From Cryobacterium soli (lineage in GTDB: Bacteria > Actinomycetota > Actinomycetes > Actinomycetales > Microbacteriaceae): a DNA stretch of 64,000 nucleotides. This document shows positions 1 to 64,000 of this stretch, in pieces; positions within the stretch are counted from its first letter, which is position 1, and each line of letters starts with the position of its first letter. The stretch lies in assembly GCF_003611035.1 (NCBI RefSeq), contig NZ_CP030033.1:3286001-3350000 (forward strand). The letters are read 5' to 3'. Both the position numbers and the translations under genes were made by a program. The notes beneath the pieces are model-generated. The model ran no database searches, was not told the origin of the DNA, and saw only the letters and a list, made by a program, of their open reading frames with translations.

Positions 1-777
1 ACGGCCGTCAAGCCCGGCGACAGCGTCAGCTTCTCCGTCTCGCAGCTGAACCTCACCTCCACCGGCGCGCCGAAGAACAGCCAGCTCACCGTGGCCTGGG
101 ACGAAAGCAGCACGACCTTCGCTCCGGCATCCGTTGACGCCAACGGCGCCGCCACCGTCACCGTCACGGTGCCGGCCGACGCCGCCGCCAGCAGCGTCCT
201 CACCCTGACGGCCAAGGAATCCGGCACCGTCGTGCGGGTGCCCCTCGCGGTCACCGCAGCGGTACCGACCCCGACCCCGACGCCCGCTCCGACGACGGAA
301 CCGACCCCGCTGCCGACGACGGGACCGTCGGCACCGGCCACAGCGCCCACGGCTGCCGCCGAGTCCGCGCTGACGGCGGCCCTCAAGGGCACCATCGCGC
401 TGTCCGACTCCACCGTGGCGCCCGGCGACACCATCACCATCGCCGTGGGCACCGCCTTCGCCGGTCAGTACGTCTCCGCCTGGGTACGGTCCACGCCGGT
501 CAACCTCGATGGATGGAAGCAGGTCAGCGCCGCGGGCACCATCACAGCCGCCCTGCCGACCGACTTGGCCGCGGGAACCCACCGCATCATCGTGCAGGAC
601 GCCTCCGGTGCCGTGATCGGCTGGACCGAGATCACGGTCGCCACGGCCGGCACCACCGCGACGGGCCTGGCGAACACCGGGCTCGAGGCCGGCCCCTGGC
701 TGGCCGGCGGCCTGCTGATGCTCGTGCTCGGTGGCGTGCTGCTGCAGCGTCGTCGCCGGGTTTCGATGGAATCGTAA
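1..777 (+). CDS. C-terminal part of a sortase-anchored cell-surface protein (5' end outside window)
   Basis: The reading frame is open from base 1, so the N-terminus lies outside the window. The visible part has beta-rich Ig/adhesin-like stretches, a Pro/Thr-rich linker at about bases 268-345, a second beta-rich domain, and a C-terminal sorting signal. That signal is an LANTG motif (bases 670-684), then a hydrophobic helix, then a run of arginines. LAXTG is the signal recognised by class E sortases of high-GC Gram-positives, so the protein is probably linked to peptidoglycan; the sortase assignment is inference. Ligand and function cannot be read from the fragment. Confidence 0.8.
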   Translation, partial: TAVKPGDSVSFSVSQLNLTSTGAPKNSQLTVAWDESSTTFAPASVDANGAATVTVTVPADAAASSVLTLTAKESGTVVRVPLAVTAAVPTPTPTPAPTTEPTPLPTTGPSAPATAPTAAAESALTAALKGTIALSDSTVAPGDTITIAVGTAFAGQYVSAWVRSTPVNLDGWKQVSAAGTITAALPTDLAAGTHRIIVQDASGAVIGWTEITVATAGTTATGLANTGLEAGPWLAGGLLMLVLGGVLLQRRRRVSMES

Positions 778-830
778 CCGACACGCAGGACATTACCGGC
801 GGCGCCGGTAGACCTCGCTAGCCTGGAACC

Positions 831-1466
831 ATGTCGACGACCAAGCCCCCCGTCGGCCCCCAGGCCAGCGCCGTCTACCGGCGCCGTCGTCTTGTCGTGG
901 GCCTTGGTCTGCTCGCTGTGCTGCTCATCATCGTGCTCATCTTCGTGCGGCCCGGCAGCGGCGGCGACCAGGTGGCCCCTCCCGTCCCGGCGGCGACCGG
1001 CACCGCGACCGACCCGGCCGCCGACACCGACCCTGCCGCCGAGGCCCCAACCGCCGGTGCCGCGTGCGACCCGGCGAATGTCGTCGTCGAGGCCATCACC
1101 GATGCGGGCTCCTACGACCCAGGTGACGAGCCCCGGCTCTCCCTGCGCGTCACCAACACCGGCACCATCTCGTGCACCCTGAACGCCGGCACCTCCACCC
1201 AGGTGTTCACCATCACCAGCGGGGCGGATGTGTACTGGACCTCCACGGACTGCCAGACCGACCCGGCCGACGCCGAAGTCACCCTCGAGCCGGGCGTCGC
1301 GGTGAGCACCAAGACCCCGGTCACCTGGGACCGCACCCGGTCGAGCCCGGAGACCTGCGAGATCACCGACCGGGAGCCCGTCCCCGGCGAGGGCGCCTCG
1401 TACTACCTCTCGGTGAGCGTGGGCGGGGTCACCTCTGCCAGCCCCACCCAGTTCCTGCTGAACTGA
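831..1466 (+). CDS. Membrane-anchored hypothetical protein with extracytoplasmic domain
   Basis: This 211-residue protein has a short basic cytoplasmic N-terminus (Arg/Lys around residues 17-22), one membrane helix at about residues 23-42, a low-complexity Ala/Thr/Pro/Asp linker, and a compact extracytoplasmic beta domain. Four cysteines in the domain (in ACDP, SCTL, DCQTD and TCEI) could form disulfides. It resembles conserved Microbacteriaceae proteins of unknown function. It lies 53 bp after the surface-protein gene on the same strand. I do not recognise a function. Confidence 0.75.
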   Translation: MSTTKPPVGPQASAVYRRRRLVVGLGLLAVLLIIVLIFVRPGSGGDQVAPPVPAATGTATDPAADTDPAAEAPTAGAACDPANVVVEAITDAGSYDPGDEPRLSLRVTNTGTISCTLNAGTSTQVFTITSGADVYWTSTDCQTDPADAEVTLEPGVAVSTKTPVTWDRTRSSPETCEITDREPVPGEGASYYLSVSVGGVTSASPTQFLLN

Positions 1467-1557
1467 GCCGGCCCTCCGCACCCGCGAGGAGTATCCGCCC
1501 GCGCGTTCGCTGCCGGCTGAGCCGCGAGGTGGGCCCCGCTCGGGCGCGGATGATTGA

Positions 1558-1977
1558 ATGGAACACGTGACAGACGCAACCCCGGACACCCGCTCAGACG
1601 CCCTTGCCACCGCCCTGGCCAAGCAGGACGTGGCCGCCGTGGCCTATGCCCTCCGCAACGACGTGGTGATCGTGCCCCAACTCGTGGTCAACGGCACCGC
1701 CGAGCAGGTGCGAGTCTTCGGCCGTGAGGGCAGCGACAAGCGGATGCTGCTGCTCTTCTCCTCCGGTGAGAACTACGCCCAGATGATCCCCGACGAGGTG
1801 AACCCGCAGGTGATGGTGGGCGACGCGCAGTGGCTGCGCGAGTTCCTCACTGTGCACAGCAATACCCTCGAGATGGTGTTCTTCGACATCGCCGGCCCGC
1901 ACGTGATGCAGGCGGCCCCCGCCGACCTGCTCAAGGCGCTCGGACCGATCGGCGACGACAGCGGCCCGACCGCTTGA
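1558..1977 (+). CDS. SseB-like N-terminal domain protein
   Basis: This small soluble protein of 139 residues matches the SseB N-terminal-like pattern: a helical start (ALATALAKQD), a 'VVIVPQL' strand, 'LLLFSSGENY' and a C-terminal alpha/beta half. The family is common in actinobacteria and its function is not established there; it is often annotated only as SseB family. Two starts are possible: ATG at 1558 or GTG at 1567, three codons later, with a GGA just upstream. It converges on radA with a 49-bp gap. Confidence 0.7.
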   Translation: MEHVTDATPDTRSDALATALAKQDVAAVAYALRNDVVIVPQLVVNGTAEQVRVFGREGSDKRMLLLFSSGENYAQMIPDEVNPQVMVGDAQWLREFLTVHSNTLEMVFFDIAGPHVMQAAPADLLKALGPIGDDSGPTA

Positions 1978-2026
1978 GTCCCGCCTGCTCATGTGCCGCG
2001 TGGCACCGACCGCGGCCCGAACGGCC

Positions 2027-3391
2027 CTAGCCGAACGCCTTGTCGAGCTCGGCGTCGCGGCGGGAGAGCCCCGTTCCGAGCGCCCGGAGGACGGCGGTCT
2101 GCACGGTGCTGCTGGATGCGTCGATGCGGGTGGTGAAGCCCAGCCGGGCGGCCTCGGTGGCGCGCTGCTTGGCGGCGGAGACCGGCCGGATCTCACCGGC
2201 AAGGCTGATCTCCCCGAACGCCACCACGTTGTGCGCGATGGGCTCGTCTTTGAGCGCTGACGCCACCGCGATCGCGATGGCCAGGTCCGCGGCCGGTTCC
2301 ACCAGTCGCACCCCGCCCACAGTGGACACGTAGACGTCCTTCTTCGACAGCGGGTAGCCCACCCGCTTCTCCAGCACCGCGAGAAGCATCGCCACCCGGG
2401 AGCCGTCCACACCATTGGTGACCCGGCGCGGGTTGGGCATGGCGGTGTCGATCACCAGCGCCTGCACCTCCACGGGCAGGGCGCGGCGGCCCTCCAACGA
2501 CACGGTCACGCAGGTGCCGGACACCGCGGTGGTGCCGCGGCTGAGGAACAGTCCGCTCGGGTCGGCGACCTCGCTGATGCCGTCTCCGGTCATCTCGAAA
2601 CATCCCACTTCATCGGTGGAGCCGAATCGGTTCTTCAGCGCCCGCACGAAGCGCAGCGCCGTGTGCCGGTCGCCCTCGAACTGGCACACCACGTCGACGA
2701 GGTGCTCGAGCAGGCGGGGGCCGGCGATGGTGCCGTCCTTGGTCACGTGCCCCACCAGGAGCACCGGCAGGTTGCGGTCCTTGGCGAGCCGGATCAGCGT
2801 GGACGCCACCTCGCGCACCTGCCCGGGCTGGCCGGCCTGTCCGTCGTTGAGCGAGCTCGAGACGGTCTGCACCGAGTCGATGATCACCAGGTCGGGCTTG
2901 ACCGCGTCGATCTGGCCGAGGATGGTGGCCAGGTCCGTTTCGGCGGCGATGTAGAGATCGGGCTGCAGCGCCCCGGTGCGTTCCGCACGCAGGCGAACCT
3001 GCGCCACCGACTCCTCGGCGCTCACGTAGAGTACCCGGGACTTCGCGATCGCGGCCTTGGACGCCACCTCGAGCAGCAGCGTGGACTTGCCCACCCCGGG
3101 CTCGCCGCTGAGCAGGATCACCGAGCCGGGCACGATGCCGCCGCCGAGCACCCGGTCGAACTCGTCGATGCCGGTGGGCCAGTGCGCCACCGCCGTCGTG
3201 TCAACGTGAGTGATCGGCCGGGCGACGCCGGGGCCGCTCACGACCGACGGGGTGACCGAGCGGCTGATGCCGGTCTTCTCCGCGGCTTCCACCACGGTTC
3301 CCCATTGCTGACACTCGCCGCAGCGGCCCGCCCATTTCAGCGTGGTCCAGCCACATTCGGTGCACCGGAAGTTGGAGACGGGTTTGGCCAT
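2027..3391 (-). CDS. radA: DNA repair protein RadA
   Basis: RadA is a RecA-family DnaB-type helicase that drives branch migration in homologous recombination. All diagnostic parts are present: a four-Cys zinc finger at residues 10-27 (CxxC...CxxC), Walker A GEPGVGKST at about 96-104, the RadA-specific KNRFGSTDEVG motif at about residue 254, and a C-terminal Lon-protease-like domain. The length of 454 residues is normal. The ATG at 3391 places the zinc finger in its usual position. It is transcribed toward the SseB-like gene. Confidence 0.97.
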   Translation of the reverse strand: MAKPVSNFRCTECGWTTLKWAGRCGECQQWGTVVEAAEKTGISRSVTPSVVSGPGVARPITHVDTTAVAHWPTGIDEFDRVLGGGIVPGSVILLSGEPGVGKSTLLLEVASKAAIAKSRVLYVSAEESVAQVRLRAERTGALQPDLYIAAETDLATILGQIDAVKPDLVIIDSVQTVSSSLNDGQAGQPGQVREVASTLIRLAKDRNLPVLLVGHVTKDGTIAGPRLLEHLVDVVCQFEGDRHTALRFVRALKNRFGSTDEVGCFEMTGDGISEVADPSGLFLSRGTTAVSGTCVTVSLEGRRALPVEVQALVIDTAMPNPRRVTNGVDGSRVAMLLAVLEKRVGYPLSKKDVYVSTVGGVRLVEPAADLAIAIAVASALKDEPIAHNVVAFGEISLAGEIRPVSAAKQRATEAARLGFTTRIDASSSTVQTAVLRALGTGLSRRDAELDKAFG

Positions 3392-3437
3392 GTCAGCGAG
3401 CCTAGCTGCGGCCGCCGACAGTCCCGGTTCAGCCCGC

Positions 3438-4220
3438 CTAGTCGGCCAGCGCCGCCTGGGGGACCCGGCGGGCCGCCACCGCGCTCACGTCGGGCAGGAA
3501 AGCCTCCGCCCAGACGCGGTAACCGCGGTCATTGGGGTGGAAGAAATCGTTGGCGACCTGGGTGAACACGCTGCGCCAACCCTCACGGTGGGTGGTCGCG
3601 TGCAGCGGCACCACGGTGAGGCCGTGCTCGGCGGCCACGTCGCGCACGATCCGGTTGGCCACCATGACCTTGCGCTCGTTGTGCGGCAGGTGGAAGCAGG
3701 GCAGATCGGCCACCAGGGCGTGCGGCGGCAGTGCCGCGAACACCTCCCGGATGCCCGCCTCGAAGCGGGCCGCGTCCCACTGGGCGATGTCGTTGGCGCC
3801 GATCGCCACGGTCACGAAGTCGGGCTGCAGCTTGGTGAACCGCGGCAGCTGGTCGCGCACGGCCAGGTCCACGGTGGCGCCCGAGACGCTGAGGTTGACC
3901 ACCCGCAGGCTCCGTCCGGTGGCCAGGCGGATGTGGTCGGCCAGGATCCCCACGTAGCCGCGGTTGGGCGTGCTCGCGCCGATGCCCTGCGCCGCGCTGT
4001 CACCGATGGCGACGTAGAGCAGGTCGCCCTTCTCCTTGGCGTGGGTGCGCCACCAGAGCGAGTTGACCGGCAGCGTCTCATTGAGCTCGGCGGCGTTGGC
4101 GGCCAGGCGCAGCCGGAACTTGCGATAGTTGACCATGGCGGCGGCGCCGAGGCCGGCGGTGGCGGCCACGGCGCCTGCGGTGAGGGCAAGGGTGCGGGGA
4201 GTGGAGGTGTCGTTTGTCAC
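3438..4220 (-). CDS. SGNH/GDSL-family hydrolase (lipase/esterase-like)
   Basis: The protein has the SGNH blocks: GDSAAQG with the nucleophilic Ser (block I), the block II glycine in VSGA, GAND (block III) and FHPNDRGY with the catalytic Asp/His (block V). A hydrophobic N-terminal helix (LALTAGAVAATAGLGAAA) suggests membrane anchoring or export. I chose the GTG at 4220 (protein beginning MTNDTS), which has a GGAGG upstream; a longer in-frame TTG start at 4277 is less likely. The substrate, an acyl ester of a lipid or polysaccharide, is unknown. Confidence 0.85.
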   Translation of the reverse strand: MTNDTSTPRTLALTAGAVAATAGLGAAAMVNYRKFRLRLAANAAELNETLPVNSLWWRTHAKEKGDLLYVAIGDSAAQGIGASTPNRGYVGILADHIRLATGRSLRVVNLSVSGATVDLAVRDQLPRFTKLQPDFVTVAIGANDIAQWDAARFEAGIREVFAALPPHALVADLPCFHLPHNERKVMVANRIVRDVAAEHGLTVVPLHATTHREGWRSVFTQVANDFFHPNDRGYRVWAEAFLPDVSAVAARRVPQAALAD

Positions 4221-4296
4221 GGAGGAGAGAGTACCTCCAGGCACTGACAGTTGCCCGGATTCGCGCCGCACGCGCAACTCAACTACAATCGCTCTC

Positions 4297-4386
4297 GGTA
4301 CCGTGTCCGAGCGGCCGAAGGTGCAACTCTCGAAAAGTTGTGTGGGGGAGACTCCACCGTGGGTTCAAATCCCACCGGTACCGCCA
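4297..4386 (+). tRNA. tRNA-Ser(CGA)
   Basis: Acceptor strands GGTACCG (4297-4303) and CGGTACC (4376-4382) pair perfectly, followed by discriminator G and an encoded CCA (4384-4386). The anticodon stem GCAACT/AGTTGT encloses the loop CTCGAAA, giving anticodon CGA, which reads UCG serine codons. A long variable arm, typical of class II tRNAs, precedes the T arm, which has TTCAAAT in its loop. The 3' end is the attachment site of the genomic island that follows. Confidence 0.95.
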
Positions 4387-4387
4387 C
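4363..4387 (+). repeat. attL: 25-nt direct repeat at the tRNA-Ser 3' end
   Basis: The 25 nt from the T arm through the CCA and one more C are repeated exactly at 18036-18060. The upstream parts of the tRNA are not repeated there. Duplication of a tRNA 3' end at the far edge of foreign DNA is the footprint of tyrosine-recombinase integration. Confidence 0.9.
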
Positions 4388-4390
4388 AGA

Positions 4391-4437
4391 TAAACCCTCT
4401 GCTTCCCTTTGTTTTCAAGGGACGCAGGGGGTTTTCT
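4391..4437 (+). terminator. Rho-independent terminator after tRNA-Ser (element-supplied copy)
   Basis: An inverted repeat of AAACCC..CTGC..CCCTT with AAGGG..GCAG..GGGTTT around a short T-rich loop is followed by TTTTCT. It is inside the island boundary and strongly resembles the terminator after the far repeat at 18062-18106. The element therefore seems to restore both the tRNA end and its terminator. Confidence 0.8.
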
Positions 4438-4600
4438 CATGTCTGACGGCGTCCTTCGGACGCGGATTGGACACATCTGAAACTCGTTCTGCAATATCGA
4501 GGGCTACCCAGACGGCGTCCAGGTCATCATCGAAGAGATAACCGTAGGCGTCGGGTGTGATTGCGTCGCAGGCATGCACGAGCATCCGCTGGACCAATTC
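4415..4600 (-). pseudogene. Remnant of tyrosine recombinase C-terminus
   Basis: The minus-strand frame reads VQRMLVHACDAI, then a Tyr region, then LFDDDLDAVWVALDIAERVSD. This aligns with the last ~55 residues of the recombinase at 8728-9588 (VQRMLGHASAAM..LFDDDLDAVSVALDNAKRVSD). Everything upstream, including the catalytic Arg and the HxxR box, is missing. The catalytic His of LGH is shifted to LVH and the surrounding text has diverged. Position and orientation, next to attL and pointing to the tRNA, are those of an integrase gene, so this is probably the end of the original or an earlier integrase. Confidence 0.8.
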
Positions 4601-4758
4601 CACAGGGTAGGTAAGGCTCGATGGCTGAAGACGCCCGCGACCGGACTTGATCGCTCTAGATCTTCTCCTGAGCGAAGAGGGACTCACCGTTTGTGCCTGT
4701 CCCTCCGGCCGTGGGACGCGACGGCCTCAGAAGTATAGTTGCGCCGGACGGCGCACCA

Positions 4759-7254
4759 CTACGTGCGAGTTCGCGTCTGCACGCTCGTGCGGATGTCGCC
4801 GGTTTCGATATTCTGGCGAATGAGCTCCTGACGCATCTGTTGGAATACCGGTGCCACCCCAGTAGGATCTGCGATGGTCAGAATCGCAGCGAAGTGAACG
4901 CCGGCCTCCGGCGGCGCCTCGTCGAAACGCGGCAAGTAGTCAACTGCAAGCTTCCAGTTTGACGACGGACCAAGCCCTGTCATGCGCCGGTGAAATGACT
5001 TGACTACCTGCCACTTGAGGGCTTCATCCATGAGATCCTTCTCCGCGTGTGGTTCGCCGGAGCTGGCGCGGGGAGCGTTCACGGGCAGGAGACGGTTCTG
5101 GAAGCCACCATCACGTTTCTGCTGCATCAACCGGGCGCCAACGTTCATGCGCACACGCTCGGCGCCGTGCTCGTAGGCAAGGAGCGGTCTAGCCACCACG
5201 GTGAGTCGAGCCTCCCCGCGGCACTTGCCTTCTTTCACGAGGGCCTCGGGCCAAGAGAATTCGAGCTCAGCGTCCTCCTTCGGTCGCAAAACGCTGTCCA
5301 CAACGAGCGTGATTTCGGAATCGGCGCGTTGCAGCATCTCATCGGCAGCGATTGGCACACCGAATCCAACTAGGTTTCGCGCAACATGCTTGAGGTCCTT
5401 GTGGGTGAATAGCTCCGGAGTGCGTGCATAGTGCACGAGGAGAGCGAGGAGTACTTCTCTTGAAACTTCGCCGTCGATGAGCGACTCGAGGTCGGCGAGG
5501 CTCCGCGCGACGAGCGGGGCTGCATAACTGGTGCCGGCCTCTGCGACGAGCGTGCCAAATTCATTCACTGAGACCAGCCCGGATCCCTCTGTCGGGGTTG
5601 GAGAGCCTGATCCGCCGATGTGTCCGAAATCGGGCTTTATCGCTCCTCTGAGGCCCGGGCCGCGCTTGCTGTACCGCGCAGGGGCGAATGGAACGTGGTT
5701 TTCGAGCCCGGGCGGATTCAGGGCTGATACGGAAACGTTGTAGAGACTCTCCCCTGGCTCGGCTAGCACCCCCGAAGTGTCGCCCACAAGGCTCGATAGC
5801 GCGGTCGCGTTGTCGGGCGCCCACTCGGTTCGGAACTGGCCAAGCGACAGGTTCCCAGCCGAGATGACCACAATGACGTCATGGGTAGCCGCAATCTGGT
5901 CTAGACGACGAGCTACGTATCCATAGCGGTTCGGTTCGCCGGGACCGGTGAAATTCATGCTGAAGTTGAACACTCGTACGCCGTGGTTTCGACGAAAATC
6001 CGCGATGGCCGCTTCGATCTCATCCATGAAGTCTGGGACGCCACCTGGGTAGTAGCTATCGAAGGGCAACCCCGTTTGACCGGGGTCGTTTGGCAGCACA
6101 TCGATATCGAATATTCGGCACCCGTGGGGCTGCGCCAGGTACCAGTTCAACGTTCCCGCGGCTACGAGCAAGCCCGAGATGAAGGTGCCGTGCCCGAGCT
6201 CGCGGTCCTGCGGAGCGAGCTGTCCCCAGCGGTTCTCAACCCATGCCCCAATGGTGTCGCTTACTCCTCCGTCGATCACTCCGACGGCCGAAGCCGACAC
6301 TTCTTGGTCACGCTCGAAAGTCGTATTGGGCGCAGGGGAACCGAGTGCGAACGACGCAGAAGCGGATGGTGCGATGACCGGTGGCAGAAGGATGTGGCGG
6401 ACCATCGGGTTGGCCTCGATGGCGGTCAGAGCCTCGTGGTGAGCGTTTGGTTCGACAGTGATGACCGTCCTAGCAGCTGGGAAGGGCTCAACATGCCCAC
6501 CTACTCCACGTGGCTCGAACGTCAGCTCCCGGACATTATGGTCAGCTATAACTCGCGAATGCAGCACAAGCGGACCAGAGCTGGCCAACACCTCAGCACT
6601 GACACCGACGGCAACGAGGGACGAACGGAGTTCCAGCAAAGCAGCGGTTTCGGCGGCCGCAAGCAACTGATCGTGAGTGGCGCTTGCTCGGGGGAACAAC
6701 TCAACGAGGTACGCGCCTCCGGTCCCTGGGCGGCTCAGCCAAGCCGCACCAGTTTCTGCGCTGAAGGCTCGCTTGTTTTCGTCGGACCACAAGGAGATTG
6801 ACTCGATCGCCGACGCCTCACAACGATTCCGACTCGGGTTCTGGCGCGGCTCGCCGTTGGCATCCAGACGCACATCAATAACAGTCTCAGCTTGCTCGAT
6901 CGCGTCGAGGACGAGTCGAAGCGATGCAGGTGTCGCCGCGAAAATCGGTTCGCCGATGTCTACCGTGGCCACGTGCGGAGTCCAACGGGAGCGGAAGATA
7001 CTCTTCTGCGGTCGGTGCGATTTGGCGATTGCCTTACGGGCCATCGTCACTTTGACGTGGCCGAGGCCGAGGCCGCCGGCCTCAAGCGCCGCGATGATAT
7101 GTCTGACCGAAGCCGCGATCAACTCCCTGTGCGCGGCGAAAGCTTCGTTGCGTCCGGCGTAAAAATCTCGTCCGTGACCCACCGGGGGCGTACGCTCGCG
7201 ATCAATATTGATCGTGCGTGGATTCAGGACGATCTGTACCGGCTCATTCGCCAC
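4759..7254 (-). CDS. ietS: Subtilisin-like (S8) serine protease of an IetAS-like antiphage system
   Basis: This 831-residue S8-family protease has Asp328 (in VGVIDGG), His355 (GHGTFISG), the oxyanion Asn468 (SAGN) and Ser576 (GTSYAAP), so the triad is intact. An unusual N-terminal ~300 residues precede the catalytic domain and ~220 residues follow it; no signal peptide is seen, so it is expected to be cytoplasmic. Its start GTG (7254) overlaps the end of the AAA ATPase gene by 11 bp, implying translational coupling. The pairing matches IetA/IetS, described first as an Agrobacterium plasmid incompatibility/toxicity locus and later as antiviral. The family call rests on architecture and pairing, not on a search. 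Confidence 0.85.
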   Translation of the reverse strand: MANEPVQIVLNPRTINIDRERTPPVGHGRDFYAGRNEAFAAHRELIAASVRHIIAALEAGGLGLGHVKVTMARKAIAKSHRPQKSIFRSRWTPHVATVDIGEPIFAATPASLRLVLDAIEQAETVIDVRLDANGEPRQNPSRNRCEASAIESISLWSDENKRAFSAETGAAWLSRPGTGGAYLVELFPRASATHDQLLAAAETAALLELRSSLVAVGVSAEVLASSGPLVLHSRVIADHNVRELTFEPRGVGGHVEPFPAARTVITVEPNAHHEALTAIEANPMVRHILLPPVIAPSASASFALGSPAPNTTFERDQEVSASAVGVIDGGVSDTIGAWVENRWGQLAPQDRELGHGTFISGLLVAAGTLNWYLAQPHGCRIFDIDVLPNDPGQTGLPFDSYYPGGVPDFMDEIEAAIADFRRNHGVRVFNFSMNFTGPGEPNRYGYVARRLDQIAATHDVIVVISAGNLSLGQFRTEWAPDNATALSSLVGDTSGVLAEPGESLYNVSVSALNPPGLENHVPFAPARYSKRGPGLRGAIKPDFGHIGGSGSPTPTEGSGLVSVNEFGTLVAEAGTSYAAPLVARSLADLESLIDGEVSREVLLALLVHYARTPELFTHKDLKHVARNLVGFGVPIAADEMLQRADSEITLVVDSVLRPKEDAELEFSWPEALVKEGKCRGEARLTVVARPLLAYEHGAERVRMNVGARLMQQKRDGGFQNRLLPVNAPRASSGEPHAEKDLMDEALKWQVVKSFHRRMTGLGPSSNWKLAVDYLPRFDEAPPEAGVHFAAILTIADPTGVAPVFQQMRQELIRQNIETGDIRTSVQTRTRT

Positions 7255-8431
7255 TGTTCGGGCCTTCCCCTACGGATTCACTCAGCCGCCGCTGAATCGT
7301 CTTGGTGCTGCATTTGAAGAGCTGTGCAAGCTCAGCATGGTTAAAGAGACCATCGGCAGCGGCGAGCTCGGCGGTTAGTAGTACTTCGTCAAGTTCGATC
7401 TGACGTCTGCGATCGGACTCGACTCGAATGGACGTAGATCGCGCCACTTGTAGAGCGGTTTCGATGGGCGCAGAGTTGGGATCGTCGCGGAGCAAGCGAC
7501 GCTTGCGATACTTCGTAGCCATCGTTTGCACTTCAGCTCCGGACGCACTGTCACAGAGCCACGCGATGAGCTTGGCCTCGGCTGTGAGTCCATCATCAAG
7601 CAGCCGGCTTGCGATCACGGTTCGTTGTTCGAGGCCTGGCAGCGGAACGGCGAGCTGGACCTCAAATCGACGCCAGATTGCCGGGTCGAGTAGCATCTCG
7701 TGGTTCGTGAGACCGATAGTGACGCCTCGCCCGTCTCGGGCGTCCATGTTCTGAAGCAGCGCGTTCACTACGCGCTTTATCTCACCCACTTCGTTGGGAT
7801 CGTCGCGTAACTTGGCAATCGCGTCGAATTCATCGAGTACGAGCACGCACTCGTAGCGGTTAGCGAAGTCGAAGAGAGCGCCGAGGTTCCGAGCGGTGTT
7901 GCCAAGGAAGGAACTGATCAAACCGTCCAAGCGCGCAACGACTACGGGAAGATGCAATTGCTGAGCCAACCACATCGCGACCGTGGTCTTCCCTGTACCT
8001 GGCGCACCGTAGATCAAGAGCGATTGGGATGGATGCATGCCGGCCTCGATTAGTTGGTCAGCCTTCGCCCATTCACGAACCAGCGCATCAACGTTGTCTT
8101 GAACGGATGCCGGAAACAGTGGCAGCGTCGCGTCGAGCGTCTCTGGCATGTGTATGGTCGCGAGAGGGGCAGCCGAATCTTTGTCCACGGGCACGCGGAC
8201 GCTGGCCGTCATGCGCTCCCCAGCGGTAACGGCGCTGCGCTTCATCCGGCTTGGCGCGAGCTTGGTCGATCGCTCACGGCTGTGCAATAGCTGAACCAAC
8301 GCGGCGGCGTCGCGGCTATCGCCTGCGTCCGTCATCGCTGCCGCGAGCCGCTCTACTTGATGGCGCAGTGGCTCACTATCGTTCGCCAAAGCGACACGGA
8401 CAAGGGATTTCAGGATAGAAAAGTGCTGCAT
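7244..8431 (-). CDS. ietA: AAA+ ATPase of an IetAS-like antiphage system
   Basis: This 395-residue AAA+ protein has Walker A GAPGTGKTT (residues 142-150), Walker B VLVLDEFDA (196-204), a sensor region LTNHE (about 241) and an arginine pair in WRRFE (about 254). The C-terminal ~30 residues (LAQLFKCSTKTIQRRL) resemble a helix-turn-helix. It is the first gene of a two-gene unit with the overlapping subtilase gene. In the known IetAS pair the ATPase is thought to act with the protease; sensing or substrate delivery is inference. The start ATG at 8431 is the first in frame. Confidence 0.85.
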   Translation of the reverse strand: MQHFSILKSLVRVALANDSEPLRHQVERLAAAMTDAGDSRDAAALVQLLHSRERSTKLAPSRMKRSAVTAGERMTASVRVPVDKDSAAPLATIHMPETLDATLPLFPASVQDNVDALVREWAKADQLIEAGMHPSQSLLIYGAPGTGKTTVAMWLAQQLHLPVVVARLDGLISSFLGNTARNLGALFDFANRYECVLVLDEFDAIAKLRDDPNEVGEIKRVVNALLQNMDARDGRGVTIGLTNHEMLLDPAIWRRFEVQLAVPLPGLEQRTVIASRLLDDGLTAEAKLIAWLCDSASGAEVQTMATKYRKRRLLRDDPNSAPIETALQVARSTSIRVESDRRRQIELDEVLLTAELAAADGLFNHAELAQLFKCSTKTIQRRLSESVGEGPNSGE

Positions 8432-8727
8432 GTGGACAGCCTAGCCCCGACAGCGGACAAACATCAGCGAACTATGGACACGTCTCTGGGGGATAGTTCT
8501 GAAATTCTGCTCTTGTCGCGACGTGAGACGCCCGACCGGCCCGGACCCCAACAGCGATTCTCGACTATGTATAGGAGCTTGAGAATCAAGCACTGTGGCC
8601 TGCGTAGGCCTAGCCTTGGCGACGCGCAGCGAGTTGAGGACGCGATGCCTTTGGAGAAGGTAGGGCAACGCTCAGTACCCGTCGGACGGCCTAGCGCGCA
8701 CCCATGCTCACAGGGCCCTCAGGGTCC
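8432..8727. other. Intergenic region between the ATPase and recombinase genes
   Basis: This roughly 300-bp stretch holds no ORF I would defend. It should contain the promoter for the two-gene ATPase-protease unit. No copy of the att repeat is present here, so there is no direct evidence for two elements in tandem. A short imperfect inverted repeat (AGGGCCCTCAGGGTCCTT) lies at the 3' end of the recombinase gene. Confidence 0.5.
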
Positions 8728-9588
8728 TTAGTCGCCGAATGGCGCTTTGGGGCGTGAACCGGACACATCTGAAACTCGTTTGGCGTTATCGAGGGCTACT
8801 GAGACGGCGTCCAGATCATCATCGAAGAGGTCCGCATAGGTGTCGAGTGTCATTGCGGCGGAGGCGTGACCGAGCATCCGTTGGACTGCTTTCACGTTCG
8901 CACCCGACGAAACGGCCAGGCTTGCGGCGGTGTGACGCAGATCGTGGATGGTGACCCGGGGAAAGGCCTCGTCGACGAGTTGCGCCTTGGCCACTGCGGC
9001 GACGAACCAGCCGCGCCGTCCGTCCGGCTGCGCCTGGTGAACCAGCCCCGTTCCAAACACCAACGCATCATGGCTCTTACCCTCGCACTGCAGCGCCAGA
9101 GGGTTGGTTAGGAACTCCGGATAGGGCACGCTTCGCGCCTCGTGTGATTTCGGGGTGCCGACGATCACGTGACCGCCAACGTTGACGGCATTCTCTTGCA
9201 CCCTCACGCGCCGCCTAAGGGCGTCGAGGTGTTTGAGACGAAGTCCAGTGGCCTCTCCCCATCGGAGGCCCGTGTAGGCAAGCGTGAGGACGAGCGTGGC
9301 GTGTCTGCCAGCGTTGTCGGCGAGCAATTGCACCTGGTCGTGCGAGAGGTACACGCGGGCCTTGCCGGTCTTGCGGGGGAGAGCGACGCCTCGGGCTGGG
9401 TTCGAATGGAGGCGTCGGTCTTTCACCGCTGCATCGAGGATCGCGGCGAGAACCCCATAGGCCCGCAGGACTGTGGTCGCAACCTTCCCGGCAGCCTCGC
9501 CAGTGCCGGCCGTCAACGACGATACCCAGGCCTGCACTGCTGTGTGGCGGATGTCCCCGATCGCGACGCGGCCCCATGTTGGCAGCAC
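8728..9588 (-). CDS. Tyrosine recombinase/integrase, N-terminally truncated
   Basis: The catalytic domain is complete. Counting from the ATG at 9588, it has Arg109 (TGLRWGE), Lys147 (TPKSHEARSVP), His215-x-x-Arg218 (HDLRHT), His241 (LGHAS) and Tyr251 (DTYADLF). The protein is 286 residues, whereas integrases of this type usually have 360-400. Homologous sequence (AWRLYVLPTWG) continues a few codons upstream of the ATG, then meets an in-frame TGA near 9620, so the arm-binding domain and the first core-binding helix are lost. It would have integrated the island into tRNA-Ser; whether the remnant is active is doubtful. Confidence 0.88.
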   Translation of the reverse strand: MLPTWGRVAIGDIRHTAVQAWVSSLTAGTGEAAGKVATTVLRAYGVLAAILDAAVKDRRLHSNPARGVALPRKTGKARVYLSHDQVQLLADNAGRHATLVLTLAYTGLRWGEATGLRLKHLDALRRRVRVQENAVNVGGHVIVGTPKSHEARSVPYPEFLTNPLALQCEGKSHDALVFGTGLVHQAQPDGRRGWFVAAVAKAQLVDEAFPRVTIHDLRHTAASLAVSSGANVKAVQRMLGHASAAMTLDTYADLFDDDLDAVSVALDNAKRVSDVSGSRPKAPFGD

Positions 9589-9592
9589 GTAG

Positions 9593-9904
9593 AGTCGCCA
9601 AGCAATCTCAACAGGACGCAGTCAGACTCCATCAGGGGCTGTACTTGCAGCCGCAAACTACATCGCCTTCGGAAGTGGGAGACCGGACCACGGGGCGGAA
9701 CTTGCCGCCTCGGCTATCGCCCCGGGCCTCGGACAGAACGCCGCCATCGAAGCGGCGGGCGCCGCATCCGGTGCGACCCCGGGGACCGTTCAGATCGCTG
9801 GCTACCGCCTTGATCGGTACGACCCAGAATGGACGGACGTGGCTCTCGTAGTGCGTATAGACGACGGCTCTTATGCCAGCGGTGATCTGGTTTTGTGGAT
9901 CTAG
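9593..9904 (+). pseudogene. 3' fragment of a conjugative-element protein
   Basis: A frame with no usable start codon reads through to TAG at 9902-9904. It encodes Ala-rich helical text (TPSGAVLAAANYIAFGSG...) ending in a beta-like domain (IAGYRLDRYDPEWTDVALV...GDLVLWI). The pattern resembles proteins encoded upstream of the TrbL-like membrane protein in actinobacterial integrative conjugative elements. Its 5' end abuts, head to head, the truncated end of the recombinase gene, so one deletion or rearrangement near 9600-9625 could have removed both N-termini. Family call is tentative. Confidence 0.55.
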
Positions 9905-9931
9905 CTTGCGATCTGCATTCTCAGTCTCTTC

Positions 9932-10882
9932 GTGGTGGGAATCCGCCTAGTTGTGCGTCCCAGGGACGCCGGAAACTCGATATTTCGTCTTGGCGTGGTA
10001 CTCGCGGCGGTCCTCCTAATCAGCGGGGCGGTCGGCGTAGTCAGTGCCATTCTGCAGAACCCCAGCACCACGACAAACGCGTCATCGCCGGTGGCGTTCA
10101 TCCAATCGTCGCTGACCTACTACGTGGGAGGAATGGCCATTCTCTCCATCGTCATCGGCGGGGGACGAATGGCGTGGCAACAACGATTGTCGCCGGGTCA
10201 GGACCTGTTCCGAAGCCTTCTGACGCTGACCGTTGTGTCAGGAGCGGGCCTCGCCGCCATCCAATTGGCCGTCATCGCAGCCGACAGGCTCGCGAGTTGG
10301 ATCCTGTCGTCCTCGACAGCGGGGACGGACTTTGGGCAAAACCTCGTCACCCTCATTGCGTTGTCGGGCGCAGCGACGGGCGCTTTGGGGCCGATCGTGG
10401 TCATCGTTCTGGGCTCTATCGCGATGTTGGCGTCTTTAGTCCAGATTGCGTTGATGGTTCTTCGAGCAGGAATGCTGGTTCTTCTCGGCGGCATCTTTCC
10501 CCTCTCCGCGAGCTTCACGAACACTGCCACTGGCAAAGCCTGGTTTCAGAAATGCCTGTCGTGGTTGATCGCATTCATCCTGTACAAGCCTGCAGCGGCC
10601 ATCGTTTACGCAACGGCGTTCCAGCTGGTGGGCAGCGATCTCTCAATGGATGACGGAACGGGATTGCTGAAGATCGTCACCGGCCTAGTGATGATGGTGC
10701 TCGCCCTGAGTGCGCTACCTGCGCTCATGCGATTCCTGGCACCGATGGTTTCACAGGCCGGAGGTGGCGGTCAGACTGCCCTGGCCTTGGCCGGAGCAGG
10801 TGGCGGAGCGCTCGGCGAGATGGCTACAGGTGCGGTGCGGCGGGTCGGTGGGGGGCGCGGGAAAGGCCGTAGGTCCAGGTGA
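9932..10882 (+). CDS. TrbL/VirB6-like conjugal transfer membrane protein, frameshifted at its C-terminus
   Basis: The 316-residue product has about six strongly hydrophobic helices, at roughly residues 20-40, 65-80, 95-115, 145-185, 205-225 and 245-265. A Gly/Ala-rich tail follows, as in polytopic TrbL/VirB6-like channel components of type IV secretion in actinobacterial ICEs. No other T4SS gene (VirB4-like ATPase, coupling protein or relaxase) is nearby, so it cannot work alone. The GTG at 9932 is the first start after the upstream fragment's TAG. The frame breaks at a G-run (10850-10855); the expected tail continues in another frame up to 11150. Confidence 0.65.
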   Translation: MVGIRLVVRPRDAGNSIFRLGVVLAAVLLISGAVGVVSAILQNPSTTTNASSPVAFIQSSLTYYVGGMAILSIVIGGGRMAWQQRLSPGQDLFRSLLTLTVVSGAGLAAIQLAVIAADRLASWILSSSTAGTDFGQNLVTLIALSGAATGALGPIVVIVLGSIAMLASLVQIALMVLRAGMLVLLGGIFPLSASFTNTATGKAWFQKCLSWLIAFILYKPAAAIVYATAFQLVGSDLSMDDGTGLLKIVTGLVMMVLALSALPALMRFLAPMVSQAGGGGQTALALAGAGGGALGEMATGAVRRVGGGRGKGRRSR

Positions 10883-11150
10883 TGCCTCCTCCCAGGCAGC
10901 GACCGGATCCGCGACCACGGCATCGAAGCCTCCCGCTGTGAGTAGTTCGGCGAGTGCGGGCAGCGGGGTCGGTTCGAGTGCCGCTGTGGGCAGCCAAGCT
11001 GCGGCGGGTAGCGCCGCTGCTACCGCGGCCGGGCCGATCGGCATCGGACTTGTCGCCGCTCAGAAGGTGGGCGAGGCCGGGAAGACGGCCGGGAGTGCCG
11101 CCAAAGGGGCGGCAGAGGATGCCCTCGGGGGTGCTCCTACGGCTGAATAA
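10856..11150 (+). pseudogene. Displaced C-terminal tail of the TrbL-like protein (frame +3)
   Basis: From GGAGKAVGPGDASS through the Ala/Ser-rich text (AAATAAGPIGIGLVAAQKVG) to GGAPTAE and TAA, this frame looks like the Gly/Ala/Ser-rich tail typical of actinobacterial TrbL-like proteins. It lies directly after the tract GGTGGGGGGCG, where a one-base change would join it to the upstream membrane domain. A mutation or an assembly error in the homopolymer are both possible. Confidence 0.55.
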
Positions 11151-11189
11151 GCCTGCATAGGAGCGCGCTCGAACCGCTCGGCGCGGCCA

Positions 11190-11426
11190 TCAGCTTTCGT
11201 CGTCCGCGGCGGGCAGCCCGATTTCAGCCTGCGCCAGCACCTTGAACTGCTCGGTGGAAATCTGGTCCGTGGACAGGAGCACCATCAGCTCAACGTCGCG
11301 GCGGGTCGCGTCGTAACCTTCTTGCGCATCGCTCGCGAAGTTGCTCGCGATTTGCTGCCTTAGGCCCGGGTCGACACCCTCGAATAGATCGGGGTGAAGC
11401 GCTTGAACGTCATAGCCACCGGCCAT
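11190..11426 (-). CDS. VbhA-family antitoxin (Fic inhibitor) without an adjacent Fic toxin
   Basis: This 78-residue protein has a helix containing NFASDAQEG, which fits the Fic-inhibitory motif [S/T]xxxE[G/N], followed by a helix and a QISTEQF turn, as in the VbhA antitoxin fold. VbhA-type proteins insert this helix into the active site of Fic AMP-transferases to block them. No Fic-motif (HPFxxGNGR) protein is encoded nearby on either strand. Its ATG overlaps the TGA of an upstream frameshifted paralogue, so the two were co-translated. Family call from motif pattern only. Confidence 0.7.
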   Translation of the reverse strand: MAGGYDVQALHPDLFEGVDPGLRQQIASNFASDAQEGYDATRRDVELMVLLSTDQISTEQFKVLAQAEIGLPAADDES

Positions 11427-11670
11427 CAGATGCCCTCTCGCGAAGGCGCGATGCGGTCGATGCCAAGTTCAGCAAAAGCTAGATCTTGAAACTCCCGTGG
11501 CGAGATCTTCTTCGTTGCCACAAGGAGCGCCAGCTCGAAATCGCGGTAAGTCGCCTCCCGCCCCTCGTGCGCATCGCTTCCGAAATTGCTCACAACCCGC
11601 CTCGCAGTCACCGCATCAACGCCCCCAAAAGATCGGGATACACCTCGTGCGCATCGTAGCCTCCGGCCAT
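11426..11670 (-). pseudogene. Frameshifted second VbhA-family antitoxin
   Basis: From the ATG at 11670 the frame starts MAGGYDAHEVYPDL, matching the paralogue's MAGGYDVQALHPDL, but then runs into a TGA. In the next frame the text resumes as FGGVDAVTARRVVSNF, then GSDAHEG, then ISPREFQDLAFAELG, parallel to the intact paralogue. A one-base loss in the tract at 11621-11630 (CTTTTGGGGGC on the coding strand) explains the break. The inhibitory motif SDAHEG is kept in the downstream part. Confidence 0.7.
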
Positions 11671-12030
11671 CAGAAGTCCTCTCGGGAATCTGCATCATCA
11701 TCCCCCCTGCACCGTGAGCTCGGGAAAACGCCCTCCCACGACTGCCGCAGTTGAGGCGGCAAAGCTTTGGCGACATAGCTACGAAACGATCACGGGTGAG
11801 GATCTGGACCCGGTCCGGAGTGAGGCACTCCTGAATCGTCGCTTGGTAGGCACGGATCGCGTGACCCTCCACGTCGAAGTTCGCGATCGAACTTGGAGCG
11901 CGTAGACCCGTAGCGGACGCCCCGCGGGGACGCTCGCTGGCTCGTGAAGCTCATCGAACTGCGCAGGTGCGTCGTAGGGATACTCTTCCAATGTGAGAGT
12001 CGAACGCTTGAGTCAACGAAGGTACGTCTC
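11671..12030. other. Gene-free or degraded stretch
   Basis: I see no ORF worth calling in these 360 bases. Several short minus-strand frames give protein-like text in pieces (for example PLRVYALQVRS and AYQATIQECLTPDR), which suggests a decayed gene. The pieces do not join into a recognisable family. Confidence 0.4.
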
Positions 12031-12828
12031 ATGAGCGACCTGGCGGGCAGGCTTGGGGCGATCGGTTCTCGACACTCACGAACATTGACCGAGCAGGCTC
12101 CTCCTCGCCTACGAACGTTGTTACGCGAAATTGTCGTCGGAGAGCGGGGGATGATCGAGGCATACCGCGAGCTTTCCGATTTAGCCGGACAGTCCGTCGA
12201 CGATATCTGGAGCTACGATTGGGCGGCTCCCCGAGTGCGTGAGCTTGCGGACAATCTCAGTTGGGATCTGGTGTATGCCGCGCTTGAGAAGTACGCGCCA
12301 AGACCTGCGCGTGAACTTGCTTCTTACGAGACGAAGGTGAACGACGTACTTGCGCGCGAGGGCATCGCGTACGAGATGGTGCACGGTAGATTCCAGGCGT
12401 TCGATCCGGAAGCAACCGACTTCGACCTCGATCTTGTTAACCCTGTGGATGGTGAGAATCTTGCACCAGTGCGCAGGCAGTACCAACGCGCACTGGACGC
12501 GCTCAACGGGCGCCCGGCCGATAATCTCGCAGCGATACGAGAGTCGCTGAATGCGCTCGAAGCCCTCGGCCGAATCATAATCGGGAAGCCCAAGGCGTCC
12601 CTCGGCGAAGCAATGGACAAGATCCTGGGTAGTTCACCGCACCGGAGAGCGCTAGCCGCCGTCTTGAAGTCGCTCTATGGGTATTCGAGTACTGTGCCGG
12701 GCGCACGACACGGAGAGCATGAAACTGTCCAAATTGACTATCCCGAGGCCGCCTTCGTTGTGAGGAGCGCGGGAGCGGCAATTGCAATGCTCATTGCAGA
12801 GGACCGCCTGGAACATCATTCAGATTAA
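12031..12828 (+). CDS. Uncharacterised protein with Abi_C-like C-terminus
   Basis: The ATG at 12031 has AAGG ten bases upstream and gives a 265-residue, mostly alpha-helical protein. The last ~80 residues (LKSLYGYSSTVPGARHG, then an AAFVVRSAGAAIAML helix) have the layout of the abortive-infection C-terminal domain: a helical start, an HG motif, then a small-residue helix. No transmembrane segment or catalytic motif is visible. It is separated from its neighbours by more than 170 bp and sits among other island cargo. A role in phage defence is inference from this pattern and location. Confidence 0.6.
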   Translation: MSDLAGRLGAIGSRHSRTLTEQAPPRLRTLLREIVVGERGMIEAYRELSDLAGQSVDDIWSYDWAAPRVRELADNLSWDLVYAALEKYAPRPARELASYETKVNDVLAREGIAYEMVHGRFQAFDPEATDFDLDLVNPVDGENLAPVRRQYQRALDALNGRPADNLAAIRESLNALEALGRIIIGKPKASLGEAMDKILGSSPHRRALAAVLKSLYGYSSTVPGARHGEHETVQIDYPEAAFVVRSAGAAIAMLIAEDRLEHHSD

Positions 12829-13112
12829 ACGGCTGTTAGCAACTCTAATCAGCCGTCTCAGATAGCTTCAACGACCACCTGACGCCCCCGGGGTGTTGTC
12901 GACTTCATCGAGGCGATGGACGGGACAACGATTCCTAGCTATAGTTTGGCTACGGCAGTCTGGACTGCCACTCTCCGAGTCTTAGTTCCCACGCGACTGA
13001 GATGCAGAGGACAACGGGTGCCGATCCAGAGATGCAGTATCTGTCAAATTCGAGATCTCTCTCAAAACAGGACTTGCACGCGCGGGATGCACAGTCCGGA
13101 ACGAAGATTGAG

Positions 13113-14255
13113 ATGACCTCCAACAACCACGCCAACAATCGCGAGCTCCAGCAAGATGCACGAGCCTGGGCAACCTTCACAGGCACGAAGTACACCGCCT
13201 CACTGCGACAAGTGACCTCTCCGTACGCACAGGGATTCCTCGGTGAACGGGTCAGCGCACGGCAGTTGATCGCTGCACTCGACAACCATCCGCTGGTCGG
13301 CGCCGACGGTGGCGATCCCGTCCTTGGCGAGAATGGCTGGTACGCCGAAGAGCCGTGGCAATTCAACGGAGAGACTGACTTCATCGAGCTGGCACTCATC
13401 ACAGAGTTGCTCCGCATGTTCACCACCATCACGAATTCCGCGACGCCGGACGTGAGCAGCTACTCGTTGAAGCACACCGCTGAACACTTTCTCAGTCCAC
13501 ATACCTCCTACGTATCTAACGGCAAACTGATCTGGGCTGCAGCAGCACTGGGGCTTCCAATCGCCGAAGCCCGGGACGGCAGCCCCAACCTCCTCATCGG
13601 GGTGTCAGAGCGCGAGCATGACTATGTCAGCCGAATGGTGGGCGGAGGACCCAAACCGCGTGGACACCACTACCGCCCGGCCGGATACGCTCACTTGCAG
13701 ACAGCGCTTCAGCGCGCTGAGTCTGGCGCGCATGCCGAGGACCGCTGGGTCCAGCCGGCACCTGGGCTAGAGGCAGCGCCGTTCCACGACTGGCTGGTAC
13801 AGCAAGCCAATCGCCAGGATGCGGTAGGCGATCTCGCGAGCGATTATTCCGCGGGCATTCGAGACAGTGACCACCGCATTGCGCGAACATCCGACGAGCT
13901 GCTGGTTGTCCTCAGCGAAGTTGGATACTCACCAGAGGCGTACCAGGCTGCGGAGCACGCGATCGCCGAATGGAAGAAAAAGTCGACGCCGTCGAGACCA
14001 TTTCGAACTGAGCGAATTGGTGCCGATTCTAACGACCACGATGGGTGGGGCGCCGGCGCGGGTACGACGGAGCGCTATGAGTATCTATGCGTTTGCGGCG
14101 ATGGCACGATCATCGAAGAGCATGAGAACACGCCGGGCTTCCGAGAACACGATGTTTGGATTGATTGCGACAAGTGCCGCGAGGAGTGGCGCTTCGTCAC
14201 CGACAGATCCGTGAGGGATTGGGCACTGGAACCTAACTCAGGCGGGCATGAATAG
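13113..14255 (+). CDS. Uncharacterised protein with YozE SAM-like segment
   Basis: The 380-residue protein starts at ATG 13113; an ATG at 13002 would add 37 residues of low-quality text. A segment near the middle, FHDWLVQQANRQDAVGDLASDY, split here as FHDWLVQQANRQDAVG and DLASDY, fits the YozE SAM-like motif (F-x-WL...D-x-x-GDLA-x-D). The C-terminus has a CVC...CDKC cysteine pattern that could bind zinc. The N-terminal region (QVTSPYAQGFLGERVSA) recalls actinobacterial proteins of unknown function. Function not recognised. Confidence 0.65.
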   Translation: MTSNNHANNRELQQDARAWATFTGTKYTASLRQVTSPYAQGFLGERVSARQLIAALDNHPLVGADGGDPVLGENGWYAEEPWQFNGETDFIELALITELLRMFTTITNSATPDVSSYSLKHTAEHFLSPHTSYVSNGKLIWAAAALGLPIAEARDGSPNLLIGVSEREHDYVSRMVGGGPKPRGHHYRPAGYAHLQTALQRAESGAHAEDRWVQPAPGLEAAPFHDWLVQQANRQDAVGDLASDYSAGIRDSDHRIARTSDELLVVLSEVGYSPEAYQAAEHAIAEWKKKSTPSRPFRTERIGADSNDHDGWGAGAGTTERYEYLCVCGDGTIIEEHENTPGFREHDVWIDCDKCREEWRFVTDRSVRDWALEPNSGGHE

Positions 14256-14280
14256 CGCGTAGCTCCACAGCGTTTTTCTG

Positions 14281-14317
14281 TGTGCGTCCGGGCATGGGCT
14301 AGCCGTCTGGACGCACA
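14281..14317. terminator. Candidate stem-loop terminator
   Basis: TGTGCGTCC (14281-14289) pairs perfectly with GGACGCACA (14309-14317) around a 19-nt loop. It lies 26 bp after the stop at 14255. There is no clear U-run after the stem, so this is a weak call. Confidence 0.4.
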
Positions 14318-14383
14318 TAGAGCGATGATATTGCGGGCACGGCTAGGGCAAGAGCCAAGAACGCGCTGCCATATGATCCGAGG

Positions 14384-15241
14384 ATGATCGGAAAACACGA
14401 CCGACAGGAGTCGGACGAACAGATGCGGGTCGCAGTCCGCGCCGTCCAAAGCGCGCGCGCTCTGTATGGCCACCTTGCTGATCATCTTCCTGCCCCGCTT
14501 GCAGGATCCATGCTGGACATGGAACGTGCCCACACAGCGAGAGAGCCTATGGACGCGCTCGTGATGGCACATCGTGCTCGAGCTCGCGAAAACCTCGATC
14601 GAGTGTTCGAGATGATGATCGACAACGATAACGGGCGATTGCTCGCTTACCCGTTCTCCCTCTATGCCCTCATCCGTGCGGCGGTTGAGGCCGCCGCGAC
14701 ATCACTCTGGCTTGTCAAATCCTCAAAGAAGAAGGACCGAGTGCTGCGTTCGCTCCAACTTTCCTACCGGAATGCGCAAGAGGCGCTCAGATTTGCAGAG
14801 TTGATGAAAGGCAAAGGCGGTGCTACTCCAGCGCGACAAGGCGCCGCTAAGACCCTGGACCGTCTCAACCAGTTGAAGGACACAGTCGGGCCGCTTCGAC
14901 AAATAAAGCTTGGCCCGCCACCGAGGTACACGGCTATATTGATGGCTGTTTCGACCAAGAGGTACGGCAGTAACCCTGCAGGTTATGAGATTTCGTCGCC
15001 GCTAATGGTATGGAGCGTCAGTAGTGCCTTCCTGCATGGAAGCGAACAAGTCATGCGGGCGCTAAGCGACGTCCGGCAAATGGACGATTTCACCGATGGT
15101 GTTGCGTCCTTCGAGATAACGCCTAGCATCCAGATGCTGGCGGTTTCGATCCGGACGTGTGTCGAGCTCATTGATGAGCTTGACGAGCGTTATGTCTACC
15201 TTGCTACGCATGACTACGCGGGTCATGACGTCTCGATCTAG
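14384..15241 (+). CDS. Uncharacterised helical protein
   Basis: A soluble, largely helical protein of 285 residues with no signal peptide. A conserved-looking feature is YALIRAAVEAAATSLWL near residue 90, followed much later by VWSVSSAFLHGSEQ. This Arg-x-x-x-Glu helix plus Ser/His-Gly pairing recurs in actinobacterial hypothetical proteins of unknown role. ATG 14384 is the first start and follows GAGG. It is in the island cargo between the YozE-like gene and the DUF262-AlbA_2 gene, all on the plus strand. Confidence 0.65.
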   Translation: MIGKHDRQESDEQMRVAVRAVQSARALYGHLADHLPAPLAGSMLDMERAHTAREPMDALVMAHRARARENLDRVFEMMIDNDNGRLLAYPFSLYALIRAAVEAAATSLWLVKSSKKKDRVLRSLQLSYRNAQEALRFAELMKGKGGATPARQGAAKTLDRLNQLKDTVGPLRQIKLGPPPRYTAILMAVSTKRYGSNPAGYEISSPLMVWSVSSAFLHGSEQVMRALSDVRQMDDFTDGVASFEITPSIQMLAVSIRTCVELIDELDERYVYLATHDYAGHDVSI

Positions 15242-15524
15242 GTTGGAGTGCACCTATCATTGGCCCTATGGCGCTGTCACAAACAGGCCAGACAAGGGGA
15301 TCGGCTTGAGTGGCGATGGGCCTCGCGAGAAGCTCTGTGGCCTGGAACCTCTTAGAGATGTCCTACACCGTCCTACAGCGGTGTGAAAATTGTGATCTTG
15401 CCAAGACCCTCAGATTCCAAAGTCGTCTCCAGGACAACGGTTCCGATGCCTTCGTGAGGTTCCTTAGAGCGTTGTCCGCGCGCTAGCTGGCCTGGCCGCA
15501 ATTTGCATTTGTGGTCGCGTCGTC

Positions 15525-17309
15525 GTGACTGCCATGATTCACGCATGCCCACGCATGCCCACGCTTGATCCCGCGCCCCGCAGTATTCAATCCATATACA
15601 ACTGGCACAGCGACCATGACCTTTTTGTCAATCGCCGATATCAGCGAAAACTCGTGTGGACATTGCTTGAAAAGCAAAAGCTCATCGAGTCGATTACGAG
15701 TCAGTTTCCGGTTCCCGCCATACTTCTGGCGGAACGTGACGGCGGGGGCTTCGAAATCATTGATGGAGTGCAGCGTCTTTACGCGATCATCTCTTTTATA
15801 GAGAACAAGTTCCCCACCCTCGACGGTCAATATTTCGATATCGCGCATTTCACTAGCGCGCAACTGCGTGCCGACGAAGGCGCGTTCGAAGCAACGACGG
15901 AATCGGCCAAGCTATCCCAGCGCGAGGTGGCCGGCGTGCTGGATTACGTTATGGCAATCACTGTGATGCGCGAAGCAACAGAAGCAGAGATTGACGACGT
16001 CTTCGCGAGGATCAATACCTATGGCCATCGCCTTAGCGATCAAGAGCGGCGCCAATCGGGCGTCCAGGACGAATTCTCGATCATGATCCGTGAGCTAGCC
16101 ACCACGCTGAGGGGTGACGTTTCCAGCGACGTCCTTGAACTTTCGGACATGCCATCGATTTCCATAGATTTGCCCATGAGTAAACACGGTTACCAAGTTC
16201 AGGCCGAAGATGTATTTTGGGTCAGCCATGGAATTCTGCGATCAACGGATCTTCGCGACAGTCTTGATGAGCAGTACATCGCAGACATCGCAGCATGCGT
16301 GGTCGGCGGCGCAGTCATTGAACGATCGAAGGCCGCACTGGATGCGATTTACGACGGAGGAAGTGACGAAAACACCCGTGTACAAAACGCCCTCCAGATA
16401 TATGGAGTGGACAAGTTCGCGGACGAGTTCAAATTCGTCATTGATGAGATCGAGAAAATCTGTGGGGCTTGTGCACCTCTGAAGCTTCGCAACGTTCTCT
16501 TTACATCCCCGAACACCAATGGGTTCCCTTCGGTGTTCGCAGTTTTGTTCTTCGCCATACATGAGACGTTGGTGCAGCAGAAAAACGTCATCTCTGACTA
16601 TGAAGGTATGAAGAAAGCTATAACCGGTCTTGCGCTTCACTTGACCGTGAAAGCCACAGGCGCTGAAAAGCGGCGACGAAACATTGACGTGGTCAAAGGG
16701 CTTATTAGCTCTCATGTCGTTCCGGGTGTTGCGCCCAACATCTACGGTGCTCAAGCGACTTCAGACATAGATGGGCTGATCCGTCGTTCGCAAATAGAGT
16801 TGCCTCACTACGAGCTGAAACAGGGTGTGCTAACTCTCGCGCCGTCGGGGCGCGGACTGGACTCGGGAATGATCCCGAAGTTGGTCAAGACAATTTGTGC
16901 CATCGCGAACAACGGAGCATTCGCGGGAGCGCTCTTGATTGGTGTGACTGACACACCGAGCGATGCAATTTCCGTGAAGAATCTGGACCAGATTGAGCCG
17001 AGAAAAGTTGGACCACGGTTTGTCGTCGGCGTGCAGCGTGAAGCAAAGTTCCTGGGTGAGACGACGGAGGACTACTTTGCCCGGATAAAGGACGGTATCA
17101 AAAACTCTGATTTGAGCGCTGCGCTGAAGGCTGACGTCTTGTCCAGCATCGACTACAACGATTACTTCGGGCTTGGCATTGTCGTAATTCCTGTGCCGGC
17201 ACAAAGGAACCCTTCCTCGGTCGGAGATAAATTCTACTGGCGTTCGGGTGACTCAACTGTGGAAGCGACGGGACTAGAGATAGTGACCATAACGCAACGC
17301 TTCAGCTGA
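15525..17309 (+). CDS. DUF262 (GmrS-like) - AlbA_2 (Schlafen-like) fusion protein
   Basis: The N-terminal domain is DUF262: VNRRYQRKLVW at about residues 35-45 and the signature IIDGVQR at 78-84, related to the ParB/Srx-like NTPase fold of GmrSD type IV restriction enzymes. A helical middle region follows. Residues ~425-590 match AlbA_2 of Schlafen-type proteins: YELKQG (429-434), ICAIANNG (457-464), LIGVTD (471-476) and FYWRSGDST (570-578). The length is 594 residues from GTG 15525; ATG 15534 or 15555 are alternative starts. DUF262 proteins are frequent in restriction and antiphage systems, and AlbA_2 is found in nucleic-acid-targeting proteins, so nuclease-type defence is a reasonable inference. 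Codon use is more AT-rich than the flanks. Confidence 0.78.
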   Translation: MTAMIHACPRMPTLDPAPRSIQSIYNWHSDHDLFVNRRYQRKLVWTLLEKQKLIESITSQFPVPAILLAERDGGGFEIIDGVQRLYAIISFIENKFPTLDGQYFDIAHFTSAQLRADEGAFEATTESAKLSQREVAGVLDYVMAITVMREATEAEIDDVFARINTYGHRLSDQERRQSGVQDEFSIMIRELATTLRGDVSSDVLELSDMPSISIDLPMSKHGYQVQAEDVFWVSHGILRSTDLRDSLDEQYIADIAACVVGGAVIERSKAALDAIYDGGSDENTRVQNALQIYGVDKFADEFKFVIDEIEKICGACAPLKLRNVLFTSPNTNGFPSVFAVLFFAIHETLVQQKNVISDYEGMKKAITGLALHLTVKATGAEKRRRNIDVVKGLISSHVVPGVAPNIYGAQATSDIDGLIRRSQIELPHYELKQGVLTLAPSGRGLDSGMIPKLVKTICAIANNGAFAGALLIGVTDTPSDAISVKNLDQIEPRKVGPRFVVGVQREAKFLGETTEDYFARIKDGIKNSDLSAALKADVLSSIDYNDYFGLGIVVIPVPAQRNPSSVGDKFYWRSGDSTVEATGLEIVTITQRFS

Positions 17310-17525
17310 AACGTCTTTTCCAGAAACGAGCGAGCCGCCACTTAGCTAACTGAGCACTGTCAAGCGCTGCCCGGGGTCCGGGTCGGCCACGGGCTCTGGA
17401 TGGAGGAATAGTGAGCTTGCCGCTCGACCTGATCTTGATGGCCTGGCTTGGCCAAAGAGACTATTTCGGTCAGTTCCAGGTCCTCGATGCCTGACATGGT
17501 CGAGAGACTTGGGAGCCTGTTGAGC

Positions 17526-17876
17526 ATGAATGATGCAGACACGGCTATGGACGACTCCAGCGCACCCTATGACGATGTAGCGGAGGCTCACTTCCGGGAG
17601 AGGCTTGGATGGCGATCCGCCCGGTCCGAGGGCCGATCGGATCTATATTTCGACCAGTGGACTTGGACAGAGACCGAGAGACCTCCTTGGCGGAGCCCGA
17701 CGCTTGTCCAATGCGTTGGCGACGGCAGATACCAGGTCGTATGGGCTGATGTACCGTTCGAACCGAGCGCTGAACCGTACACCTTTCACAACTGGTCGGA
17801 TCTCATGCGCGCAATCGGATTGATTGAGAAGTGGGAGGGGCTAGCTGGCGATGCGCCGCCGCAACTTAGCCACTAA
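17526..17876 (+). CDS. Small hypothetical protein at the island's right end
   Basis: This acidic protein of about 116 residues is counted from ATG 17526, which has GGAG ten bases upstream; the frame is open from 17448. It is rich in Trp and aromatic residues (for example FDQWTWTETERPPW and QVVWADVPFEP), which gives it the look of a real folded domain. I recognise no family. It is the last gene before attR. Confidence 0.5.
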   Translation: MNDADTAMDDSSAPYDDVAEAHFRERLGWRSARSEGRSDLYFDQWTWTETERPPWRSPTLVQCVGDGRYQVVWADVPFEPSAEPYTFHNWSDLMRAIGLIEKWEGLAGDAPPQLSH

Positions 17877-18035
17877 GCGACGGCATCGGCCTGACCGTGC
17901 CACGCGCGCGGTGGACACAAAATGGACACAATCAGACCAGCTCGTCACAGATCCGCCAACACAGATGTGATCGAAAAGGCCCCAAATTCCGGCGATTTGT
18001 GTCTCTTTCCTTTGTCCGGCACGACTCCCGGTAGA

Positions 18036-18060
18036 GTTCAAATCCCACCGGTACCGCCAC
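18036..18060 (+). repeat. attR: 25-nt copy of the tRNA-Ser 3' end
   Basis: Exact copy of 4363-4387 (T arm to CCA plus C). The bases before it do not form a tRNA. It marks the right border of the island. A short direct repeat of TGGACACA (17913-17930 area), common in attachment arms of actinobacterial elements, lies about 100 bp inside the border. Confidence 0.9.
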
Positions 18061-18061
18061 G

Positions 18062-18106
18062 AAAACCCCCTGATTCCCTGTTTTTCCGGGAAATCAGGGG
18101 GTTTTC
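18062..18106 (+). terminator. Original chromosomal terminator of tRNA-Ser
   Basis: AAAACCCCCTGAT pairs with ATCAGGGGGTTTT, with additional TCCC/GGGA pairing around a T-rich loop, and is followed by TTTTCT. It sits just outside attR, where the tRNA's native terminator is expected after integration. Confidence 0.85.
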
Positions 18107-18148
18107 TCGTCTCCGGTGCGGTCTATCCGAGACGGCCAGGGATGTGCC

Positions 18149-19039
18149 TCAGTCGCGATCGACGCGAGCCAGGAACCCAAGGACAGCGAAGGCCAGCTGC
18201 TCGGGAGATTCCTGAGCGACGAGGTGGCCAACTCCCTCGATGTGCACTGAGCTGAACTCACCCGAACTGACCTGCTGGAACGAGGTCGCGGTGAAGGGAT
18301 TGTGTGCCCCGTCGACCGTGAGTACCGGCACGTCGATCGGATGCGCTTCAGCCAACTCCTGGGTGGCACCCTTGTCGGTGAAGATGGCCCGGTAGAGGCT
18401 CTCGGTGCCGCGCCATCCGCCTGGGCGGGAGTAGGTGCGGATGAACTCGTCGAGGTCGGCCTCGCTGACGGCGCCGTCGGTGCCGTTCATCATCGGATAG
18501 GCCCACTCGGCGAGCAGCGTGCGTTCACGCCCCGGGAGCAGAAGCGAGGGGATGCCGGGTGCGCCGAGGAAGCCGACATGCCACGATCCGAAGCCGTTCA
18601 CGTCCGCGAGCATTTCCAGACCGAATCCGGCCAAGGTCGATTCGATCGCCGTGAAACTGAGCAGATCGCCGGGATGGGTCGCGGCGAAGCGGAATCCGAC
18701 GCCTCCGCTGATGTCCTGGACCAGGACGTGCACGGGGCCAAGGTCCAGGTGCTCGACGAGATGGTGCAGGTCGTCGGCTGCGACCTGCTCCTCCCATCCG
18801 CTGTCCCCGGTGCCGGAGTCTCCGAATCCTCGGAGGTCCAGGGCATACACGCGGTGCGTCTGTGCCAGGAGCGGAATGAGCTTGTGGAAGGCCCACCAAG
18901 TCTCCGGCCATCCGTGCACGAGCACGATCGGCGAACCGTCGCTCCCCGCTGAGACGAAGTGGATCGGGGCGCCGTTCAGGTCGACGACATGGTGCGTGAC
19001 CTCCGGAATGGTTGCACCGGCGGGACGGGTAATAGTCAT
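18149..19039 (-). CDS. Alpha/beta hydrolase, epoxide-hydrolase/haloalkane-dehalogenase-like
   Basis: The 296-residue alpha/beta-hydrolase carries HGWPETWWAF (oxyanion HGxP), a nucleophile elbow VQDISGG with Asp rather than Ser, and a catalytic His in GVGHLV near the C-terminus. An Asp nucleophile and HGWPE are typical of the epoxide hydrolase/dehalogenase branch; the exact substrate is not determinable. ATG 19039 is preferred because GGAG lies nine bases upstream. The gene is divergent from a MarR regulator, with two palindromic operators between them, so it is probably MarR-controlled. Confidence 0.85.
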   Translation of the reverse strand: MTITRPAGATIPEVTHHVVDLNGAPIHFVSAGSDGSPIVLVHGWPETWWAFHKLIPLLAQTHRVYALDLRGFGDSGTGDSGWEEQVAADDLHHLVEHLDLGPVHVLVQDISGGVGFRFAATHPGDLLSFTAIESTLAGFGLEMLADVNGFGSWHVGFLGAPGIPSLLLPGRERTLLAEWAYPMMNGTDGAVSEADLDEFIRTYSRPGGWRGTESLYRAIFTDKGATQELAEAHPIDVPVLTVDGAHNPFTATSFQQVSSGEFSSVHIEGVGHLVAQESPEQLAFAVLGFLARVDRD

Positions 19040-19055
19040 AAGATCGATCTCCAAT

Positions 19056-19099
19056 AGACAAGTGGCTTGTCTTTCTGAATATAGACAAGGGGGTTGTCT
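19056..19099. promoter_or_regulatory. Two MarR-type operators in the divergent promoter region
   Basis: AGACAAGTGGCTTGTCT (19056-19072) and AGACAAGGGGGTTGTCT (19083-19099) are inverted repeats with the same AGACAA/TTGTCT arms, 27 bp apart. They sit between the hydrolase start (19039) and the MarR start (19133), a classic autoregulated divergent arrangement. Binding by this MarR is inferred. Confidence 0.8.
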
Positions 19100-19132
19100 A
19101 AGTCAAGCCGGGGCGAGTCGTAAGCTGAACCC

Positions 19133-19606
19133 ATGTCTCGATCAGGTGCTGACCTCGCGCTGCTACTCCTCGCCGGCTTCCGGAAGATGGCGGACCAGGG
19201 CTCGATCGAACTGGCGAAGCTCGGCTACGACGATGTTCGGCCGGTGCACGACTTCGCTTTGCATTCCATCCTGTCTGGGGCGGATAGCGCCTCGGCACTG
19301 GGGCGAGCGATGTCCATCACTAAACAGGCCGCCGCCAACACGATCAGCCTGCTCGAGGATCGGGGTTACGTGGCCCGGGAGCCGGATCCGACGGACAAGC
19401 GTCGCATCAGGCTGAGCGTGACCGAGCGCGGACAGGCGATGCTCCGCGATGGTGAGGCTGTTTTTGACAGACTTCGCGAGCGATGGGAGCAGGAGGCAGG
19501 CGGAGACGCCGTCGCAGCCCTCCAGGACACGCTGCGCCAGTTCGTCGGCCCCGACGCCATCCAGGTCAACGTCCCGGGCTGGGACGCGCGCGACCCGGAG
19601 TCGTAG
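19133..19606 (+). CDS. MarR-family transcriptional regulator
   Basis: This 157-residue winged-helix protein has a recognition region SITKQAAANTISLLEDRGYV and the wing DPTDKRRIRLSVTERG, followed by a C-terminal dimerisation helix; the length is usual for MarR. It is transcribed away from the alpha/beta hydrolase gene over two matching palindromes, so it most likely represses both genes and is relieved by a small molecule. The start GTG/ATG at 19133 is 33 bp after the second operator. Confidence 0.9.
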   Translation: MSRSGADLALLLLAGFRKMADQGSIELAKLGYDDVRPVHDFALHSILSGADSASALGRAMSITKQAAANTISLLEDRGYVAREPDPTDKRRIRLSVTERGQAMLRDGEAVFDRLRERWEQEAGGDAVAALQDTLRQFVGPDAIQVNVPGWDARDPES

Positions 19607-19733
19607 GTGCCCCCCGCCGTAAACGGATTCGCAATCATGGGTACGCTCGATGAGGCGCGTTTGCTGAACTGGTTGACGTGCCGCTCGGCGGGCAGCGTCC
19701 CGTCGCGCTCAGCTCTCACGTGAAGGAAATACC

Positions 19734-20195
19734 GTGTCTGACCATGCAAGAATCAAGGGCCACACCGTGACCCGCACCGTGCACATCGAGGCCTCCCGTG
19801 ACCGCGTCTGGGAGGCGCTGACCGACCCTGAGGTGATGGTCAAGTGGTTCGGAGACGCTGCGGGGTTTGCCGCGCTCGAGCCCGGCGCGACCGGCAGTAT
19901 CGACTGGGACGACTACGGCAGCTTCCCGATCGAGATCACCGAGGTAGTGCCCGGCGATGCGTTCGGCTTCCGGTGGTCGGGAATTCCCGCTGAAGCGCTC
20001 GACGAGTACTCGACGCACGTGCGCTTCACCGTCGCGGATGCTGGCACCGGCACGGATGTCACGGTGGTCGAGTCGGGCTTCGACACGCTCCCCGGCGGCA
20101 CCCGCTACCGTCGCGCCCGTCTCGAGCAGAACCGAGAGGGCTGGGACGTCGAACTCGACGAGCTTGCGATCTTCCTCGAAGGTGCCGACCAGTAG
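19734..20195 (+). CDS. SRPBCC/AHSA1-domain protein
   Basis: The 153-residue protein is a START-like (SRPBCC, AHSA1) fold: VTRTVHIEASRDRVWEALTD at the N-terminus, VMVKWFGD, and the ending GWDVELDELAIFL typical of the family. These bind small hydrophobic ligands or act as co-chaperone-like domains. The GTG at 19734 has a strong GAAGGA upstream. Such genes often sit beside a small ArsR/HTH regulator; here one is nearby on the opposite strand (20292-20606). The ligand is unknown. Confidence 0.85.
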   Translation: MSDHARIKGHTVTRTVHIEASRDRVWEALTDPEVMVKWFGDAAGFAALEPGATGSIDWDDYGSFPIEITEVVPGDAFGFRWSGIPAEALDEYSTHVRFTVADAGTGTDVTVVESGFDTLPGGTRYRRARLEQNREGWDVELDELAIFLEGADQ

Positions 20196-20291
20196 GTCAC
20201 GATTGCGGGGAAGTCGCTGGACGCCGTGTCCGCGTGGCTCGGTCTGTCGTCCGGCCGTGAGTCGAGCGCAGCGGGTGTGGCGACCCACCGA

Positions 20292-20606
20292 CTAGGGCGT
20301 GACGTCGCCGGCGATTTCCCGCAGCGTCGCGAGGTGGGCTTTCCACGCCGTCCGGCCCTGACGTGTGAGGGTCAGCGAGGTGCGCGGCATCTTTCCTGCG
20401 AATGACTTCCCCACCGAGAGGTACCCGGCAGACTCCAGCAATGTGACCTGCTTGCTCAGTGCAGAGTCGGTGATCTCGACCGCATCGCGAACCTCACGGA
20501 AGCCGAGCGTGCCGGCGCGGTCGAGAGCCGCCACGATTGAGAAGCGAACTGGATTCTGGAGGAGATCATCGAGTCGGTGCCTGGGGTGCTGGTCCGTGGC
20601 GGTCAC
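20292..20606 (-). CDS. Winged-helix transcriptional regulator (HTH_34 type)
   Basis: This 104-residue single-domain regulator begins LDDLLQNPVRFSIVAALDR, has a recognition helix in ITDSALSKQVTLLESAGYL and a wing in KMPRTSLTLTRQGR, as in the HTH_34 subgroup related to MarR/ArsR proteins. Its GTG start overlaps the TGA of an upstream small membrane-protein frame (GTGA overlap), indicating coupled translation. Targets are unknown. It converges with the SRPBCC gene. Confidence 0.85.
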   Translation of the reverse strand: MTATDQHPRHRLDDLLQNPVRFSIVAALDRAGTLGFREVRDAVEITDSALSKQVTLLESAGYLSVGKSFAGKMPRTSLTLTRQGRTAWKAHLATLREIAGDVTP

Positions 20607-20800
20607 GAGCGTGCCTCGCGGGCTGCGCAGACGAACGCCACGATGAGCACAAGGCCCGATGCGATCCCCGCCAGGAGAACAGATCCGTGCGCCCAGATGA
20701 CCACGGAGATGGCGGCTGCGTAGGAGACGAACCAGCTCGCGATGTACCCCGTCCAGCGGCGGCTGCGCGCGAAGGCCGACCGGCCCTGGATGCCAGGGAA
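20603..20800 (-). other. Small two-helix membrane protein frame with no clear start codon
   Basis: The minus-strand frame before the HTH gene reads a basic start (FARSRRWTGYIASWF), then two hydrophobic helices (VSYAAAISVVIWA and VLLAGIASGLVLIVAFVCAA), and ends in TGA within the HTH gene's GTG. HTH_34 regulators are often paired with small integral membrane proteins, which supports a real gene. However, I find no ATG, GTG or TTG at a sensible place before the start of the divergent hydrolase gene. It may be truncated or use a non-canonical start. Confidence 0.4.
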
Positions 20801-20817
20801 ACGACTAGCCTCGAGCC

Positions 20818-21654
20818 ATGACCGAATCAGGCTGGGCTGAGGTGGGCCGCGGCGTCTTCCAGCGGCGGTACGAACCGATGGATGTCTCGGTGGTCGTGGT
20901 GGTCGGGCCCACCGGTCTCACTGTCGTCGATACCCGCAACAACCCGGCCGAGGCCGAAGAAATCGTCCGGGACGTCGATGCCCGGTTCGGGCTCCCGATT
21001 GTCGCTGTGGTGAACACCCACGCCCACTACGACCACACCTTCGGCAACCAGACCTTTGCCGCGCTCCCGTCGGTGCCCGTCTACGGCCACCACCGCATCC
21101 CGCAGCACTTCGGCGAGTACGAGGGACCCCGGCTCGCCGCCCAACAGGCCGACCCGTCCCGGGAACCCGACAAGGACTGGGCGGATGTGGTGTTGACCCC
21201 GCCCGACGTGCTCGTCACGGCCCCGGTGACACAGGTGGTCGGCGGGCGCGCTCTCGAGTTGATTCCGCTGGACCCTGGCCACACCGACACCGACCTTGCG
21301 GTCCTCGTTCCGGACTGTCGCGTGTGGCTGCTCGGCGACGTCATCGAGGAATCCGGTCCACCGATGTTCGGCTCGGGCAGTTACCCGTTCACCTGGCCCG
21401 CGGTTCTGGCGGGACTGCTCGAAGCGATCCGGCCGGGCGACGTCATCGTGCCCGGCCACGGTGCGGTGGTGGACCGGGATTTCGTGGTTCGCCAGATGGA
21501 GGCGCTGCAGAAGGTGGCCGACACCATCCGTGCGAGCGTGACCACCGGCACCGCACTGGAGGATATGCCTGCCGACCACGACCTCTTCGGTCTCTGGCCG
21601 AAGGTGATGCTGGAATCCGCCTTCGCCCGCGGCGCTGACCAGCTCGACGGTTGA
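20818..21654 (+). CDS. Metallo-beta-lactamase-fold hydrolase
   Basis: The 278-residue protein has the MBL metal-binding set: THAHYDHT (HxHxDH), DPGHTDTD with the next His, GDVIEE with the bridging Asp, and PGHGAVV with the last His, so a dinuclear zinc site is complete. The class spans quinolinase/glyoxalase II-like hydrolases, lactonases and regulators of polyketide pathways; the substrate is unknown. ATG 20818 follows a CGAGCC spacer. It stands between a regulator on the other strand and the convergent esterase. Confidence 0.9.
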   Translation: MTESGWAEVGRGVFQRRYEPMDVSVVVVVGPTGLTVVDTRNNPAEAEEIVRDVDARFGLPIVAVVNTHAHYDHTFGNQTFAALPSVPVYGHHRIPQHFGEYEGPRLAAQQADPSREPDKDWADVVLTPPDVLVTAPVTQVVGGRALELIPLDPGHTDTDLAVLVPDCRVWLLGDVIEESGPPMFGSGSYPFTWPAVLAGLLEAIRPGDVIVPGHGAVVDRDFVVRQMEALQKVADTIRASVTTGTALEDMPADHDLFGLWPKVMLESAFARGADQLDG

Positions 21655-21680
21655 GCGGACAGTCGCCCCACCGCCACCCG

Positions 21681-22610
21681 CTACAACTCGTCATCGAGCC
21701 AGCGACGAATCCACCCGCCCCGGACTCGATGCGATTCGGCCGAGCCGGAGGCATCCTCGGCGGCGCTGTCAAACCCATGGAAGCCGCCGGACCACACGTG
21801 CAGCTCCGCACGGTTGCCGCGGCGCCAGAGGGCTCTGGCAAAATCTGTCACCGCGTCGCGGAAGAGCTCTGCCGATCCTGCGTCGAGGTAGGTCGGCCCG
21901 AGTTCGGGGATCTCGTGGCGCTCGCCGGGCGGCGTGTGCGCGCTCTCGCCCAACGCCGCAGTCCAGGCGGCCGCATCATTGGCGGCACTCCACGAGCGGT
22001 CGCCGTGAAATGGAAGAGCCGTCACGGCGTCCGCCCGGGCCAGCATCGGGCACACGAGCAACTGTCCGCCGATACGCACGCCAGACGAGGCGGCGCGCAG
22101 GGCGACTTCGGCGGCGATACCGCCCCCTGCGCTCTGGCCGGCGAGCAGGATCCGCATCCCGTCGCGGCCGGCCTCCCTGGTGACCGCGAGGACAGTCTCG
22201 ACGATGTCACCGAAGTCGTGCTCAGGGGCGAGCGGGTATTCGACGCACCAGACCTCGAGTCTCAACTCGAGAGCATGCCGGGCGACGATGTCTGCGCCCG
22301 CGAACCGGTCCCCGGCGATCAGGCCCCCGCCGTGCAGAAAGATCACCCGAGCGAGCGCGGGCTCTGCGGGTGCCTGGAAGACGGTTACCGGGACGCCGCC
22401 GGAGGAGCGCTCGGAGGACGTCAAGCCGCAGCGCGCTGCGACGGCCTCGGCCGTTGTAGCACGGGACCGGGCCTGAAGACGGTACGCCATCATCCCCCCG
22501 GGCACGCCGATGTCAGTGGGCAGAGCATCGCCCAACGCACGGAGGGCCGGTTCGAACTGTCGAGCCACCGGCACAGCGTTGTTCTTTGAACGTGTCGCGG
22601 CGACGGTCAT
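21681..22610 (-). CDS. Alpha/beta hydrolase, HSL-family esterase
   Basis: The 309-residue esterase of the hormone-sensitive-lipase family has HGGG (in FLHGGGLIAGDR), a nucleophile elbow GQSAGG and a C-terminal FHGFDS His. Its ATG overlaps the nagA TGA by ATGA, so it belongs to the sialic acid operon as the last gene. A plausible role is removal of O-acetyl groups from acylated sialic acids or amino sugars, but that is inference from context; the family also covers xenobiotic esters. Confidence 0.8.
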   Translation of the reverse strand: MTVAATRSKNNAVPVARQFEPALRALGDALPTDIGVPGGMMAYRLQARSRATTAEAVAARCGLTSSERSSGGVPVTVFQAPAEPALARVIFLHGGGLIAGDRFAGADIVARHALELRLEVWCVEYPLAPEHDFGDIVETVLAVTREAGRDGMRILLAGQSAGGGIAAEVALRAASSGVRIGGQLLVCPMLARADAVTALPFHGDRSWSAANDAAAWTAALGESAHTPPGERHEIPELGPTYLDAGSAELFRDAVTDFARALWRRGNRAELHVWSGGFHGFDSAAEDASGSAESHRVRGGWIRRWLDDEL

Positions 22611-23806
22611 CCGGCCACTCGCGGATCGTCGTGTGCATCGGTGTCCGTGACGATACGGACACCGTCACGCCAGACGGCACGAGGGAGCAGGGCGCTGTCC
22701 CAGATCACCAGGTCGCCGCGGCAGCCCACCTCGAGTCGGCCGAGGTCGTCGCGCTGTATCGCTCGAGCGGGCACGGCAGTGGCCGAGGCGATCGCCGCAC
22801 CGAGCGGAATGCCCCACGACACAACGTTGCGCAGGGCCCGGTCCAGGGTCAAGGTTGAGCCGGCGAGAGTGCTGGTGCCGTGCAGCGTGGCGAGCCCGTC
22901 TCTCACAGTCACCTGTTGGGCGCCGAGCAGGTATTCGCCATCGGACGCTGCCGCGGCGGCCATCGCGTCGCTGACGAGTGCCACCCTGCCGGGGGCGGCG
23001 GCGAAGAGCATGCGGACGACTGTGGGGTCGACGTGACTGCCGTCAGCGATGATCTCAAGGATCATCCTGTCGTCCGCCGCCGCCGCACCGATCGGGCCCG
23101 GCGCCCGATGATGCACCGGCGGCATTGCATTGAACGTGTGGGTCAGCAGGCTGGCTCCGGCATCAATCGCGCGCAGCGTGGTGCCCGCATCAGCGCCGGT
23201 GTGCCCGATCGCCGCAACGCTCCCGGCGGCGACAATCTGGCGCACCGCCTCGATGCCGCCGGTGAGTTCGGGTGCGAGCGTCACCTGCTGGACCACCCCC
23301 GTCGCGAGCAGGCGGGCGAGCTCGTGCGCCTCTGGCGGGTGAAGGGCGGCTGGGTCGTGGGCTCCGCAGCGATCGCTGTCGATGTATGGACCCTCGAGGT
23401 GGGCGCCGAGAATGCCGGGCTGCTCGCGCCGGGCGGCGGCGATCCGGGTCAGCTGGGCCTCAAGGGCTCGGGGATCGGCGCTCACCAGAGAAAGCACGAT
23501 TCGGGTCACGCCGTGGGCGGTATGAGCGCCGACGGCCTGCAGGATCTCGTCGATGCTGCCGTCAAACGCGAAGGTCGCTCCGCCGTGGTTGTGGATATCC
23601 ACGAGGCCGGAGGTGATGATCGCACCCGGCCCGCCGATCTGGCGGGCGTCGACCACGTCGTCCCCCTCTGGGGCCCAGTCGCCGGTCGTGCCGGTGGCTG
23701 TCACGATGCCGTCGCGGATGCGCACCCAGCCGGCCGGGTCGTCGCGGATGTCACCGTGTGAGTTGGCGGTGATGAGGCGCGCGGAGTGTACGAGCAGACC
23801 GGTCAT
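22607..23806 (-). CDS. nagA: N-acetylglucosamine-6-phosphate deacetylase (copy 1)
   Basis: NagA converts GlcNAc-6P to GlcN-6P and acetate. The 399-residue protein has the amidohydrolase metal motif DIHNHGG, LEGPYI with the metal-binding Glu, GHTGAD, HTFNAMPPVHHR and the catalytic Asp in VSDAMAA. It overlaps its neighbours by ATGA on both sides (the esterase after it and the DUF4862 gene before it). The second nagA at 49115-50320 belongs to the PTS locus; the two share all motifs but differ elsewhere. Confidence 0.92.
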   Translation of the reverse strand: MTGLLVHSARLITANSHGDIRDDPAGWVRIRDGIVTATGTTGDWAPEGDDVVDARQIGGPGAIITSGLVDIHNHGGATFAFDGSIDEILQAVGAHTAHGVTRIVLSLVSADPRALEAQLTRIAAARREQPGILGAHLEGPYIDSDRCGAHDPAALHPPEAHELARLLATGVVQQVTLAPELTGGIEAVRQIVAAGSVAAIGHTGADAGTTLRAIDAGASLLTHTFNAMPPVHHRAPGPIGAAAADDRMILEIIADGSHVDPTVVRMLFAAAPGRVALVSDAMAAAAASDGEYLLGAQQVTVRDGLATLHGTSTLAGSTLTLDRALRNVVSWGIPLGAAIASATAVPARAIQRDDLGRLEVGCRGDLVIWDSALLPRAVWRDGVRIVTDTDAHDDPRVAG

Positions 23807-24777
23807 GCCGTCACCTCACGGGCCGTTCGAACGTTGCGGATCGCCGTGAGGTTGCTCTCGACGGTGCGAACTATGTCCGCCGCCGTCCGGTCGTGCGGCC
23901 GACGGCTGACCTTCACTCCCAGCCAGTCTGCGGCGGCCGCGGCGCTGAGAGCCGCCCGCACATGTGCGTCGTCGAGGAGCGAACCGGAAGCCGGGTCGGC
24001 GCTGAGGACGGGAAGATGCGCGTCGCTCCAAGCGTCGCCGTAGGGTCCGTCGGCGGCACTCGCCCCCGAGAACGTGAGCCCCGTCAGGAGCCCGGAGGCG
24101 GCAACCGCCGCGATCTGCGAGGTGACGGAGTCCGCGCTGCGCAGTTCAATGGCTGAGCGCCCCCAGTTCAGCCACATGCCGATGGACGCTCCCGACTGGG
24201 CGGCCACGGAGATCTCGTCGGCGACCGGGAGGAAGCCCTTCTCGAACGGGTGGTTCGGCATGACAGTGTCGCAGTGTTCGATGACGAGCTGCGCCCCCTT
24301 CCAGTCGAGGTCGGTGAGCTCGGCCAGCGACTCGGCGAGAGCCGTGGCGTCTCCGACCCCGGTGGGAGCGGTGTGCAGGCCGACCATGGTCACCTCGGCA
24401 TCAGACTGCTCGGTGAGCACCCGCACATCCGCGGCCAGGCGCCGCAGGTCGGCGAGCGCGGCCGCCCTGCCCGCACGATCCGGAGACGCGATCCCATAGC
24501 GTGGAGCTTCCCGGCATCGTTTCATGACGAACGGCAACGCGGTCAGAGACAACTGGGCGCCGGCAGGGACATTGTGCAGGAACCACGCATTGTCGTGCGG
24601 ATGGAGCGCGCCCAGCCAGGGTATTTCAAGTCCGACCACATCGGGCAGCGCGCACAATCCCCGGAGTAGTTCCCCCTCCAGGACGGGATCCCAGCTGCCA
24701 TGCGCGGGCGAGGCGGCGTAAGCGCTGACGAGCACTCCGCGAGGTGCCAGGGGCTCGGCCGGCGGCTCGTGCCTCAT
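23803..24777 (-). CDS. DUF4862 family protein in amino-sugar operon
   Basis: The 324-residue cytoplasmic protein begins GVLVSAYAASPAHGSW and has EIPWLGALHPHD, VEVTMVGLHTAP-like text and LVIEHCDTVMPNHPFEKG, the hallmarks of the DUF4862 family, which has a TIM-barrel/xylose-isomerase-like appearance. The family's activity is, to my knowledge, unestablished. Tight ATGA overlaps with nagA and nagB place it in sialic acid/amino sugar catabolism, perhaps as an isomerase or epimerase of an unusual derivative. Confidence 0.75.
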   Translation of the reverse strand: MRHEPPAEPLAPRGVLVSAYAASPAHGSWDPVLEGELLRGLCALPDVVGLEIPWLGALHPHDNAWFLHNVPAGAQLSLTALPFVMKRCREAPRYGIASPDRAGRAAALADLRRLAADVRVLTEQSDAEVTMVGLHTAPTGVGDATALAESLAELTDLDWKGAQLVIEHCDTVMPNHPFEKGFLPVADEISVAAQSGASIGMWLNWGRSAIELRSADSVTSQIAAVAASGLLTGLTFSGASAADGPYGDAWSDAHLPVLSADPASGSLLDDAHVRAALSAAAAADWLGVKVSRRPHDRTAADIVRTVESNLTAIRNVRTAREVTA

Positions 24778-25553
24778 CGGATCACACTGTCTCGGTGAGC
24801 GTACGTGGAGCGGTAGTAGTCGGCCAGTTCCAGTTGCGCGGCCGCCGCGTCGTCGACGAACACGGTGACATGCGGGTGGTGCTGGAGGATTGTGGCCGGC
24901 CAGAGCGCCGACACAGCGCCCTCGACGAGCTGTCGCACCGCTTCAGCCTTGCCGGCACCCGTCGCGACCAGCACCACGTGACGAGCCTCCATGATCGTGC
25001 CGAGCCCCTGGGTGAGGCAGTGCACGGGAACCGCATCAACGTCGCCGTCGAAGAACCGCGCGTTGTCGAGGCGGGTCTGCTCTGTGAGGGTCTTCACCCG
25101 CGTGCGCGAAGCGAACGACGAGGCAGGCTCGTTGAAGGCGATATGGCCGTCGGTGCCGATCCCCAGGATTTGCAGGTCGACACCGCCCGCCTCCCGCATC
25201 GCACTCTCGAAGGAAGCGCAGGCGGCGGCCAGGTCGGCCGCGCCACCGTTCGGGCCCTGCACGGCGTCTGTGGGCAGATCGACTCGAGACACGAAGTCCT
25301 GCTCGATCACCGTGCGATAGGAGCAGGGGTGTCCCTCAGCCAGGCCCACGTATTCATCCAATGTGAACGCGCGGGCCCGGGCCAGTGAGATCGTGCCGTC
25401 GGCGACCCGGTCGGCCACAGCGTCGTAGATTCGCAGGGGGCTGGACCCGGTGGCGAGCCCCAGGACGGCGTCAGGCTTGCGTGCCATGAGCGCCGCGATT
25501 TCGTCGGCGACGAGTTCGCCGATCCGGTCTTCCCGGACAATGATTACTTCCAC
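24774..25553 (-). CDS. nagB: Glucosamine-6-phosphate deaminase (copy 1)
   Basis: NagB converts GlcN-6P to fructose-6P and ammonia. Motifs: LATGSSPL phosphate loop, DEYVGL with the catalytic Asp, and GIGTDGHIAFNEP with the Asp-x-His-x-x-x-x-Glu triad. The start is the GTG at 25553, which shares its first G with the TAG of nanE; a longer frame upstream is an artefact of overlap. The product is 259 residues. It ends in an ATGA overlap with the DUF4862 gene. Confidence 0.93.
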   Translation of the reverse strand: MEVIIVREDRIGELVADEIAALMARKPDAVLGLATGSSPLRIYDAVADRVADGTISLARARAFTLDEYVGLAEGHPCSYRTVIEQDFVSRVDLPTDAVQGPNGGAADLAAACASFESAMREAGGVDLQILGIGTDGHIAFNEPASSFASRTRVKTLTEQTRLDNARFFDGDVDAVPVHCLTQGLGTIMEARHVVLVATGAGKAEAVRQLVEGAVSALWPATILQHHPHVTVFVDDAAAAQLELADYYRSTYAHRDSVIR

Positions 25554-26257
25554 TAGCTGACTCTCTCTGACGTGGTCGCCAATGCTTCGACGAACCACGA
25601 TGTGATCGTGGATGGATGCGTGATCGCGGTACCCACGCACACGGCATGGGCGCCCGCTCGACGTGCAGCTGCGGCGTCGGCCGGTGAGTGGATTCGCCCC
25701 TCCGCGACGACAGGTTGGGCGCAATGCGTGGCGATGCTCTGGATGAGATCAAGGTCGGGCCCTGACGTCTTTTCGCGCTCCCCGGTGTAGCCGGAAAGGG
25801 TCGTGCCCAGGACGTCTGCGCCCGCTTGCCCGGCAGCGATCGCGTCGTCGAGAGAACCGCAATCGGCCATCACGAGCACGTCCGGATGCGTTTCCCGCAG
25901 CCCCGCGACGGTCTGGGCCAGCGTGAGCCCGTCCGGGCGAGGTCGACGTGTGCCGTCGATCGCGACGATGCTCGCCCCCGCGTCCGCCACGGCACGGGCG
26001 TGCTCGAGCGTCGGGGTGATGAATACGCCGGAACCACCGTCCTTGACGAGCCCCACGATCGGAACGGTGAGGTCGGCGGCAGCCCGGATGTCGGCGATGC
26101 CCTGCAGCCGCACGGAGACGGCGCCGCCGAGCACGGCGGCGCGGGCGATCTGGGCCATCGTGCTGGGGTCGCGCATGGGCTCGCCCGGGTAGGCCTGGCA
26201 GGAGACGATCAGCCCACCGGTGAGGAGGCCGAGAATGTTCTCGGCACGCATTGTCAT
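25553..26257 (-). CDS. nanE: N-acetylmannosamine-6-phosphate 2-epimerase
   Basis: NanE converts ManNAc-6P to GlcNAc-6P. The 234-residue TIM barrel has GGLIVSCQAYPGEP, VGLVKDG, IDGTRRPRPDG, VMADC, VLGTTLSGYT and VAEGRI, matching NanE signatures. The ATG at 26257 overlaps the end of nanK by ATGA; longer upstream frames overlap nanK and are rejected. It joins nanK and nagA within the pathway. Confidence 0.93.
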   Translation of the reverse strand: MTMRAENILGLLTGGLIVSCQAYPGEPMRDPSTMAQIARAAVLGGAVSVRLQGIADIRAAADLTVPIVGLVKDGGSGVFITPTLEHARAVADAGASIVAIDGTRRPRPDGLTLAQTVAGLRETHPDVLVMADCGSLDDAIAAGQAGADVLGTTLSGYTGEREKTSGPDLDLIQSIATHCAQPVVAEGRIHSPADAAAARRAGAHAVCVGTAITHPSTITSWFVEALATTSERVS

Positions 26258-27204
26258 GACTCTCCCCTCAGAGCGGCCCACGCGGATGCGGCAGCACCGC
26301 GCAGCGGAGCGTCGCCGCCGAGGGTGCCGGCGACGAGCGGGACCCCTTGGAGGGCGTCGATCACGTCGGCGCGGAACGCGGCGTCCATGGCACTCCACCA
26401 GGCGTCGCCGATCATGGGCACACTGCCGGTGATGACGACCCGCTCGGGATCGAGCACAGTCACCACCGCTGCGATCGCACGCCCGACCGCCGCAGCGGAA
26501 TCGCGAACGGCGCGGGCGGCGAGAACATCGCCGTTTGCGGCCCGGCCGGCCACACCCCGCGCATCCGTTTCGGCGGGGTCTCCGCCGAGCCAGAGGTAGT
26601 GCCGGTACAGGCCCAGACCCGACCCGATCGCTTCGAGATGGCCGGAGCGTCCGCACGTGCACCTCAGGTGTTCGGCGCCGGGAGTGGGCATGTGCGCAAT
26701 TTCTCCGGCGACGTGGCGCGCCCCCCGGAGCGCGCGACCGCCGAGAATTACACCGGCACCGACACCGGTGCCGACCGCCACGACCAGCACGCTGTCGGCG
26801 CCGAGTGCTGCGCCGTGGCGAATCTCGCCTGCGGCGTGAGCGTCGACGTCGTTCTGCACATGCACAACCGCGTCGACCGGGAGTCGGGTGCCCATGCCGC
26901 TGCGCACAGCGTCGGCGAGCGGAGTGCCGGCCCAGCCGGCAAGAGTGTCGGTCGAAGACACGATCGATCCCGAGCGCACGTCGACGACCCCGGCGGTACC
27001 GATGCCGACACCACGGAGAATCGCGTGCGGCATCCGGTCGAGCAGCTCGGTGGCCAGGCGCACCACGGTGCTGACGACCGCACCTGGTCCTGCCGATCCC
27101 GGTGTCGGCCGTGTGGCCCGGCTGAGGATGACGTCCTCCGAGTCGACGAGGGCGACGGCGGTTTTTGTGCCTCCGATGTCGACGGCGAGCATGACGTCGT
27201 TCAT
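26254..27204 (-). CDS. nanK: ROK-family N-acetylmannosamine kinase
   Basis: NanK phosphorylates ManNAc at C6. The 316-residue protein has the ROK ATP motif DIGGTKTA, a zinc-site CTCGRSGHLEAIGSG with the catalytic region, GTGVGAG and a C-terminal ITGSVP. A GlcNAc or glucose kinase specificity cannot be excluded from sequence, but its position between nanA and nanE argues for ManNAc. The ATG at 27204 overlaps the nanA TGA (TGATG). Confidence 0.88.
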   Translation of the reverse strand: MNDVMLAVDIGGTKTAVALVDSEDVILSRATRPTPGSAGPGAVVSTVVRLATELLDRMPHAILRGVGIGTAGVVDVRSGSIVSSTDTLAGWAGTPLADAVRSGMGTRLPVDAVVHVQNDVDAHAAGEIRHGAALGADSVLVVAVGTGVGAGVILGGRALRGARHVAGEIAHMPTPGAEHLRCTCGRSGHLEAIGSGLGLYRHYLWLGGDPAETDARGVAGRAANGDVLAARAVRDSAAAVGRAIAAVVTVLDPERVVITGSVPMIGDAWWSAMDAAFRADVIDALQGVPLVAGTLGGDAPLRGAAASAWAALRGES

Positions 27205-28148
27205 CACACCGACAACAGGTCGTGGTCCGCGAGAATCGCGCGGATCTTCGTCACCGCGGCGTCGTCAAGAGCTTCCACGCCGGTCGCCACGGTGGCGTGA
27301 TCGATCAGGCCGCGCGCGAGCATGGCTGCCTTGAACGCGCCAACGCCTGTCGCGTCGCCGGACAGGCCCGACGGCTGAAAGACCACCTCGAACAGGCGGT
27401 TGATGCGCACCTGCTCCGCCCGCGTGGCCCCCCAGTCTCCGAGAGCGGCGGCCTCCCACAGGCGCACGTATCCCTCGGCTTCGACGTTCGCGAAGCCGGG
27501 GACCACGCCGTCGGCACCGGCAAGAAGCATCGCGTCGACGACCATTTCGTGCCCGGTGAGAACCTGCAGCGGATGCCCGGCGGCCTCGTTGGCCGCCAGA
27601 AGGCGACGGAACCCGACGTCATCGCCGGATGAGTCCTTCACGCCGTGCAGAACTCCCTCAGCGGCCAGCTCCATGAGGAGGTCCAGGGCGAGTTTCGAGT
27701 GAACGCGCACGGGAACGTCGTAGGCCCACAGCGGTGCGTCGATGGCGGCCGCGATGGTGCGGAAATGTGAGGCGACCTCTGCGGTCGAATTCAACGTGTA
27801 GAGCGGGGCGGTCGTGACGATCGCATCGACCCCGACCTTGATGAGCTGGCGCGCGACCTCGATGACGCGAACGGCAGTCAGTTCTATGGCCCCGGCGATG
27901 ATCGGCACGCGCCCTGCCGTGGTGTTGACAATGGTGCGGGCGATCTCTACTCGTTGTGCGTTGGTGAAGTACGCGGTCTCGCCGGTAGAACCCAGCGCGA
28001 AGAGGCCCGAGCAGCCGGCGCCGATCAGGTACTCCACGAGGCGGGAGAGGGACGCGTGGTCGATGGTCCCGTCCGGATGGAGAGGAGTTGCGACCGGGGG
28101 AATGATGCCGGCGAAACGGATGGTGGAGGCAGCGGTGAGCGAAGTCAT
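27204..28148 (-). CDS. nanA: N-acetylneuraminate lyase-like protein (DapA/NanA superfamily)
   Basis: A class I aldolase TIM barrel of 314 residues with the carboxylate-binding GSTGE motif, a Tyr in APLYTL and WAYDVP, and the Schiff-base Lys in GVKDSSGD. The superfamily covers NAL, DHDPS and others; the gene neighbours (nanK, nanE, nagB, nagA) point to cleaving sialic acid into ManNAc and pyruvate. The ATG at 28148 has a GGA eight bases upstream. It is the first enzyme gene after the transporter. Confidence 0.82.
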   Translation of the reverse strand: MTSLTAASTIRFAGIIPPVATPLHPDGTIDHASLSRLVEYLIGAGCSGLFALGSTGETAYFTNAQRVEIARTIVNTTAGRVPIIAGAIELTAVRVIEVARQLIKVGVDAIVTTAPLYTLNSTAEVASHFRTIAAAIDAPLWAYDVPVRVHSKLALDLLMELAAEGVLHGVKDSSGDDVGFRRLLAANEAAGHPLQVLTGHEMVVDAMLLAGADGVVPGFANVEAEGYVRLWEAAALGDWGATRAEQVRINRLFEVVFQPSGLSGDATGVGAFKAAMLARGLIDHATVATGVEALDDAAVTKIRAILADHDLLSV

Positions 28149-28174
28149 CTGTATGTCCAATTGAGGTTGATGTG

Positions 28175-28981
28175 TCAGGCGGGTGTATGCGGGTTGAGCA
28201 GGGAAGGCGCGGCTCCGAGGAGGCTGCGTGTGTAGGGATCAGTGGGGTCGTTGAAGACGCGGGCGGCATCCCCGAACTCGACAACACGGCCCCTGTTCAT
28301 CACAGCGATCTCGTCGGAGAGGTAGCGCACGGTCTGGATGTCGTGGGAGATGAAGACCATGCCGAGGTTCAGTTCGTTCTTGAGGTCGGTGAGCAGGTTC
28401 AGGATCTGCGCTCTCACCGAGACATCGAGGGCTGAGGTGGGCTCGTCAGCGACGATCACCTGCGGGTTGAGAGCCAGCGCTCGCGCGATTGCGACGCGTT
28501 GACGCTGACCACCGGACAGCTGGGCGGGGAAAGCGTCCAAGGCAGAGGTCGGTAGGCCGACCAGGCCGATGAGCTCCTTCACTCTGCGTTCGCGTTGTGA
28601 GGGCTCGCCGACGTGGTGCACCTGCATTGGATCCAGCAGCGCGTCTCGCACCGTCATGCGGGCGTTCAGGGCGGTCGCCGGGTCTTGAAAGACGACCGAC
28701 AGGATGCTGCCGAGGCGACGGCGCACACTGGGAGTGAACGAGGAGACGGCTTCGCCGGCGAACACCACCTGACCTGCCGTCGGCTGCTGCAGACCCACGA
28801 GAACTTTCGCGGCGGTGGACTTTCCCGAGCCGGATTCCCCGACGATGCCGAGGGTCTGTCCCCGCCTCACCGTGAGTGAGACACCCGCGAGCGCATCAAT
28901 GTAGCTCTTGGTGAACAGACCGGAGGTGCGGGTCTTGAACCGTACATGTACGTCCTGAAGCTCGATGATGGGGTGACTCAT
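28175..28981 (-). CDS. Peptide/nickel-type ABC transporter ATPase (DppF/OppF-like)
   Basis: The 268-residue ABC ATPase has Walker A GESGSGKST, signature LSGGQRQR, Walker B VIVADEPTSALD and the H-loop FISHD, with the C-terminal extension typical of oligopeptide-type transporters. It overlaps the permease-ATPase fusion gene by ATGA. With the family-5 binding protein and two permeases it forms the importer of this sialic-acid-like locus, probably for Neu5Ac or a related sugar, as in SatABCD-type systems. Confidence 0.9.
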   Translation of the reverse strand: MSHPIIELQDVHVRFKTRTSGLFTKSYIDALAGVSLTVRRGQTLGIVGESGSGKSTAAKVLVGLQQPTAGQVVFAGEAVSSFTPSVRRRLGSILSVVFQDPATALNARMTVRDALLDPMQVHHVGEPSQRERRVKELIGLVGLPTSALDAFPAQLSGGQRQRVAIARALALNPQVIVADEPTSALDVSVRAQILNLLTDLKNELNLGMVFISHDIQTVRYLSDEIAVMNRGRVVEFGDAARVFNDPTDPYTRSLLGAAPSLLNPHTPA

Positions 28982-31047
28982 CGTGTGCCTCCTAGTGGCA
29001 GGATCGGCGCGTCCTCGGGATGCGCGGCATAGTAGTGATCCGTCCCGTCGAGACGGCGGCGCACGGGGGTGACCCCGCGGCCCCGTGCCGGGGTGGACGA
29101 TCGTGGAGCGAAACGGTCGCCGGCCGGAAAGTCTCGCGGCGACGGTACGGTCCCCGGGACCTGGTGGAGGCGATCGGAACCGGATTCGATCGAGAGCACA
29201 GCGCCGAGCAGCCCGCGAGTGTATTCATGCAACGGCTGGGTGAGCAGCTCCCGTGTCGTCGCTTGCTCGACGACCTGGCCCGCGTACATCACGGTGATGC
29301 GGTGCGCGAGTTCGGCGACCAAAGCAAGGTCGTGGGAGACGAACACCATGGCGAATCCGAGTTCCTCGCGGAGCGAGTTGAGCAGATCGACGACCTGAGC
29401 CTGAACTGTCACATCCAGAGCCGTTGTCGGCTCGTCCGCGATGACCAGCCGTGGGTTTCGGGTGAGGGCCATCGCGATGAGCACTCGCTGACGCTGCCCG
29501 CCGGACAACTCATGCGGATACGACGCGAGAGTGCGTTTCGGCTCGAGGCCGACCAGGTGCAACAGCTCCTCCGCGCTGCGGGTGCCGCCTCGCGAGGTCA
29601 GTTGCTTCATCTGCGAACGGATCAGCATGGCGGGATTGAGCGAGCTCAGAGCATCCTGGTAGATCATCGCGATGTCGTGACCACGGAGCGCGTTGCGCTC
29701 CTTGGGCGCCATCTTCAGAAGGTCCTTGCCGTCGAAGATGATCTGGCCGGTTATCGTCGCCCGGGGGTCGAGCAAACCCATGATGGCGAGGGAGGTGATC
29801 GACTTGCCGCACCCGGACTCACCGACCAACGCCATGGTCTCGCCTGGGCGGACCGTGAAGTTGACGTTGTCGACGACGCTGACGTCACCGTGGCGAGGGA
29901 AGGAGATTGACAGGTTCCTGACCTCGAGCAGCGGCTGCACGTCGAGAGTGAACCGGAGCCGGTCCGAGCGCCCGAGCTCGATGTCACGAAGGTCGGCGAG
30001 GCGCTCTTCCAGTGGGACGGCTGTCGTGGTGGCTTCCAGCGTGGGTATGGCGACCGTCACGATAGGCACATCGGCGCCGTCGGACCTGGCGCCCCCGGCG
30101 AGTCCAACCCCGGAGCCTGCACCTTCCGACTGCGACTGGCTGGCTTCGAGCGTGCTCGTCGCCTCGTCGGTCGCAGCCGCTTTGCTGGTGATCTTGCGCG
30201 TCTTCTGCGTGAGCATGGCATCGGTCATCCCCTCGGAGAGGATGTTCAGGCACAGCACGGAGAGCATGATGAGCAGGCCGGGGAAGAAGGTCGCCCACCA
30301 CGCACCGCTCATCAGAAGATTCCGACCAGACGCGATCACATTGCCCCAGGAGGGCTCAGGGTCGGGAACGCCGGCCTGAAGGAACGACAGGGATGCTTCG
30401 AAGACGATCGCATCGGCGACAAGAACCGTGGCGAACACCAGCACCGGTGCCATGGTGTTGCGGGCGACGTGCTTGACGATGATCCGTGGTGTTGATGCAC
30501 CCATCACCCGCACGGCAGCGACGTAGTCGTCGCCGTACTGGTCGAGGATGTTGGCGCGGACGATGCGGGTCAGCTGGGGGACGTAAAGGAAGGCAATGGT
30601 GAAGATCAAGACCGGAAGCGACTTGCCGAACACCGCAACAAAAACGGCCGCCAAAGCGATTCCAGGAAATGACATGACGACGTCCATCACGCGCATCAGG
30701 GTTTCGGAGATCCACTTGGATGCCGTGGCGGCGATTGCACCGAGCACCGAAGCCACCGCGAGGGCGCTCAGCGTCGCGCCGAGGCCGATCGCCAGTGAGT
30801 ACCGGCCGCCGTAGAGGAGCCGCGAGAAGATGTCGCGCCCCTGCCGGTCCGTGCCGAACCAGTGTTCAGCGCTGGGCGCCTGAACCGGCGGGCCGGACGA
30901 GAGTGGATCGAATGGAGCCACCAGCGGTGCGAAGACCGCGGAGAGGGCGATCACGGTGATGATTGCCAGACAGATTCTTGACCCGATGGACAGGCCGGCA
31001 AGGCGCAGGCCCGGTACCGAAAGTCGTTCGGCTAGTATGCGTCGCAT
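28978..31047 (-). CDS. Fused ABC transporter permease (DppC-like) and ATPase (DppD-like)
   Basis: The 689-residue protein joins a DppC-like permease (about residues 1-290; N-terminal helix, HWFGTDRQGRDIFSR signature and the EAA-type loop) to a full ABC ATPase (about 375-640; Walker A GESGCGKS, LSGGQRQR, VIADEPTTALD, VSHD). A linker of about 90 polar residues separates them. Each half is normally a separate gene. It sits four bases after the DppB-like gene and overlaps the next ATPase gene. Fusions of this sort are known in actinobacteria but uncommon. Confidence 0.9.
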   Translation of the reverse strand: MRRILAERLSVPGLRLAGLSIGSRICLAIITVIALSAVFAPLVAPFDPLSSGPPVQAPSAEHWFGTDRQGRDIFSRLLYGGRYSLAIGLGATLSALAVASVLGAIAATASKWISETLMRVMDVVMSFPGIALAAVFVAVFGKSLPVLIFTIAFLYVPQLTRIVRANILDQYGDDYVAAVRVMGASTPRIIVKHVARNTMAPVLVFATVLVADAIVFEASLSFLQAGVPDPEPSWGNVIASGRNLLMSGAWWATFFPGLLIMLSVLCLNILSEGMTDAMLTQKTRKITSKAAATDEATSTLEASQSQSEGAGSGVGLAGGARSDGADVPIVTVAIPTLEATTTAVPLEERLADLRDIELGRSDRLRFTLDVQPLLEVRNLSISFPRHGDVSVVDNVNFTVRPGETMALVGESGCGKSITSLAIMGLLDPRATITGQIIFDGKDLLKMAPKERNALRGHDIAMIYQDALSSLNPAMLIRSQMKQLTSRGGTRSAEELLHLVGLEPKRTLASYPHELSGGQRQRVLIAMALTRNPRLVIADEPTTALDVTVQAQVVDLLNSLREELGFAMVFVSHDLALVAELAHRITVMYAGQVVEQATTRELLTQPLHEYTRGLLGAVLSIESGSDRLHQVPGTVPSPRDFPAGDRFAPRSSTPARGRGVTPVRRRLDGTDHYYAAHPEDAPILPLGGTR

Positions 31048-31051
31048 GGTC

Positions 31052-32008
31052 TCAAACCGCCCTAATTCTTGGGTTGATCAGCACGTACAGGAGATCGACG
31101 ATGATGTTGATCACGACAAAGGCCAGGGCGACCGCGAGGGTGACCCCCTGCACGAGATTGGGTTCGTTGTTGGTCACGCCGTTGAGGATCAGCGTTCCCA
31201 TTCCGGGGATGGCGAAGATGACCTCGATGACGACGGCACCGCCGATGAGATATCCCACGCGAAGTCCGAGCACCGTGACCGGGGTGATCAGAGCATTCCG
31301 CAGCACGTTCCGGGCGACCACGATGTGTCGGGGGATGCCGGCGCCGAGCGCAGTCCGCACGTAGTCCCGGTCGAGCTCCTCCACCATGGATGTGCGGACG
31401 ACTCGCGACAGCTGACCTGTCACGGGGATGGCAAGCGCGACCGCCGGCAGGGCCATCCGGGCCAACCAGCCCACCGGATCCGAGGTGAAGTCCGGAAGCC
31501 GGCCTGAGGCGGGAAGGATCGAGAGCTGCAGGGTGAACAGCTGGATGAGAAGGATGGCGAGCCAGAAGGACGGAGTGGACAGCGACGCGACACCCAGGAT
31601 GCGGATGATCTTGTCTGGCCACCGATCGCGGTAGACGGCTGCGAGGACTCCGAGCGCCAGGGCGAGGACGACGGCGATCACCAGACCGAGAAAGGTGAGG
31701 GAGAGCGTGATGGGGAAGGCTCGGGCGACTTCTTCGCTGACGGGGAGGCTCCGAGCGGAGTATGTCCCCAGATCGCCGCGCAGCAGACCGACGAGGAAAT
31801 CGCCGTACCGAACGAGCAGGGGGTCATTGAGGCCTTGCGCATTGCGGTAAGACTCCAGGGCGTCCGGGGATGCGGTCTCGCCGAGTGCGGTGCGTGCCGG
31901 GTCGACGGGAGAGAAAGACATCACGAAGAAAACGAGGAATGTGATGCCCAGGATCATGATCGGCAGCTGCAGGAGCCGACGGCCGATGAGGCGGAGGGTG
32001 TTGGACAC
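31052..32008 (-). CDS. Peptide-type ABC transporter permease (DppB-like)
   Basis: The 318-residue permease has an N-terminal helix (IMILGITFLVFFVMS), LRGDLGTYS, the family loop VVRTSMVEELDRDYVRTA and an ending typical of BPD_transp_1 in oligopeptide systems. The GTG at 32008 is preceded by GGAGCGGTCC. It is separated from the binding-protein gene by a stem-loop with a G15 tract at 32030-32071. Confidence 0.9.
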   Translation of the reverse strand: MSNTLRLIGRRLLQLPIMILGITFLVFFVMSFSPVDPARTALGETASPDALESYRNAQGLNDPLLVRYGDFLVGLLRGDLGTYSARSLPVSEEVARAFPITLSLTFLGLVIAVVLALALGVLAAVYRDRWPDKIIRILGVASLSTPSFWLAILLIQLFTLQLSILPASGRLPDFTSDPVGWLARMALPAVALAIPVTGQLSRVVRTSMVEELDRDYVRTALGAGIPRHIVVARNVLRNALITPVTVLGLRVGYLIGGAVVIEVIFAIPGMGTLILNGVTNNEPNLVQGVTLAVALAFVVINIIVDLLYVLINPRIRAV

Positions 32009-32029
32009 GGACCGCTCCTTCCTATGAGT

Positions 32030-32071
32030 GGGGGGGGGGGGGGGAGGTGCGCAGTGGTGCGCACCTCCCCC
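32030..32071 (-). terminator. Perfect 14-bp stem-loop with 15-G tract between binding-protein and permease genes
   Basis: GGGGGAGGTGCGCA (32040-32053) pairs perfectly with TGCGCACCTCCCCC (32058-32071) around GTGG. The left arm continues into a run of 15 G (32030-32044), which on the transcribed strand is C15. With no U-run it is more likely an attenuator or 3' RNA-stabilising hairpin that lowers permease relative to binding-protein expression than a strict terminator. Confidence 0.65.
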
Positions 32072-32087
32072 TTGGGCGGGTGGACGG

Positions 32088-33683
32088 TTAGTTTGCGGCT
32101 ACGCCCACGTCGAGAAAGGACAGCCCTGTGGTGGGTACGGGCTGGAAACCGGTCAGTTCCTCGCCGCTCCACGCGGTGGGGAACTTGCGGTGGAAGAGCG
32201 GGTAGAGCACGGCCTGTTCGGAGATCAGATCGAATGCTTCGTTCCAGGTCTCCTGCTGTGCGCTGCCGTCCTCCTGCACTGCGCTGTCGAGCAGGCCGCG
32301 CAGCTGGGCGTATTCCTCCGAGTCCGCCCAGTTGGTACGGGTGTTTGTCCACACGTTGTCGCCGTACCACCAGTTCATGAGGAGGTCGGGGTCGTTGCCG
32401 AACACCGACGGGTCACCCGGGGCGACCATGACCGTGTAGTCGCCGGAATCGACCTTGGCGTAGGCAGCGGCCGACTGGCCGATGTCCAGGGTCACGTCGA
32501 CTCCGATGGCGTCCAGCGACTCCTTGATCAGCGGAGCGACTTCTTTCACCCAGCCCGTGTCGGTGGTGAGGAGCGTGATCGAGAGGTCGGACACGCCAGC
32601 GTCATCGAGCAGTTCTTCGGCCTTGTCGGGGTCGTAGGTGTAGACCGTGGACGCCTCGTGGTAATTCGCGTAGTCCTCGGGAAGGAAGGACGTAGCCGCG
32701 GTCGCGTTGCCGAGCATGCCGGTCTCGATGATCTTGTCCATGTCGAGCGCGTAGAAGAACGCCTGGCGCACGCGGGGGTCGTCGAACGGAGCCGCATTCG
32801 TGTTGAACATCATGAACAGGAGTCCGAACGATTGGACGCTGTCGACATCGGCCGATGAGGCGAGCTGGTCGACATCGATGTACGGAACGTCTTCCATGGC
32901 TTGGATCGTGCCGGACGACATGGCCGTCACGCGAGCGGCGGCATCAGACAGGAGGTTCCAGTTCATGCCGGCCGCGAGCGCTGGGCGCGGGCCGTTGTAG
33001 TCCTCGAAGCGCTCAAAGACCAACTTGTCCTCGGGAACCGCGGAGACCAGCGAGTACGGTCCGGAGCCGATCGGGTTGGCACCGAATCCTTCAGGGTCCG
33101 CCTCGACGGCAGCCTTCGGGACGATTTTGACGATGCCGAGGCGTTCGTTGATCAGCGAGAACGGGTAATCGGTGGTGATTCGAACGGTGTCATCATCGAC
33201 GGCGGTGACCGAGTCGATGAAGTCGATGTAGGTCGTGAACAGCGAACCGCTGTCCGGGTTGAGGACCCGCTCATAGCTGTACACGACATCGTCCGGTGTC
33301 ACGGGGTCGCCGTTGTGGAAGGTTGCACCCTTTCGGAGGTCGATGTCGAAAGTGGTGTCGTCGACCTTTGTCGGGAGATCCGCTGCGAGTGCCGCGTAGG
33401 GCTCTTTGGAGACGGGGTCCAGATCGACGAGTCCTTCGAAGATGTGCCAGTTGGCCGCGACTGTCACCGCGCCTGAGGCGATCATCGGGTCGAAACTGCC
33501 GTTCAGGGAATACGAGATTCCCGCTTCGATGATGCCATTGGGATCGACCTCGGCCGAGGCGCTGTCCTCGCTAGTATCGGGGGTGGATGCTCCGCAGCCG
33601 GCTAACACGATGGCGGTCACGACGGTGCCGGCTACTGCGGCAGCGAGACGACCCATACGACGGCGGGTGGGTATTCGATTCAT
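32088..33683 (-). CDS. Family 5 extracellular solute-binding lipoprotein
   Basis: The 531-residue protein has a signal peptide with lipobox (LAGCGAS, Cys about residue 28) and the SBP_bac_5 layout: GSFDPM, AYAALAADLPTKVD-like text and FDPMIASGA. It captures the substrate for the DppB/C/D/F-like system. The ATG at 33683 has GGAG six bases upstream; the frame extends further but lacks a ribosome site. It is divergent to a GntR regulator across a 132-bp region with a palindromic operator. Confidence 0.9.
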   Translation of the reverse strand: MNRIPTRRRMGRLAAAVAGTVVTAIVLAGCGASTPDTSEDSASAEVDPNGIIEAGISYSLNGSFDPMIASGAVTVAANWHIFEGLVDLDPVSKEPYAALAADLPTKVDDTTFDIDLRKGATFHNGDPVTPDDVVYSYERVLNPDSGSLFTTYIDFIDSVTAVDDDTVRITTDYPFSLINERLGIVKIVPKAAVEADPEGFGANPIGSGPYSLVSAVPEDKLVFERFEDYNGPRPALAAGMNWNLLSDAAARVTAMSSGTIQAMEDVPYIDVDQLASSADVDSVQSFGLLFMMFNTNAAPFDDPRVRQAFFYALDMDKIIETGMLGNATAATSFLPEDYANYHEASTVYTYDPDKAEELLDDAGVSDLSITLLTTDTGWVKEVAPLIKESLDAIGVDVTLDIGQSAAAYAKVDSGDYTVMVAPGDPSVFGNDPDLLMNWWYGDNVWTNTRTNWADSEEYAQLRGLLDSAVQEDGSAQQETWNEAFDLISEQAVLYPLFHRKFPTAWSGEELTGFQPVPTTGLSFLDVGVAAN

Positions 33684-33717
33684 GAGTTCTCCAAGAGGGA
33701 CGGGAAAGCATTGCAGG

Positions 33718-33735
33718 ACATCTGACGTCTGATGT
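33718..33735. promoter_or_regulatory. Candidate GntR operator in the divergent promoter
   Basis: ACATCTGACGTCTGATGT is a near-perfect 18-bp palindrome (only the T/T pair at positions 6 and 13 breaks symmetry). It lies between the binding-protein gene and the regulator gene, with the TGATGTACTGTAG that follows possibly overlapping a promoter. Confidence 0.7.
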
Positions 33736-33815
33736 ACTGTAGACACAAGTTCGGCCCCGACGCAATGGTGGAAACCAAATTGTCACGTAGGGCAAACCGA
33801 GGGGACGGAGACTGG

Positions 33816-34529
33816 ATGTCACAGATCGACAAGCACACGTCGCGCATGCGGCGTTCTACCGCGGCCGACGAGATCAAGAAATTGATCCTCACCCGAAATC
33901 TCAAACCGGGTGACCTGCTGCCGACCGAACCCGAACTCTGCGAGACCCTCGATGTGTCCCGATCGTCAGTTCGCGAGGCGATCAGGACCCTCGCGACCCT
34001 TGACATCGTCGACGTGCGCCACGGGCACGGAACCTATGTCGGCGCCATGTCGCTGGACCCCATGGTCGAGGCGCTGGTCTTCCGCGGCGTGCTGTCGCCG
34101 GAGGGATCGCTGGCGGCCCTCCGCGAGGTTGTGGATGTGCGGCTCGCCCTGGACCTCGCCATGGCCGATGTCATTGTCAACGGTGCCCTTGAAGCAGACT
34201 CGACAGAGCTGGCGGCGCTCGTGGACGAAATGATCGACAAGGCATCCCGCGGTGAAGGTTTTCTGGAGGCGGACCGTGCTTTTCACACGAAACTGTTCGC
34301 CGTGACCGGTAACCGCCTGGCCGTGCAGTTGGTCGGCGCCTTCTGGGATATCCACACCGCGGTGATTCCCCAACTGGGAATCGCCATGCCTGCGGACATC
34401 AGGCACACCGCCGAAGCCCACGGCGATATGCTCGCCGCCGCCCTGCGCGGCGACGTGGAGGGCTATCGAAAAGCGGTGGTCGAGCACTACCGCCCCCTGC
34501 AGAAGTCGATCTCTGCGGCGACGGCGTAA
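33816..34529 (+). CDS. GntR family (FadR/FCD subfamily) transcriptional regulator
   Basis: The 237-residue regulator has an N-terminal winged helix (ADEIKKLILTRNLKPGDLLP, SRSSVREAIRTL, HGHGTYVG) and an FCD ligand-binding domain with a metal-type His pattern (AFHTKLFAVTGN, HTAEAHGDM). ATG 33816 has GGAG five bases upstream; a longer frame starts at 33732. It is divergent from the sialic acid locus and is likely its sialic acid-responsive repressor, a NanR-like role, which is inference from position. Confidence 0.88.
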   Translation: MSQIDKHTSRMRRSTAADEIKKLILTRNLKPGDLLPTEPELCETLDVSRSSVREAIRTLATLDIVDVRHGHGTYVGAMSLDPMVEALVFRGVLSPEGSLAALREVVDVRLALDLAMADVIVNGALEADSTELAALVDEMIDKASRGEGFLEADRAFHTKLFAVTGNRLAVQLVGAFWDIHTAVIPQLGIAMPADIRHTAEAHGDMLAAALRGDVEGYRKAVVEHYRPLQKSISAATA

Positions 34530-34538
34530 GCCCCTTCG

Positions 34539-34700
34539 TCACCCGAGCTTGAAGCCGCCATTGCTGTTCAACAGCTGACCGGTGATCCACGAGCCCGGCT
34601 CCGAGAACAGGATCCGCAGCGCCCCCTTGCTCGCACTCGTCGGCGACGGCTTCGGGATCGTCCGCACTGCGCTCATAGCCGAGCCGGTCGTCGTAGGGAC
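34539..34700 (-). pseudogene. C-terminal remnant of a short-chain dehydrogenase (SDR)
   Basis: The minus-strand frame ends in LRILFSEPGSWITGQ followed by LLNSNGGF, the classical SDR C-terminal signature, and TGA. Slightly upstream a second frame gives DRLGYERSADDPEAVADE, which resembles the preceding SDR loop. A one-base shift in the G-run (about 34625-34635) separates the two frames. The rest of the gene (Rossmann TGxxxGxG and the YxxxK box) is absent, so this is a truncated remnant of 160 bp. Confidence 0.6.
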
Positions 34701-34701
34701 G

Positions 34702-35913
34702 CTAGGCGCGCCCCGTGAGGATGAGGTGCCAGTAGACCCAGGGCAGGATGTGCCGGTCGAAGACCCAGGTGAGCCTGCGCTCGCGGGCCAGCCCCGTCCA
34801 GAGAGGGATCGTGGGCCGGGGCTGGTAGCTGTCGTCGAATTCGGCGAAAACCACCGTTCCCCGTGACACCGTGAAGGGGCAGACGGAGTAGCCGGTGTAC
34901 CTCTTCGGCAAGGGTGCGCCCGTCATGGCGGCAGTGAGGTTCTTCGCCAGGACCAGGGTCTGCTCGCGCAGGGCGCCGCCGGACTTGGAGTTGCGGGTGG
35001 CCGCCACATCACCCAGCGCCCAGACATTGGAAAACCTCGTGTGACGCAGGGTCTCCGGGTCGACCTCGACGAAACCCCGCGAATCGGTGGGCGCCGGCAG
35101 CGGGGTGGCCTTCAGCCAGTCCGGCGCCGACTGGGGCGGGACGGCGTGCAGGACGTCATAGTGGAGGTGCTCCCGCACACTGCCGTCGGCCCGGCCGATG
35201 ACGACACTGCGCGTGCCGGCATCCACCTCGAGTAGTTCGGACTGGGGCTTGAGCTCTATGCCGTATTCGGCGATCTTGCGCGCCAGCTCCTCGTCGATCA
35301 GGGGCATCCCGAAAACCGTGGGGTCCGGCACGACCAGCACCACGCGGATGTCGCCCAGGACCCCGATCGTGCGCCAGTAGTCGCACGCCAGGTACATCGG
35401 CTTCTGCGCGGCGCCGGCGCAGCTGGCCGGGCCGGCCGGCTGGGTGAAGACCACCGTGCCGCGGCGCAGGTCGCGCAGCAGCCTGGACGCCTTGACCGCG
35501 AGGTCGAACTCGTAGTTGGACGCCCCGGCCGGCGAGGCCATGGCGTCGGCCAACCCCGGCACACTGTTCCAGTCCTTCTGAATCCCCGGGCAGACCACGA
35601 GTTGGTCGTACCCGAGCGTGCGGCCGGAACCCAGCTGCACAGAATCGCAGTCCGGCCGGACGTCGGTCGCACGGTCCTGCACCCAACGGATGCCGCGCGG
35701 CGTCACGGCTGCCTGCGGACGTGTCGCCAGACTCGCGCGGGCGGTTCCGCCGGCGATGTGCGAGAGCAGCGGTTGGTACACGTGCTGCTCGCGGGGTTCC
35801 ACCACGACGATGTCGTCGAGACCCTCGCGGCGCAGGCGGCCCGCGACCGACAGGCCGGCGTTGCCGCCGCCGATGATCACGACGCGATGATGCTCGGGTG
35901 CCTGGTCAGCCAT
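34702..35913 (-). CDS. FAD/NAD(P)-dependent oxidoreductase, sulfide:quinone reductase-like
   Basis: The 403-residue flavoprotein has an N-terminal FAD-binding GGGNAGLSVAG (residues 15-25), a redox-type Cys in SCAGAAQKP at about 175 (the place of a catalytic Cys in SQR), a second Rossmann region and a C-terminal GDVAATRNSKSGG. This resembles type III SQR and related pyridine nucleotide disulfide reductases. It may oxidise sulfide or act as a NADH:quinone reductase. No quinone-reductase partner gene lies near it; the SDR remnant precedes it. Confidence 0.82.
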   Translation of the reverse strand: MADQAPEHHRVVIIGGGNAGLSVAGRLRREGLDDIVVVEPREQHVYQPLLSHIAGGTARASLATRPQAAVTPRGIRWVQDRATDVRPDCDSVQLGSGRTLGYDQLVVCPGIQKDWNSVPGLADAMASPAGASNYEFDLAVKASRLLRDLRRGTVVFTQPAGPASCAGAAQKPMYLACDYWRTIGVLGDIRVVLVVPDPTVFGMPLIDEELARKIAEYGIELKPQSELLEVDAGTRSVVIGRADGSVREHLHYDVLHAVPPQSAPDWLKATPLPAPTDSRGFVEVDPETLRHTRFSNVWALGDVAATRNSKSGGALREQTLVLAKNLTAAMTGAPLPKRYTGYSVCPFTVSRGTVVFAEFDDSYQPRPTIPLWTGLARERRLTWVFDRHILPWVYWHLILTGRA

Positions 35914-35950
35914 ACGCCGACTGTAGACGCGGCCGGGCGCAACGGGAAGG

Positions 35951-36160
35951 TCAGGCGGCGACGCGCAGAGCTTCGCGGAGGTGCGTGAGCCCCTCGCTGA
36001 GGCGGGAGTCGGCGACGTCGACGCTCACCCCGAGCAGGTCGGCGACCTGGCCGTTGTCGAAGCCGGCGTAGTAGGCCAGGTGGATCGCCTGGCGGTATTC
36101 GGGGGCCAGGGTGTCGAGGGCATCCGTGGCGTTGTCGAGGTTGATGGTGGGAGTGAACAT
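35951..36160 (-). CDS. Stand-alone sigma-70 region 4-like protein
   Basis: A 69-residue protein: a short N-terminus, then DTLAPEYRQAIHLAYYAGF and DNGQVADLLGVSVDVADSRL, the helix-turn-helix of sigma region 4.2 in ECF-type factors. Regions 2 and 3 are absent, so it cannot be a classical sigma factor on its own. It may be a split partner or an accessory HTH. Longer upstream frames are low-quality; I chose ATG 36160, without a convincing ribosome site. Confidence 0.6.
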   Translation of the reverse strand: MFTPTINLDNATDALDTLAPEYRQAIHLAYYAGFDNGQVADLLGVSVDVADSRLSEGLTHLREALRVAA

Positions 36161-36396
36161 GTGAAGCAAACTTTTCGTTGTGACGTGTGAAGGCGGCGCG
36201 CAACATTGCGCACGCCGAGATTCTGCAGCGTGAATGACCGACCGGTATTCCGGTCGAGTGGTTCCGAATGGGGATGAACCCGATCGGAGGGTGTGCGGCT
36301 CCGGCCATGGATTGGGGCAGCGGAGGGGTCGAATCGTGATAAAGATCGACGCGCAACCACCAACACTAACACAACCAGGGCATGCGCCGGCCCAGC

Positions 36397-37101
36397 TCAG
36401 AAAGTCAGCCGCAGCACGATCCCGGTGTGGCCGTGCAGAACGCTCGCGACCCCGGCCGTGACGGCGTCGTCGGCCCGGCCGGCGGTGATGGTCGTCTCGT
36501 CGTAGTCGGATGCCGCGCTCAGCCCCGTGCCGCGGAAGGTCGCGCCTTCCCACACCACCGCGGTGAGGTTCTCGGTGGGCTCGGGCAGCTCGGCGCCGAC
36601 TACCAGGAACTGCTGGGCCAGATGCTGCGGAGTGAGCAGGGCGAACACGTCCACGACGGCGTTCCCCGCTCCGATGACGAGGTCGGCGTCTCGCAGGACG
36701 GCCGTGTTGATCTGGGCTTCCACCTCGTCGTCGGTCGACGCCGTGAGCCGTTCCAGCTGCACCCCGGAGCGCGCGGCCCAGTCCTGCACGGCGCCGGCCA
36801 GGGTGGCAGTCCCGGCATCGTAGCCGGCCGAGATGAGCACCACCCGGTAACCGACGGGCGGCTCCACGCCGTCCCACGACCCCGGCTCCGGGTTCACGGT
36901 CGCCTCCGGGGTGGGGGCGGTCACGTCGCCGAGGAACCCGGCACCGAGGGCGGCGACGCCCGGTACGCCGGTGGCAGCGGAGGTGGGCACAGAGGCGACG
37001 GGCGGGGCCGTCGCGCATCCGCCGAGGAGCAGGCACACCAGGAGTGCTCCGGCGAGGGCGCCGGCGGCGGCCGGAAGCGAGGGGACTGGTCTTCGGAGCA
37101 C
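36397..37101 (-). CDS. Lipoprotein resembling a periplasmic-binding fold
   Basis: The 234-residue protein has a lipobox LLGGC near residue 25 after a hydrophobic signal, then text like YRVVLISAGYDAGTATLAG and DLVIGAGNAVVDVFALLTPQ, which gives a BMP/periplasmic-binding-protein-like alpha/beta alternation. The start is GTG 37101 (MLRRPVPSL). The long frame that continues upstream to 37932 is a shadow of the HupE gene and is not used. Function unknown. Confidence 0.7.
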   Translation of the reverse strand: MLRRPVPSLPAAAGALAGALLVCLLLGGCATAPPVASVPTSAATGVPGVAALGAGFLGDVTAPTPEATVNPEPGSWDGVEPPVGYRVVLISAGYDAGTATLAGAVQDWAARSGVQLERLTASTDDEVEAQINTAVLRDADLVIGAGNAVVDVFALLTPQHLAQQFLVVGAELPEPTENLTAVVWEGATFRGTGLSAASDYDETTITAGRADDAVTAGVASVLHGHTGIVLRLTF

Positions 37102-37236
37102 GCTCCATGGTGGCAGCGGGCCGGGACGCGCCGGCAGCGGCCAGATGAACACCCGGAGAACAGCCGGCCGTAGCCGGCCTCGTTTGCCGACGGTTGGCCT
37201 GCGGGTCGTGTCGCGTTCATCCGGCTTGGCCAGGTT

Positions 37237-38493
37237 GTGCGGGTGATCCAGAATCCCAGACCCAGCGCCCGACCCCGTCGCACGATCCCCGTCGCAGTGG
37301 CGCTCGGGCTGTTGGCCGCCGCGGTCGGCAGCACCCTGGCGGCGTCCCCTGCGCTGGCGCACGGGTTCAGCTCGAGCGTCTACGTGGATGCCACCGCCAC
37401 CGCCGACGGGGCCGTGCGCACCACCCTCGACCTGGAGTACGACCTGCTGATCGTCTCGGCGGCGGAGAGCGGCACGGACCAGGCCCTGTTCGACGACGGC
37501 ATGGACCTCTTCGAGACCGGCGAGGAAGCCGCGGCCCTGGACGCTCACACCGACACCGTGCTGGCCTACGTCACCGACCGCTTCACGGTCACCGCCGACG
37601 GCACCGCGTGCCTGCCGACGCAGGTGGGTTCCTTCACCGCGCACCAGCGCGACGAGGTGCCGTACGCGACGCTGATTCTCGACTACGACTGCACTGCGGC
37701 GACGGATGCCGACGGCAGGGTGGCCCACGAGATCCGCAGTGAGCTGTTCCCCGACGCCGAAGACTACGTCACCGGCACCACCACGATCGTCAGCTACGAC
37801 CTCGACGGGCAAGCCGGCAGCGCCGCCCTTGACGCGGCGCATCCGTCGTTCTCCACCGGGCAGGGCTGGGCCGACCGGTTCGGCGAGTTCTTCCTTCTCG
37901 GCGCCGAACACCTGCTCGGCGGCCTCGACCACATCCTGTTCCTACTGGCGCTCATCGTCGGTTCACGCCGGCTGCGCGATGTGGTGCTGGCCGCGACGAC
38001 GTTCACGCTCGCGCACTCGCTGACCTTCCTCCTCGCCGCACTGGGCCTGGTGACGATGCCGTCCGCGATCGTGGAACCGGTCATCGCCCTGTCCATCGCG
38101 GTTGTGGCCGCCTGGTACCTCTGGGGCGTCTGGCGCCGACGAAGGCTCACCGCCATCGTGGACCCCGTGCGCACCGGGCCCCTGGGCCTGGACCGGGCCG
38201 ACTGGTCGCGGTTGGCGGTGGTGTTCTGCTTCGGCCTCGTGCACGGCCTGGGCTTCGCCGGCGCCCTGGGTATCGAGGAGGCGTGGTCGTGGACGTTGCT
38301 CTGGTCGCTGCTGGTCTTCAACGTGGGCATCGAGGCGGTGCAACTGGGCATCATCGCCGTGGTCTTCCCGCTCCTGGCCCTGCTGCGCCGCCGGTCTCCC
38401 CGGGTAGGGCTGGGCCTGGGCGTGGCGATCGCGGGGATCGTGACGGCCACAGGTCTGGTCTGGTTCGTCGAACGCCTCCTCGGTCTGGGCTAG
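37237..38493 (+). CDS. HupE/UreJ-family membrane protein
   Basis: The 418-residue protein has an N-terminal signal region (ALGLLAAAVGSTLAAS), an extracytoplasmic domain of about 190 residues with paired Cys, then the HupE/UreJ core: GAEHLLGGLDHILFLLAL, TLAHSLTF, LVHGLGFAGAL and FNVGIEAVQLG, with about six membrane helices. The family includes metal (nickel/cobalt) permease-like proteins and many of unknown transport role. GTG 37237 or 37243 are possible starts. It is divergent from the lipoprotein gene. Confidence 0.85.
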   Translation: MRVIQNPRPSARPRRTIPVAVALGLLAAAVGSTLAASPALAHGFSSSVYVDATATADGAVRTTLDLEYDLLIVSAAESGTDQALFDDGMDLFETGEEAAALDAHTDTVLAYVTDRFTVTADGTACLPTQVGSFTAHQRDEVPYATLILDYDCTAATDADGRVAHEIRSELFPDAEDYVTGTTTIVSYDLDGQAGSAALDAAHPSFSTGQGWADRFGEFFLLGAEHLLGGLDHILFLLALIVGSRRLRDVVLAATTFTLAHSLTFLLAALGLVTMPSAIVEPVIALSIAVVAAWYLWGVWRRRRLTAIVDPVRTGPLGLDRADWSRLAVVFCFGLVHGLGFAGALGIEEAWSWTLLWSLLVFNVGIEAVQLGIIAVVFPLLALLRRRSPRVGLGLGVAIAGIVTATGLVWFVERLLGLG

Positions 38494-38626
38494 ACCCAGG
38501 TTGACCGGTGACCGCTACCGGCACGGTCCTTGCCATTCACACAGGATTCACTCGGCGCAATCACAGTGGATGAGCGCACTCGCGTACCAGCGCTTTCCTC
38601 TCACTCCCGAAAGGCACTGCACACAC

Positions 38627-40459
38627 ATGTCTAGCCAAGACACCACGCGGTCCATCAAGCCCGCCCAGCACCGCACCACGACCCGGCTCGCCGCCGCGGC
38701 CGTCTGCCTGTCCGTCGCCCTGGGCGGAAGCGTCCTCACGGCGACCTCCGCCTTCGCGGCCACCGCCGCCCAGACCGACATCGTTCTGGGTGTCGGGTCC
38801 AACGAGACCCAGCGCAACCTCTCCTGGTACACCGCAACCGACACCGCGCAGGTGGCGCAGCTGGCCCTGGCCGCGGATGTCGTCGGCGGCGCGTTCCCGT
38901 CGCTGGCCACCACGATCGACGGCGCCGGCGGCCCCACCACCAGCGGCGAGTTCAACAGGTTCGCGACCTTCACCGGGCTGAAGGAGAACACCTCCTACGT
39001 CTACCGGGTCGGCAGCGCCGGCAACTGGTCCGCCACCTACAGCTTCCGCACCCAGGACTTCGACGGCGACTTCAATTTCCTGTTCTTCGGCGACCCGCAG
39101 ATCGGGTCCTCGGGCAATGTCGGCAACGACGCGGCCGGCTGGGTCGACACCCTGGGCGTCGCGACGGCCGCCTACCCGGATGCCGAAATGCTGTTCTCGG
39201 CCGGCGACCAGGTTGAGTCCGCGGCCAACGAGGCCCAGTACGAGGCATTCCTACAGTCCGACGCACTACGCCAGATTCCCTTCGTGGCCACCAACGGCAA
39301 CCACGACGTGGGCTCGAAGGCCTACGAGCAGCACTTCAACACGCCCAACGTGGACCGCACGGCCGGCGCCGGTTCGTCGACCGGCTCGGGCGGTGACTAC
39401 TGGTTCATCTACAAGGACGTGCTCTTCCTCGACATCAACTCGAACAGCCGCGACGCGTCGCACATCGCCTGGATGAACAAGGTCGTCGCCGAGCACGGTG
39501 CAGAGGCCAAGTGGAAGGTTCTCGCCTTCCACCACTCGATCTACTCGTCGGGCCCACACGCCACGGACTCCGATGTGCTGGACCGCCGCAACGTGCTGCC
39601 GACCGCCATCTCCGACCTCGGGATCGACATGGTGCTGCAGGGTCACGATCACAGCTACGCCCGCAGCTACCTGATCCACAACGGCGAGAAGGCCAACCCG
39701 GATGAGGCGGCCGGCGCGGACTCCGTCGTCGCGGGCCCCGGCGGCGTGCTCTACGTCACCGCGAACTCGGCCTCGGGTTCCAAGTACTACGACCTGCAGA
39801 ACAAGGGCTTCTGGTGGCTCTCCGTGCAGAACCAGGAGAAGGTGCGCAACTACAGCGCCATCGACATCACGGGCGACTCGATCACCATCAAGACCCTGCG
39901 CAGCCAGGCCAACGGCACCGACAAGCCCGTGAACAGCATCGTGGACCAGGTCACCCTGAGCCGCGCCGAGGTGCCCGACACCGACAGCCAGCAGTTGCAG
40001 GTGGAGGTCCCCGAGGCCGCTCCGGGCGAGTTCGTCTGGAACATCGATGGCACCAACAACCTGGTCGACCTGGGTACGGCCATTGAATCCGGTGACCACT
40101 ACGCCGCGATCGGCACGATCAACCCGATCCGCGTCACCGACACCCGTGCCGCCGGACCGGAGTGGTCCGTCTCCGCCCAGGTCGGCGACTTCAGCGCCGG
40201 TGCCACCTCCTTCTCGGGCAAGTACCTGGGTTGGTCGCCCGCCGTGGTGCAGGCCGGCGGCGACGCCGAGGCCGGTGCCCGGGTCGAATCGGGCTTCATC
40301 GGCGGAGACGGCCTCTCTGTCTCCTCCACCCTCGGCCACGCGGCCGCAGGCCACGCGCTCGGCTCGTCCAAGCTCGGCGCCGGCCTCGACCTCAAGCTGC
40401 CCATCGACGTCACCGATGGCACCTACAAGGCCACGCTCACGCTCACCGCGCTGAGCTAA
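38627..40459 (+). CDS. Secreted metallophosphoesterase, purple acid phosphatase-like
   Basis: The 610-residue protein starts at ATG 38627 (AAGG twelve bases upstream) with a Sec/Tat-like signal (LAAAAVCLSVALGGSVLTATSAFA). It has an N-terminal FnIII-like domain, then the calcineurin core: FGDPQIG, AGDQVES, ATNGNHDVG, FHHSIYS and GHDHSYARS, giving a complete dinuclear metal site. A C-terminal beta domain (about 170 residues) follows. It likely releases phosphate from extracellular phosphoesters. Low-phosphate control is expected but no pho box was identified. Confidence 0.88.
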   Translation: MSSQDTTRSIKPAQHRTTTRLAAAAVCLSVALGGSVLTATSAFAATAAQTDIVLGVGSNETQRNLSWYTATDTAQVAQLALAADVVGGAFPSLATTIDGAGGPTTSGEFNRFATFTGLKENTSYVYRVGSAGNWSATYSFRTQDFDGDFNFLFFGDPQIGSSGNVGNDAAGWVDTLGVATAAYPDAEMLFSAGDQVESAANEAQYEAFLQSDALRQIPFVATNGNHDVGSKAYEQHFNTPNVDRTAGAGSSTGSGGDYWFIYKDVLFLDINSNSRDASHIAWMNKVVAEHGAEAKWKVLAFHHSIYSSGPHATDSDVLDRRNVLPTAISDLGIDMVLQGHDHSYARSYLIHNGEKANPDEAAGADSVVAGPGGVLYVTANSASGSKYYDLQNKGFWWLSVQNQEKVRNYSAIDITGDSITIKTLRSQANGTDKPVNSIVDQVTLSRAEVPDTDSQQLQVEVPEAAPGEFVWNIDGTNNLVDLGTAIESGDHYAAIGTINPIRVTDTRAAGPEWSVSAQVGDFSAGATSFSGKYLGWSPAVVQAGGDAEAGARVESGFIGGDGLSVSSTLGHAAAGHALGSSKLGAGLDLKLPIDVTDGTYKATLTLTALS

Positions 40460-40476
40460 CCGGTTCCACCCCTCGG

Positions 40477-40500
40477 GGCGGGCGTCTTGCGGCGCCCGCC
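40477..40500 (+). terminator. GC-rich hairpin after the phosphoesterase gene
   Basis: GGCGGGCG (40477-40484) pairs with CGCCCGCC (40493-40500) across an 8-nt loop, 17 bp after the stop at 40459. There is no T-run, so it may be a weak or Rho-assisted terminator. Confidence 0.5.
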
Positions 40501-40573
40501 TCGATTCACTTCTCGTGTGGGTCACCACTTCTGCCCAGCCGAGTCCGCCCCGTCAGCCCGTCGAGGAACCCCG

Positions 40574-41653
40574 ATGACAACGCGCTCCCCCCGCTCCATT
40601 GCCCTGCTCGTGCCAACCCTGCTGCTGGCCGCGGTGCTGCTGATCGGAACGGCCGCGACCTCGGCCGGCCCTGCTCTGGCCGCCAACGGCGACCTCACCT
40701 GGGGTGTGCGAACGGCCTCGAACGACAACGGCACCGACCGGCAGAACTTCAGCTACACCCTCGACCCCGGCGGTTCGGTGACGGACGCCGTCATCGTCAG
40801 CAACCATGACTCGGAGCCCCTCGCCCTCGACGTGTACGCGGCCGACGGCTTCACCACCACCAGCGGTCAGCTCGACCTCGTCACCAAAGACACCGAGTCG
40901 GTCGACGTGGGCGCCTGGTCCGCCGTCGGTGCCGCGCAGGTGCAGATCCCGGCAGGCGAAACCGTCGAGATCCCCTTCACCGTGACCATCCCGGCGGATG
41001 CGACGCCCGGCGACTACGCCGGCGGCATCCTCACGTCCCTGCCCCAGCCCGGGCAGGAACAGGGCGTCAACGTGGACCGGCGGTTGGGCATCCGGATGCA
41101 CGTCAGGGTCACCGGCGAACTGGCGCCGGGCCTCACCGTCGAGAAGATGCAGGTGGACTACGCGGGCACCCTCAACCCCTTCGGCACGGGCAACGCCACC
41201 GTGACCTACACGGTGCACAACACGGGCAATGTGCGCCTCGCCGCCGGGCAGAGCATCAGGCTGGCCGGCCCGTTCGGCCTGCTGCCCAGCACCGTGGACA
41301 CCGTCGAGCCTGTGCCCGAACTGCTGCCGGGCGAGTCCTGGGACGTCACGGCCTCGGTCGGCGGGATCGTGCCGGCCTTCTGGCTCTCGGCGACGAGCGT
41401 GCTGTCGCCGGAACTGGCCGTCGTGGCCGGGGCGACCCCCGGGCTCGAGGCCGTCGAGGCCAGCACCGGCACCTGGACGATCCCGTGGTCGCTGCTGGTG
41501 CTGCTCCTTCTGACCGTCGCCGCGGCCATCGCCGCACGGCTCCTGCTGCGGCGCCGCAGCCGCCAGCGCAGGCTGCGCGAAGACGCCCGGGTGCAGGAAG
41601 CGGTCGATCGGGCGCTCCGTGAACAGGTGAAGGCGCCGGCCCCGGTCGAGTAG
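40574..41653 (+). CDS. DUF916-like (WxL-interacting-type) surface protein
   Basis: The 359-residue protein starts at ATG 40574 with GAGGA eight bases upstream. It has a signal peptide (LVPTLLLAAVLLIGTAATSA, cleaved near GPALA), beta-sandwich repeats (NFSYTLDPGGSVTDAVIVSN, with LALDVYAADGF and PFTVTIPADATPGDYAGG), and a C-terminal helix (SLLVLLLLTVAAAIAARLL) followed by a basic cytoplasmic tail. This is the layout of DUF916/WxL-interacting cell-surface proteins. Peptidoglycan-related or adhesive binding is inference. Confidence 0.75.
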   Translation: MTTRSPRSIALLVPTLLLAAVLLIGTAATSAGPALAANGDLTWGVRTASNDNGTDRQNFSYTLDPGGSVTDAVIVSNHDSEPLALDVYAADGFTTTSGQLDLVTKDTESVDVGAWSAVGAAQVQIPAGETVEIPFTVTIPADATPGDYAGGILTSLPQPGQEQGVNVDRRLGIRMHVRVTGELAPGLTVEKMQVDYAGTLNPFGTGNATVTYTVHNTGNVRLAAGQSIRLAGPFGLLPSTVDTVEPVPELLPGESWDVTASVGGIVPAFWLSATSVLSPELAVVAGATPGLEAVEASTGTWTIPWSLLVLLLLTVAAAIAARLLLRRRSRQRRLREDARVQEAVDRALREQVKAPAPVE

Positions 41654-41692
41654 TCGGCCAGGGGCGGGCGCCTTCTGCGGTTCTCCGACTCG

Positions 41693-42736
41693 CTAGACCA
41701 TGGTCGCAACGTCGATCACGAAGCGGTAGCGCACATCCGACGCCAGCACTCGCTCGTACGCCTCGTTGATGTAGTCGGCCGCCACGAGCTCGGTCTCGGG
41801 CGCGATGCCGTGCTCGGCGCAGAAGTCGAGCATCTCCTGGGTCTCGCGGATGCTGCCGATTCCGGAGCCCGCGAAGGAGCGGCGGTTGCCGAACAGGCTG
41901 AACACCTGCACCGGCAGAGGCTCGGGCGGGGCGCCGACGCTCACCAGGGTGCCGTCCAGTCGCAGCAGCGACAGGTAGGCGTTGATGTCGATCGAGGCGC
42001 TGACCGAGTTGATGATGAGGTCGAAGGTGTTCGCGAGGGTCTCGAAGGTGGCCGGGTCGCTCGTCGCGTAGTAGTGGTCGGCGCCGAGACGCAGGCCGTC
42101 TTCCTGCTTGCTCAGGCTCTGCGAGAGCACGGTGACCTCGGCGCCCATGGCGTGGGCGATCTTCACGGCCATGTGGCCGAGGCCGCCCATACCCACCACG
42201 GCGACCTTGCGGCCTGGGCCGGCCTTCCAGTGCGCCAGGGGCGAGTAGGTGGTGATGCCCGCGCAGAGCAGCGGTGCCGCGGCCTCGAACGGGATGCTCT
42301 CGGGAACCTTGAGCACGAAGTCCTCGACCACGACGATGTGGGTGGCGTAGCCGCCCTGCGTGATGGTGCCGTCGCGGTCCACGCTGGCGTACGTGCCGGT
42401 GTTGCCGCGAAGGCAGTACTGCTCCTCACCGGCCAGGCAGTTCTCGCACTCGCGGCAGGAGTTGACCATGCAGCCCACGCCCACCCGGTCGCCGACCTGG
42501 TGCAGGCTCACGTCGGAACCCACGGCCGAGACGATGCCCACGATCTCGTGGCCTACCACCTGCGGGTACTGGATGGGGCCCCACTCGCCCCGGACCGTGT
42601 GGATGTCGGAGTGGCAGATGCCGGAGTACTTGACGTCGATGAGAACGTCGGCCGGGCCGAGCTCCCGTCGCTCGATGGTGGTCCTGACGAGGGGCGCGGT
42701 CGCAGACGGCGCCGCATAGGCGGTGACGGTGGGCAT
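41693..42736 (-). CDS. Zinc-dependent NAD(P)-alcohol dehydrogenase (CAD-like)
   Basis: The 347-residue MDR-family dehydrogenase has the catalytic zinc Cys in GICHSD, HE in GHE, the structural four-Cys motif [15 protein letters not shown] and a NAD(P) site [11 protein letters not shown]. The cinnamyl-alcohol/YahK-like subfamily reduces aldehydes. ATG 42736 is chosen; the frame runs upstream without a ribosome site. It is monocistronic between a surface protein and the AzlCD genes. Confidence 0.92.
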
Positions 42737-42851
42737 GGTTCTCCAGAAATCTCGAAATCTAATGCGGTCTGTCAAGCATCGCTCACCCGGGGGCCGGTGC
42801 GCGCAGCGAAGGGTGCCCTGTCGTGGCACCCCAGCGCGGGGGAGCGGCCGG

Positions 42852-43163
42852 CTACGGCATCCCGAGCAGCCGCAACCCGGCCGCGGCGGCGGCGCCCACG
42901 ACCACGACCACCAGGAACGGCGCCTTGAGCCACAGGGCGACCGCCGCGGCCGCGAGAGCGCCCAGCCGGGAGTCCAGCACCAAGGCCTGACCGGACGCCG
43001 CGGCATTGGCCACGGTGAGCGAGGCCAGCAACCCGATCGTCAGGGTGCCGGCCACCCGGGCGACGCGCGGGTTGGTCAGCCAGTTGCGCGGTACGAGGTA
43101 GCCGAGCAGCTTCGTAAGGAACCCGACGACGCAGGCCACCACGATCCAGAACCAGAGCGTCAT
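42852..43163 (-). CDS. azlD: AzlD-family branched-chain amino acid exporter subunit
   Basis: The 103-residue polytopic protein has four hydrophobic helices with [31 protein letters not shown] and AAGLRLL, the AzlD layout. Its ATG overlaps the azlC TGA (ATGA), so AzlC and AzlD are coupled. With AzlC it forms a two-subunit exporter of branched-chain amino acids or analogues. Confidence 0.9.
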
Positions 43164-43903
43164 GACAGAGGGCTCCGTCCGTCGCCGTGCGGGTACGGGT
43201 CGACATCGGGCTCGAGACCCTCGCGGGGTGGGGCATCCCGGTAGCCGAACCAGCCGATCAGCCCGGCCACGACGGCGGCCACAAGGATCGGGATGCCCGG
43301 TGGCACGAACGGCACGGCGAGCAGGGTGGCCAGCGCAGAGACCACGGCGATGGCACCGGCATCCCGCGACCGCAGCCGCGGCCAGAGCAGGCCGAGGAAG
43401 GCGGCGACCGCGGCGCCGTCGAGACCCCACTGCTTCGGGTCGCCCAGAGCGTCGCCGGCGAGCGCCCCGACCAGGGTGAACAGGTTCCAGAGCAGGAACA
43501 CCCCCACTCCGGCGACCCAGAAGCCGCGCTTCTGCTCGAGCGGGTCGGTCTGCCCGGTGCTGGTGGCGAGGGACTCGTCGATGGTCACGTGTGCTGCGGC
43601 GAACCGGCGCCAGCCCCGCGGATGCAGCAGAACGTTCATCTGCATCCCGTACACGGCGTTGCGGATACCCAGCAGCGCGGCCGCACTTGCCGCGGCCACC
43701 GGGGTGCCGCCGCCGGCGATGACCCCGATGAACGCGAACTGCGAGCCACCGGTGAACAGCAGCAGGCTCAGAACGGCGGTCTGCCAGACGTCGAGGCCCG
43801 ACGCTACCGACAGCGCGCCGAAGGAGATCCCGTACAGCCCGGTCGCCACGGCGATCGACACACCCACCCGGGTGCCGGGGGAGTGACGGAGGGAGAGCGA
43901 CAT
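43160..43903 (-). CDS. azlC: AzlC-family branched-chain amino acid exporter subunit
   Basis: The 247-residue AzlC protein has six or more membrane helices, the signature GGSQFAFIGVIAGGG-type loop and NAVYGMQMN, then LIGWFGYR near its end. It is the larger subunit that pairs with AzlD. The regulator encoded next (Lrp/AsnC type) is on the same strand just downstream in coordinates and may control this unit. Confidence 0.92.
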   Translation of the reverse strand: MSLSLRHSPGTRVGVSIAVATGLYGISFGALSVASGLDVWQTAVLSLLLFTGGSQFAFIGVIAGGGTPVAAASAAALLGIRNAVYGMQMNVLLHPRGWRRFAAAHVTIDESLATSTGQTDPLEQKRGFWVAGVGVFLLWNLFTLVGALAGDALGDPKQWGLDGAAVAAFLGLLWPRLRSRDAGAIAVVSALATLLAVPFVPPGIPILVAAVVAGLIGWFGYRDAPPREGLEPDVDPYPHGDGRSPLS

Positions 43904-43945
43904 CCTGCCAGCGTACCGAGCGCCGGCGGCGTCAGCGGCCGCGGA

Positions 43946-44386
43946 TCACTCCCTCGCGGTGGCGGGCGGACGCAGGGCCAGCCGGGTCTGGGTCTGGCCC
44001 GCGCCGGCCTTCTTCTTCAGGCGGTGCAGCAGGCCGTTCAGGTGCGTGGTGTCGGCGACCCAGACGTGCAGCAGGTAGTCGTATGGGCCGGTCACGTGCA
44101 CCGCGTCGCGCACCTCGGGCTCGCCCAGTGCGGCGTGCAGGAAGGCGTCGGAGTCCGCGTCGGCGCGCAGCCGGACATCGATGAACGCCTCCAGACCGAG
44201 GGCGCCCAGCGGGGTGTCGTCGGCCAGGATCGCCCGGTACCCCACGATCACGCCGTTGGCCTCGAGTTTGCGCACCCGGGCCGCGGCGGCGTTTGTGCTG
44301 AGCCCCACCGCGGCGCCCAGCGCGCTGAACGAAATGCGGCCATCGTCGCGCAGAACGCCGATGATTTCGCTGTCGAGACTGTCCAT
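43946..44386 (-). CDS. Lrp/AsnC-family transcriptional regulator
   Basis: The 146-residue protein has an N-terminal HTH (LDSEIIGVLRDDGRIS, SFSALGAAVGLSTNAAAARVR) and a C-terminal RAM/ligand domain (EAFIDVRLRADADSDAFL, VTGPYDYLLHVWVADT). It is divergent from a LysE-type exporter gene (44455), 68 bp away, so it is likely its amino-acid-responsive activator or repressor. ATG 44386 is preferred over a start eight codons upstream. Confidence 0.88.
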   Translation of the reverse strand: MDSLDSEIIGVLRDDGRISFSALGAAVGLSTNAAAARVRKLEANGVIVGYRAILADDTPLGALGLEAFIDVRLRADADSDAFLHAALGEPEVRDAVHVTGPYDYLLHVWVADTTHLNGLLHRLKKKAGAGQTQTRLALRPPATARE

Positions 44387-44454
44387 GCCGAGAGTGTAGC
44401 CGTGCCGCCGCAAAAATCTAGGTCACGACCGGGGAACCGGAGCAGGATCGGCCC

Positions 44455-45129
44455 ATGGAGATTCTGGGACTGTTCGCGGCGGGTGCGCTCGCCGGGTTGG
44501 GGGTGGCCGTTCCGCTCGGCGCGATCGGGCTGCTGCTCGTGCGACAGGGGGTGACCGGCGGGTTCGCGGTGGGCGCGGCCGGCGCGGCCGCGGTGGCGCT
44601 CGTGGACACGGTGTACTGCGTCGTCGCGCTGGGCGCCGGGGCGGTCGTGGCGCCGGTGCTGGGGAGGTGGGGCGGTGCAGCCGGGCTGCTGGCCGGCGCC
44701 GTGCTGGTCGCGATCGGTGTGGCCGGCCTGCTGCGGGAGCGGCGCCGCCGGACCGGCAGCCGGACCCGGCCGGAGCATCAGCCGGGCCCCGGCAGCGTGC
44801 GGCGCCCGGCACCCGCCCGGTTCTTCCTGCTCATGCTCGGCCTCACCGCGATCAACCCGGCGACCCTGCTCTACTTCGCCGCGCTGATCACGGCGCTGCG
44901 CCACACCGTGGCTGCGGCCGGCGGTGCGGCGGCGGCCACGGCTTTCGTGGCCGGGGTGGCCATCGCCTCGCTCGCCTGGCAGGTTGGGCTGGTGGCGGCC
45001 GGGGCGTTCTGGGGCGGCCGGATCACGCCGCGCCGTCAGGTCCTCGTCGGCCGCGCCGGGTACCTGCTGGTGATCGTGCTGGGGGCCGGGGCGGTGCTGG
45101 CCGCCCTGGCCGCTCCGGCGACCGTCTAG
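44455..45129 (+). CDS. LysE-family amino acid exporter
   Basis: The 224-residue membrane protein has six hydrophobic segments with the LysE layout: GVAVPLGAIGLLLVRQGVTGG (split GVAVPLGAIGLL and LVRQGVTGG), then TAINPATLLYFAALI. It would export lysine, arginine or other amino acids. A basic Arg-rich loop lies about residues 93-120. It is transcribed away from the Lrp gene. Its end overlaps nagB copy 2 tail-to-tail by 4 bp. Confidence 0.85.
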   Translation: MEILGLFAAGALAGLGVAVPLGAIGLLLVRQGVTGGFAVGAAGAAAVALVDTVYCVVALGAGAVVAPVLGRWGGAAGLLAGAVLVAIGVAGLLRERRRRTGSRTRPEHQPGPGSVRRPAPARFFLLMLGLTAINPATLLYFAALITALRHTVAAAGGAAAATAFVAGVAIASLAWQVGLVAAGAFWGGRITPRRQVLVGRAGYLLVIVLGAGAVLAALAAPATV

Positions 45130-45911
45130 ATGCCCTGTCCGGTGTACTTGTTCGCCCAGGCGTAGCGGTAGTAGGCGATGTTCTCCAACCGGGAGGCCGC
45201 CGCCTCGTCGACGAGAACTGTGACGTGCGGGTGCAGCTGGATAACCGACCCGGGTTTGCTCGAGGTGACCGGGCCCTCCACGGACGCGGCGATGGCATCC
45301 GCTTTCTCGGCGCCGAAGGCCAGCAGGATCAGGTGCCGGGCCCGCCGGATGGTGCCGAGCCCCTGTGTCATGCAGTGGATCGGAACGTCGTCGGGGGAGG
45401 CGAAGAAGCGGGCGTTGTCGATGCGGGTCTTCTCGGTGAGCGTCTTGACCCGGGTGAGCGACGCGAACGACGAGCCGGGCTCGTTGAAGCCGACGTGGCC
45501 GCTGCGTCCGATGCCGAGGATCTGCAGGTCGATGCCGCCTGCCGCGAGGATGGCGTTCTCGTAGTCGATGCCTGCCGTGGCGAGGGTGGCGGGGGTGCCG
45601 TCGGGAACCTGGATGTTGCCGGGGGTGAGGCCGAGGGGTTCGACGACGTCGCGGGTGATCACGGCGCGGTAGCTCTCCGGGTGGCCCTCCGGCAGCCCCA
45701 CGTATTCGTCGAGCGCGAAGCCGCGCACCCGGGAGACGTCCAGGGGGTCAAGGCGCAGGGACTCTGCCAGCGCGCTGTAGACGGAGAGCGGGGTGGATCC
45801 GGTGGCCAGGCCGAGGACGGCATCCGGCCGTCGGTCGATGAGGTCGCGGATCGCTGTGGCGGCGAGGATTCCCGCCGCGGTTTCGTTCTCGAGGATGACT
45901 ACTTCGGCCAC
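45126..45911 (-). CDS. nagB: Glucosamine-6-phosphate deaminase-like protein (copy 2, altered active site)
   Basis: The 261-residue protein has LATGSTPL, DEYVGLPEGHP and a NagB-like C-terminus, so the fold and the Asp of DEYVG are kept. In the triad motif the sequence is GIGRSGHVGFNEP: the Asp of GxGxDGH is Ser, while His and Glu are present. GTG 45911 has GGAG seven bases upstream. It follows the PTS IIC gene on the same strand, with a hairpin between them. Retention of deaminase activity is plausible but not certain. Confidence 0.85.
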   Translation of the reverse strand: MAEVVILENETAAGILAATAIRDLIDRRPDAVLGLATGSTPLSVYSALAESLRLDPLDVSRVRGFALDEYVGLPEGHPESYRAVITRDVVEPLGLTPGNIQVPDGTPATLATAGIDYENAILAAGGIDLQILGIGRSGHVGFNEPGSSFASLTRVKTLTEKTRIDNARFFASPDDVPIHCMTQGLGTIRRARHLILLAFGAEKADAIAASVEGPVTSSKPGSVIQLHPHVTVLVDEAAASRLENIAYYRYAWANKYTGQGI

Positions 45912-45953
45912 GGGGTGCTCCTGGTGCGGATCGGTGTTCGGTGAGGGGAGGTC

Positions 45954-45985
45954 GCGGGCCGGGCGCTGGAGGGCGCCCGGCCCGC
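45954..45985 (-). terminator. 13-bp perfect GC hairpin between IIC and nagB copy 2
   Basis: GCGGGCCGGGCGC (45954-45966) pairs perfectly with GCGCCCGGCCCGC (45973-45985) around a 6-nt loop. It lies between the IIC stop (45998) and the nagB start (45911), 12 bp after the IIC stop in the direction of transcription. It may attenuate or terminate IIC transcription before nagB. Confidence 0.65.
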
Positions 45986-45997
45986 GGCCGGGTGAGG

Positions 45998-47242
45998 TTA
46001 AGCGGTTGTCGCCGAGGTGGAGTCCGGCGCGCCGGCCTCCGAGATCTCGTCGTCGCCGCGGCCGGGGGTGCGCAGGTTCCAGCGGCGGATGACGAACCGG
46101 AACAGGAAGTAGTAGATCGCCGCGTAGGCGAGCCCGATGGGGATCAGCAGCAGCGGTTTCTCGGCCAGTCCGAAGTTGAGGATGTAGTCGAAGGCGCCGG
46201 CGCTGAAGCTGAAGCCGTCCCGGATGCCCAACGCGTTGACCAGGGCGAGGGACGACCCGGTGAGCACGGCGTGGATGGCGTAGAGCGGGAATGCGACGAA
46301 CATGAAGGAGAACTCGAGCGGCTCGGTGACGCCGGTGAGCATCGCCGTGAGGGCGCCGGTGAGCATGATGCCGCCCACGATCTTCTTCTGCGAGGGCTTG
46401 GCTTCCTGCCAGATGGCCAGGGCGCCGGCCGGGAGCGCGAACATCATGATGGGGAAGAACCCGGTCATGAACGAGCCCGCGGTGGGGTCGCCGGCGAAGA
46501 ACCGGTGCAGGTCGCCGGTGGCGCCGTTGTAGTCGCCGATCACGAACCACATCATCGAGTTGAGGATGTGGTGCAGCCCGACCGGGATCAGCAGCCGGTT
46601 GGCCGTGCCGTAGAGGAATCCGCCCCAGATGTCGTTCGAGCTCACGAATTCGCCGAACCCGGTGAGCCCGCTGCTGAACGCCGGGTAGATGAAGCTGAGC
46701 AGCACCCCGAGCACGAGGGCGACCACGGCGGTGATGATCGGCACGAACCGGCGGCCGCCGAAGAAGGCCAGGTAGCTGGGCAGTTTGATGCGATGGTATT
46801 TCTGCCAGAGCACCGCGGAGACGACGCCCATGAGCACGCCTCCGAGCACGTTGTAGTTGACGAGCACCTGGTCGGCGCCCTCGGCGGGCAGGCCCATCAC
46901 GGCCGGCGACATGGCCTTGCCCACGTTGCTGAACACCAGGTACCCCACCACGGCGGCCAGGGCGGTCGAGCCGTCGGCCTTCTTCGCGAAGCCGATCGCC
47001 ACGCCGAGGGCGAACAGCAGGGGCAGGTTGTCGAACAGGGCGCCGCCGGCCGAAGCGATCACGGCCGCCCCGGTCTCGAAGCCGGGGATCGCGCCGAGCA
47101 GGTCGGGCTGGCCGAGGCGCAGGAGCAGGCCGGCGGCAGGCAGTGCCGCAATGGGCAGCATGAGGCTGCGACCGATGCGTTGGAGCTGGGCGAGGCCGGG
47201 GACCTTGCGTCCCGTCCCGGCATCTACGGTGGTGCTGGACAT
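45998..47242 (-). CDS. PTS N-acetylglucosamine-type EIIC component
   Basis: The 414-residue membrane protein has the glucose-superfamily EIIC signature: SLMLPIAALPAAGLLLRLG, FSFMFVAFPLYAIHAVLTG with the GVTEPLEF motif, and a polytopic body. The start ATG 47242 has a perfect AGGAGG six bases upstream. IIB and IIA domains are absent from this protein and are encoded separately at 48352-49106. It imports and phosphorylates GlcNAc (substrate inferred from nagA/nagB neighbours). Confidence 0.9.
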   Translation of the reverse strand: MSSTTVDAGTGRKVPGLAQLQRIGRSLMLPIAALPAAGLLLRLGQPDLLGAIPGFETGAAVIASAGGALFDNLPLLFALGVAIGFAKKADGSTALAAVVGYLVFSNVGKAMSPAVMGLPAEGADQVLVNYNVLGGVLMGVVSAVLWQKYHRIKLPSYLAFFGGRRFVPIITAVVALVLGVLLSFIYPAFSSGLTGFGEFVSSNDIWGGFLYGTANRLLIPVGLHHILNSMMWFVIGDYNGATGDLHRFFAGDPTAGSFMTGFFPIMMFALPAGALAIWQEAKPSQKKIVGGIMLTGALTAMLTGVTEPLEFSFMFVAFPLYAIHAVLTGSSLALVNALGIRDGFSFSAGAFDYILNFGLAEKPLLLIPIGLAYAAIYYFLFRFVIRRWNLRTPGRGDDEISEAGAPDSTSATTA

Positions 47243-47392
47243 AGATTCCTCCTGGTGGTTATCGCGTGTGCATGGGGTGTGGCGGGGACTGCCGTGCATG
47301 GTGCTGCGGATCGTCTCGCGACGGCGCGCCGAAGAGCGCCGGGGTGCGGCGTCGACGGGCGCTCCTGAACGGGGCGGGAAAGGTCTGTGGGG

Positions 47393-48142
47393 TTACAACT
47401 CGTGGTGCAGGTCGAGAGTCATGTGGATCTGGTACCGGTCACCGCGGTACCAGGAGGTGATGTACTCGAGCGGGGTCGACCCGGCAGAGGACGTGCGGCG
47501 GAAAACCAGGAGGGGCGTGCCCGGCGGGGTGTCCAGCGAGTCGGCGAGAGGCGCATCTGCGGTCTCGGCCCAGGCGGTCTGCTCGGCATGGTCGATGCGC
47601 AGCCCGTACTCGGTCGCGAAGGTCGCATAGAGCGACCGGGTCAGGTCCTGCTCGCCCAGCCCGGGAACAAGGGCGACCGGGTAGAAGCCTCGTTCGAAGG
47701 CCATCGGGATGCCGCCGGCCAGGCGGAGCCGCTCCACCTGGTAGACCTGGGCGCCGGACTTCAGTCCGAGGGCCGCCCGCACCTCCAGGGGGGCGTCGAT
47801 GAGCGCCGCCGCCATCACGACGGTCGCCGGCACCAGGCCGCGCCGCCGCATGTCCTCGGTGAACGAGGCGAGGTGCAGATCGCTCTGCACGCGTTCGCCG
47901 GCGACGAAGGTGCCCTTGCCCTGGATGCGATACAGCACGCCCTCCTCCACCAGCTGGCGGATGGCTTCACGCACCGTCGACCGGCTCACGCCGTACTTGG
48001 TCATGAGCTTGCGCTCCGGGGGGATGGCGGCGTGCGGGGCCAGCGTGGTCTCCACCCGGTCCAGCAGGATCGAGCGCAGCTGCGTGTGCTTGGGCACCGC
48101 GCCGCCGGCGAGCACCGGTCCTTCGTCGAGCTGTGTCGCCAC
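47393..48142 (-). CDS. GntR family (HutC/UTRA subfamily) regulator, DasR/NagR-like
   Basis: The 249-residue regulator has a winged helix (KHTQLRSILLDRV, SRSTVREAIRQLVEEGVLYR, GKGTFVAG) and a UTRA effector domain. GTG 48142 is the start, with AAAGG upstream. It is encoded beside the PTS genes and is divergent to IIB/IIA/nagA, so it is the probable GlcN-6P-responsive repressor of the locus, like DasR or NagR. A palindromic site lies in its promoter region. Confidence 0.88.
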   Translation of the reverse strand: MATQLDEGPVLAGGAVPKHTQLRSILLDRVETTLAPHAAIPPERKLMTKYGVSRSTVREAIRQLVEEGVLYRIQGKGTFVAGERVQSDLHLASFTEDMRRRGLVPATVVMAAALIDAPLEVRAALGLKSGAQVYQVERLRLAGGIPMAFERGFYPVALVPGLGEQDLTRSLYATFATEYGLRIDHAEQTAWAETADAPLADSLDTPPGTPLLVFRRTSSAGSTPLEYITSWYRGDRYQIHMTLDLHHEL

Positions 48143-48198
48143 GGCGAACCTTTCTTTCTGACGGATGGCCCGTTGCCTGACCAGACCACTTTCGCTTT

Positions 48199-48222
48199 TT
48201 GGTCCGTACTGGTACGGTCCAA
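48199..48222. promoter_or_regulatory. Candidate GntR (DasR-like) operator
   Basis: TTGGTCCGTACTGG followed by TACGGTCCAA forms a 24-bp imperfect palindrome centred in the divergent promoter between the regulator and the IIB gene. A half-site AGACCACT lies just upstream at about 48183-48190. The DasR-like consensus TGGTCTAGACCA is partly matched, so the assignment is tentative. Confidence 0.6.
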
Positions 48223-48351
48223 TTACTTCGATACTGAAGGTGCGGCGGTTCGTTGTCAAGAGCCGGTTCGCACGAGGATCTCGATCCACGAGGTGCTCCT
48301 TCCCGACCGTTCCCGGCACCCAGGTGCCACGCAGTACCCGAGGAGAAGATG

Positions 48352-48585
48352 ATGACGAGCAAGGCAGAGCAGATCCTGGCGGGCCTCGGTGGCTCCGGAA
48401 ATATCGTGGATATCGAGGCCTGCATCACTCGGCTGCGTACCGAGGTGACCGATGCCGGCCTCGTGGACGAGGCGGCGCTCAAGGCCGCGGGTGCCCACGG
48501 TGTCTTCCGCAACGGAACCATCGTTCAGGTCGTCGTGGGCCCTGAGGCGGACAACCTCGCCGACGACATCGAGGACCTCAGGTGA
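48352..48585 (+). CDS. PTS EIIB component, glucose/GlcNAc type
   Basis: The 77-residue protein carries the phosphorylatable Cys in DIEACITRLR, the EIIB hallmark, and the region GVFRNGTIVQVVVGPEAD. The ATG at 48352 (or the preceding 48349) has AGGAG in good spacing. Its last codons overlap the start of the IIA gene. The EIIB donates phosphate to the sugar carried by the EIIC encoded on the opposite strand. Confidence 0.9.
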   Translation: MTSKAEQILAGLGGSGNIVDIEACITRLRTEVTDAGLVDEAALKAAGAHGVFRNGTIVQVVVGPEADNLADDIEDLR

Positions 48586-49106
48586 CCGCAGTGCAGCCAG
48601 GGGCCGAACCGGCGGTCGAGCTCGGGGCTGACCCTGCGCTCACGCCGCTCGTCGTGCTGGCACCGATCCCCGGCCGCGCGGTGGCCCTCGAGACGGTGCC
48701 CGACCCCACCTTCGCGCAGGAGATCGTGGGTCCCGGCGCGGCCATCGACCCGCCCCGAGAGGTTGTCGATGCCATCGCGCCGATCGCCGGCACGGTGCTC
48801 AAGGTCTTCCCGCACGCCTACGTCATCGTCTCCCCGCAGGGGGTCGGGGTGCTCGTGCACCTCGGCATCGACACCGTGGAACTGGCCGGTGCGGGCTTCA
48901 CCCTGCGTGTGGCGCAGGGCGACACCGTGGCGGCCGGCGACGTGATCGTCAGTTACGACGTACCGTCCGTCGTGGCCTCGGGCCGCGACCCGATCGCTCC
49001 CGTGATCGTCCTGGACCGCACCCGCGCCGACATCGGGTTGTCCGACGCGGTCGTGGCCGGACTCGGGCTCACTGCCGGGGATGCCTTCCTCACTGTGAAC
49101 GCCTGA
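48582..49106 (+). CDS. PTS EIIA component, glucose type (Crr-like)
   Basis: The 174-residue protein has the EIIA-Glc active-site region VHLGIDTVEL with the phosphorylated His, and the second His in FPHAYVI. Its GTG start overlaps the IIB TGA by GTGA. It is followed by nagA copy 2. Together with IIB and IIC it completes a three-part GlcNAc PTS. Confidence 0.92.
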   Translation: MTAVQPGAEPAVELGADPALTPLVVLAPIPGRAVALETVPDPTFAQEIVGPGAAIDPPREVVDAIAPIAGTVLKVFPHAYVIVSPQGVGVLVHLGIDTVELAGAGFTLRVAQGDTVAAGDVIVSYDVPSVVASGRDPIAPVIVLDRTRADIGLSDAVVAGLGLTAGDAFLTVNA

Positions 49107-49114
49107 GACCCGTC

Positions 49115-50320
49115 ATGACACCGCTCACTTCCGGCCCGCCGCCCGTCCATGTCACGGTCGCACCGTCACTGCCGGGTGATGCCGGGCCGGAAACCGACAC
49201 CCCGCTGCTGATCGCGGCGGGCACGGTGATCCTGCCCGACCGGGAGGTCTCCCCGGGCTGGGTCGAGGTGCGCGCCGGCCTCATCGCGGGCTACGGCGGC
49301 GGCACGCCGCCCCGTCCGGCGGATGTGACGGTGCCGCAGGGCATCCTGGCTCCTGGCTTCGTGGACGCGCACAGTCACGGCGGCGGCGGGGTGAGCTTCA
49401 ATGACCCGGACACCCGGGCCGCAGCGCACCGCATCGTGACGACGCACCGCAAGCACGGCACCACCACCATGATGGCCAGTCTGGTGACGGCGCCCATCGA
49501 CGAGATGGAGACCCTGGTGGCGGCGCTCGCCGAGCTGGTGCGCGATGGCCTGCTGGCCGGCATCCACCTGGAGGGGCCCTGGCTGAGCCCGCTGCACCGC
49601 GGGGCCCATGCCGAACGGCTGTTGCTGCCGCCCACCCCGCAGAGCGTCGACAGGCTGATGCGGGCCGGCGGGGGATCCGTGCGCATGGTCACCATCGCTC
49701 CCGAGCTCCACGGTGGCCTCGCCGCGGTCGCCCGTATCGTGGGATACGGCTCGGTCGCCGCCATCGGGCACACCGACGCGGACTACGAAACCTCCCGCGC
49801 CGCCATCGACGCGGGCGTCACCGTGGGCACCCACGTCTTCAACGCCATGCGCCCGCTGCACCACCGCGAGCCTGGGGCCGCCCTGGCCGTGCTGGAGGAT
49901 CCCTTCGTGTTTGCCGAACTGATCGCCGACGGCGTGCACCTGCATCCGGCCGTGGTGCGTCTGATCGTCGAGAGCCGCGCCAAGCCGGTCTTCGTGACGG
50001 ACGCCATGGCCGCGGCCTGCGCAGAGGAGGGCGACTACAAGCTCGGCGACCTGGATGTGACGGTCGCCAACGGCCAGGCCCGGCTGGCCGACGGCACCAT
50101 CGCCGGCAGCGTGCTCACCCTGAGCAAGGCCGTGCGCTTCGCGGTGCTCACCGCCGGCGTGCCGCTGGCGTTCGCAGTGCGGGCGGCCACCCAGAATCCC
50201 GCCGACCTACTCTCACTCACCGATCGCGGCCGCATCCACCCCGGCCTCCGCGCCGACCTGGTTCTCCTCGACGCCGCCCTGCACGTGACCGCCACCCTGC
50301 ACCACGGCACCTGGGTCTGA
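49115..50320 (+). CDS. nagA: N-acetylglucosamine-6-phosphate deacetylase (copy 2)
   Basis: The 401-residue amidohydrolase has DAHSHGGGG, LEGPWLSP, GHTDADYE, HVFNAMRPLHHREP and the catalytic Asp in VTDAMAA. It acts on GlcNAc-6P made by the PTS. It begins eight bases after the IIA stop, so it is in the same transcript. The window holds a second nagA for the sialic acid locus. Confidence 0.92.
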   Translation: MTPLTSGPPPVHVTVAPSLPGDAGPETDTPLLIAAGTVILPDREVSPGWVEVRAGLIAGYGGGTPPRPADVTVPQGILAPGFVDAHSHGGGGVSFNDPDTRAAAHRIVTTHRKHGTTTMMASLVTAPIDEMETLVAALAELVRDGLLAGIHLEGPWLSPLHRGAHAERLLLPPTPQSVDRLMRAGGGSVRMVTIAPELHGGLAAVARIVGYGSVAAIGHTDADYETSRAAIDAGVTVGTHVFNAMRPLHHREPGAALAVLEDPFVFAELIADGVHLHPAVVRLIVESRAKPVFVTDAMAAACAEEGDYKLGDLDVTVANGQARLADGTIAGSVLTLSKAVRFAVLTAGVPLAFAVRAATQNPADLLSLTDRGRIHPGLRADLVLLDAALHVTATLHHGTWV

Positions 50321-50457
50321 CCCTCCCTCCCGCGGGCTGTGACGTGAGCCCCACACATCGTCCGGATCCGGGGCTCAGCTCGGAGTTCGCGGGGGTGCGG
50401 ACGACTGCAGCGACCACATTTGGTACCCCTGCGACCTCCCGGGTTGAGGGCTATCGC

Positions 50458-50485
50458 TCAGGGTTCGCTCAGGGATAGGTCAGGG
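50458..50485 (+). repeat. Three direct repeats (TCAGGG) at exact 11-bp spacing upstream of the ABC exporter
   Basis: TCAGGG occurs at 50458, 50469 and 50480, in CGCTCAGGGTT, CGCTCAGGGAT and AGGTCAGGGTG. One-helical-turn spacing of direct half-sites is the usual design for OmpR/PhoB-type response regulators. They lie about 90-115 bp before the ATPase ATG (50573). Confidence 0.6.
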
Positions 50486-50572
50486 TGTATCCGGATGCCG
50501 GCGTGGGCGGCTCCGGAGCACACTGGGGCTCGACACCAGCGCGCCCGCGCTGTTCGAATCCTAAGGACCGGC

Positions 50573-51397
50573 ATGACAACCCCGACGCTTTTCTCGAACC
50601 ATCCGGCGCGCTCGCTTCAGGCACCGCCGGCATCCGTGATCGCGTACGCCAGGGGACTGGTCAAGACCTACGGCTTGGGAGAAACCGAGGTGCGGGCATT
50701 GGACGGCATCGACGTCGACTTCGCGCGGGGCGAGTTGACGGCCATTATGGGCCCGTCGGGCTCGGGCAAGTCATCCCTGATGCACTGCATGGCGGGCCTG
50801 GACACCGTCACGGCCGGCACCGTAGTGGTCGATGACCAGAACGTGGGTCGAATGTCCCAGCGCCAGCTCACTGCGCTGCGGCGCACCCGGCTCGGATTCA
50901 TCTTCCAGTCGTTCAACCTCATCCCCACCCTCACCGCCGCGGAGAACATCACGCTGCCGCTCGACATCGCCCGCCGCCCGGTGGACCGCGCACACTTCGA
51001 CGCGATCGTCGCGGCCGTTAGGCTCCAAGACCGCCTGCATCACCGGCCTAGCGAGCTCTCCGGCGGCCAGCAGCAGCGGGTGGCCTGCGCGCGTGCCCTG
51101 GTCGCTCAGCCCGCTGTGGTGTTCGCCGACGAGCCCACCGGCAATCTCGATTCGAAATCCGCCGGCGATCTGCTGAGTTTCCTGCGCGGCTCGGTCGACG
51201 ACCTCGGCCAGACCGTGGTCATGGTCACCCACGATGCCCGCGCGGCGGCCTTCGCGCACCGAGTGCTCTTCCTGGCCGACGGCCGGCTTGTCCACGAGCT
51301 CACCGACCCCAGTCAGGCGTCGGTGCTCGACGTGATGCGCTCCCTCGGCGACGAATCAGAAGCCGACTCCACTCCCACCGCGACGGCCCGTCGATGA
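50573..51397 (+). CDS. MacB/LolD-type ABC transporter ATPase
   Basis: The 274-residue ATPase starts at ATG 50573 (AAGGA six bases upstream). Features: Walker A GPSGSGKS, Q-loop FQSFNL, signature LSGGQQQR, Walker B VVFADEPTGNLD and H-loop VTHD. It overlaps the permease gene by 4 bp and belongs to the exporter family with mechanotransmission (peptides, antibiotics, lipoproteins). The substrate is unknown. Confidence 0.92.
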   Translation: MTTPTLFSNHPARSLQAPPASVIAYARGLVKTYGLGETEVRALDGIDVDFARGELTAIMGPSGSGKSSLMHCMAGLDTVTAGTVVVDDQNVGRMSQRQLTALRRTRLGFIFQSFNLIPTLTAAENITLPLDIARRPVDRAHFDAIVAAVRLQDRLHHRPSELSGGQQQRVACARALVAQPAVVFADEPTGNLDSKSAGDLLSFLRGSVDDLGQTVVMVTHDARAAAFAHRVLFLADGRLVHELTDPSQASVLDVMRSLGDESEADSTPTATARR

Positions 51398-53961
51398 CCA
51401 GGGTCGCGCTTCGCGGCATCCGTGCCCATCTGGTGCGCTTCCTGTTGTCGCTCCTCGCCGTGACTCTCGGGGTCGCGTTCGTGGCGGGAACCTTCTCGCT
51501 GCGCACCATGATGGGGTCCACCTTCTCCGGCATCGTGGCCAGCTCGATGCAGGGCGATGCCTATGTGCGCGGGAGCGAACCCGCCGCCAGCGCCGCCCAA
51601 ACCGGCAGCACGGCCGGTGACGTGCGCGGCCTCGTGCCCGCGTCCCTCGCGCAGACCATCGAGCGGGTCGATGGCGTGCGTCTGGCGCTGCCGGCCGTAT
51701 CCGGGCCGATCGTGCTCGTCGGCGCCGATGGGACCGCCGTCGTGAGTACCCAGGCTCCGAGCTTTGGCATGGCGCTCTACCCTGAAGACGACACCGCAGA
51801 CATTGTCACCGGTCACGCGCCCATCGGGGCGGGCGAGATCGCACTGGAGTCCGCCACCCTTGAATCTTCCGGGCTGGCCGTCGGCGACGACACCACCGTG
51901 GTCCTCTCGGGCGCGGTGCACACCGTCACGGTGGTGGGCGAGGTGTCGGTGGGCGCCCCCATGGCCGGCGCCACCATCGTCTACCTCGATGTGGCCACCT
52001 CCACGGCTGCCTATGCCGCAGACGGCATGGTGGCCAGCATCGACGTGTTCGCTGACGACGGCGTGGACGAAGAGTCACTCGTCTCCAGTGTCGACGCGGC
52101 CCTCAAAACTGCAGCAGCCACCGATGTTGAGACCGTCAGCGGAACCGATTTGCGCGCTGAGGCCACGGCAGACATCAACGAATCACTCGGGTTCGTGCAG
52201 ACGTTCATGCTGGTCTTCGCCGGTATTTCGCTCTTCGTGGGTGCGTTCATTATTTCCAATACCTTTGCAATGTCGGTGCAACAGCGGATGCGCGAATTCG
52301 CGCTGCTACGTGCCATCGGAGCCTCGCCTGGGCAGGTGTTCGGTTCCATCCTGATCCAGGCGGCGCTGGTGGGCCTGGCGGGCTCTACCCTCGGTATAGC
52401 TGCCGGTTTGGGCCTGGTGTCTCTGGTGCGCATCGCGGTCGGCCAGATCGGAATGAACCTGTCCGGCAGCATTCCGCTGGATGCCGGCACCGTGGTCGCC
52501 TCGCTGCTGGTGGGGACCCTGGTGAGCATAGCCGCGGCGGCTTTGCCCGCACGCCGGGCCGCGCTCACCCCGCCGGTCGAGGCCATGCGGGACGCCGGCG
52601 GTGCCCGGTCAAAGTCGCTCAGGTCGCGGGGCATTGTCGGAGCGGTCGTCACGGTTGCCGGCATCGCCGGGCTGGTCTTGGCCTGGTCCCGGCCGGACCC
52701 CGACGGTCCCGTGCTCCTCGGGCTCGGTGCCACGGGACTCGTGCTCGGCGTGCTGGTGCTCTCCCCGGTCATCGCCCGGTACTCCTTGAGCGCCCTGGCC
52801 GCGGTCTTTGTGGTCGCGTTCAGGCCGCTCGGCCGACTGGCCAGGGGCAACATCATCCGCAACCCACGCCGCACAGCCAACACCGCCGGGGCGCTCATGA
52901 TCGGCATGGCCTTGGTTGGAGCGGCTTCGGTGCTGGCCGCCTCAGCCACGGTCTCCACCCGCGCGATCGTCGACGACGGCTGGATCGCGGATTACTCCGT
53001 GCAGTCGGCCGCTGAGGCGGTTCCGGTCGGCGCGGTGGCCGACCTCCGCGACCTCGATACGGTGAAGTCTGTGGACGTGCTCCGCTATGGGCCGGCGCTG
53101 CTGACGCAGGATGCCGGCGGATCCGCCGCGGATCGCTCACTCATTGTGGTGGCCATTCCCCCGGAATCGCTCGGACACACCCTCGACTTCGATGCCGTCG
53201 ATGGCACTCTCGACTCGTTCGCCCGCGGGGAGGTCGCGGTGCAGCAGGGGATTGCCAAGGACCACGACTGGCAGGTCGGCGACGACGTGACGTTCACAAC
53301 GACCGTGGGGGAGACATCCGTTCAAATCGGGGCCATCGTCGACACTGCCCTGATCGGTGCGCCGATCATCATGCCGGACGAGTCCTTCAACCGGATCGTG
53401 CCGGAATCGCAGACCGTGATCGACTCGCTGCTGATAACCGCGGCGGCTTCGTCGGCACCGGCCGAGGTGCGGGCTGACGTCACCGCCGCGGTGGCGCCTT
53501 ACGTGGTGCTGTCGGTACTCGACAAGGACGAGTTCGCCAGTCAGCTGGCGGGGCAGGTGGACCAGATCCTGGGCATCCTCTACGCCATGCTGGCACTCTC
53601 GATAATCATCGCCATCCTGGGCATCGTGAATACCCTGGCGCTGTCGGTCATCGAGCGCACCCGTGAGATCGGCCTGATGCGTGCCGTCGGCCTCGGTCGG
53701 CTGCAGTTGGCCGGCATCATCACCATCGAGTCGGTGCTTACTGCGCTGTTCGGCACTGTCATCGGCGTGGCGGTCGGCGTGGGCATAGCGGCTGTGATGC
53801 CGGCGGTGTTCACCGAGGTCGGGCTCACCGAACTGGCCGTTCCCTGGGGGCAGCTGGGCTCGATGTTGGGAGTCGCCGCCCTGGTCGGTGTGCTGGCGGC
53901 GCTCTGGCCGGCCGTTCACGCGTCCCGGCTGCCCGTGCTCGATGCCGTGGTCTCCGACTGA
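51394..53961 (+). CDS. FtsX-like ABC transporter permease
   Basis: The 855-residue permease has two FtsX domains: hydrophobic helices near 15-40, a large extracytoplasmic domain to about 260, helices about 270-410, a second pair around 420-490, another periplasmic region, and a final three-helix block. REREFALLRAIGA- and RTREIGLMRAVG-type loops are the FtsX coupling sites (near residues 300 and 760). Its start overlaps the ATPase stop. It would form the exporter with the preceding ATPase. Confidence 0.92.
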   Translation: MTRVALRGIRAHLVRFLLSLLAVTLGVAFVAGTFSLRTMMGSTFSGIVASSMQGDAYVRGSEPAASAAQTGSTAGDVRGLVPASLAQTIERVDGVRLALPAVSGPIVLVGADGTAVVSTQAPSFGMALYPEDDTADIVTGHAPIGAGEIALESATLESSGLAVGDDTTVVLSGAVHTVTVVGEVSVGAPMAGATIVYLDVATSTAAYAADGMVASIDVFADDGVDEESLVSSVDAALKTAAATDVETVSGTDLRAEATADINESLGFVQTFMLVFAGISLFVGAFIISNTFAMSVQQRMREFALLRAIGASPGQVFGSILIQAALVGLAGSTLGIAAGLGLVSLVRIAVGQIGMNLSGSIPLDAGTVVASLLVGTLVSIAAAALPARRAALTPPVEAMRDAGGARSKSLRSRGIVGAVVTVAGIAGLVLAWSRPDPDGPVLLGLGATGLVLGVLVLSPVIARYSLSALAAVFVVAFRPLGRLARGNIIRNPRRTANTAGALMIGMALVGAASVLAASATVSTRAIVDDGWIADYSVQSAAEAVPVGAVADLRDLDTVKSVDVLRYGPALLTQDAGGSAADRSLIVVAIPPESLGHTLDFDAVDGTLDSFARGEVAVQQGIAKDHDWQVGDDVTFTTTVGETSVQIGAIVDTALIGAPIIMPDESFNRIVPESQTVIDSLLITAAASSAPAEVRADVTAAVAPYVVLSVLDKDEFASQLAGQVDQILGILYAMLALSIIIAILGIVNTLALSVIERTREIGLMRAVGLGRLQLAGIITIESVLTALFGTVIGVAVGVGIAAVMPAVFTEVGLTELAVPWGQLGSMLGVAALVGVLAALWPAVHASRLPVLDAVVSD

Positions 53962-54059
53962 TCCAGCACATGGTTGAGCGGGGTCGTGGTGACGCCAGTT
54001 CCCGTGGGGAACGTTCGATCCACGGCCCTGTTCTCAGGCGGCATGGCTAGGCTCGAACG

Positions 54060-54584
54060 GTGAGCGAAAACCTCAGAACCCGGCTGCGTGCCCTGCCCGA
54101 TTTTCCCGACGACCTGCCGCGCTTCGACCCGGCCACGGCTCCGGCCGATCCCACAGTGCTGTTTCTCGACTGGCTCGACGAAGCGCTCGAGGCCGGGGTA
54201 CGCCAGCCGCATGCCTTCAGCCTGGCCACGGTGGGAGATGCGGGCCTGCCGTCGTCGCGCATGCTGATCCTCAAGAATCTGGATGCGGAGGGCTGGCAGT
54301 TCGCCACCGCGCGCACGTCACGCAAGGGACGGGAATTGGCCGGGAATCCGCAGGCGGCGATGAACTTCTACTGGTCGGAGCTGGGCCGCCAGGTGCGACT
54401 GGTCGGCTCCGTGGTCGAGCTGTCCGCCGAGGCCTCCGCCAGGGACTGGGCCGAACGCCCCGCCGCCGACGCCGCCGCGAACCCGGCCTGGCAGCTCTAC
54501 GCGTTGCGCCCCACCGAGGTCGAGTTCTGGCAGGCGAGCGCGGACCGCCACCACATCCGCCACCGCTACCAACTGCCGGGATAG
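54060..54584 (+). CDS. Pyridoxamine 5'-phosphate oxidase-like protein (PdxH-like)
   Basis: The 174-residue protein has PNPOx features: FLDWLDEALEAGV, HAFSLATVGDAGLPSSRMLILKN (FMN phosphate region, split as HAFSLATVGDAGLP and SSRMLILKN), TSRKGRELAGNPQAAMNFYW and GSVVELSAEASARDW. The C-terminal domain is shorter than in E. coli PdxH (about 218 residues), ending in HRYQLPG. The GTG at 54060 follows a CGAACG region. It may be a PdxH or a related FMN-binding oxidoreductase. Confidence 0.82.
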   Translation: MSENLRTRLRALPDFPDDLPRFDPATAPADPTVLFLDWLDEALEAGVRQPHAFSLATVGDAGLPSSRMLILKNLDAEGWQFATARTSRKGRELAGNPQAAMNFYWSELGRQVRLVGSVVELSAEASARDWAERPAADAAANPAWQLYALRPTEVEFWQASADRHHIRHRYQLPG

Positions 54585-54682
54585 CGGCCGCGCCGCTCCT
54601 CCACAGGCGGTCGTGTTTTCGGGTTCTCCACCGCTGATTCATTGGGATGCAGGGTGTCGGTGGCTGGTGCTTCACTGTCCCT

Positions 54683-56254
54683 ATGGCCACCTCGAATGCC
54701 ACACCAGACAGCACCCCGGATGACACCCCGGATGATGCCGGACGCCTCACCGGACACTCCGCCACGGCCGGCGCTGCCGACGAGCTGGACGATTATGCCG
54801 ACCCGGTCGCCGAAGCCATCAGCCAGGTCATCGACCCGCTGATCGAGAACGCGAAGGTCATCGCCGCCGCGTACGCCGAGCGCACCCGTTTGCTGGCGGA
54901 GCTGGACCGGCTCGGACACGACCGGTGGATCATCGCCGGCCTCGCCGGTGACCCGATCGAGTCCGGCCGGGACGACCCCGACACCCAGAAACACGGCCCG
55001 GCCTGGGACGACGAGGAACTGGCCCGTCGGGCGATGGCTGCCGAGGTCGGTTGTGCGTTGCGGATGCATTTCCAGACCGCGGGCACCATGATCTTCGAAG
55101 CCGCCCGGCTCCTCGAACAGTTCCCCCGGTTCCACCGGGCACTGGGTGAGGGGCGGATCAGCTGGAACCACGTGATGAAGATGCTCGACGTCACCGTCGC
55201 CCTCCCTATCGACCTGCCGGAGCACGTACTGCCCCAGCTCGAGGATATGACCTTGACGGCGGCGGAGAAGCTCACCCCGGGCAAGTTCGCCAAGGTCGCC
55301 CGGGAACTCCTGGACTCCCTCCATCCCATCCCACTGCAAGACCGGGTCGATGCAGGTGTGCGCGAACGCCGGGTGGTGCTCCGGCCCGACATCAACGGGA
55401 TGTCGTGGTTGAACGCGTACCTCAAGGCCGACGAAGCCCAGGCGATCTACGAACGCCTCACCCAGATCGCCAAGACCCTCACCGACGACGCAGAAGCCGA
55501 CGTCACGACCAGCGAGACCACCGGCGCCGCGCCCGGCGCCGCGCCCGGCGCCGCGCCCGGCGCCGCGCCCGGCGCTGCGTTCACCGCGCCGCGGCCCGAC
55601 GCTACCGTCCGCCGCACCCGCGACCAGCGCCGCGCCGACACCTACCGCGACCTGCTGCTGGACGGCATCGGCGCCGATGGGAAACTCGGCCGAGGGATCC
55701 GCGGCACCGTGAACATCACCGTCCCGGTCCTCACCCTCCTCGGCCAGAGCGACCAACCGGCGATCCTCGACGGTTACGGGCCCATCGACCTCGAAACCGC
55801 CCGACGGCTCACCGGCACAGCGACGAGTTTCACCCGCATCCTCACCCATCCGCACACCGGGACCATCCTCTCCGTCGACCGCGACTCGTACACCCCACCG
55901 GCCGATCTTCGCCGGTACGTGCAGATCCGAGACAACACCTGCCAAAGACCCGGCTGCAACCGGCAAGCCGTCCATAGCGAAATCGACCACACCCAAGCCT
56001 GGAACGCCGGCGGAACCACCAGCGCCGACAACCTCGTCAGCCTCTGCCGACCCGACCACAGGCTCAAACACCAAAGCAGCTTCACCACCCGCCAAGCGCC
56101 AGACGGCACCCTCACCTGGACCAGCCCCGGCGGCAAGACCTACACAAACCCCCGCGCCCACGACCTCGTCCGCGCCGCGCTGAACCCGCCCGGGACTGAA
56201 CCGTCTCCGCCTCCAGTATCACCACCCGACACCGATACCGCGCCGCCGTTCTGA
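54683..56254 (+). CDS. DUF222 / HNH endonuclease (13E12-type repeat family)
   Basis: About 523 residues: an N-terminal DUF222 region, then a C-terminal HNH nuclease motif C..GC..(H)..IDHTQAW..GG..N..LC..DHR. The 13E12/DUF222 family is widespread in actinobacteria and multi-copy; its role is unsettled (possibly mobile-element or regulatory nuclease). A GAAP repeat tract sits between the two parts (55523-55582). ATG 54683 is a reasonable start; an upstream frame from 54647 is also open. Confidence 0.9.
   Translation: MATSNATPDSTPDDTPDDAGRLTGHSATAGAADELDDYADPVAEAISQVIDPLIENAKVIAAAYAERTRLLAELDRLGHDRWIIAGLAGDPIESGRDDPDTQKHGPAWDDEELARRAMAAEVGCALRMHFQTAGTMIFEAARLLEQFPRFHRALGEGRISWNHVMKMLDVTVALPIDLPEHVLPQLEDMTLTAAEKLTPGKFAKVARELLDSLHPIPLQDRVDAGVRERRVVLRPDINGMSWLNAYLKADEAQAIYERLTQIAKTLTDDAEADVTTSETTGAAPGAAPGAAPGAAPGAAFTAPRPDATVRRTRDQRRADTYRDLLLDGIGADGKLGRGIRGTVNITVPVLTLLGQSDQPAILDGYGPIDLETARRLTGTATSFTRILTHPHTGTILSVDRDSYTPPADLRRYVQIRDNTCQRPGCNRQAVHSEIDHTQAWNAGGTTSADNLVSLCRPDHRLKHQSSFTTRQAPDGTLTWTSPGGKTYTNPRAHDLVRAALNPPGTEPSPPPVSPPDTDTAPPF
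55523..55582 (+). repeat. 12-bp tandem repeat encoding Gly-Ala-Ala-Pro units in the HNH gene
   Basis: GGCGCCGCGCCC is repeated four times in a row (55523-55570), with a fifth imperfect copy (GGCGCTGCGTTC). It encodes GAAPGAAPGAAPGAAP as a flexible linker. The tract is prone to slippage, so length variation between strains is expected. Confidence 0.85.
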
Positions 56255-56258
56255 GGTC

Positions 56259-56654
56259 CTACCCCGCCGCGGCCCTCGTGCGCTTGGCGTTCTCCTTCTT
56301 GATGGCCTCTACAAGCTCGTCCTTGGTCATCGTCGACCGCCCGCGGATCTCCAGCTTCCGCGCCACATCGACCAGGTGCGTCTTGGGTGCGTTGGCGTTC
56401 ACGCCTTCCTGGGTGTGGGCGCGGGTGCCGACACCGCCGGCTGCCTTGTCGTCGGAGGGTCCTGGCTCAGCCTTCTCCTCCCAGCGGTCGCCGACCTTCT
56501 CGTAGGAGTGCTTGAGCGCGGCAAAGGCCGTGCGGTGGGCGCGCTCACCCTCGCCGTAAGTCTCGACGGCGGCATCGTGGGCCTTGGCCCAGATCTCCTG
56601 GGCGTGCTGGGGCGAACGAGCGATGGTCGAAGGCATTTCCTCGGATGCGGGCAT
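56259..56654 (-). CDS. ChaB / Rho N-terminal-domain protein
   Basis: The 131-residue protein has a ChaB-like N-terminal helical domain (HAQEIWAKAHDAAVETYG, then AFAALKHSYEKVGDRWEE) and a C-terminal SAP/Rho-N-like motif (LVDVARKLEIRGRSTMTKDELVEAI, split LVDVARKLEIRG and STMTKDELVEAI). ATG 56654 is preceded by GAGG; the frame runs upstream without a start context. Such proteins bind nucleic acid or help transport regulation; the function is not clear here. Confidence 0.8.
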   Translation of the reverse strand: MPASEEMPSTIARSPQHAQEIWAKAHDAAVETYGEGERAHRTAFAALKHSYEKVGDRWEEKAEPGPSDDKAAGGVGTRAHTQEGVNANAPKTHLVDVARKLEIRGRSTMTKDELVEAIKKENAKRTRAAAG

Positions 56655-56779
56655 CGTCGGTCCTCTCTGCGCTTGCTCGAACTGCGGTTGATCAGCAAAA
56701 CCAACGCTAGACAGGTGCCGCCCATGCCGCAACGGGAGGGAGCGGTCGGGGACGCTGGCATCTGCGAACCGGAATGACA

Positions 56780-56812
56780 AAGGGGCGCCCGGCGACTGGC
56801 CGGGCACCCCTT
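56780..56812 (-). terminator. Rho-independent terminator of sodA
   Basis: AAGGGGCGCCCGGC pairs with GCCGGGCACCCCTT, with one mismatched pair, around a 5-nt loop. Read in the direction of sodA (minus strand) the stem is followed by TTTGT. It is 13 bp after the sodA stop. Confidence 0.8.
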
Positions 56813-56824
56813 CAACGTTGTGAC

Positions 56825-57448
56825 TTAGAGCGTGATCAGGCCCGAGGTCGTGTCGCGTGCCTTCTCGAAGCGAGCCGAGACGTTGGCCCAGTCGGTGACC
56901 GTCCAGAACGCTTTCACGTAGTCAGCGCGAACATTCTGGTAGTCGAGGTAGTAGGCGTGCTCCCACACGTCGAGCATGAGCAGCGGAACGATGCCGGCGG
57001 GGAGGTTGCCCTGCTGGTCGTAGAGCTGCACGATGACGGGCTGCTGGCCCAGGGTGTCCCACGCGAGGATCGACCAGCCGGAGCCCTGAACGCCCATGGC
57101 GACGGCCGTGAAGTGCGCCTGGAACTTCTCGAACGAGCCGAAGGTGTCGTCGATCGCCGCAGCGAGCTCGCCGGTGGGCTTGTCCCCGCCGTTCGGGGAC
57201 ATGTTCGTCCAGAAGATGGAATGGTTGACGTGGCCGCCGAGGTTGAACGCCAGGTCCTTCTGCAGCTTGTTGACGAAGGTCAGGTTGCCCGACTCGCGCG
57301 CTTCGGCGAGCTGGTCCAGCGCGGTGTTCGCACCGGTCACGTAGGCCTGGTGGTGCTTGCTGTGGTGGAGTTCCATGATGCGCCCGCTGATAGCAGGCTC
57401 GAGGGCGGCGTAATCGTAGGTCAGCTGGGGAAGCGTGTATGCGGTCAT
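56825..57448 (-). CDS. sodA: Fe/Mn superoxide dismutase
   Basis: The 207-residue enzyme carries the metal ligands: His in MELHHSKHH (about residue 27), His in [10 protein letters not shown] (about 75-80), and Asp/His in [13 protein letters not shown]. The length is typical. It converts superoxide to peroxide and O2 in the cytoplasm. It is divergent to soxR across a sox box, so redox regulation by SoxR is likely. Confidence 0.97.
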
Positions 57449-57463
57449 TTGTTTACGCTATCG

Positions 57464-57481
57464 TCTCAAGTGCACTTGAGA
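57464..57481. promoter_or_regulatory. sox box: 18-bp perfect palindrome between sodA and soxR
   Basis: TCTCAAGTGCACTTGAGA is perfectly self-complementary and strongly resembles the SoxR site of E. coli soxS (CCTCAAGTTAACTTGAGG). It lies between the sodA start (57448) and the soxR start (57497), where it can control both promoters. Confidence 0.9.
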
Positions 57482-57496
57482 TCAAGGAGAATGTCC

Positions 57497-57973
57497 GTGT
57501 CAGAGCACTTATCCAGCCACGATCTCCTGCCGATCGGCCAAGTGGCGGCCCGTGCCGGCGTGCCCGTGTCCACGATTCGCTACTACGAGACGCTCGGACT
57601 CATCCCCGCGGTGCGCTCCAGCGCCAATGCTCGGATGTTTCCCCGGCACGTTCTACGCCGCATCGCGCTGATCCAGGTTTCCGTGCGATACGGCATCGCC
57701 CTGGCAGAGGTGGCCGACATGCTCAGTGATCTGCCCGACGGCCGTCCGCCCAGCCGCGCCGAGTGGGGCACGATCTCGGCTACCTGGGGCGAGCACCTCA
57801 AACGTCAGCAGGCGGTGCTCGAACGGATGCAGGCGGAGTTGACCGGCTGCATCGGCTGCGGCTGCCTGTCGCAATCGCGGTGCGCGGTGCTGAACTCGGA
57901 GGACCGGTTGCGTACGGACGGCTCCGGCCCGCGCCGCGTGCTCGGCTCGCCGGCCACGACCGGCACTGACTGA
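57497..57973 (+). CDS. soxR: Redox-sensitive MerR-family regulator SoxR
   Basis: The 158-residue MerR-family regulator has the winged helix IGQVAARAGVPVSTIRYYE and the [2Fe-2S] cysteine signature CIGCGC followed by the fourth Cys (CxxCxCxxxxxC). I prefer GTG 57497 since GGAG lies 8 bases upstream, while the in-frame ATG 57491 has GGAG too close. Redox-cycling compounds oxidise the cluster to activate target promoters. Divergence from sodA over a sox box makes sodA a direct target candidate. Confidence 0.93.
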   Translation: MSEHLSSHDLLPIGQVAARAGVPVSTIRYYETLGLIPAVRSSANARMFPRHVLRRIALIQVSVRYGIALAEVADMLSDLPDGRPPSRAEWGTISATWGEHLKRQQAVLERMQAELTGCIGCGCLSQSRCAVLNSEDRLRTDGSGPRRVLGSPATTGTD

Positions 57974-58016
57974 CACTGACTGACTATCCGGCACGGCACC
58001 GCTCGGAACTATGACG

Positions 58017-58814
58017 CTAGAGCAGCGTCATCACGTCGCGCGCCGCGGTCATCAGCAGGGGCGCGTACGCCTCGAGCTTCTCCCGGGGAACCAGGGGAGC
58101 GATGGTCGTGATGCCGATGCCACCGATGAGGTGCTGCTGTGTGTCGAAGACCGGCACGGCCATGCAGCGGATGTGCTCCTCGTTCTCCTGGTCGTCGATG
58201 GAGAACCCGCGGTTGCGCACCAGCCGGCCGTCGGCGAGCAACCCGGCCACGTCGGTGATGGTGTACTCGGTGCGCGTGTGCAGTCCGGTGCGCGCCGCAT
58301 AGCTGCGCACCTCGCTCTCGGGGAGGTGCGCCAGGATCGCCTTGCCGATGGCGGTGGAGTGCAGTGGAATCTGCGCGCCCACCCGCGAGGCGATCTGGAT
58401 GGGCTGCGCGGTGTCCTCGATCTTCTCCACATAGGTGGCATAGTCGCCGGTGCGCAGGGCGAAGTGGATGGTGCTGTGAACGTCCGCCTGCAGGCGCCGC
58501 AGCCGGTCACCGATCAGGTCTGAGTCGTCGGGCGCGGCCGTGAGCTTGAGAGCGAGCAGGCGCAGCGCCCGCCCGGGTGCGTAGCTTCCGTCGGGCCGGC
58601 GGGCCACGTACCCGCTGTCGATCAGTTCAGACAGCAGGCGGAACACGCTGGTCTTGGCGAGCCCGGTCTCCTTGACCAGATCGCTGAGCCGGTGGGCGTC
58701 GCCGGGGTTCGACACGGCCTCGAGCACCCTCAGCAGTTTCTGGGCCGCGTTGTCCTTGGCGGTGGTCGCGGGCGCGCTCGCGCCTTCGAGGTCGCTGGTT
58801 AACGAAGGTCCCAT
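58017..58814 (-). CDS. IclR-family transcriptional regulator (KdgR-like)
   Basis: The 265-residue regulator has an N-terminal winged helix (LRVLEAVSNPGDAHRLSDL, KTSVFRLLSEL) and an IclR effector domain (HSTAIGKAILAHL, RNRGFSIDDQENEEHIRCMAVPVFD in parts). ATG 58814 follows AGGACAC. It is divergent from the hexuronate operon, so it likely controls uxaB/uxaC in response to a uronate or KDG. A role as KdgR-like repressor is inferred. Confidence 0.88.
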   Translation of the reverse strand: MGPSLTSDLEGASAPATTAKDNAAQKLLRVLEAVSNPGDAHRLSDLVKETGLAKTSVFRLLSELIDSGYVARRPDGSYAPGRALRLLALKLTAAPDDSDLIGDRLRRLQADVHSTIHFALRTGDYATYVEKIEDTAQPIQIASRVGAQIPLHSTAIGKAILAHLPESEVRSYAARTGLHTRTEYTITDVAGLLADGRLVRNRGFSIDDQENEEHIRCMAVPVFDTQQHLIGGIGITTIAPLVPREKLEAYAPLLMTAARDVMTLL

Positions 58815-58852
58815 GTGTCCTGCCTCTGTGCTGTCACCGATGATCCGGCGTT

Positions 58853-59014
58853 CTGTCTTACGGACAGTCAACCACGGTTGTGGAATTTGTGTACGGTTCA
58901 GCGGTCCGCCTCTCGGAATTCAATGTCGTCGGACCCTTGACAAATTCGGATCCGTCAGATTCGTGCCCCTAGTTGGGGTCTGAGGGGGATTGAGGCTGTC
59001 CGCAAGTTGCGGAC
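58853..59014. promoter_or_regulatory. Two palindromes in the promoter region of the hexuronate operon
   Basis: CTGTCTTACGGACAG (58853-58867) and GTCCGCAAGTTGCGGAC (58998-59014) are inverted repeats with GTCCG/CGGAC-like arms, near the start of the IclR gene and upstream of the operon, respectively. The second is a perfect 17-bp palindrome with one central base. They are likely IclR operators; the regulator match is inferred. Confidence 0.65.
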
Positions 59015-59114
59015 CGAAACTGAACGTGGTTATGGTGAGTTCATGTGGCGGACTTGCATTCTGCCAGACGGAACAGTGAGAAGTTCACAAGCTGATTCTC
59101 AACGAGGAGGAAAC

Positions 59115-61526
59115 ATGAAGGCAACCGAGAACGAACCGGTGACAGGTGTCGTAACCCTGCCGTCGGGCATCCGCCTGGTGACGGCCCGGGGCGACCTGCC
59201 GGCCGTCGAGGTGTCCCTCCCCGCTGCCACGGCCCTGGTCTACCTGCATGGCGCCCACGTCGCCGAGTGGACGCCCGCCGGCCAGAAGCCCGTGCTGTGG
59301 ATGAGCGAGAGCGGCGCCTTCACCCCTACGGCGGCCCTCCGCGGCGGCATCCCGGTCTGCTTCCCGTGGTTCGGCCCCAACCTGACAGACGCCACCGCGC
59401 CCAACCACGGTTGGGCTCGCATCTCCCCGTGGGCCCTCACTGCCGCCGCCCTCGAGGGCCCGGATGCCCTGCTCACTTTTGAACTGGCCGGCGCGCACCG
59501 GGATTCCACCGGCACGGCCCAGCCCGTTTCCCTGCGCTACACCGTGCGGATCGGCGCCACCCTCGCCCTCGCTCTCACGGTACGCAACGACGGTGCCGCC
59601 CCCGTCTCGGTGGAGACGGCCTTCCACACCTACTTCGCGGTGGCCGACGCCCGCCGCACCACCCTGCTCGGCCTGCAGGACCTGCCCTACCTCGACCGCA
59701 CGGTCTCCCCGCCGGTCACCGCCTCGGCCGCCCTGCCGGTGGCCTTCACCGGCGCCGAGATCGACCGGGTCTACCCCATGCCGCGGGTGGTCACGATCGA
59801 GGACGCGGGCAATCACCGCACCATCCTGGTGGGCGAAACGGATGCGGCCCAGACCGTGGTCTGGAACCCGGGCAGCACCAAGGCCGCCGCGATGGGGGAC
59901 TTCGGGGACGAGGAATGGACCCAGACCGTGTGTGTCGAAGCGTGCAACGTGCAGGGCCAGGCCCGGGTTCTCGCCCCCGGCGCCCAGCACCGGATGGGCG
60001 TCACGCTCAGCGTCGAATCAGAGCCCGCACGCGACGAGCCGACCACCCCCACGAACGCTCAGCCGCACCAGAACGCAGAGGACACCCACACCATGGAACG
60101 ACTCACCCGCACCATCCACCCCAGCGACACCCTGCCCACCCGGGCGATCCAGTTCGGTGAGGGCAACTTCCTGCGGGCGTTCGTGGACTGGCAGCTGCAG
60201 CAGATGAACACGCAGGGCCTCTTCAACGGCGGCGTGACCATCGTGCAACCGCTCGCCGGCGGCCTCGTCGCCATGCTCGAGGAGCAGGACAACCTCTACA
60301 CGGTGCTGCTCGAGGGCAAGCAGGACGGCGAAGAGGTGCAGTCGCACGAGGTCATGACCGTCGTCACCGGCACGGTCAACCCCTACACCGACTACGACGC
60401 CTACCTGGCCCTGGCCGAGAACGACGACATCGAGTTCATCTTCTCCAACACCACCGAGTCCGGCATCGTCTACAGCGAAGCAGACCTTCGCACCGACGCC
60501 CCGCACGCCAGCTTCCCCGGCAAGCTGACCGCGCTGCTCTACCGGCGCTTCGAACTGGGCAAGAAGGGCTTCACGCTCATCCCCTGCGAGCTCATCGAGC
60601 ACAACGGCGACAAGCTCAAGGAAACCGTGCTCGCCACCGCCGCGCACTGGGAACTCGGCGACGCGTTCACCGCCTGGGTCAACACGAGCAACATCTTCTA
60701 CTCCAGCCTCGTCGACCGGATCGTCCCCGGCTACCCGAAGGACCGGGCCGACGAACTGTGCGCCGAGTTCGGCTTCGAGGACCGCCTGATCGTCAAGGCC
60801 GAACCCTTCCTGCTCTGGGTGCTCGAAGGCCCAGCCTCCCTCGCCGAGTCCCTGCCGCTGGCCAAGGCCGGCCTCAACGTCACCGTCACCGACGACATGA
60901 CCCCGTACCGCGAGCGCAAGGTCTTCCTGCTCAACGCCCCGCACACCACCATGGCCTCCCTCGCCCGCCTCGCCGGCGTCGAAACCGTGCGCGATGTCAT
61001 GCTCGACCCCGACTTCGGCCCCCTCGTGCACGAGGAGATGTACGAAGAGATCATCCCCGTGCTCGACCTGCCGCACGACGAGCTCGCCGCCTATGCCGAG
61101 TCGGTCAAGGAGCGCTTCGAGAACCCGTTCATGCACCACGAACTCGCCTCGATCGCCCTGAACAGCGCCTCGAAGTACAAGAGCCGCCTGCTGCCGATCC
61201 TGCTGAACTTCCACGCTGCGCACGAAACCTTCCCGCCCCGCGTCACTCTTGCCCTTTCCGCGATCCTTCTCACCTACAGCGGCGACCCGAGTGTCGCCGT
61301 CACCCCCGTCGACAGTGCCGAGACCATCGCGGCCTTCCACGCGGCCTACGCCGCAGCGGCCGGTGATGCGGATGCCTACGTCGTCACGATCCTCGCCGAC
61401 AGCACCCTGTGGGGCACCGACCTCAGCGCTCTCGACGGTCTCGTCGAACAGGTCTCCACCGGGCTGACCAGCCTCCGCGACCGGGGTGTGCGCGCCACCC
61501 TTGCCGACCTCACCGTCCTCGCCTGA
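59115..61526 (+). CDS. uxaB: Fusion of aldose 1-epimerase-like mutarotase and tagaturonate reductase (UxaB)
   Basis: One uninterrupted frame of 803 residues. The first ~310 resemble hexose-6-phosphate mutarotase (GIPVCFPWFGPN, NHGWARISPW, FHTYFAVAD). From the Met at 60093 onward it reads as tagaturonate reductase: IQFGEGNFLRAFVDWQL, SNTTESGIVYS, PCELIEHNGD, DDMTPYRERKVFLLN. A GAGGA about ten bases before that Met could allow independent initiation. ATG 59115 has AGGAGG. The two enzymes are normally separate, so this is a rare fusion. Confidence 0.88.
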   Translation: MKATENEPVTGVVTLPSGIRLVTARGDLPAVEVSLPAATALVYLHGAHVAEWTPAGQKPVLWMSESGAFTPTAALRGGIPVCFPWFGPNLTDATAPNHGWARISPWALTAAALEGPDALLTFELAGAHRDSTGTAQPVSLRYTVRIGATLALALTVRNDGAAPVSVETAFHTYFAVADARRTTLLGLQDLPYLDRTVSPPVTASAALPVAFTGAEIDRVYPMPRVVTIEDAGNHRTILVGETDAAQTVVWNPGSTKAAAMGDFGDEEWTQTVCVEACNVQGQARVLAPGAQHRMGVTLSVESEPARDEPTTPTNAQPHQNAEDTHTMERLTRTIHPSDTLPTRAIQFGEGNFLRAFVDWQLQQMNTQGLFNGGVTIVQPLAGGLVAMLEEQDNLYTVLLEGKQDGEEVQSHEVMTVVTGTVNPYTDYDAYLALAENDDIEFIFSNTTESGIVYSEADLRTDAPHASFPGKLTALLYRRFELGKKGFTLIPCELIEHNGDKLKETVLATAAHWELGDAFTAWVNTSNIFYSSLVDRIVPGYPKDRADELCAEFGFEDRLIVKAEPFLLWVLEGPASLAESLPLAKAGLNVTVTDDMTPYRERKVFLLNAPHTTMASLARLAGVETVRDVMLDPDFGPLVHEEMYEEIIPVLDLPHDELAAYAESVKERFENPFMHHELASIALNSASKYKSRLLPILLNFHAAHETFPPRVTLALSAILLTYSGDPSVAVTPVDSAETIAAFHAAYAAAAGDADAYVVTILADSTLWGTDLSALDGLVEQVSTGLTSLRDRGVRATLADLTVLA

Positions 61527-61563
61527 CCCGCACCACCCACCCTCGACAAAAGGACCGCAGATC

Positions 61564-62949
61564 ATGCTCCTCAACGACGACTTCCTGCTCGGCACCGACA
61601 TGGCGAAGAAGCTGTTTCACAACCACGCCAAGAACATGCCCATCATCGATTTCCACTGTCACCTGAACCCGCAGGAGATCTACGAAGACGAGAACTTCAC
61701 CAGCATCACCGAGGTCTGGTTGAAGGGCGACCACTACAAGTGGCGCCTGATGCGCGCCAACGGCGTGCCGGAGAACCTCATCACCGGCGACGCTGACGAC
61801 TTCGACAAGTTCTACGCCTGGGCCGGCACCGTGGAGAAGGCCCTCGGCAACCCGCTCTACGTGTGGACCCACCTGGAGCTGCGCCGCTTCTTCGACATCG
61901 ACCTGGCACTCAGCCGCGAGACCGCCCGTGAGGTCTACGACCGCGCCAACGCCCTGCTGGCCACCGCCGGGTTCTCCCGCCGCAGCCTGATCCGTTCCAG
62001 CAACGTCACGGCCATCTGCACCACGGATGACCCGGCCGACGACCTGCACTGGCACGAACTACTGAAGACCGAGAAGGCCTTCACCGTCGTCCCGGCGTTC
62101 CGCCCCGACAAGGCCATCAACATCCACGCCGCCGGCTACGCCGACTATCTCGTCACCCTCGGCGCATCCGCCGGCGTGAAGATCGGTGCCTTCGCCGACA
62201 TCGTCGCCGCCCTGTCCGCCCGGGTGGACTTCTTCCACTCCATGGGCGCCCGGCTGTCCGACCACGCCCTCGACACCGTCGTGTACGCCGAAGCGACCGA
62301 GGCCGAACTCGACACCATCGTCGCCGCGGCCATCGACGGCGGCGCCCTCAGCGACACCCAGATCGCCCAGTACCGCACCGCGATCCTACAGGCGTTGATG
62401 CGCCTGTACACGGCGAAGAACTGGACCATGCAGCTGCACCTGCACGCCCTGCGCAACACCAACCGGCGCATGCTCGACATCCTCGGCCCCGACACCGGCT
62501 ACGACGGGATGAACGACCGCCCCGTCGCCGAACCGCTGGCCGCGCTGTTCGACTCGATGGAGTCCGAAGACTCGATTCCGCGCACCATGCTCTACTCGCT
62601 CAACCCCAACGATTACCTGCCGTTGGTGACCCTGATGGGCTCGTACCAGAAGGACACCGTGCAGAAGATGCAGCTCGGCAGCGCCTGGTGGCACAACGAC
62701 ACCCGCTCCGGCATGCGTCTGCAATTGCAGACTTTCGCCGACGGGAGCCTGCTGTCGAACTTCGTCGGGATGCTCACCGACTCACGCAGCTTCCTTTCCT
62801 ACCCGCGGCACGAATACTTCCGCCGTATCCTCTGCGAGCTCATCGGCGAATGGGTCGAACTCGGCGAAGTCCCCGACGACGAAGCGATCCTCGGCCGGAT
62901 GGTCGAGGACATCTCGTACAACAACGCGCACACCTACTTCGGCCTCTAA
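61564..62949 (+). CDS. uxaC: Uronate isomerase
   Basis: The 461-residue enzyme isomerises D-glucuronate to fructuronate or galacturonate to tagaturonate. Signature text: IIDFHCHLNP with metal His pair, EVWLKGDHYKWRLMRANGV (in two parts), HLHALRNTNRRM and a C-terminal RRILCELIGEWVELGE. The ATG at 61564 has AAAGGA upstream, 37 bp after uxaB. Product length is usual. It supplies tagaturonate to the reductase before it. Confidence 0.95.
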   Translation: MLLNDDFLLGTDMAKKLFHNHAKNMPIIDFHCHLNPQEIYEDENFTSITEVWLKGDHYKWRLMRANGVPENLITGDADDFDKFYAWAGTVEKALGNPLYVWTHLELRRFFDIDLALSRETAREVYDRANALLATAGFSRRSLIRSSNVTAICTTDDPADDLHWHELLKTEKAFTVVPAFRPDKAINIHAAGYADYLVTLGASAGVKIGAFADIVAALSARVDFFHSMGARLSDHALDTVVYAEATEAELDTIVAAAIDGGALSDTQIAQYRTAILQALMRLYTAKNWTMQLHLHALRNTNRRMLDILGPDTGYDGMNDRPVAEPLAALFDSMESEDSIPRTMLYSLNPNDYLPLVTLMGSYQKDTVQKMQLGSAWWHNDTRSGMRLQLQTFADGSLLSNFVGMLTDSRSFLSYPRHEYFRRILCELIGEWVELGEVPDDEAILGRMVEDISYNNAHTYFGL

Positions 62950-63074
62950 ACGGCCGTTCCGCACCACCGCACCATCCGCTGTCCCGCAGTACCCGCTATC
63001 CCGCACCACGACGAGCCGCACCGATGCGACCCGTTCTGCCTGAATATCGAGAATTGAAAGAGTGTATGTGAGTC

Positions 63075-64000
63075 ATGGCTATCCACGATGGTATTGACGT
63101 CGGCGCCTCCGCCGGCCCTGCCGGCCAGGCCGGTTCCACCACCACGATCGACGCACCCGCCGTCATCGAGCGCATTTCCACCAAGGAAAAGGTCTCGTAC
63201 GGCTTCGGTGACTTCGGCAACGGGTTCATGTTCGACCTGGGCCAGTCCTACCTGACCAAGTTCTGGATCGACACCTGCGGCATCGCCGCCGGCGTCGTGG
63301 CCCTGATCTTCTCCCTCGCCAAGATCTTCGACGCGTTCATGGACCCGATCGCGGCCGCCTACATCGACAGCCGCAAGTTCGGCAAGCGCGGCAAATTCCG
63401 CCCCGTCATGATGATCTCCTCGATCCTCCTGGGCGTGATGACCGTCGTCACCTTCACGATGCCCGACGTCACCATGGGCTGGAAGATCGCCTTCGCGGCC
63501 GGCAGCTACGCCATCTGGGGCCTCATCTACTCCTTCACCAACGACCCCTACGGGTCACTGGCCTCGGTGATGACCCGCCACGTCAAGGACCGCGCGCAGC
63601 TCGCCACCACCCGGCAGGCCGGCTCGCTCGGCGCCCAGTGGATCTGCGGTTTCGCGTTCATCCCGATCATGATGATGTTCGGCGGCATGACCGGCACCAA
63701 CTACATGTGGGCCTCCGCGGTCTTCGCCCTCATCGGCATCGCGTCCTTCTACGTCTGCTACCGCGGCACCAAGGAACGCGTCTACGTCAACCGCGCCGTG
63801 GGCTTCGAGAAGAACGGCATGAAGGACTACGCCAAGGCGATCTTCACCAACCGTCCCCTCCTCGGTCTGGTGCTGATGACCCTCTTCACGATCTCCGCCA
63901 TGAACGTGAACAACATGATGATGATCTTCTTCGCCCAGTACAACCTCGGCAACATCGCCCTGCAGCCGATCCTCAACCTCGTCATGATCGGCGCGTCCAT
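63075..64000 (+). CDS. GPH-family (glycoside-pentoside-hexuronide:cation) symporter, 3' end outside window
   Basis: The N-terminal ~308 residues are visible; the gene runs off the window. After a ~45-residue N-terminus comes the GPH signature KVSYGFGDFGNGFMFDL, then FDAFMDPIAAAYIDSR and GKRGKFRPVMM, with several membrane helices. It probably brings hexuronide or uronate in with a cation, consistent with the upstream uxaB/uxaC genes. ATG 63075 is chosen; the Shine-Dalgarno sequence is weak. Confidence 0.88.
   Translation, partial: MAIHDGIDVGASAGPAGQAGSTTTIDAPAVIERISTKEKVSYGFGDFGNGFMFDLGQSYLTKFWIDTCGIAAGVVALIFSLAKIFDAFMDPIAAAYIDSRKFGKRGKFRPVMMISSILLGVMTVVTFTMPDVTMGWKIAFAAGSYAIWGLIYSFTNDPYGSLASVMTRHVKDRAQLATTRQAGSLGAQWICGFAFIPIMMMFGGMTGTNYMWASAVFALIGIASFYVCYRGTKERVYVNRAVGFEKNGMKDYAKAIFTNRPLLGLVLMTLFTISAMNVNNMMMIFFAQYNLGNIALQPILNLVMIGAS

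Follow-up and report, generated by a model that had tools for sequence, protein, structure and literature searches.

Does a single gene of Cryobacterium soli, in which a DUF262 domain is joined to a Schlafen-like AlbA_2 domain, encode a complete anti-phage system? Such a system had been proposed from the DNA alone for one open reading frame in the window, the 64,000-nucleotide stretch analysed here. DUF262 and Schlafen families are both already known in defence, and their single-gene fusion is the new part; there is some chance that a 2025 preprint by Taboada et al., which reportedly proposes bacterial Schlafens as anti-phage RNases, already covers the DUF262–Schlafen family. In this arrangement a DUF262 sensor is coupled, within one bacterial gene, to the RNA-cutting domain class of the human antiviral Schlafens and SAMD9. 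The product is probably an uncharacterised phage-defence protein, since some of its relatives occupy known anti-phage gene slots of prophages.

The frame originally assigned to the gene, 15525-17309 (+), is open, and all five motifs quoted in support of the original prediction are present in its 594-aa translation: RYQRKLVW (residues 38-45), IIDGVQR (78-84), YELKQG (429-434), LIGVTD (471-476) and FYWRSGDST (570-578). The start itself is better placed at ATG 15555, giving 584 aa, because homologue proteins begin at a Met that is near-invariant in the homologue alignment (residue 11 of the 594-aa reading, whose numbering is kept below) and their lengths agree. The GC content of the gene is 52.6%. 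Pfam GmrSD_N (PF03235) matches residues 31-176 (E=3.4e-19) with 70.2 bits, above its curated cut-off of 33.2, and the IDGVQR motif of this domain lies at 15759-15776. At the C-terminus, SLFN_AlbA_2 (PF04326) matches residues 453-581 (E=1.7e-5) with 25.7 bits, 0.4 bit over the cut-off of 25.3. Among seven relatives scanned with the same model, five score above the cut-off (up to 40.2 bits), the UMNK88 member scores below it and one has no match at E<=0.01. DUF1524 has no Pfam match in the fusion protein at E<=1, and the motif [DE]H-x(1,3)-P is absent from it, in agreement with the earlier claim that AlbA_2 stands in place of HNH/DUF1524.

Table 1 Features of the island and of the fusion gene (window coordinates; residues in 594-aa numbering).
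Feature	Position	Strand	Remarks
tRNA-Ser(cga)	4297..4386	+	presumed integration site of island
attL-type 25-bp repeat	4363..4387	+	tRNA 3' end
Probable integrase remnant	4415..4687	-	ORF overlapping repeat of integrase 3' end, beside attL
IetS, subtilase of IetAS	4759..7254	-	PADLOC IetS E 4e-248; Peptidase_S8
IetA, AAA ATPase of IetAS	7244..8431	-	PADLOC IetA E 1e-136
Tyrosine integrase	8728..9588	-	Phage_integrase E 3e-18
Candidate defence protein, AbiJ_NTD4-like region	11944..12828	+	PADLOC PDC-S32, E 1.8e-26
Upstream neighbour of fusion gene	14384..15241	+	not recurrent beside family in loci compared
DUF262–Schlafen fusion gene	15555..17309	+	584 aa; GTG start at 15525 would add 10 codons
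DUF262 / GmrSD_N domain	15615..16052	+	residues 31-176; PF03235; fold match SspE, ParB, loosely BrxU
Helical middle region	16068..16748	+	residues 182-408
Schlafen AlbA_2 domain	16749..17306	+	residues 409-594
Catalytic-type residue E425	16797-16799	+	
Catalytic-type residue E430	16812-16814	+	
Catalytic-type residue K432	16818-16820	+	
Catalytic-type residue D476	16950-16952	+	
attR-type 25-bp repeat	18036..18060	+	followed by inverted repeat 18061-18106

A Schlafen-type effector is expected to adopt the AlbA_2 fold. The C-terminal end of an AlphaFold2 model matches SLFN5, SLFN13 and the SAMD9 tRNase domain, and is thus AlbA_2/Schlafen-like as had been anticipated; the N-terminal end matches SspE and ParB, and loosely BrxU. 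With Foldseek alone, the whole model returned no PDB match at E<=1e-3. In a sequence-profile search SLFN11 came below unrelated chains, at E=1.1, with the triad residues aligned in register. The model supports the proposed sensor-effector reading with an RNase-like effector; for DUF262, 'ParB/Srx-fold nucleotide-binding domain' is a more fitting term than a generic 'NTPase'.

Residues of both presumptive active sites were followed in an alignment of 154 sequences (the query, 120 database proteins and 33 from loci, 16 of these divergent; locus ORFs shorter than 570 aa were excluded). On the Schlafen side, E425, E or D at position 430, and K432 are each found in 154/154 sequences; position 476 is D or E in 152. 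On the DUF262 side, D80, Q83 and R84 are invariant (154/154 each), while R41 and G81 are each present in 153. The same conservation was seen in a second set of 37 sequences reaching down to 25% identity. Judged from the alignments, the Schlafen acidic triad (plus K) is represented by E-x4-E-x-K and a downstream GVxD. In SLFN13 the three-acid site consists of E205, E210 and D248; mutating any one of them lowered activity, and the E205A and E210A proteins had none (PMC5862951). For SAMD9L, E186/E198/D243 are given (PMC11221667). The fusion protein shares the AlbA_2 fold and the E/E/D triad plus K with SLFN5, SLFN11, SLFN13 and SAMD9/SAMD9L. Unlike these, the fusion protein is bacterial, carries AlbA_2 at its C-terminus joined to DUF262, and has only one apparent AlbA_2 stretch, or lobe, against the two-lobed SLFN box of Schlafens. 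With the Schlafen triad and the DUF262 D/Q/R residues conserved, both halves of the fusion look active.

Among the PADLOC profiles, the DUF262 half is best matched by NsnA, which we take to be the DUF262 gene of Menshen, and by PD-T4-2_A (E 1.3e-16). The NsnA match covers the N-terminal half only, and no other Nsn or PD-T4-2 component was matched in the five island neighbours scanned. NsnA and PD-T4-2_A profiles are 385 and 363 long and have separate partner genes, whereas the effector is fused in the present protein; Menshen is described as pairing DUF262 with a predicted OLD nuclease, HEPN is listed for PD-T4-2, and mutation or deletion of the DUF262 genes of Menshen and Dazbog abolished resistance (PMC10952713). 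GmrSD, BrxU and SspE likewise have an N-terminal DUF262 with a DGxQR pocket, the fold match being to SspE and loosely to BrxU, but they carry DUF1524/HNH where the fusion protein carries Schlafen AlbA_2. The helical region after DUF262 resembles the GmrSD linkers, which span 200-400 residues (PMC4619093). The GmrS motif is (I/V)DGQQR, whereas most members of the fusion family have IDG[LMV]QR, with L, M or V rather than Q at position 82. A 2015 GmrSD survey mentions the extra domains DUF4268, DUF4357 and DNA_binding_1, and AlbA and Schlafen are absent from its text (PMC4619093). An RNase-type domain is likewise joined to DUF262 in HEPN–ParB(DUF262) fusions, with HEPN there and Schlafen here. 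A 2013 HEPN survey lists HEPN with ParB(DUF262) and HNH (VNG7073) and mentions a Schlafen–HEPN fusion; in the portions consulted, it contains no DUF262–Schlafen fusion (PMC3710099). Bacterial Schlafen defence proteins likewise place a Schlafen-family RNase in a prokaryotic defence setting: a 2026 paper describes Schlafen RNases near BREX whose fusion partners are a minimal histidine kinase and wHTH, not DUF262, and bacterial Schlafen RNases reportedly cleave tRNA and bring about abortive infection (PMC12839542). Finally, the full-length protein matches phrog_26759 (E 1.2e-211), a PHROG catalogue entry without an assigned function.

The family is sparsely distributed. A homology search found 2369 proteins at E<=1e-3 among 7997 candidates scored, far more than chance would give, and every one of the 120 hits listed spans 93% or more of the query; for 26 of these 120, a precomputed Pfam column gives PF03235 only, without AlbA_2. 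Relatives occur in Actinomycetota, Pseudomonadota and Bacillota. At E<=1e-60, members were found in 3/297 genomes of the order and 2/396 of the phylum draw (the genome of the window is counted in each), in 14/297 genomes of one actinobacterial family and in 5/70 of one genus within that family. In IMG/VR, 32 loci on viral contigs carry the family gene. Of the 31 loci compared, ten share one neighbour family, annotated as the portal protein in the E. coli copy of one of them, although several loci have long DNA stretches in common. Members are also found on conjugative plasmids, one E. coli copy lying beside pemIK and parM. The E. coli plasmid form has 847 matching records, of which 107 hold at least 80% of the gene and the rest are partial; with so many partial copies, the gene is dispensable there. 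Insertion sequences also interrupt at least one E. coli plasmid copy, and together with the partial copies this looks like ongoing loss of the gene.

Four chromosomal forms of the gene were followed among 5426 E. coli genomes, and contexts were examined for one or two genomes per form. Form 1 (3/5426; one context) and form 2 (17/5426 at 80% coverage; contexts of UMNK88 and of the laboratory strain E. coli W, whose copy, WFL_RS04695, is in a P2-like prophage) both occupy the P2-like A–Q interval. Form 3 lies in the psu–int interval of a P4-like satellite (9/5426 at 80% coverage, one with an insertion sequence inside; one context). Form 4 lies in P2-like prophages, where baseplate gene V and a virion-morphogenesis gene flank it (28/5426; two contexts), in the S–V interval, presumably a classical P2 accessory-gene site. 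The P2 A–Q and P4 psu–int intervals are anti-phage system hotspots, and DUF262, GmrSD and Schlafen are absent from the main text of that report (Rousset et al. 2022, PMC9122126). One gene family is thereby seen at three separate E. coli accessory sites, two in P2-like prophages and one in a P4-like satellite. The gene of E. coli W is also present in two records labelled E. coli DH5alpha (NZ_CP026085.1 and NZ_CM135829.1), which possibly represent mislabelled strains.

In actinobacteria, PADLOC found 16 families in 150 proteins around 16 loci and 12 in 108 control proteins, which is not clearly above control, the control stretches being drawn from 9 of the same 16 genomes. These neighbourhoods stand out instead for mobility genes (GntR/UTRA, FtsK, NUDIX and RepSA), none of which is among the 25 listed of 123 control families, and they look to us like pSAM2-type integrative elements. 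With PADLOC matches not clearly above control in actinobacteria, the case for defence draws chiefly on the enterobacterial hotspots, a plasmid restriction cluster and the island of the window. On that island, a complete IetAS pair (4759-8431, -) is an independent known anti-phage system; its IetA reaches 287.7 bits with the NCBIfam model for anti-phage ATPase IteA, under the 510-bit cut-off of that model. The product of 11944-12828 scores 28.2 bits with Pfam AbiJ_NTD4, below the cut-off of 34, and AbiJ proteins carry HEPN (PMC3710099). A HEPN protein on the island is therefore possible, and this gene is a further candidate for defence. Overall, homologues sit in P2/P4 accessory sites, conjugative plasmids, viral contigs and an IetAS island, and are not confined to housekeeping contexts.

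We clustered 296 proteins, encoded within three ORFs each side of 51 loci and by five ORFs of the window, with genes shorter than 80-100 aa left out. The recurrent neighbours were phage genes, a five-locus group resembling fragments of the family gene, and small clusters at no more than 4/51 loci; no recurrent partner was seen within three ORFs and no window neighbour recurred, which fits the single-gene system originally suggested. Separately, at four actinobacterial loci (L046, L092, L098 and L099) the gene adjacent to the family gene belongs to one common family.

We consider it reasonably likely that the protein acts alone as an abortive anti-phage protein, in which the DUF262 sensor licenses the C-terminal Schlafen-type RNase. 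This reading draws on the domain make-up, the fold match of both ends, the conservation of active-site residues, the location on mobile elements and, for the E. coli contexts examined, in hotspots, and the lack of a recurrent partner within three ORFs; we found no report in the literature of phage protection by any family member. RNase activity, the RNA target, the sensing step, nucleotide control and phage protection are what we infer. With its ParB/Srx fold and DGxQR nucleotide pocket, the DUF262 half would act together with the helical middle to detect infection; the cue would most likely be foreign or modified DNA, as for GmrSD, BrxU and SspE. Binding or turnover of a nucleotide would then change the conformation and release the C-terminal metal-dependent endoribonuclease, which would cut tRNA or rRNA and stop translation before phage maturation. 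Put most economically, the protein would be a GmrSD-like sensor in which a Schlafen RNase has taken the place of the DNase, acting alone and probably by growth arrest. A more specific version, in which DUF262 reads modified or injected phage DNA in the manner of type IV systems and nucleotide turnover switches on tRNA cleavage by the fused Schlafen RNase, is put forward only tentatively.

The same domains could be read as a type IV modification-dependent restriction enzyme that binds DNA through AlbA_2 and cuts DNA rather than RNA. We regard this as unlikely, since the protein lacks both a DUF1524 match and the [DE]H-x(1,3)-P motif, and since mere DNA binding would not need the conserved Schlafen RNase triad. 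About equally improbable is that this accessory gene of prophages and plasmids serves a purpose other than phage defence, such as superinfection control, gene regulation or plasmid maintenance. The pemIK and parM neighbours on one E. coli plasmid, the name 'Putative DNA-binding domain' given to the family protein in some database entries, and the lack of a clear PADLOC enrichment in actinobacteria would suit such a role; the catalytic-type residues are nevertheless conserved, and members are found in two published anti-phage hotspots, at a third P2 accessory site and inside the IetAS island. Least probable, and in our view very unlikely, is that the defence effector depends on a partner gene or host factor from elsewhere and is thus no true single-gene system. 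Related DUF262 defence proteins do have partner genes (Menshen and PD-T4-2; PMC10952713), and the possible HEPN-type (AbiJ_NTD4-like) gene lies on the same island, but the effector is already fused, and the neighbours that recur are those phage genes, family-gene fragments and minor clusters.

If the predicted RNase activity is real, DUF262 would be a general infection switch able to drive DNases (GmrSD), nucleases of the OLD type, and RNases of both the HEPN and the Schlafen kind; what this domain senses could then be addressed with a simple one-gene read-out. Should the DNA-sensing and tRNA-cleavage version also be true, restriction and the shut-down of translation would be bridged by one protein, and prophages, satellites, plasmids and islands would carry this bridge in at least three phyla.

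The island that carries the gene is 13.7 kb long, with 59.4% GC against 70.5% and 67.7% in its flanks. It is bounded by a perfect 25-bp repeat, which occurs twice in the window, against no match in 100 shuffles; no third att copy was found there, and an empty, island-free integration site could not be demonstrated. Near attL, a 149-nt direct repeat is 79% identical to 8747-8895 inside the integrase, and the remnant ORF there (4415-4687) has no Pfam match; the two integrase 3' ends suggest island growth by successive insertions. Three ORFs of the plus strand (13002-14255, 14384-15241 and 17448-17876; 417, 285 and 142 aa) have no Pfam, PADLOC, NCBIfam or PHROG match, and the first two could form a further module. 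Elsewhere in the same genome (C1:4337882-4338421), a 369-aa ORF encodes a second DUF262-like protein, 27-29% identical over the first ~180 residues. In a relative (G980:C51:82607-85468), two copies of the tRNA-Ser 3' end lie ~2.8 kb apart, so insertion at this tRNA may recur within the genus.
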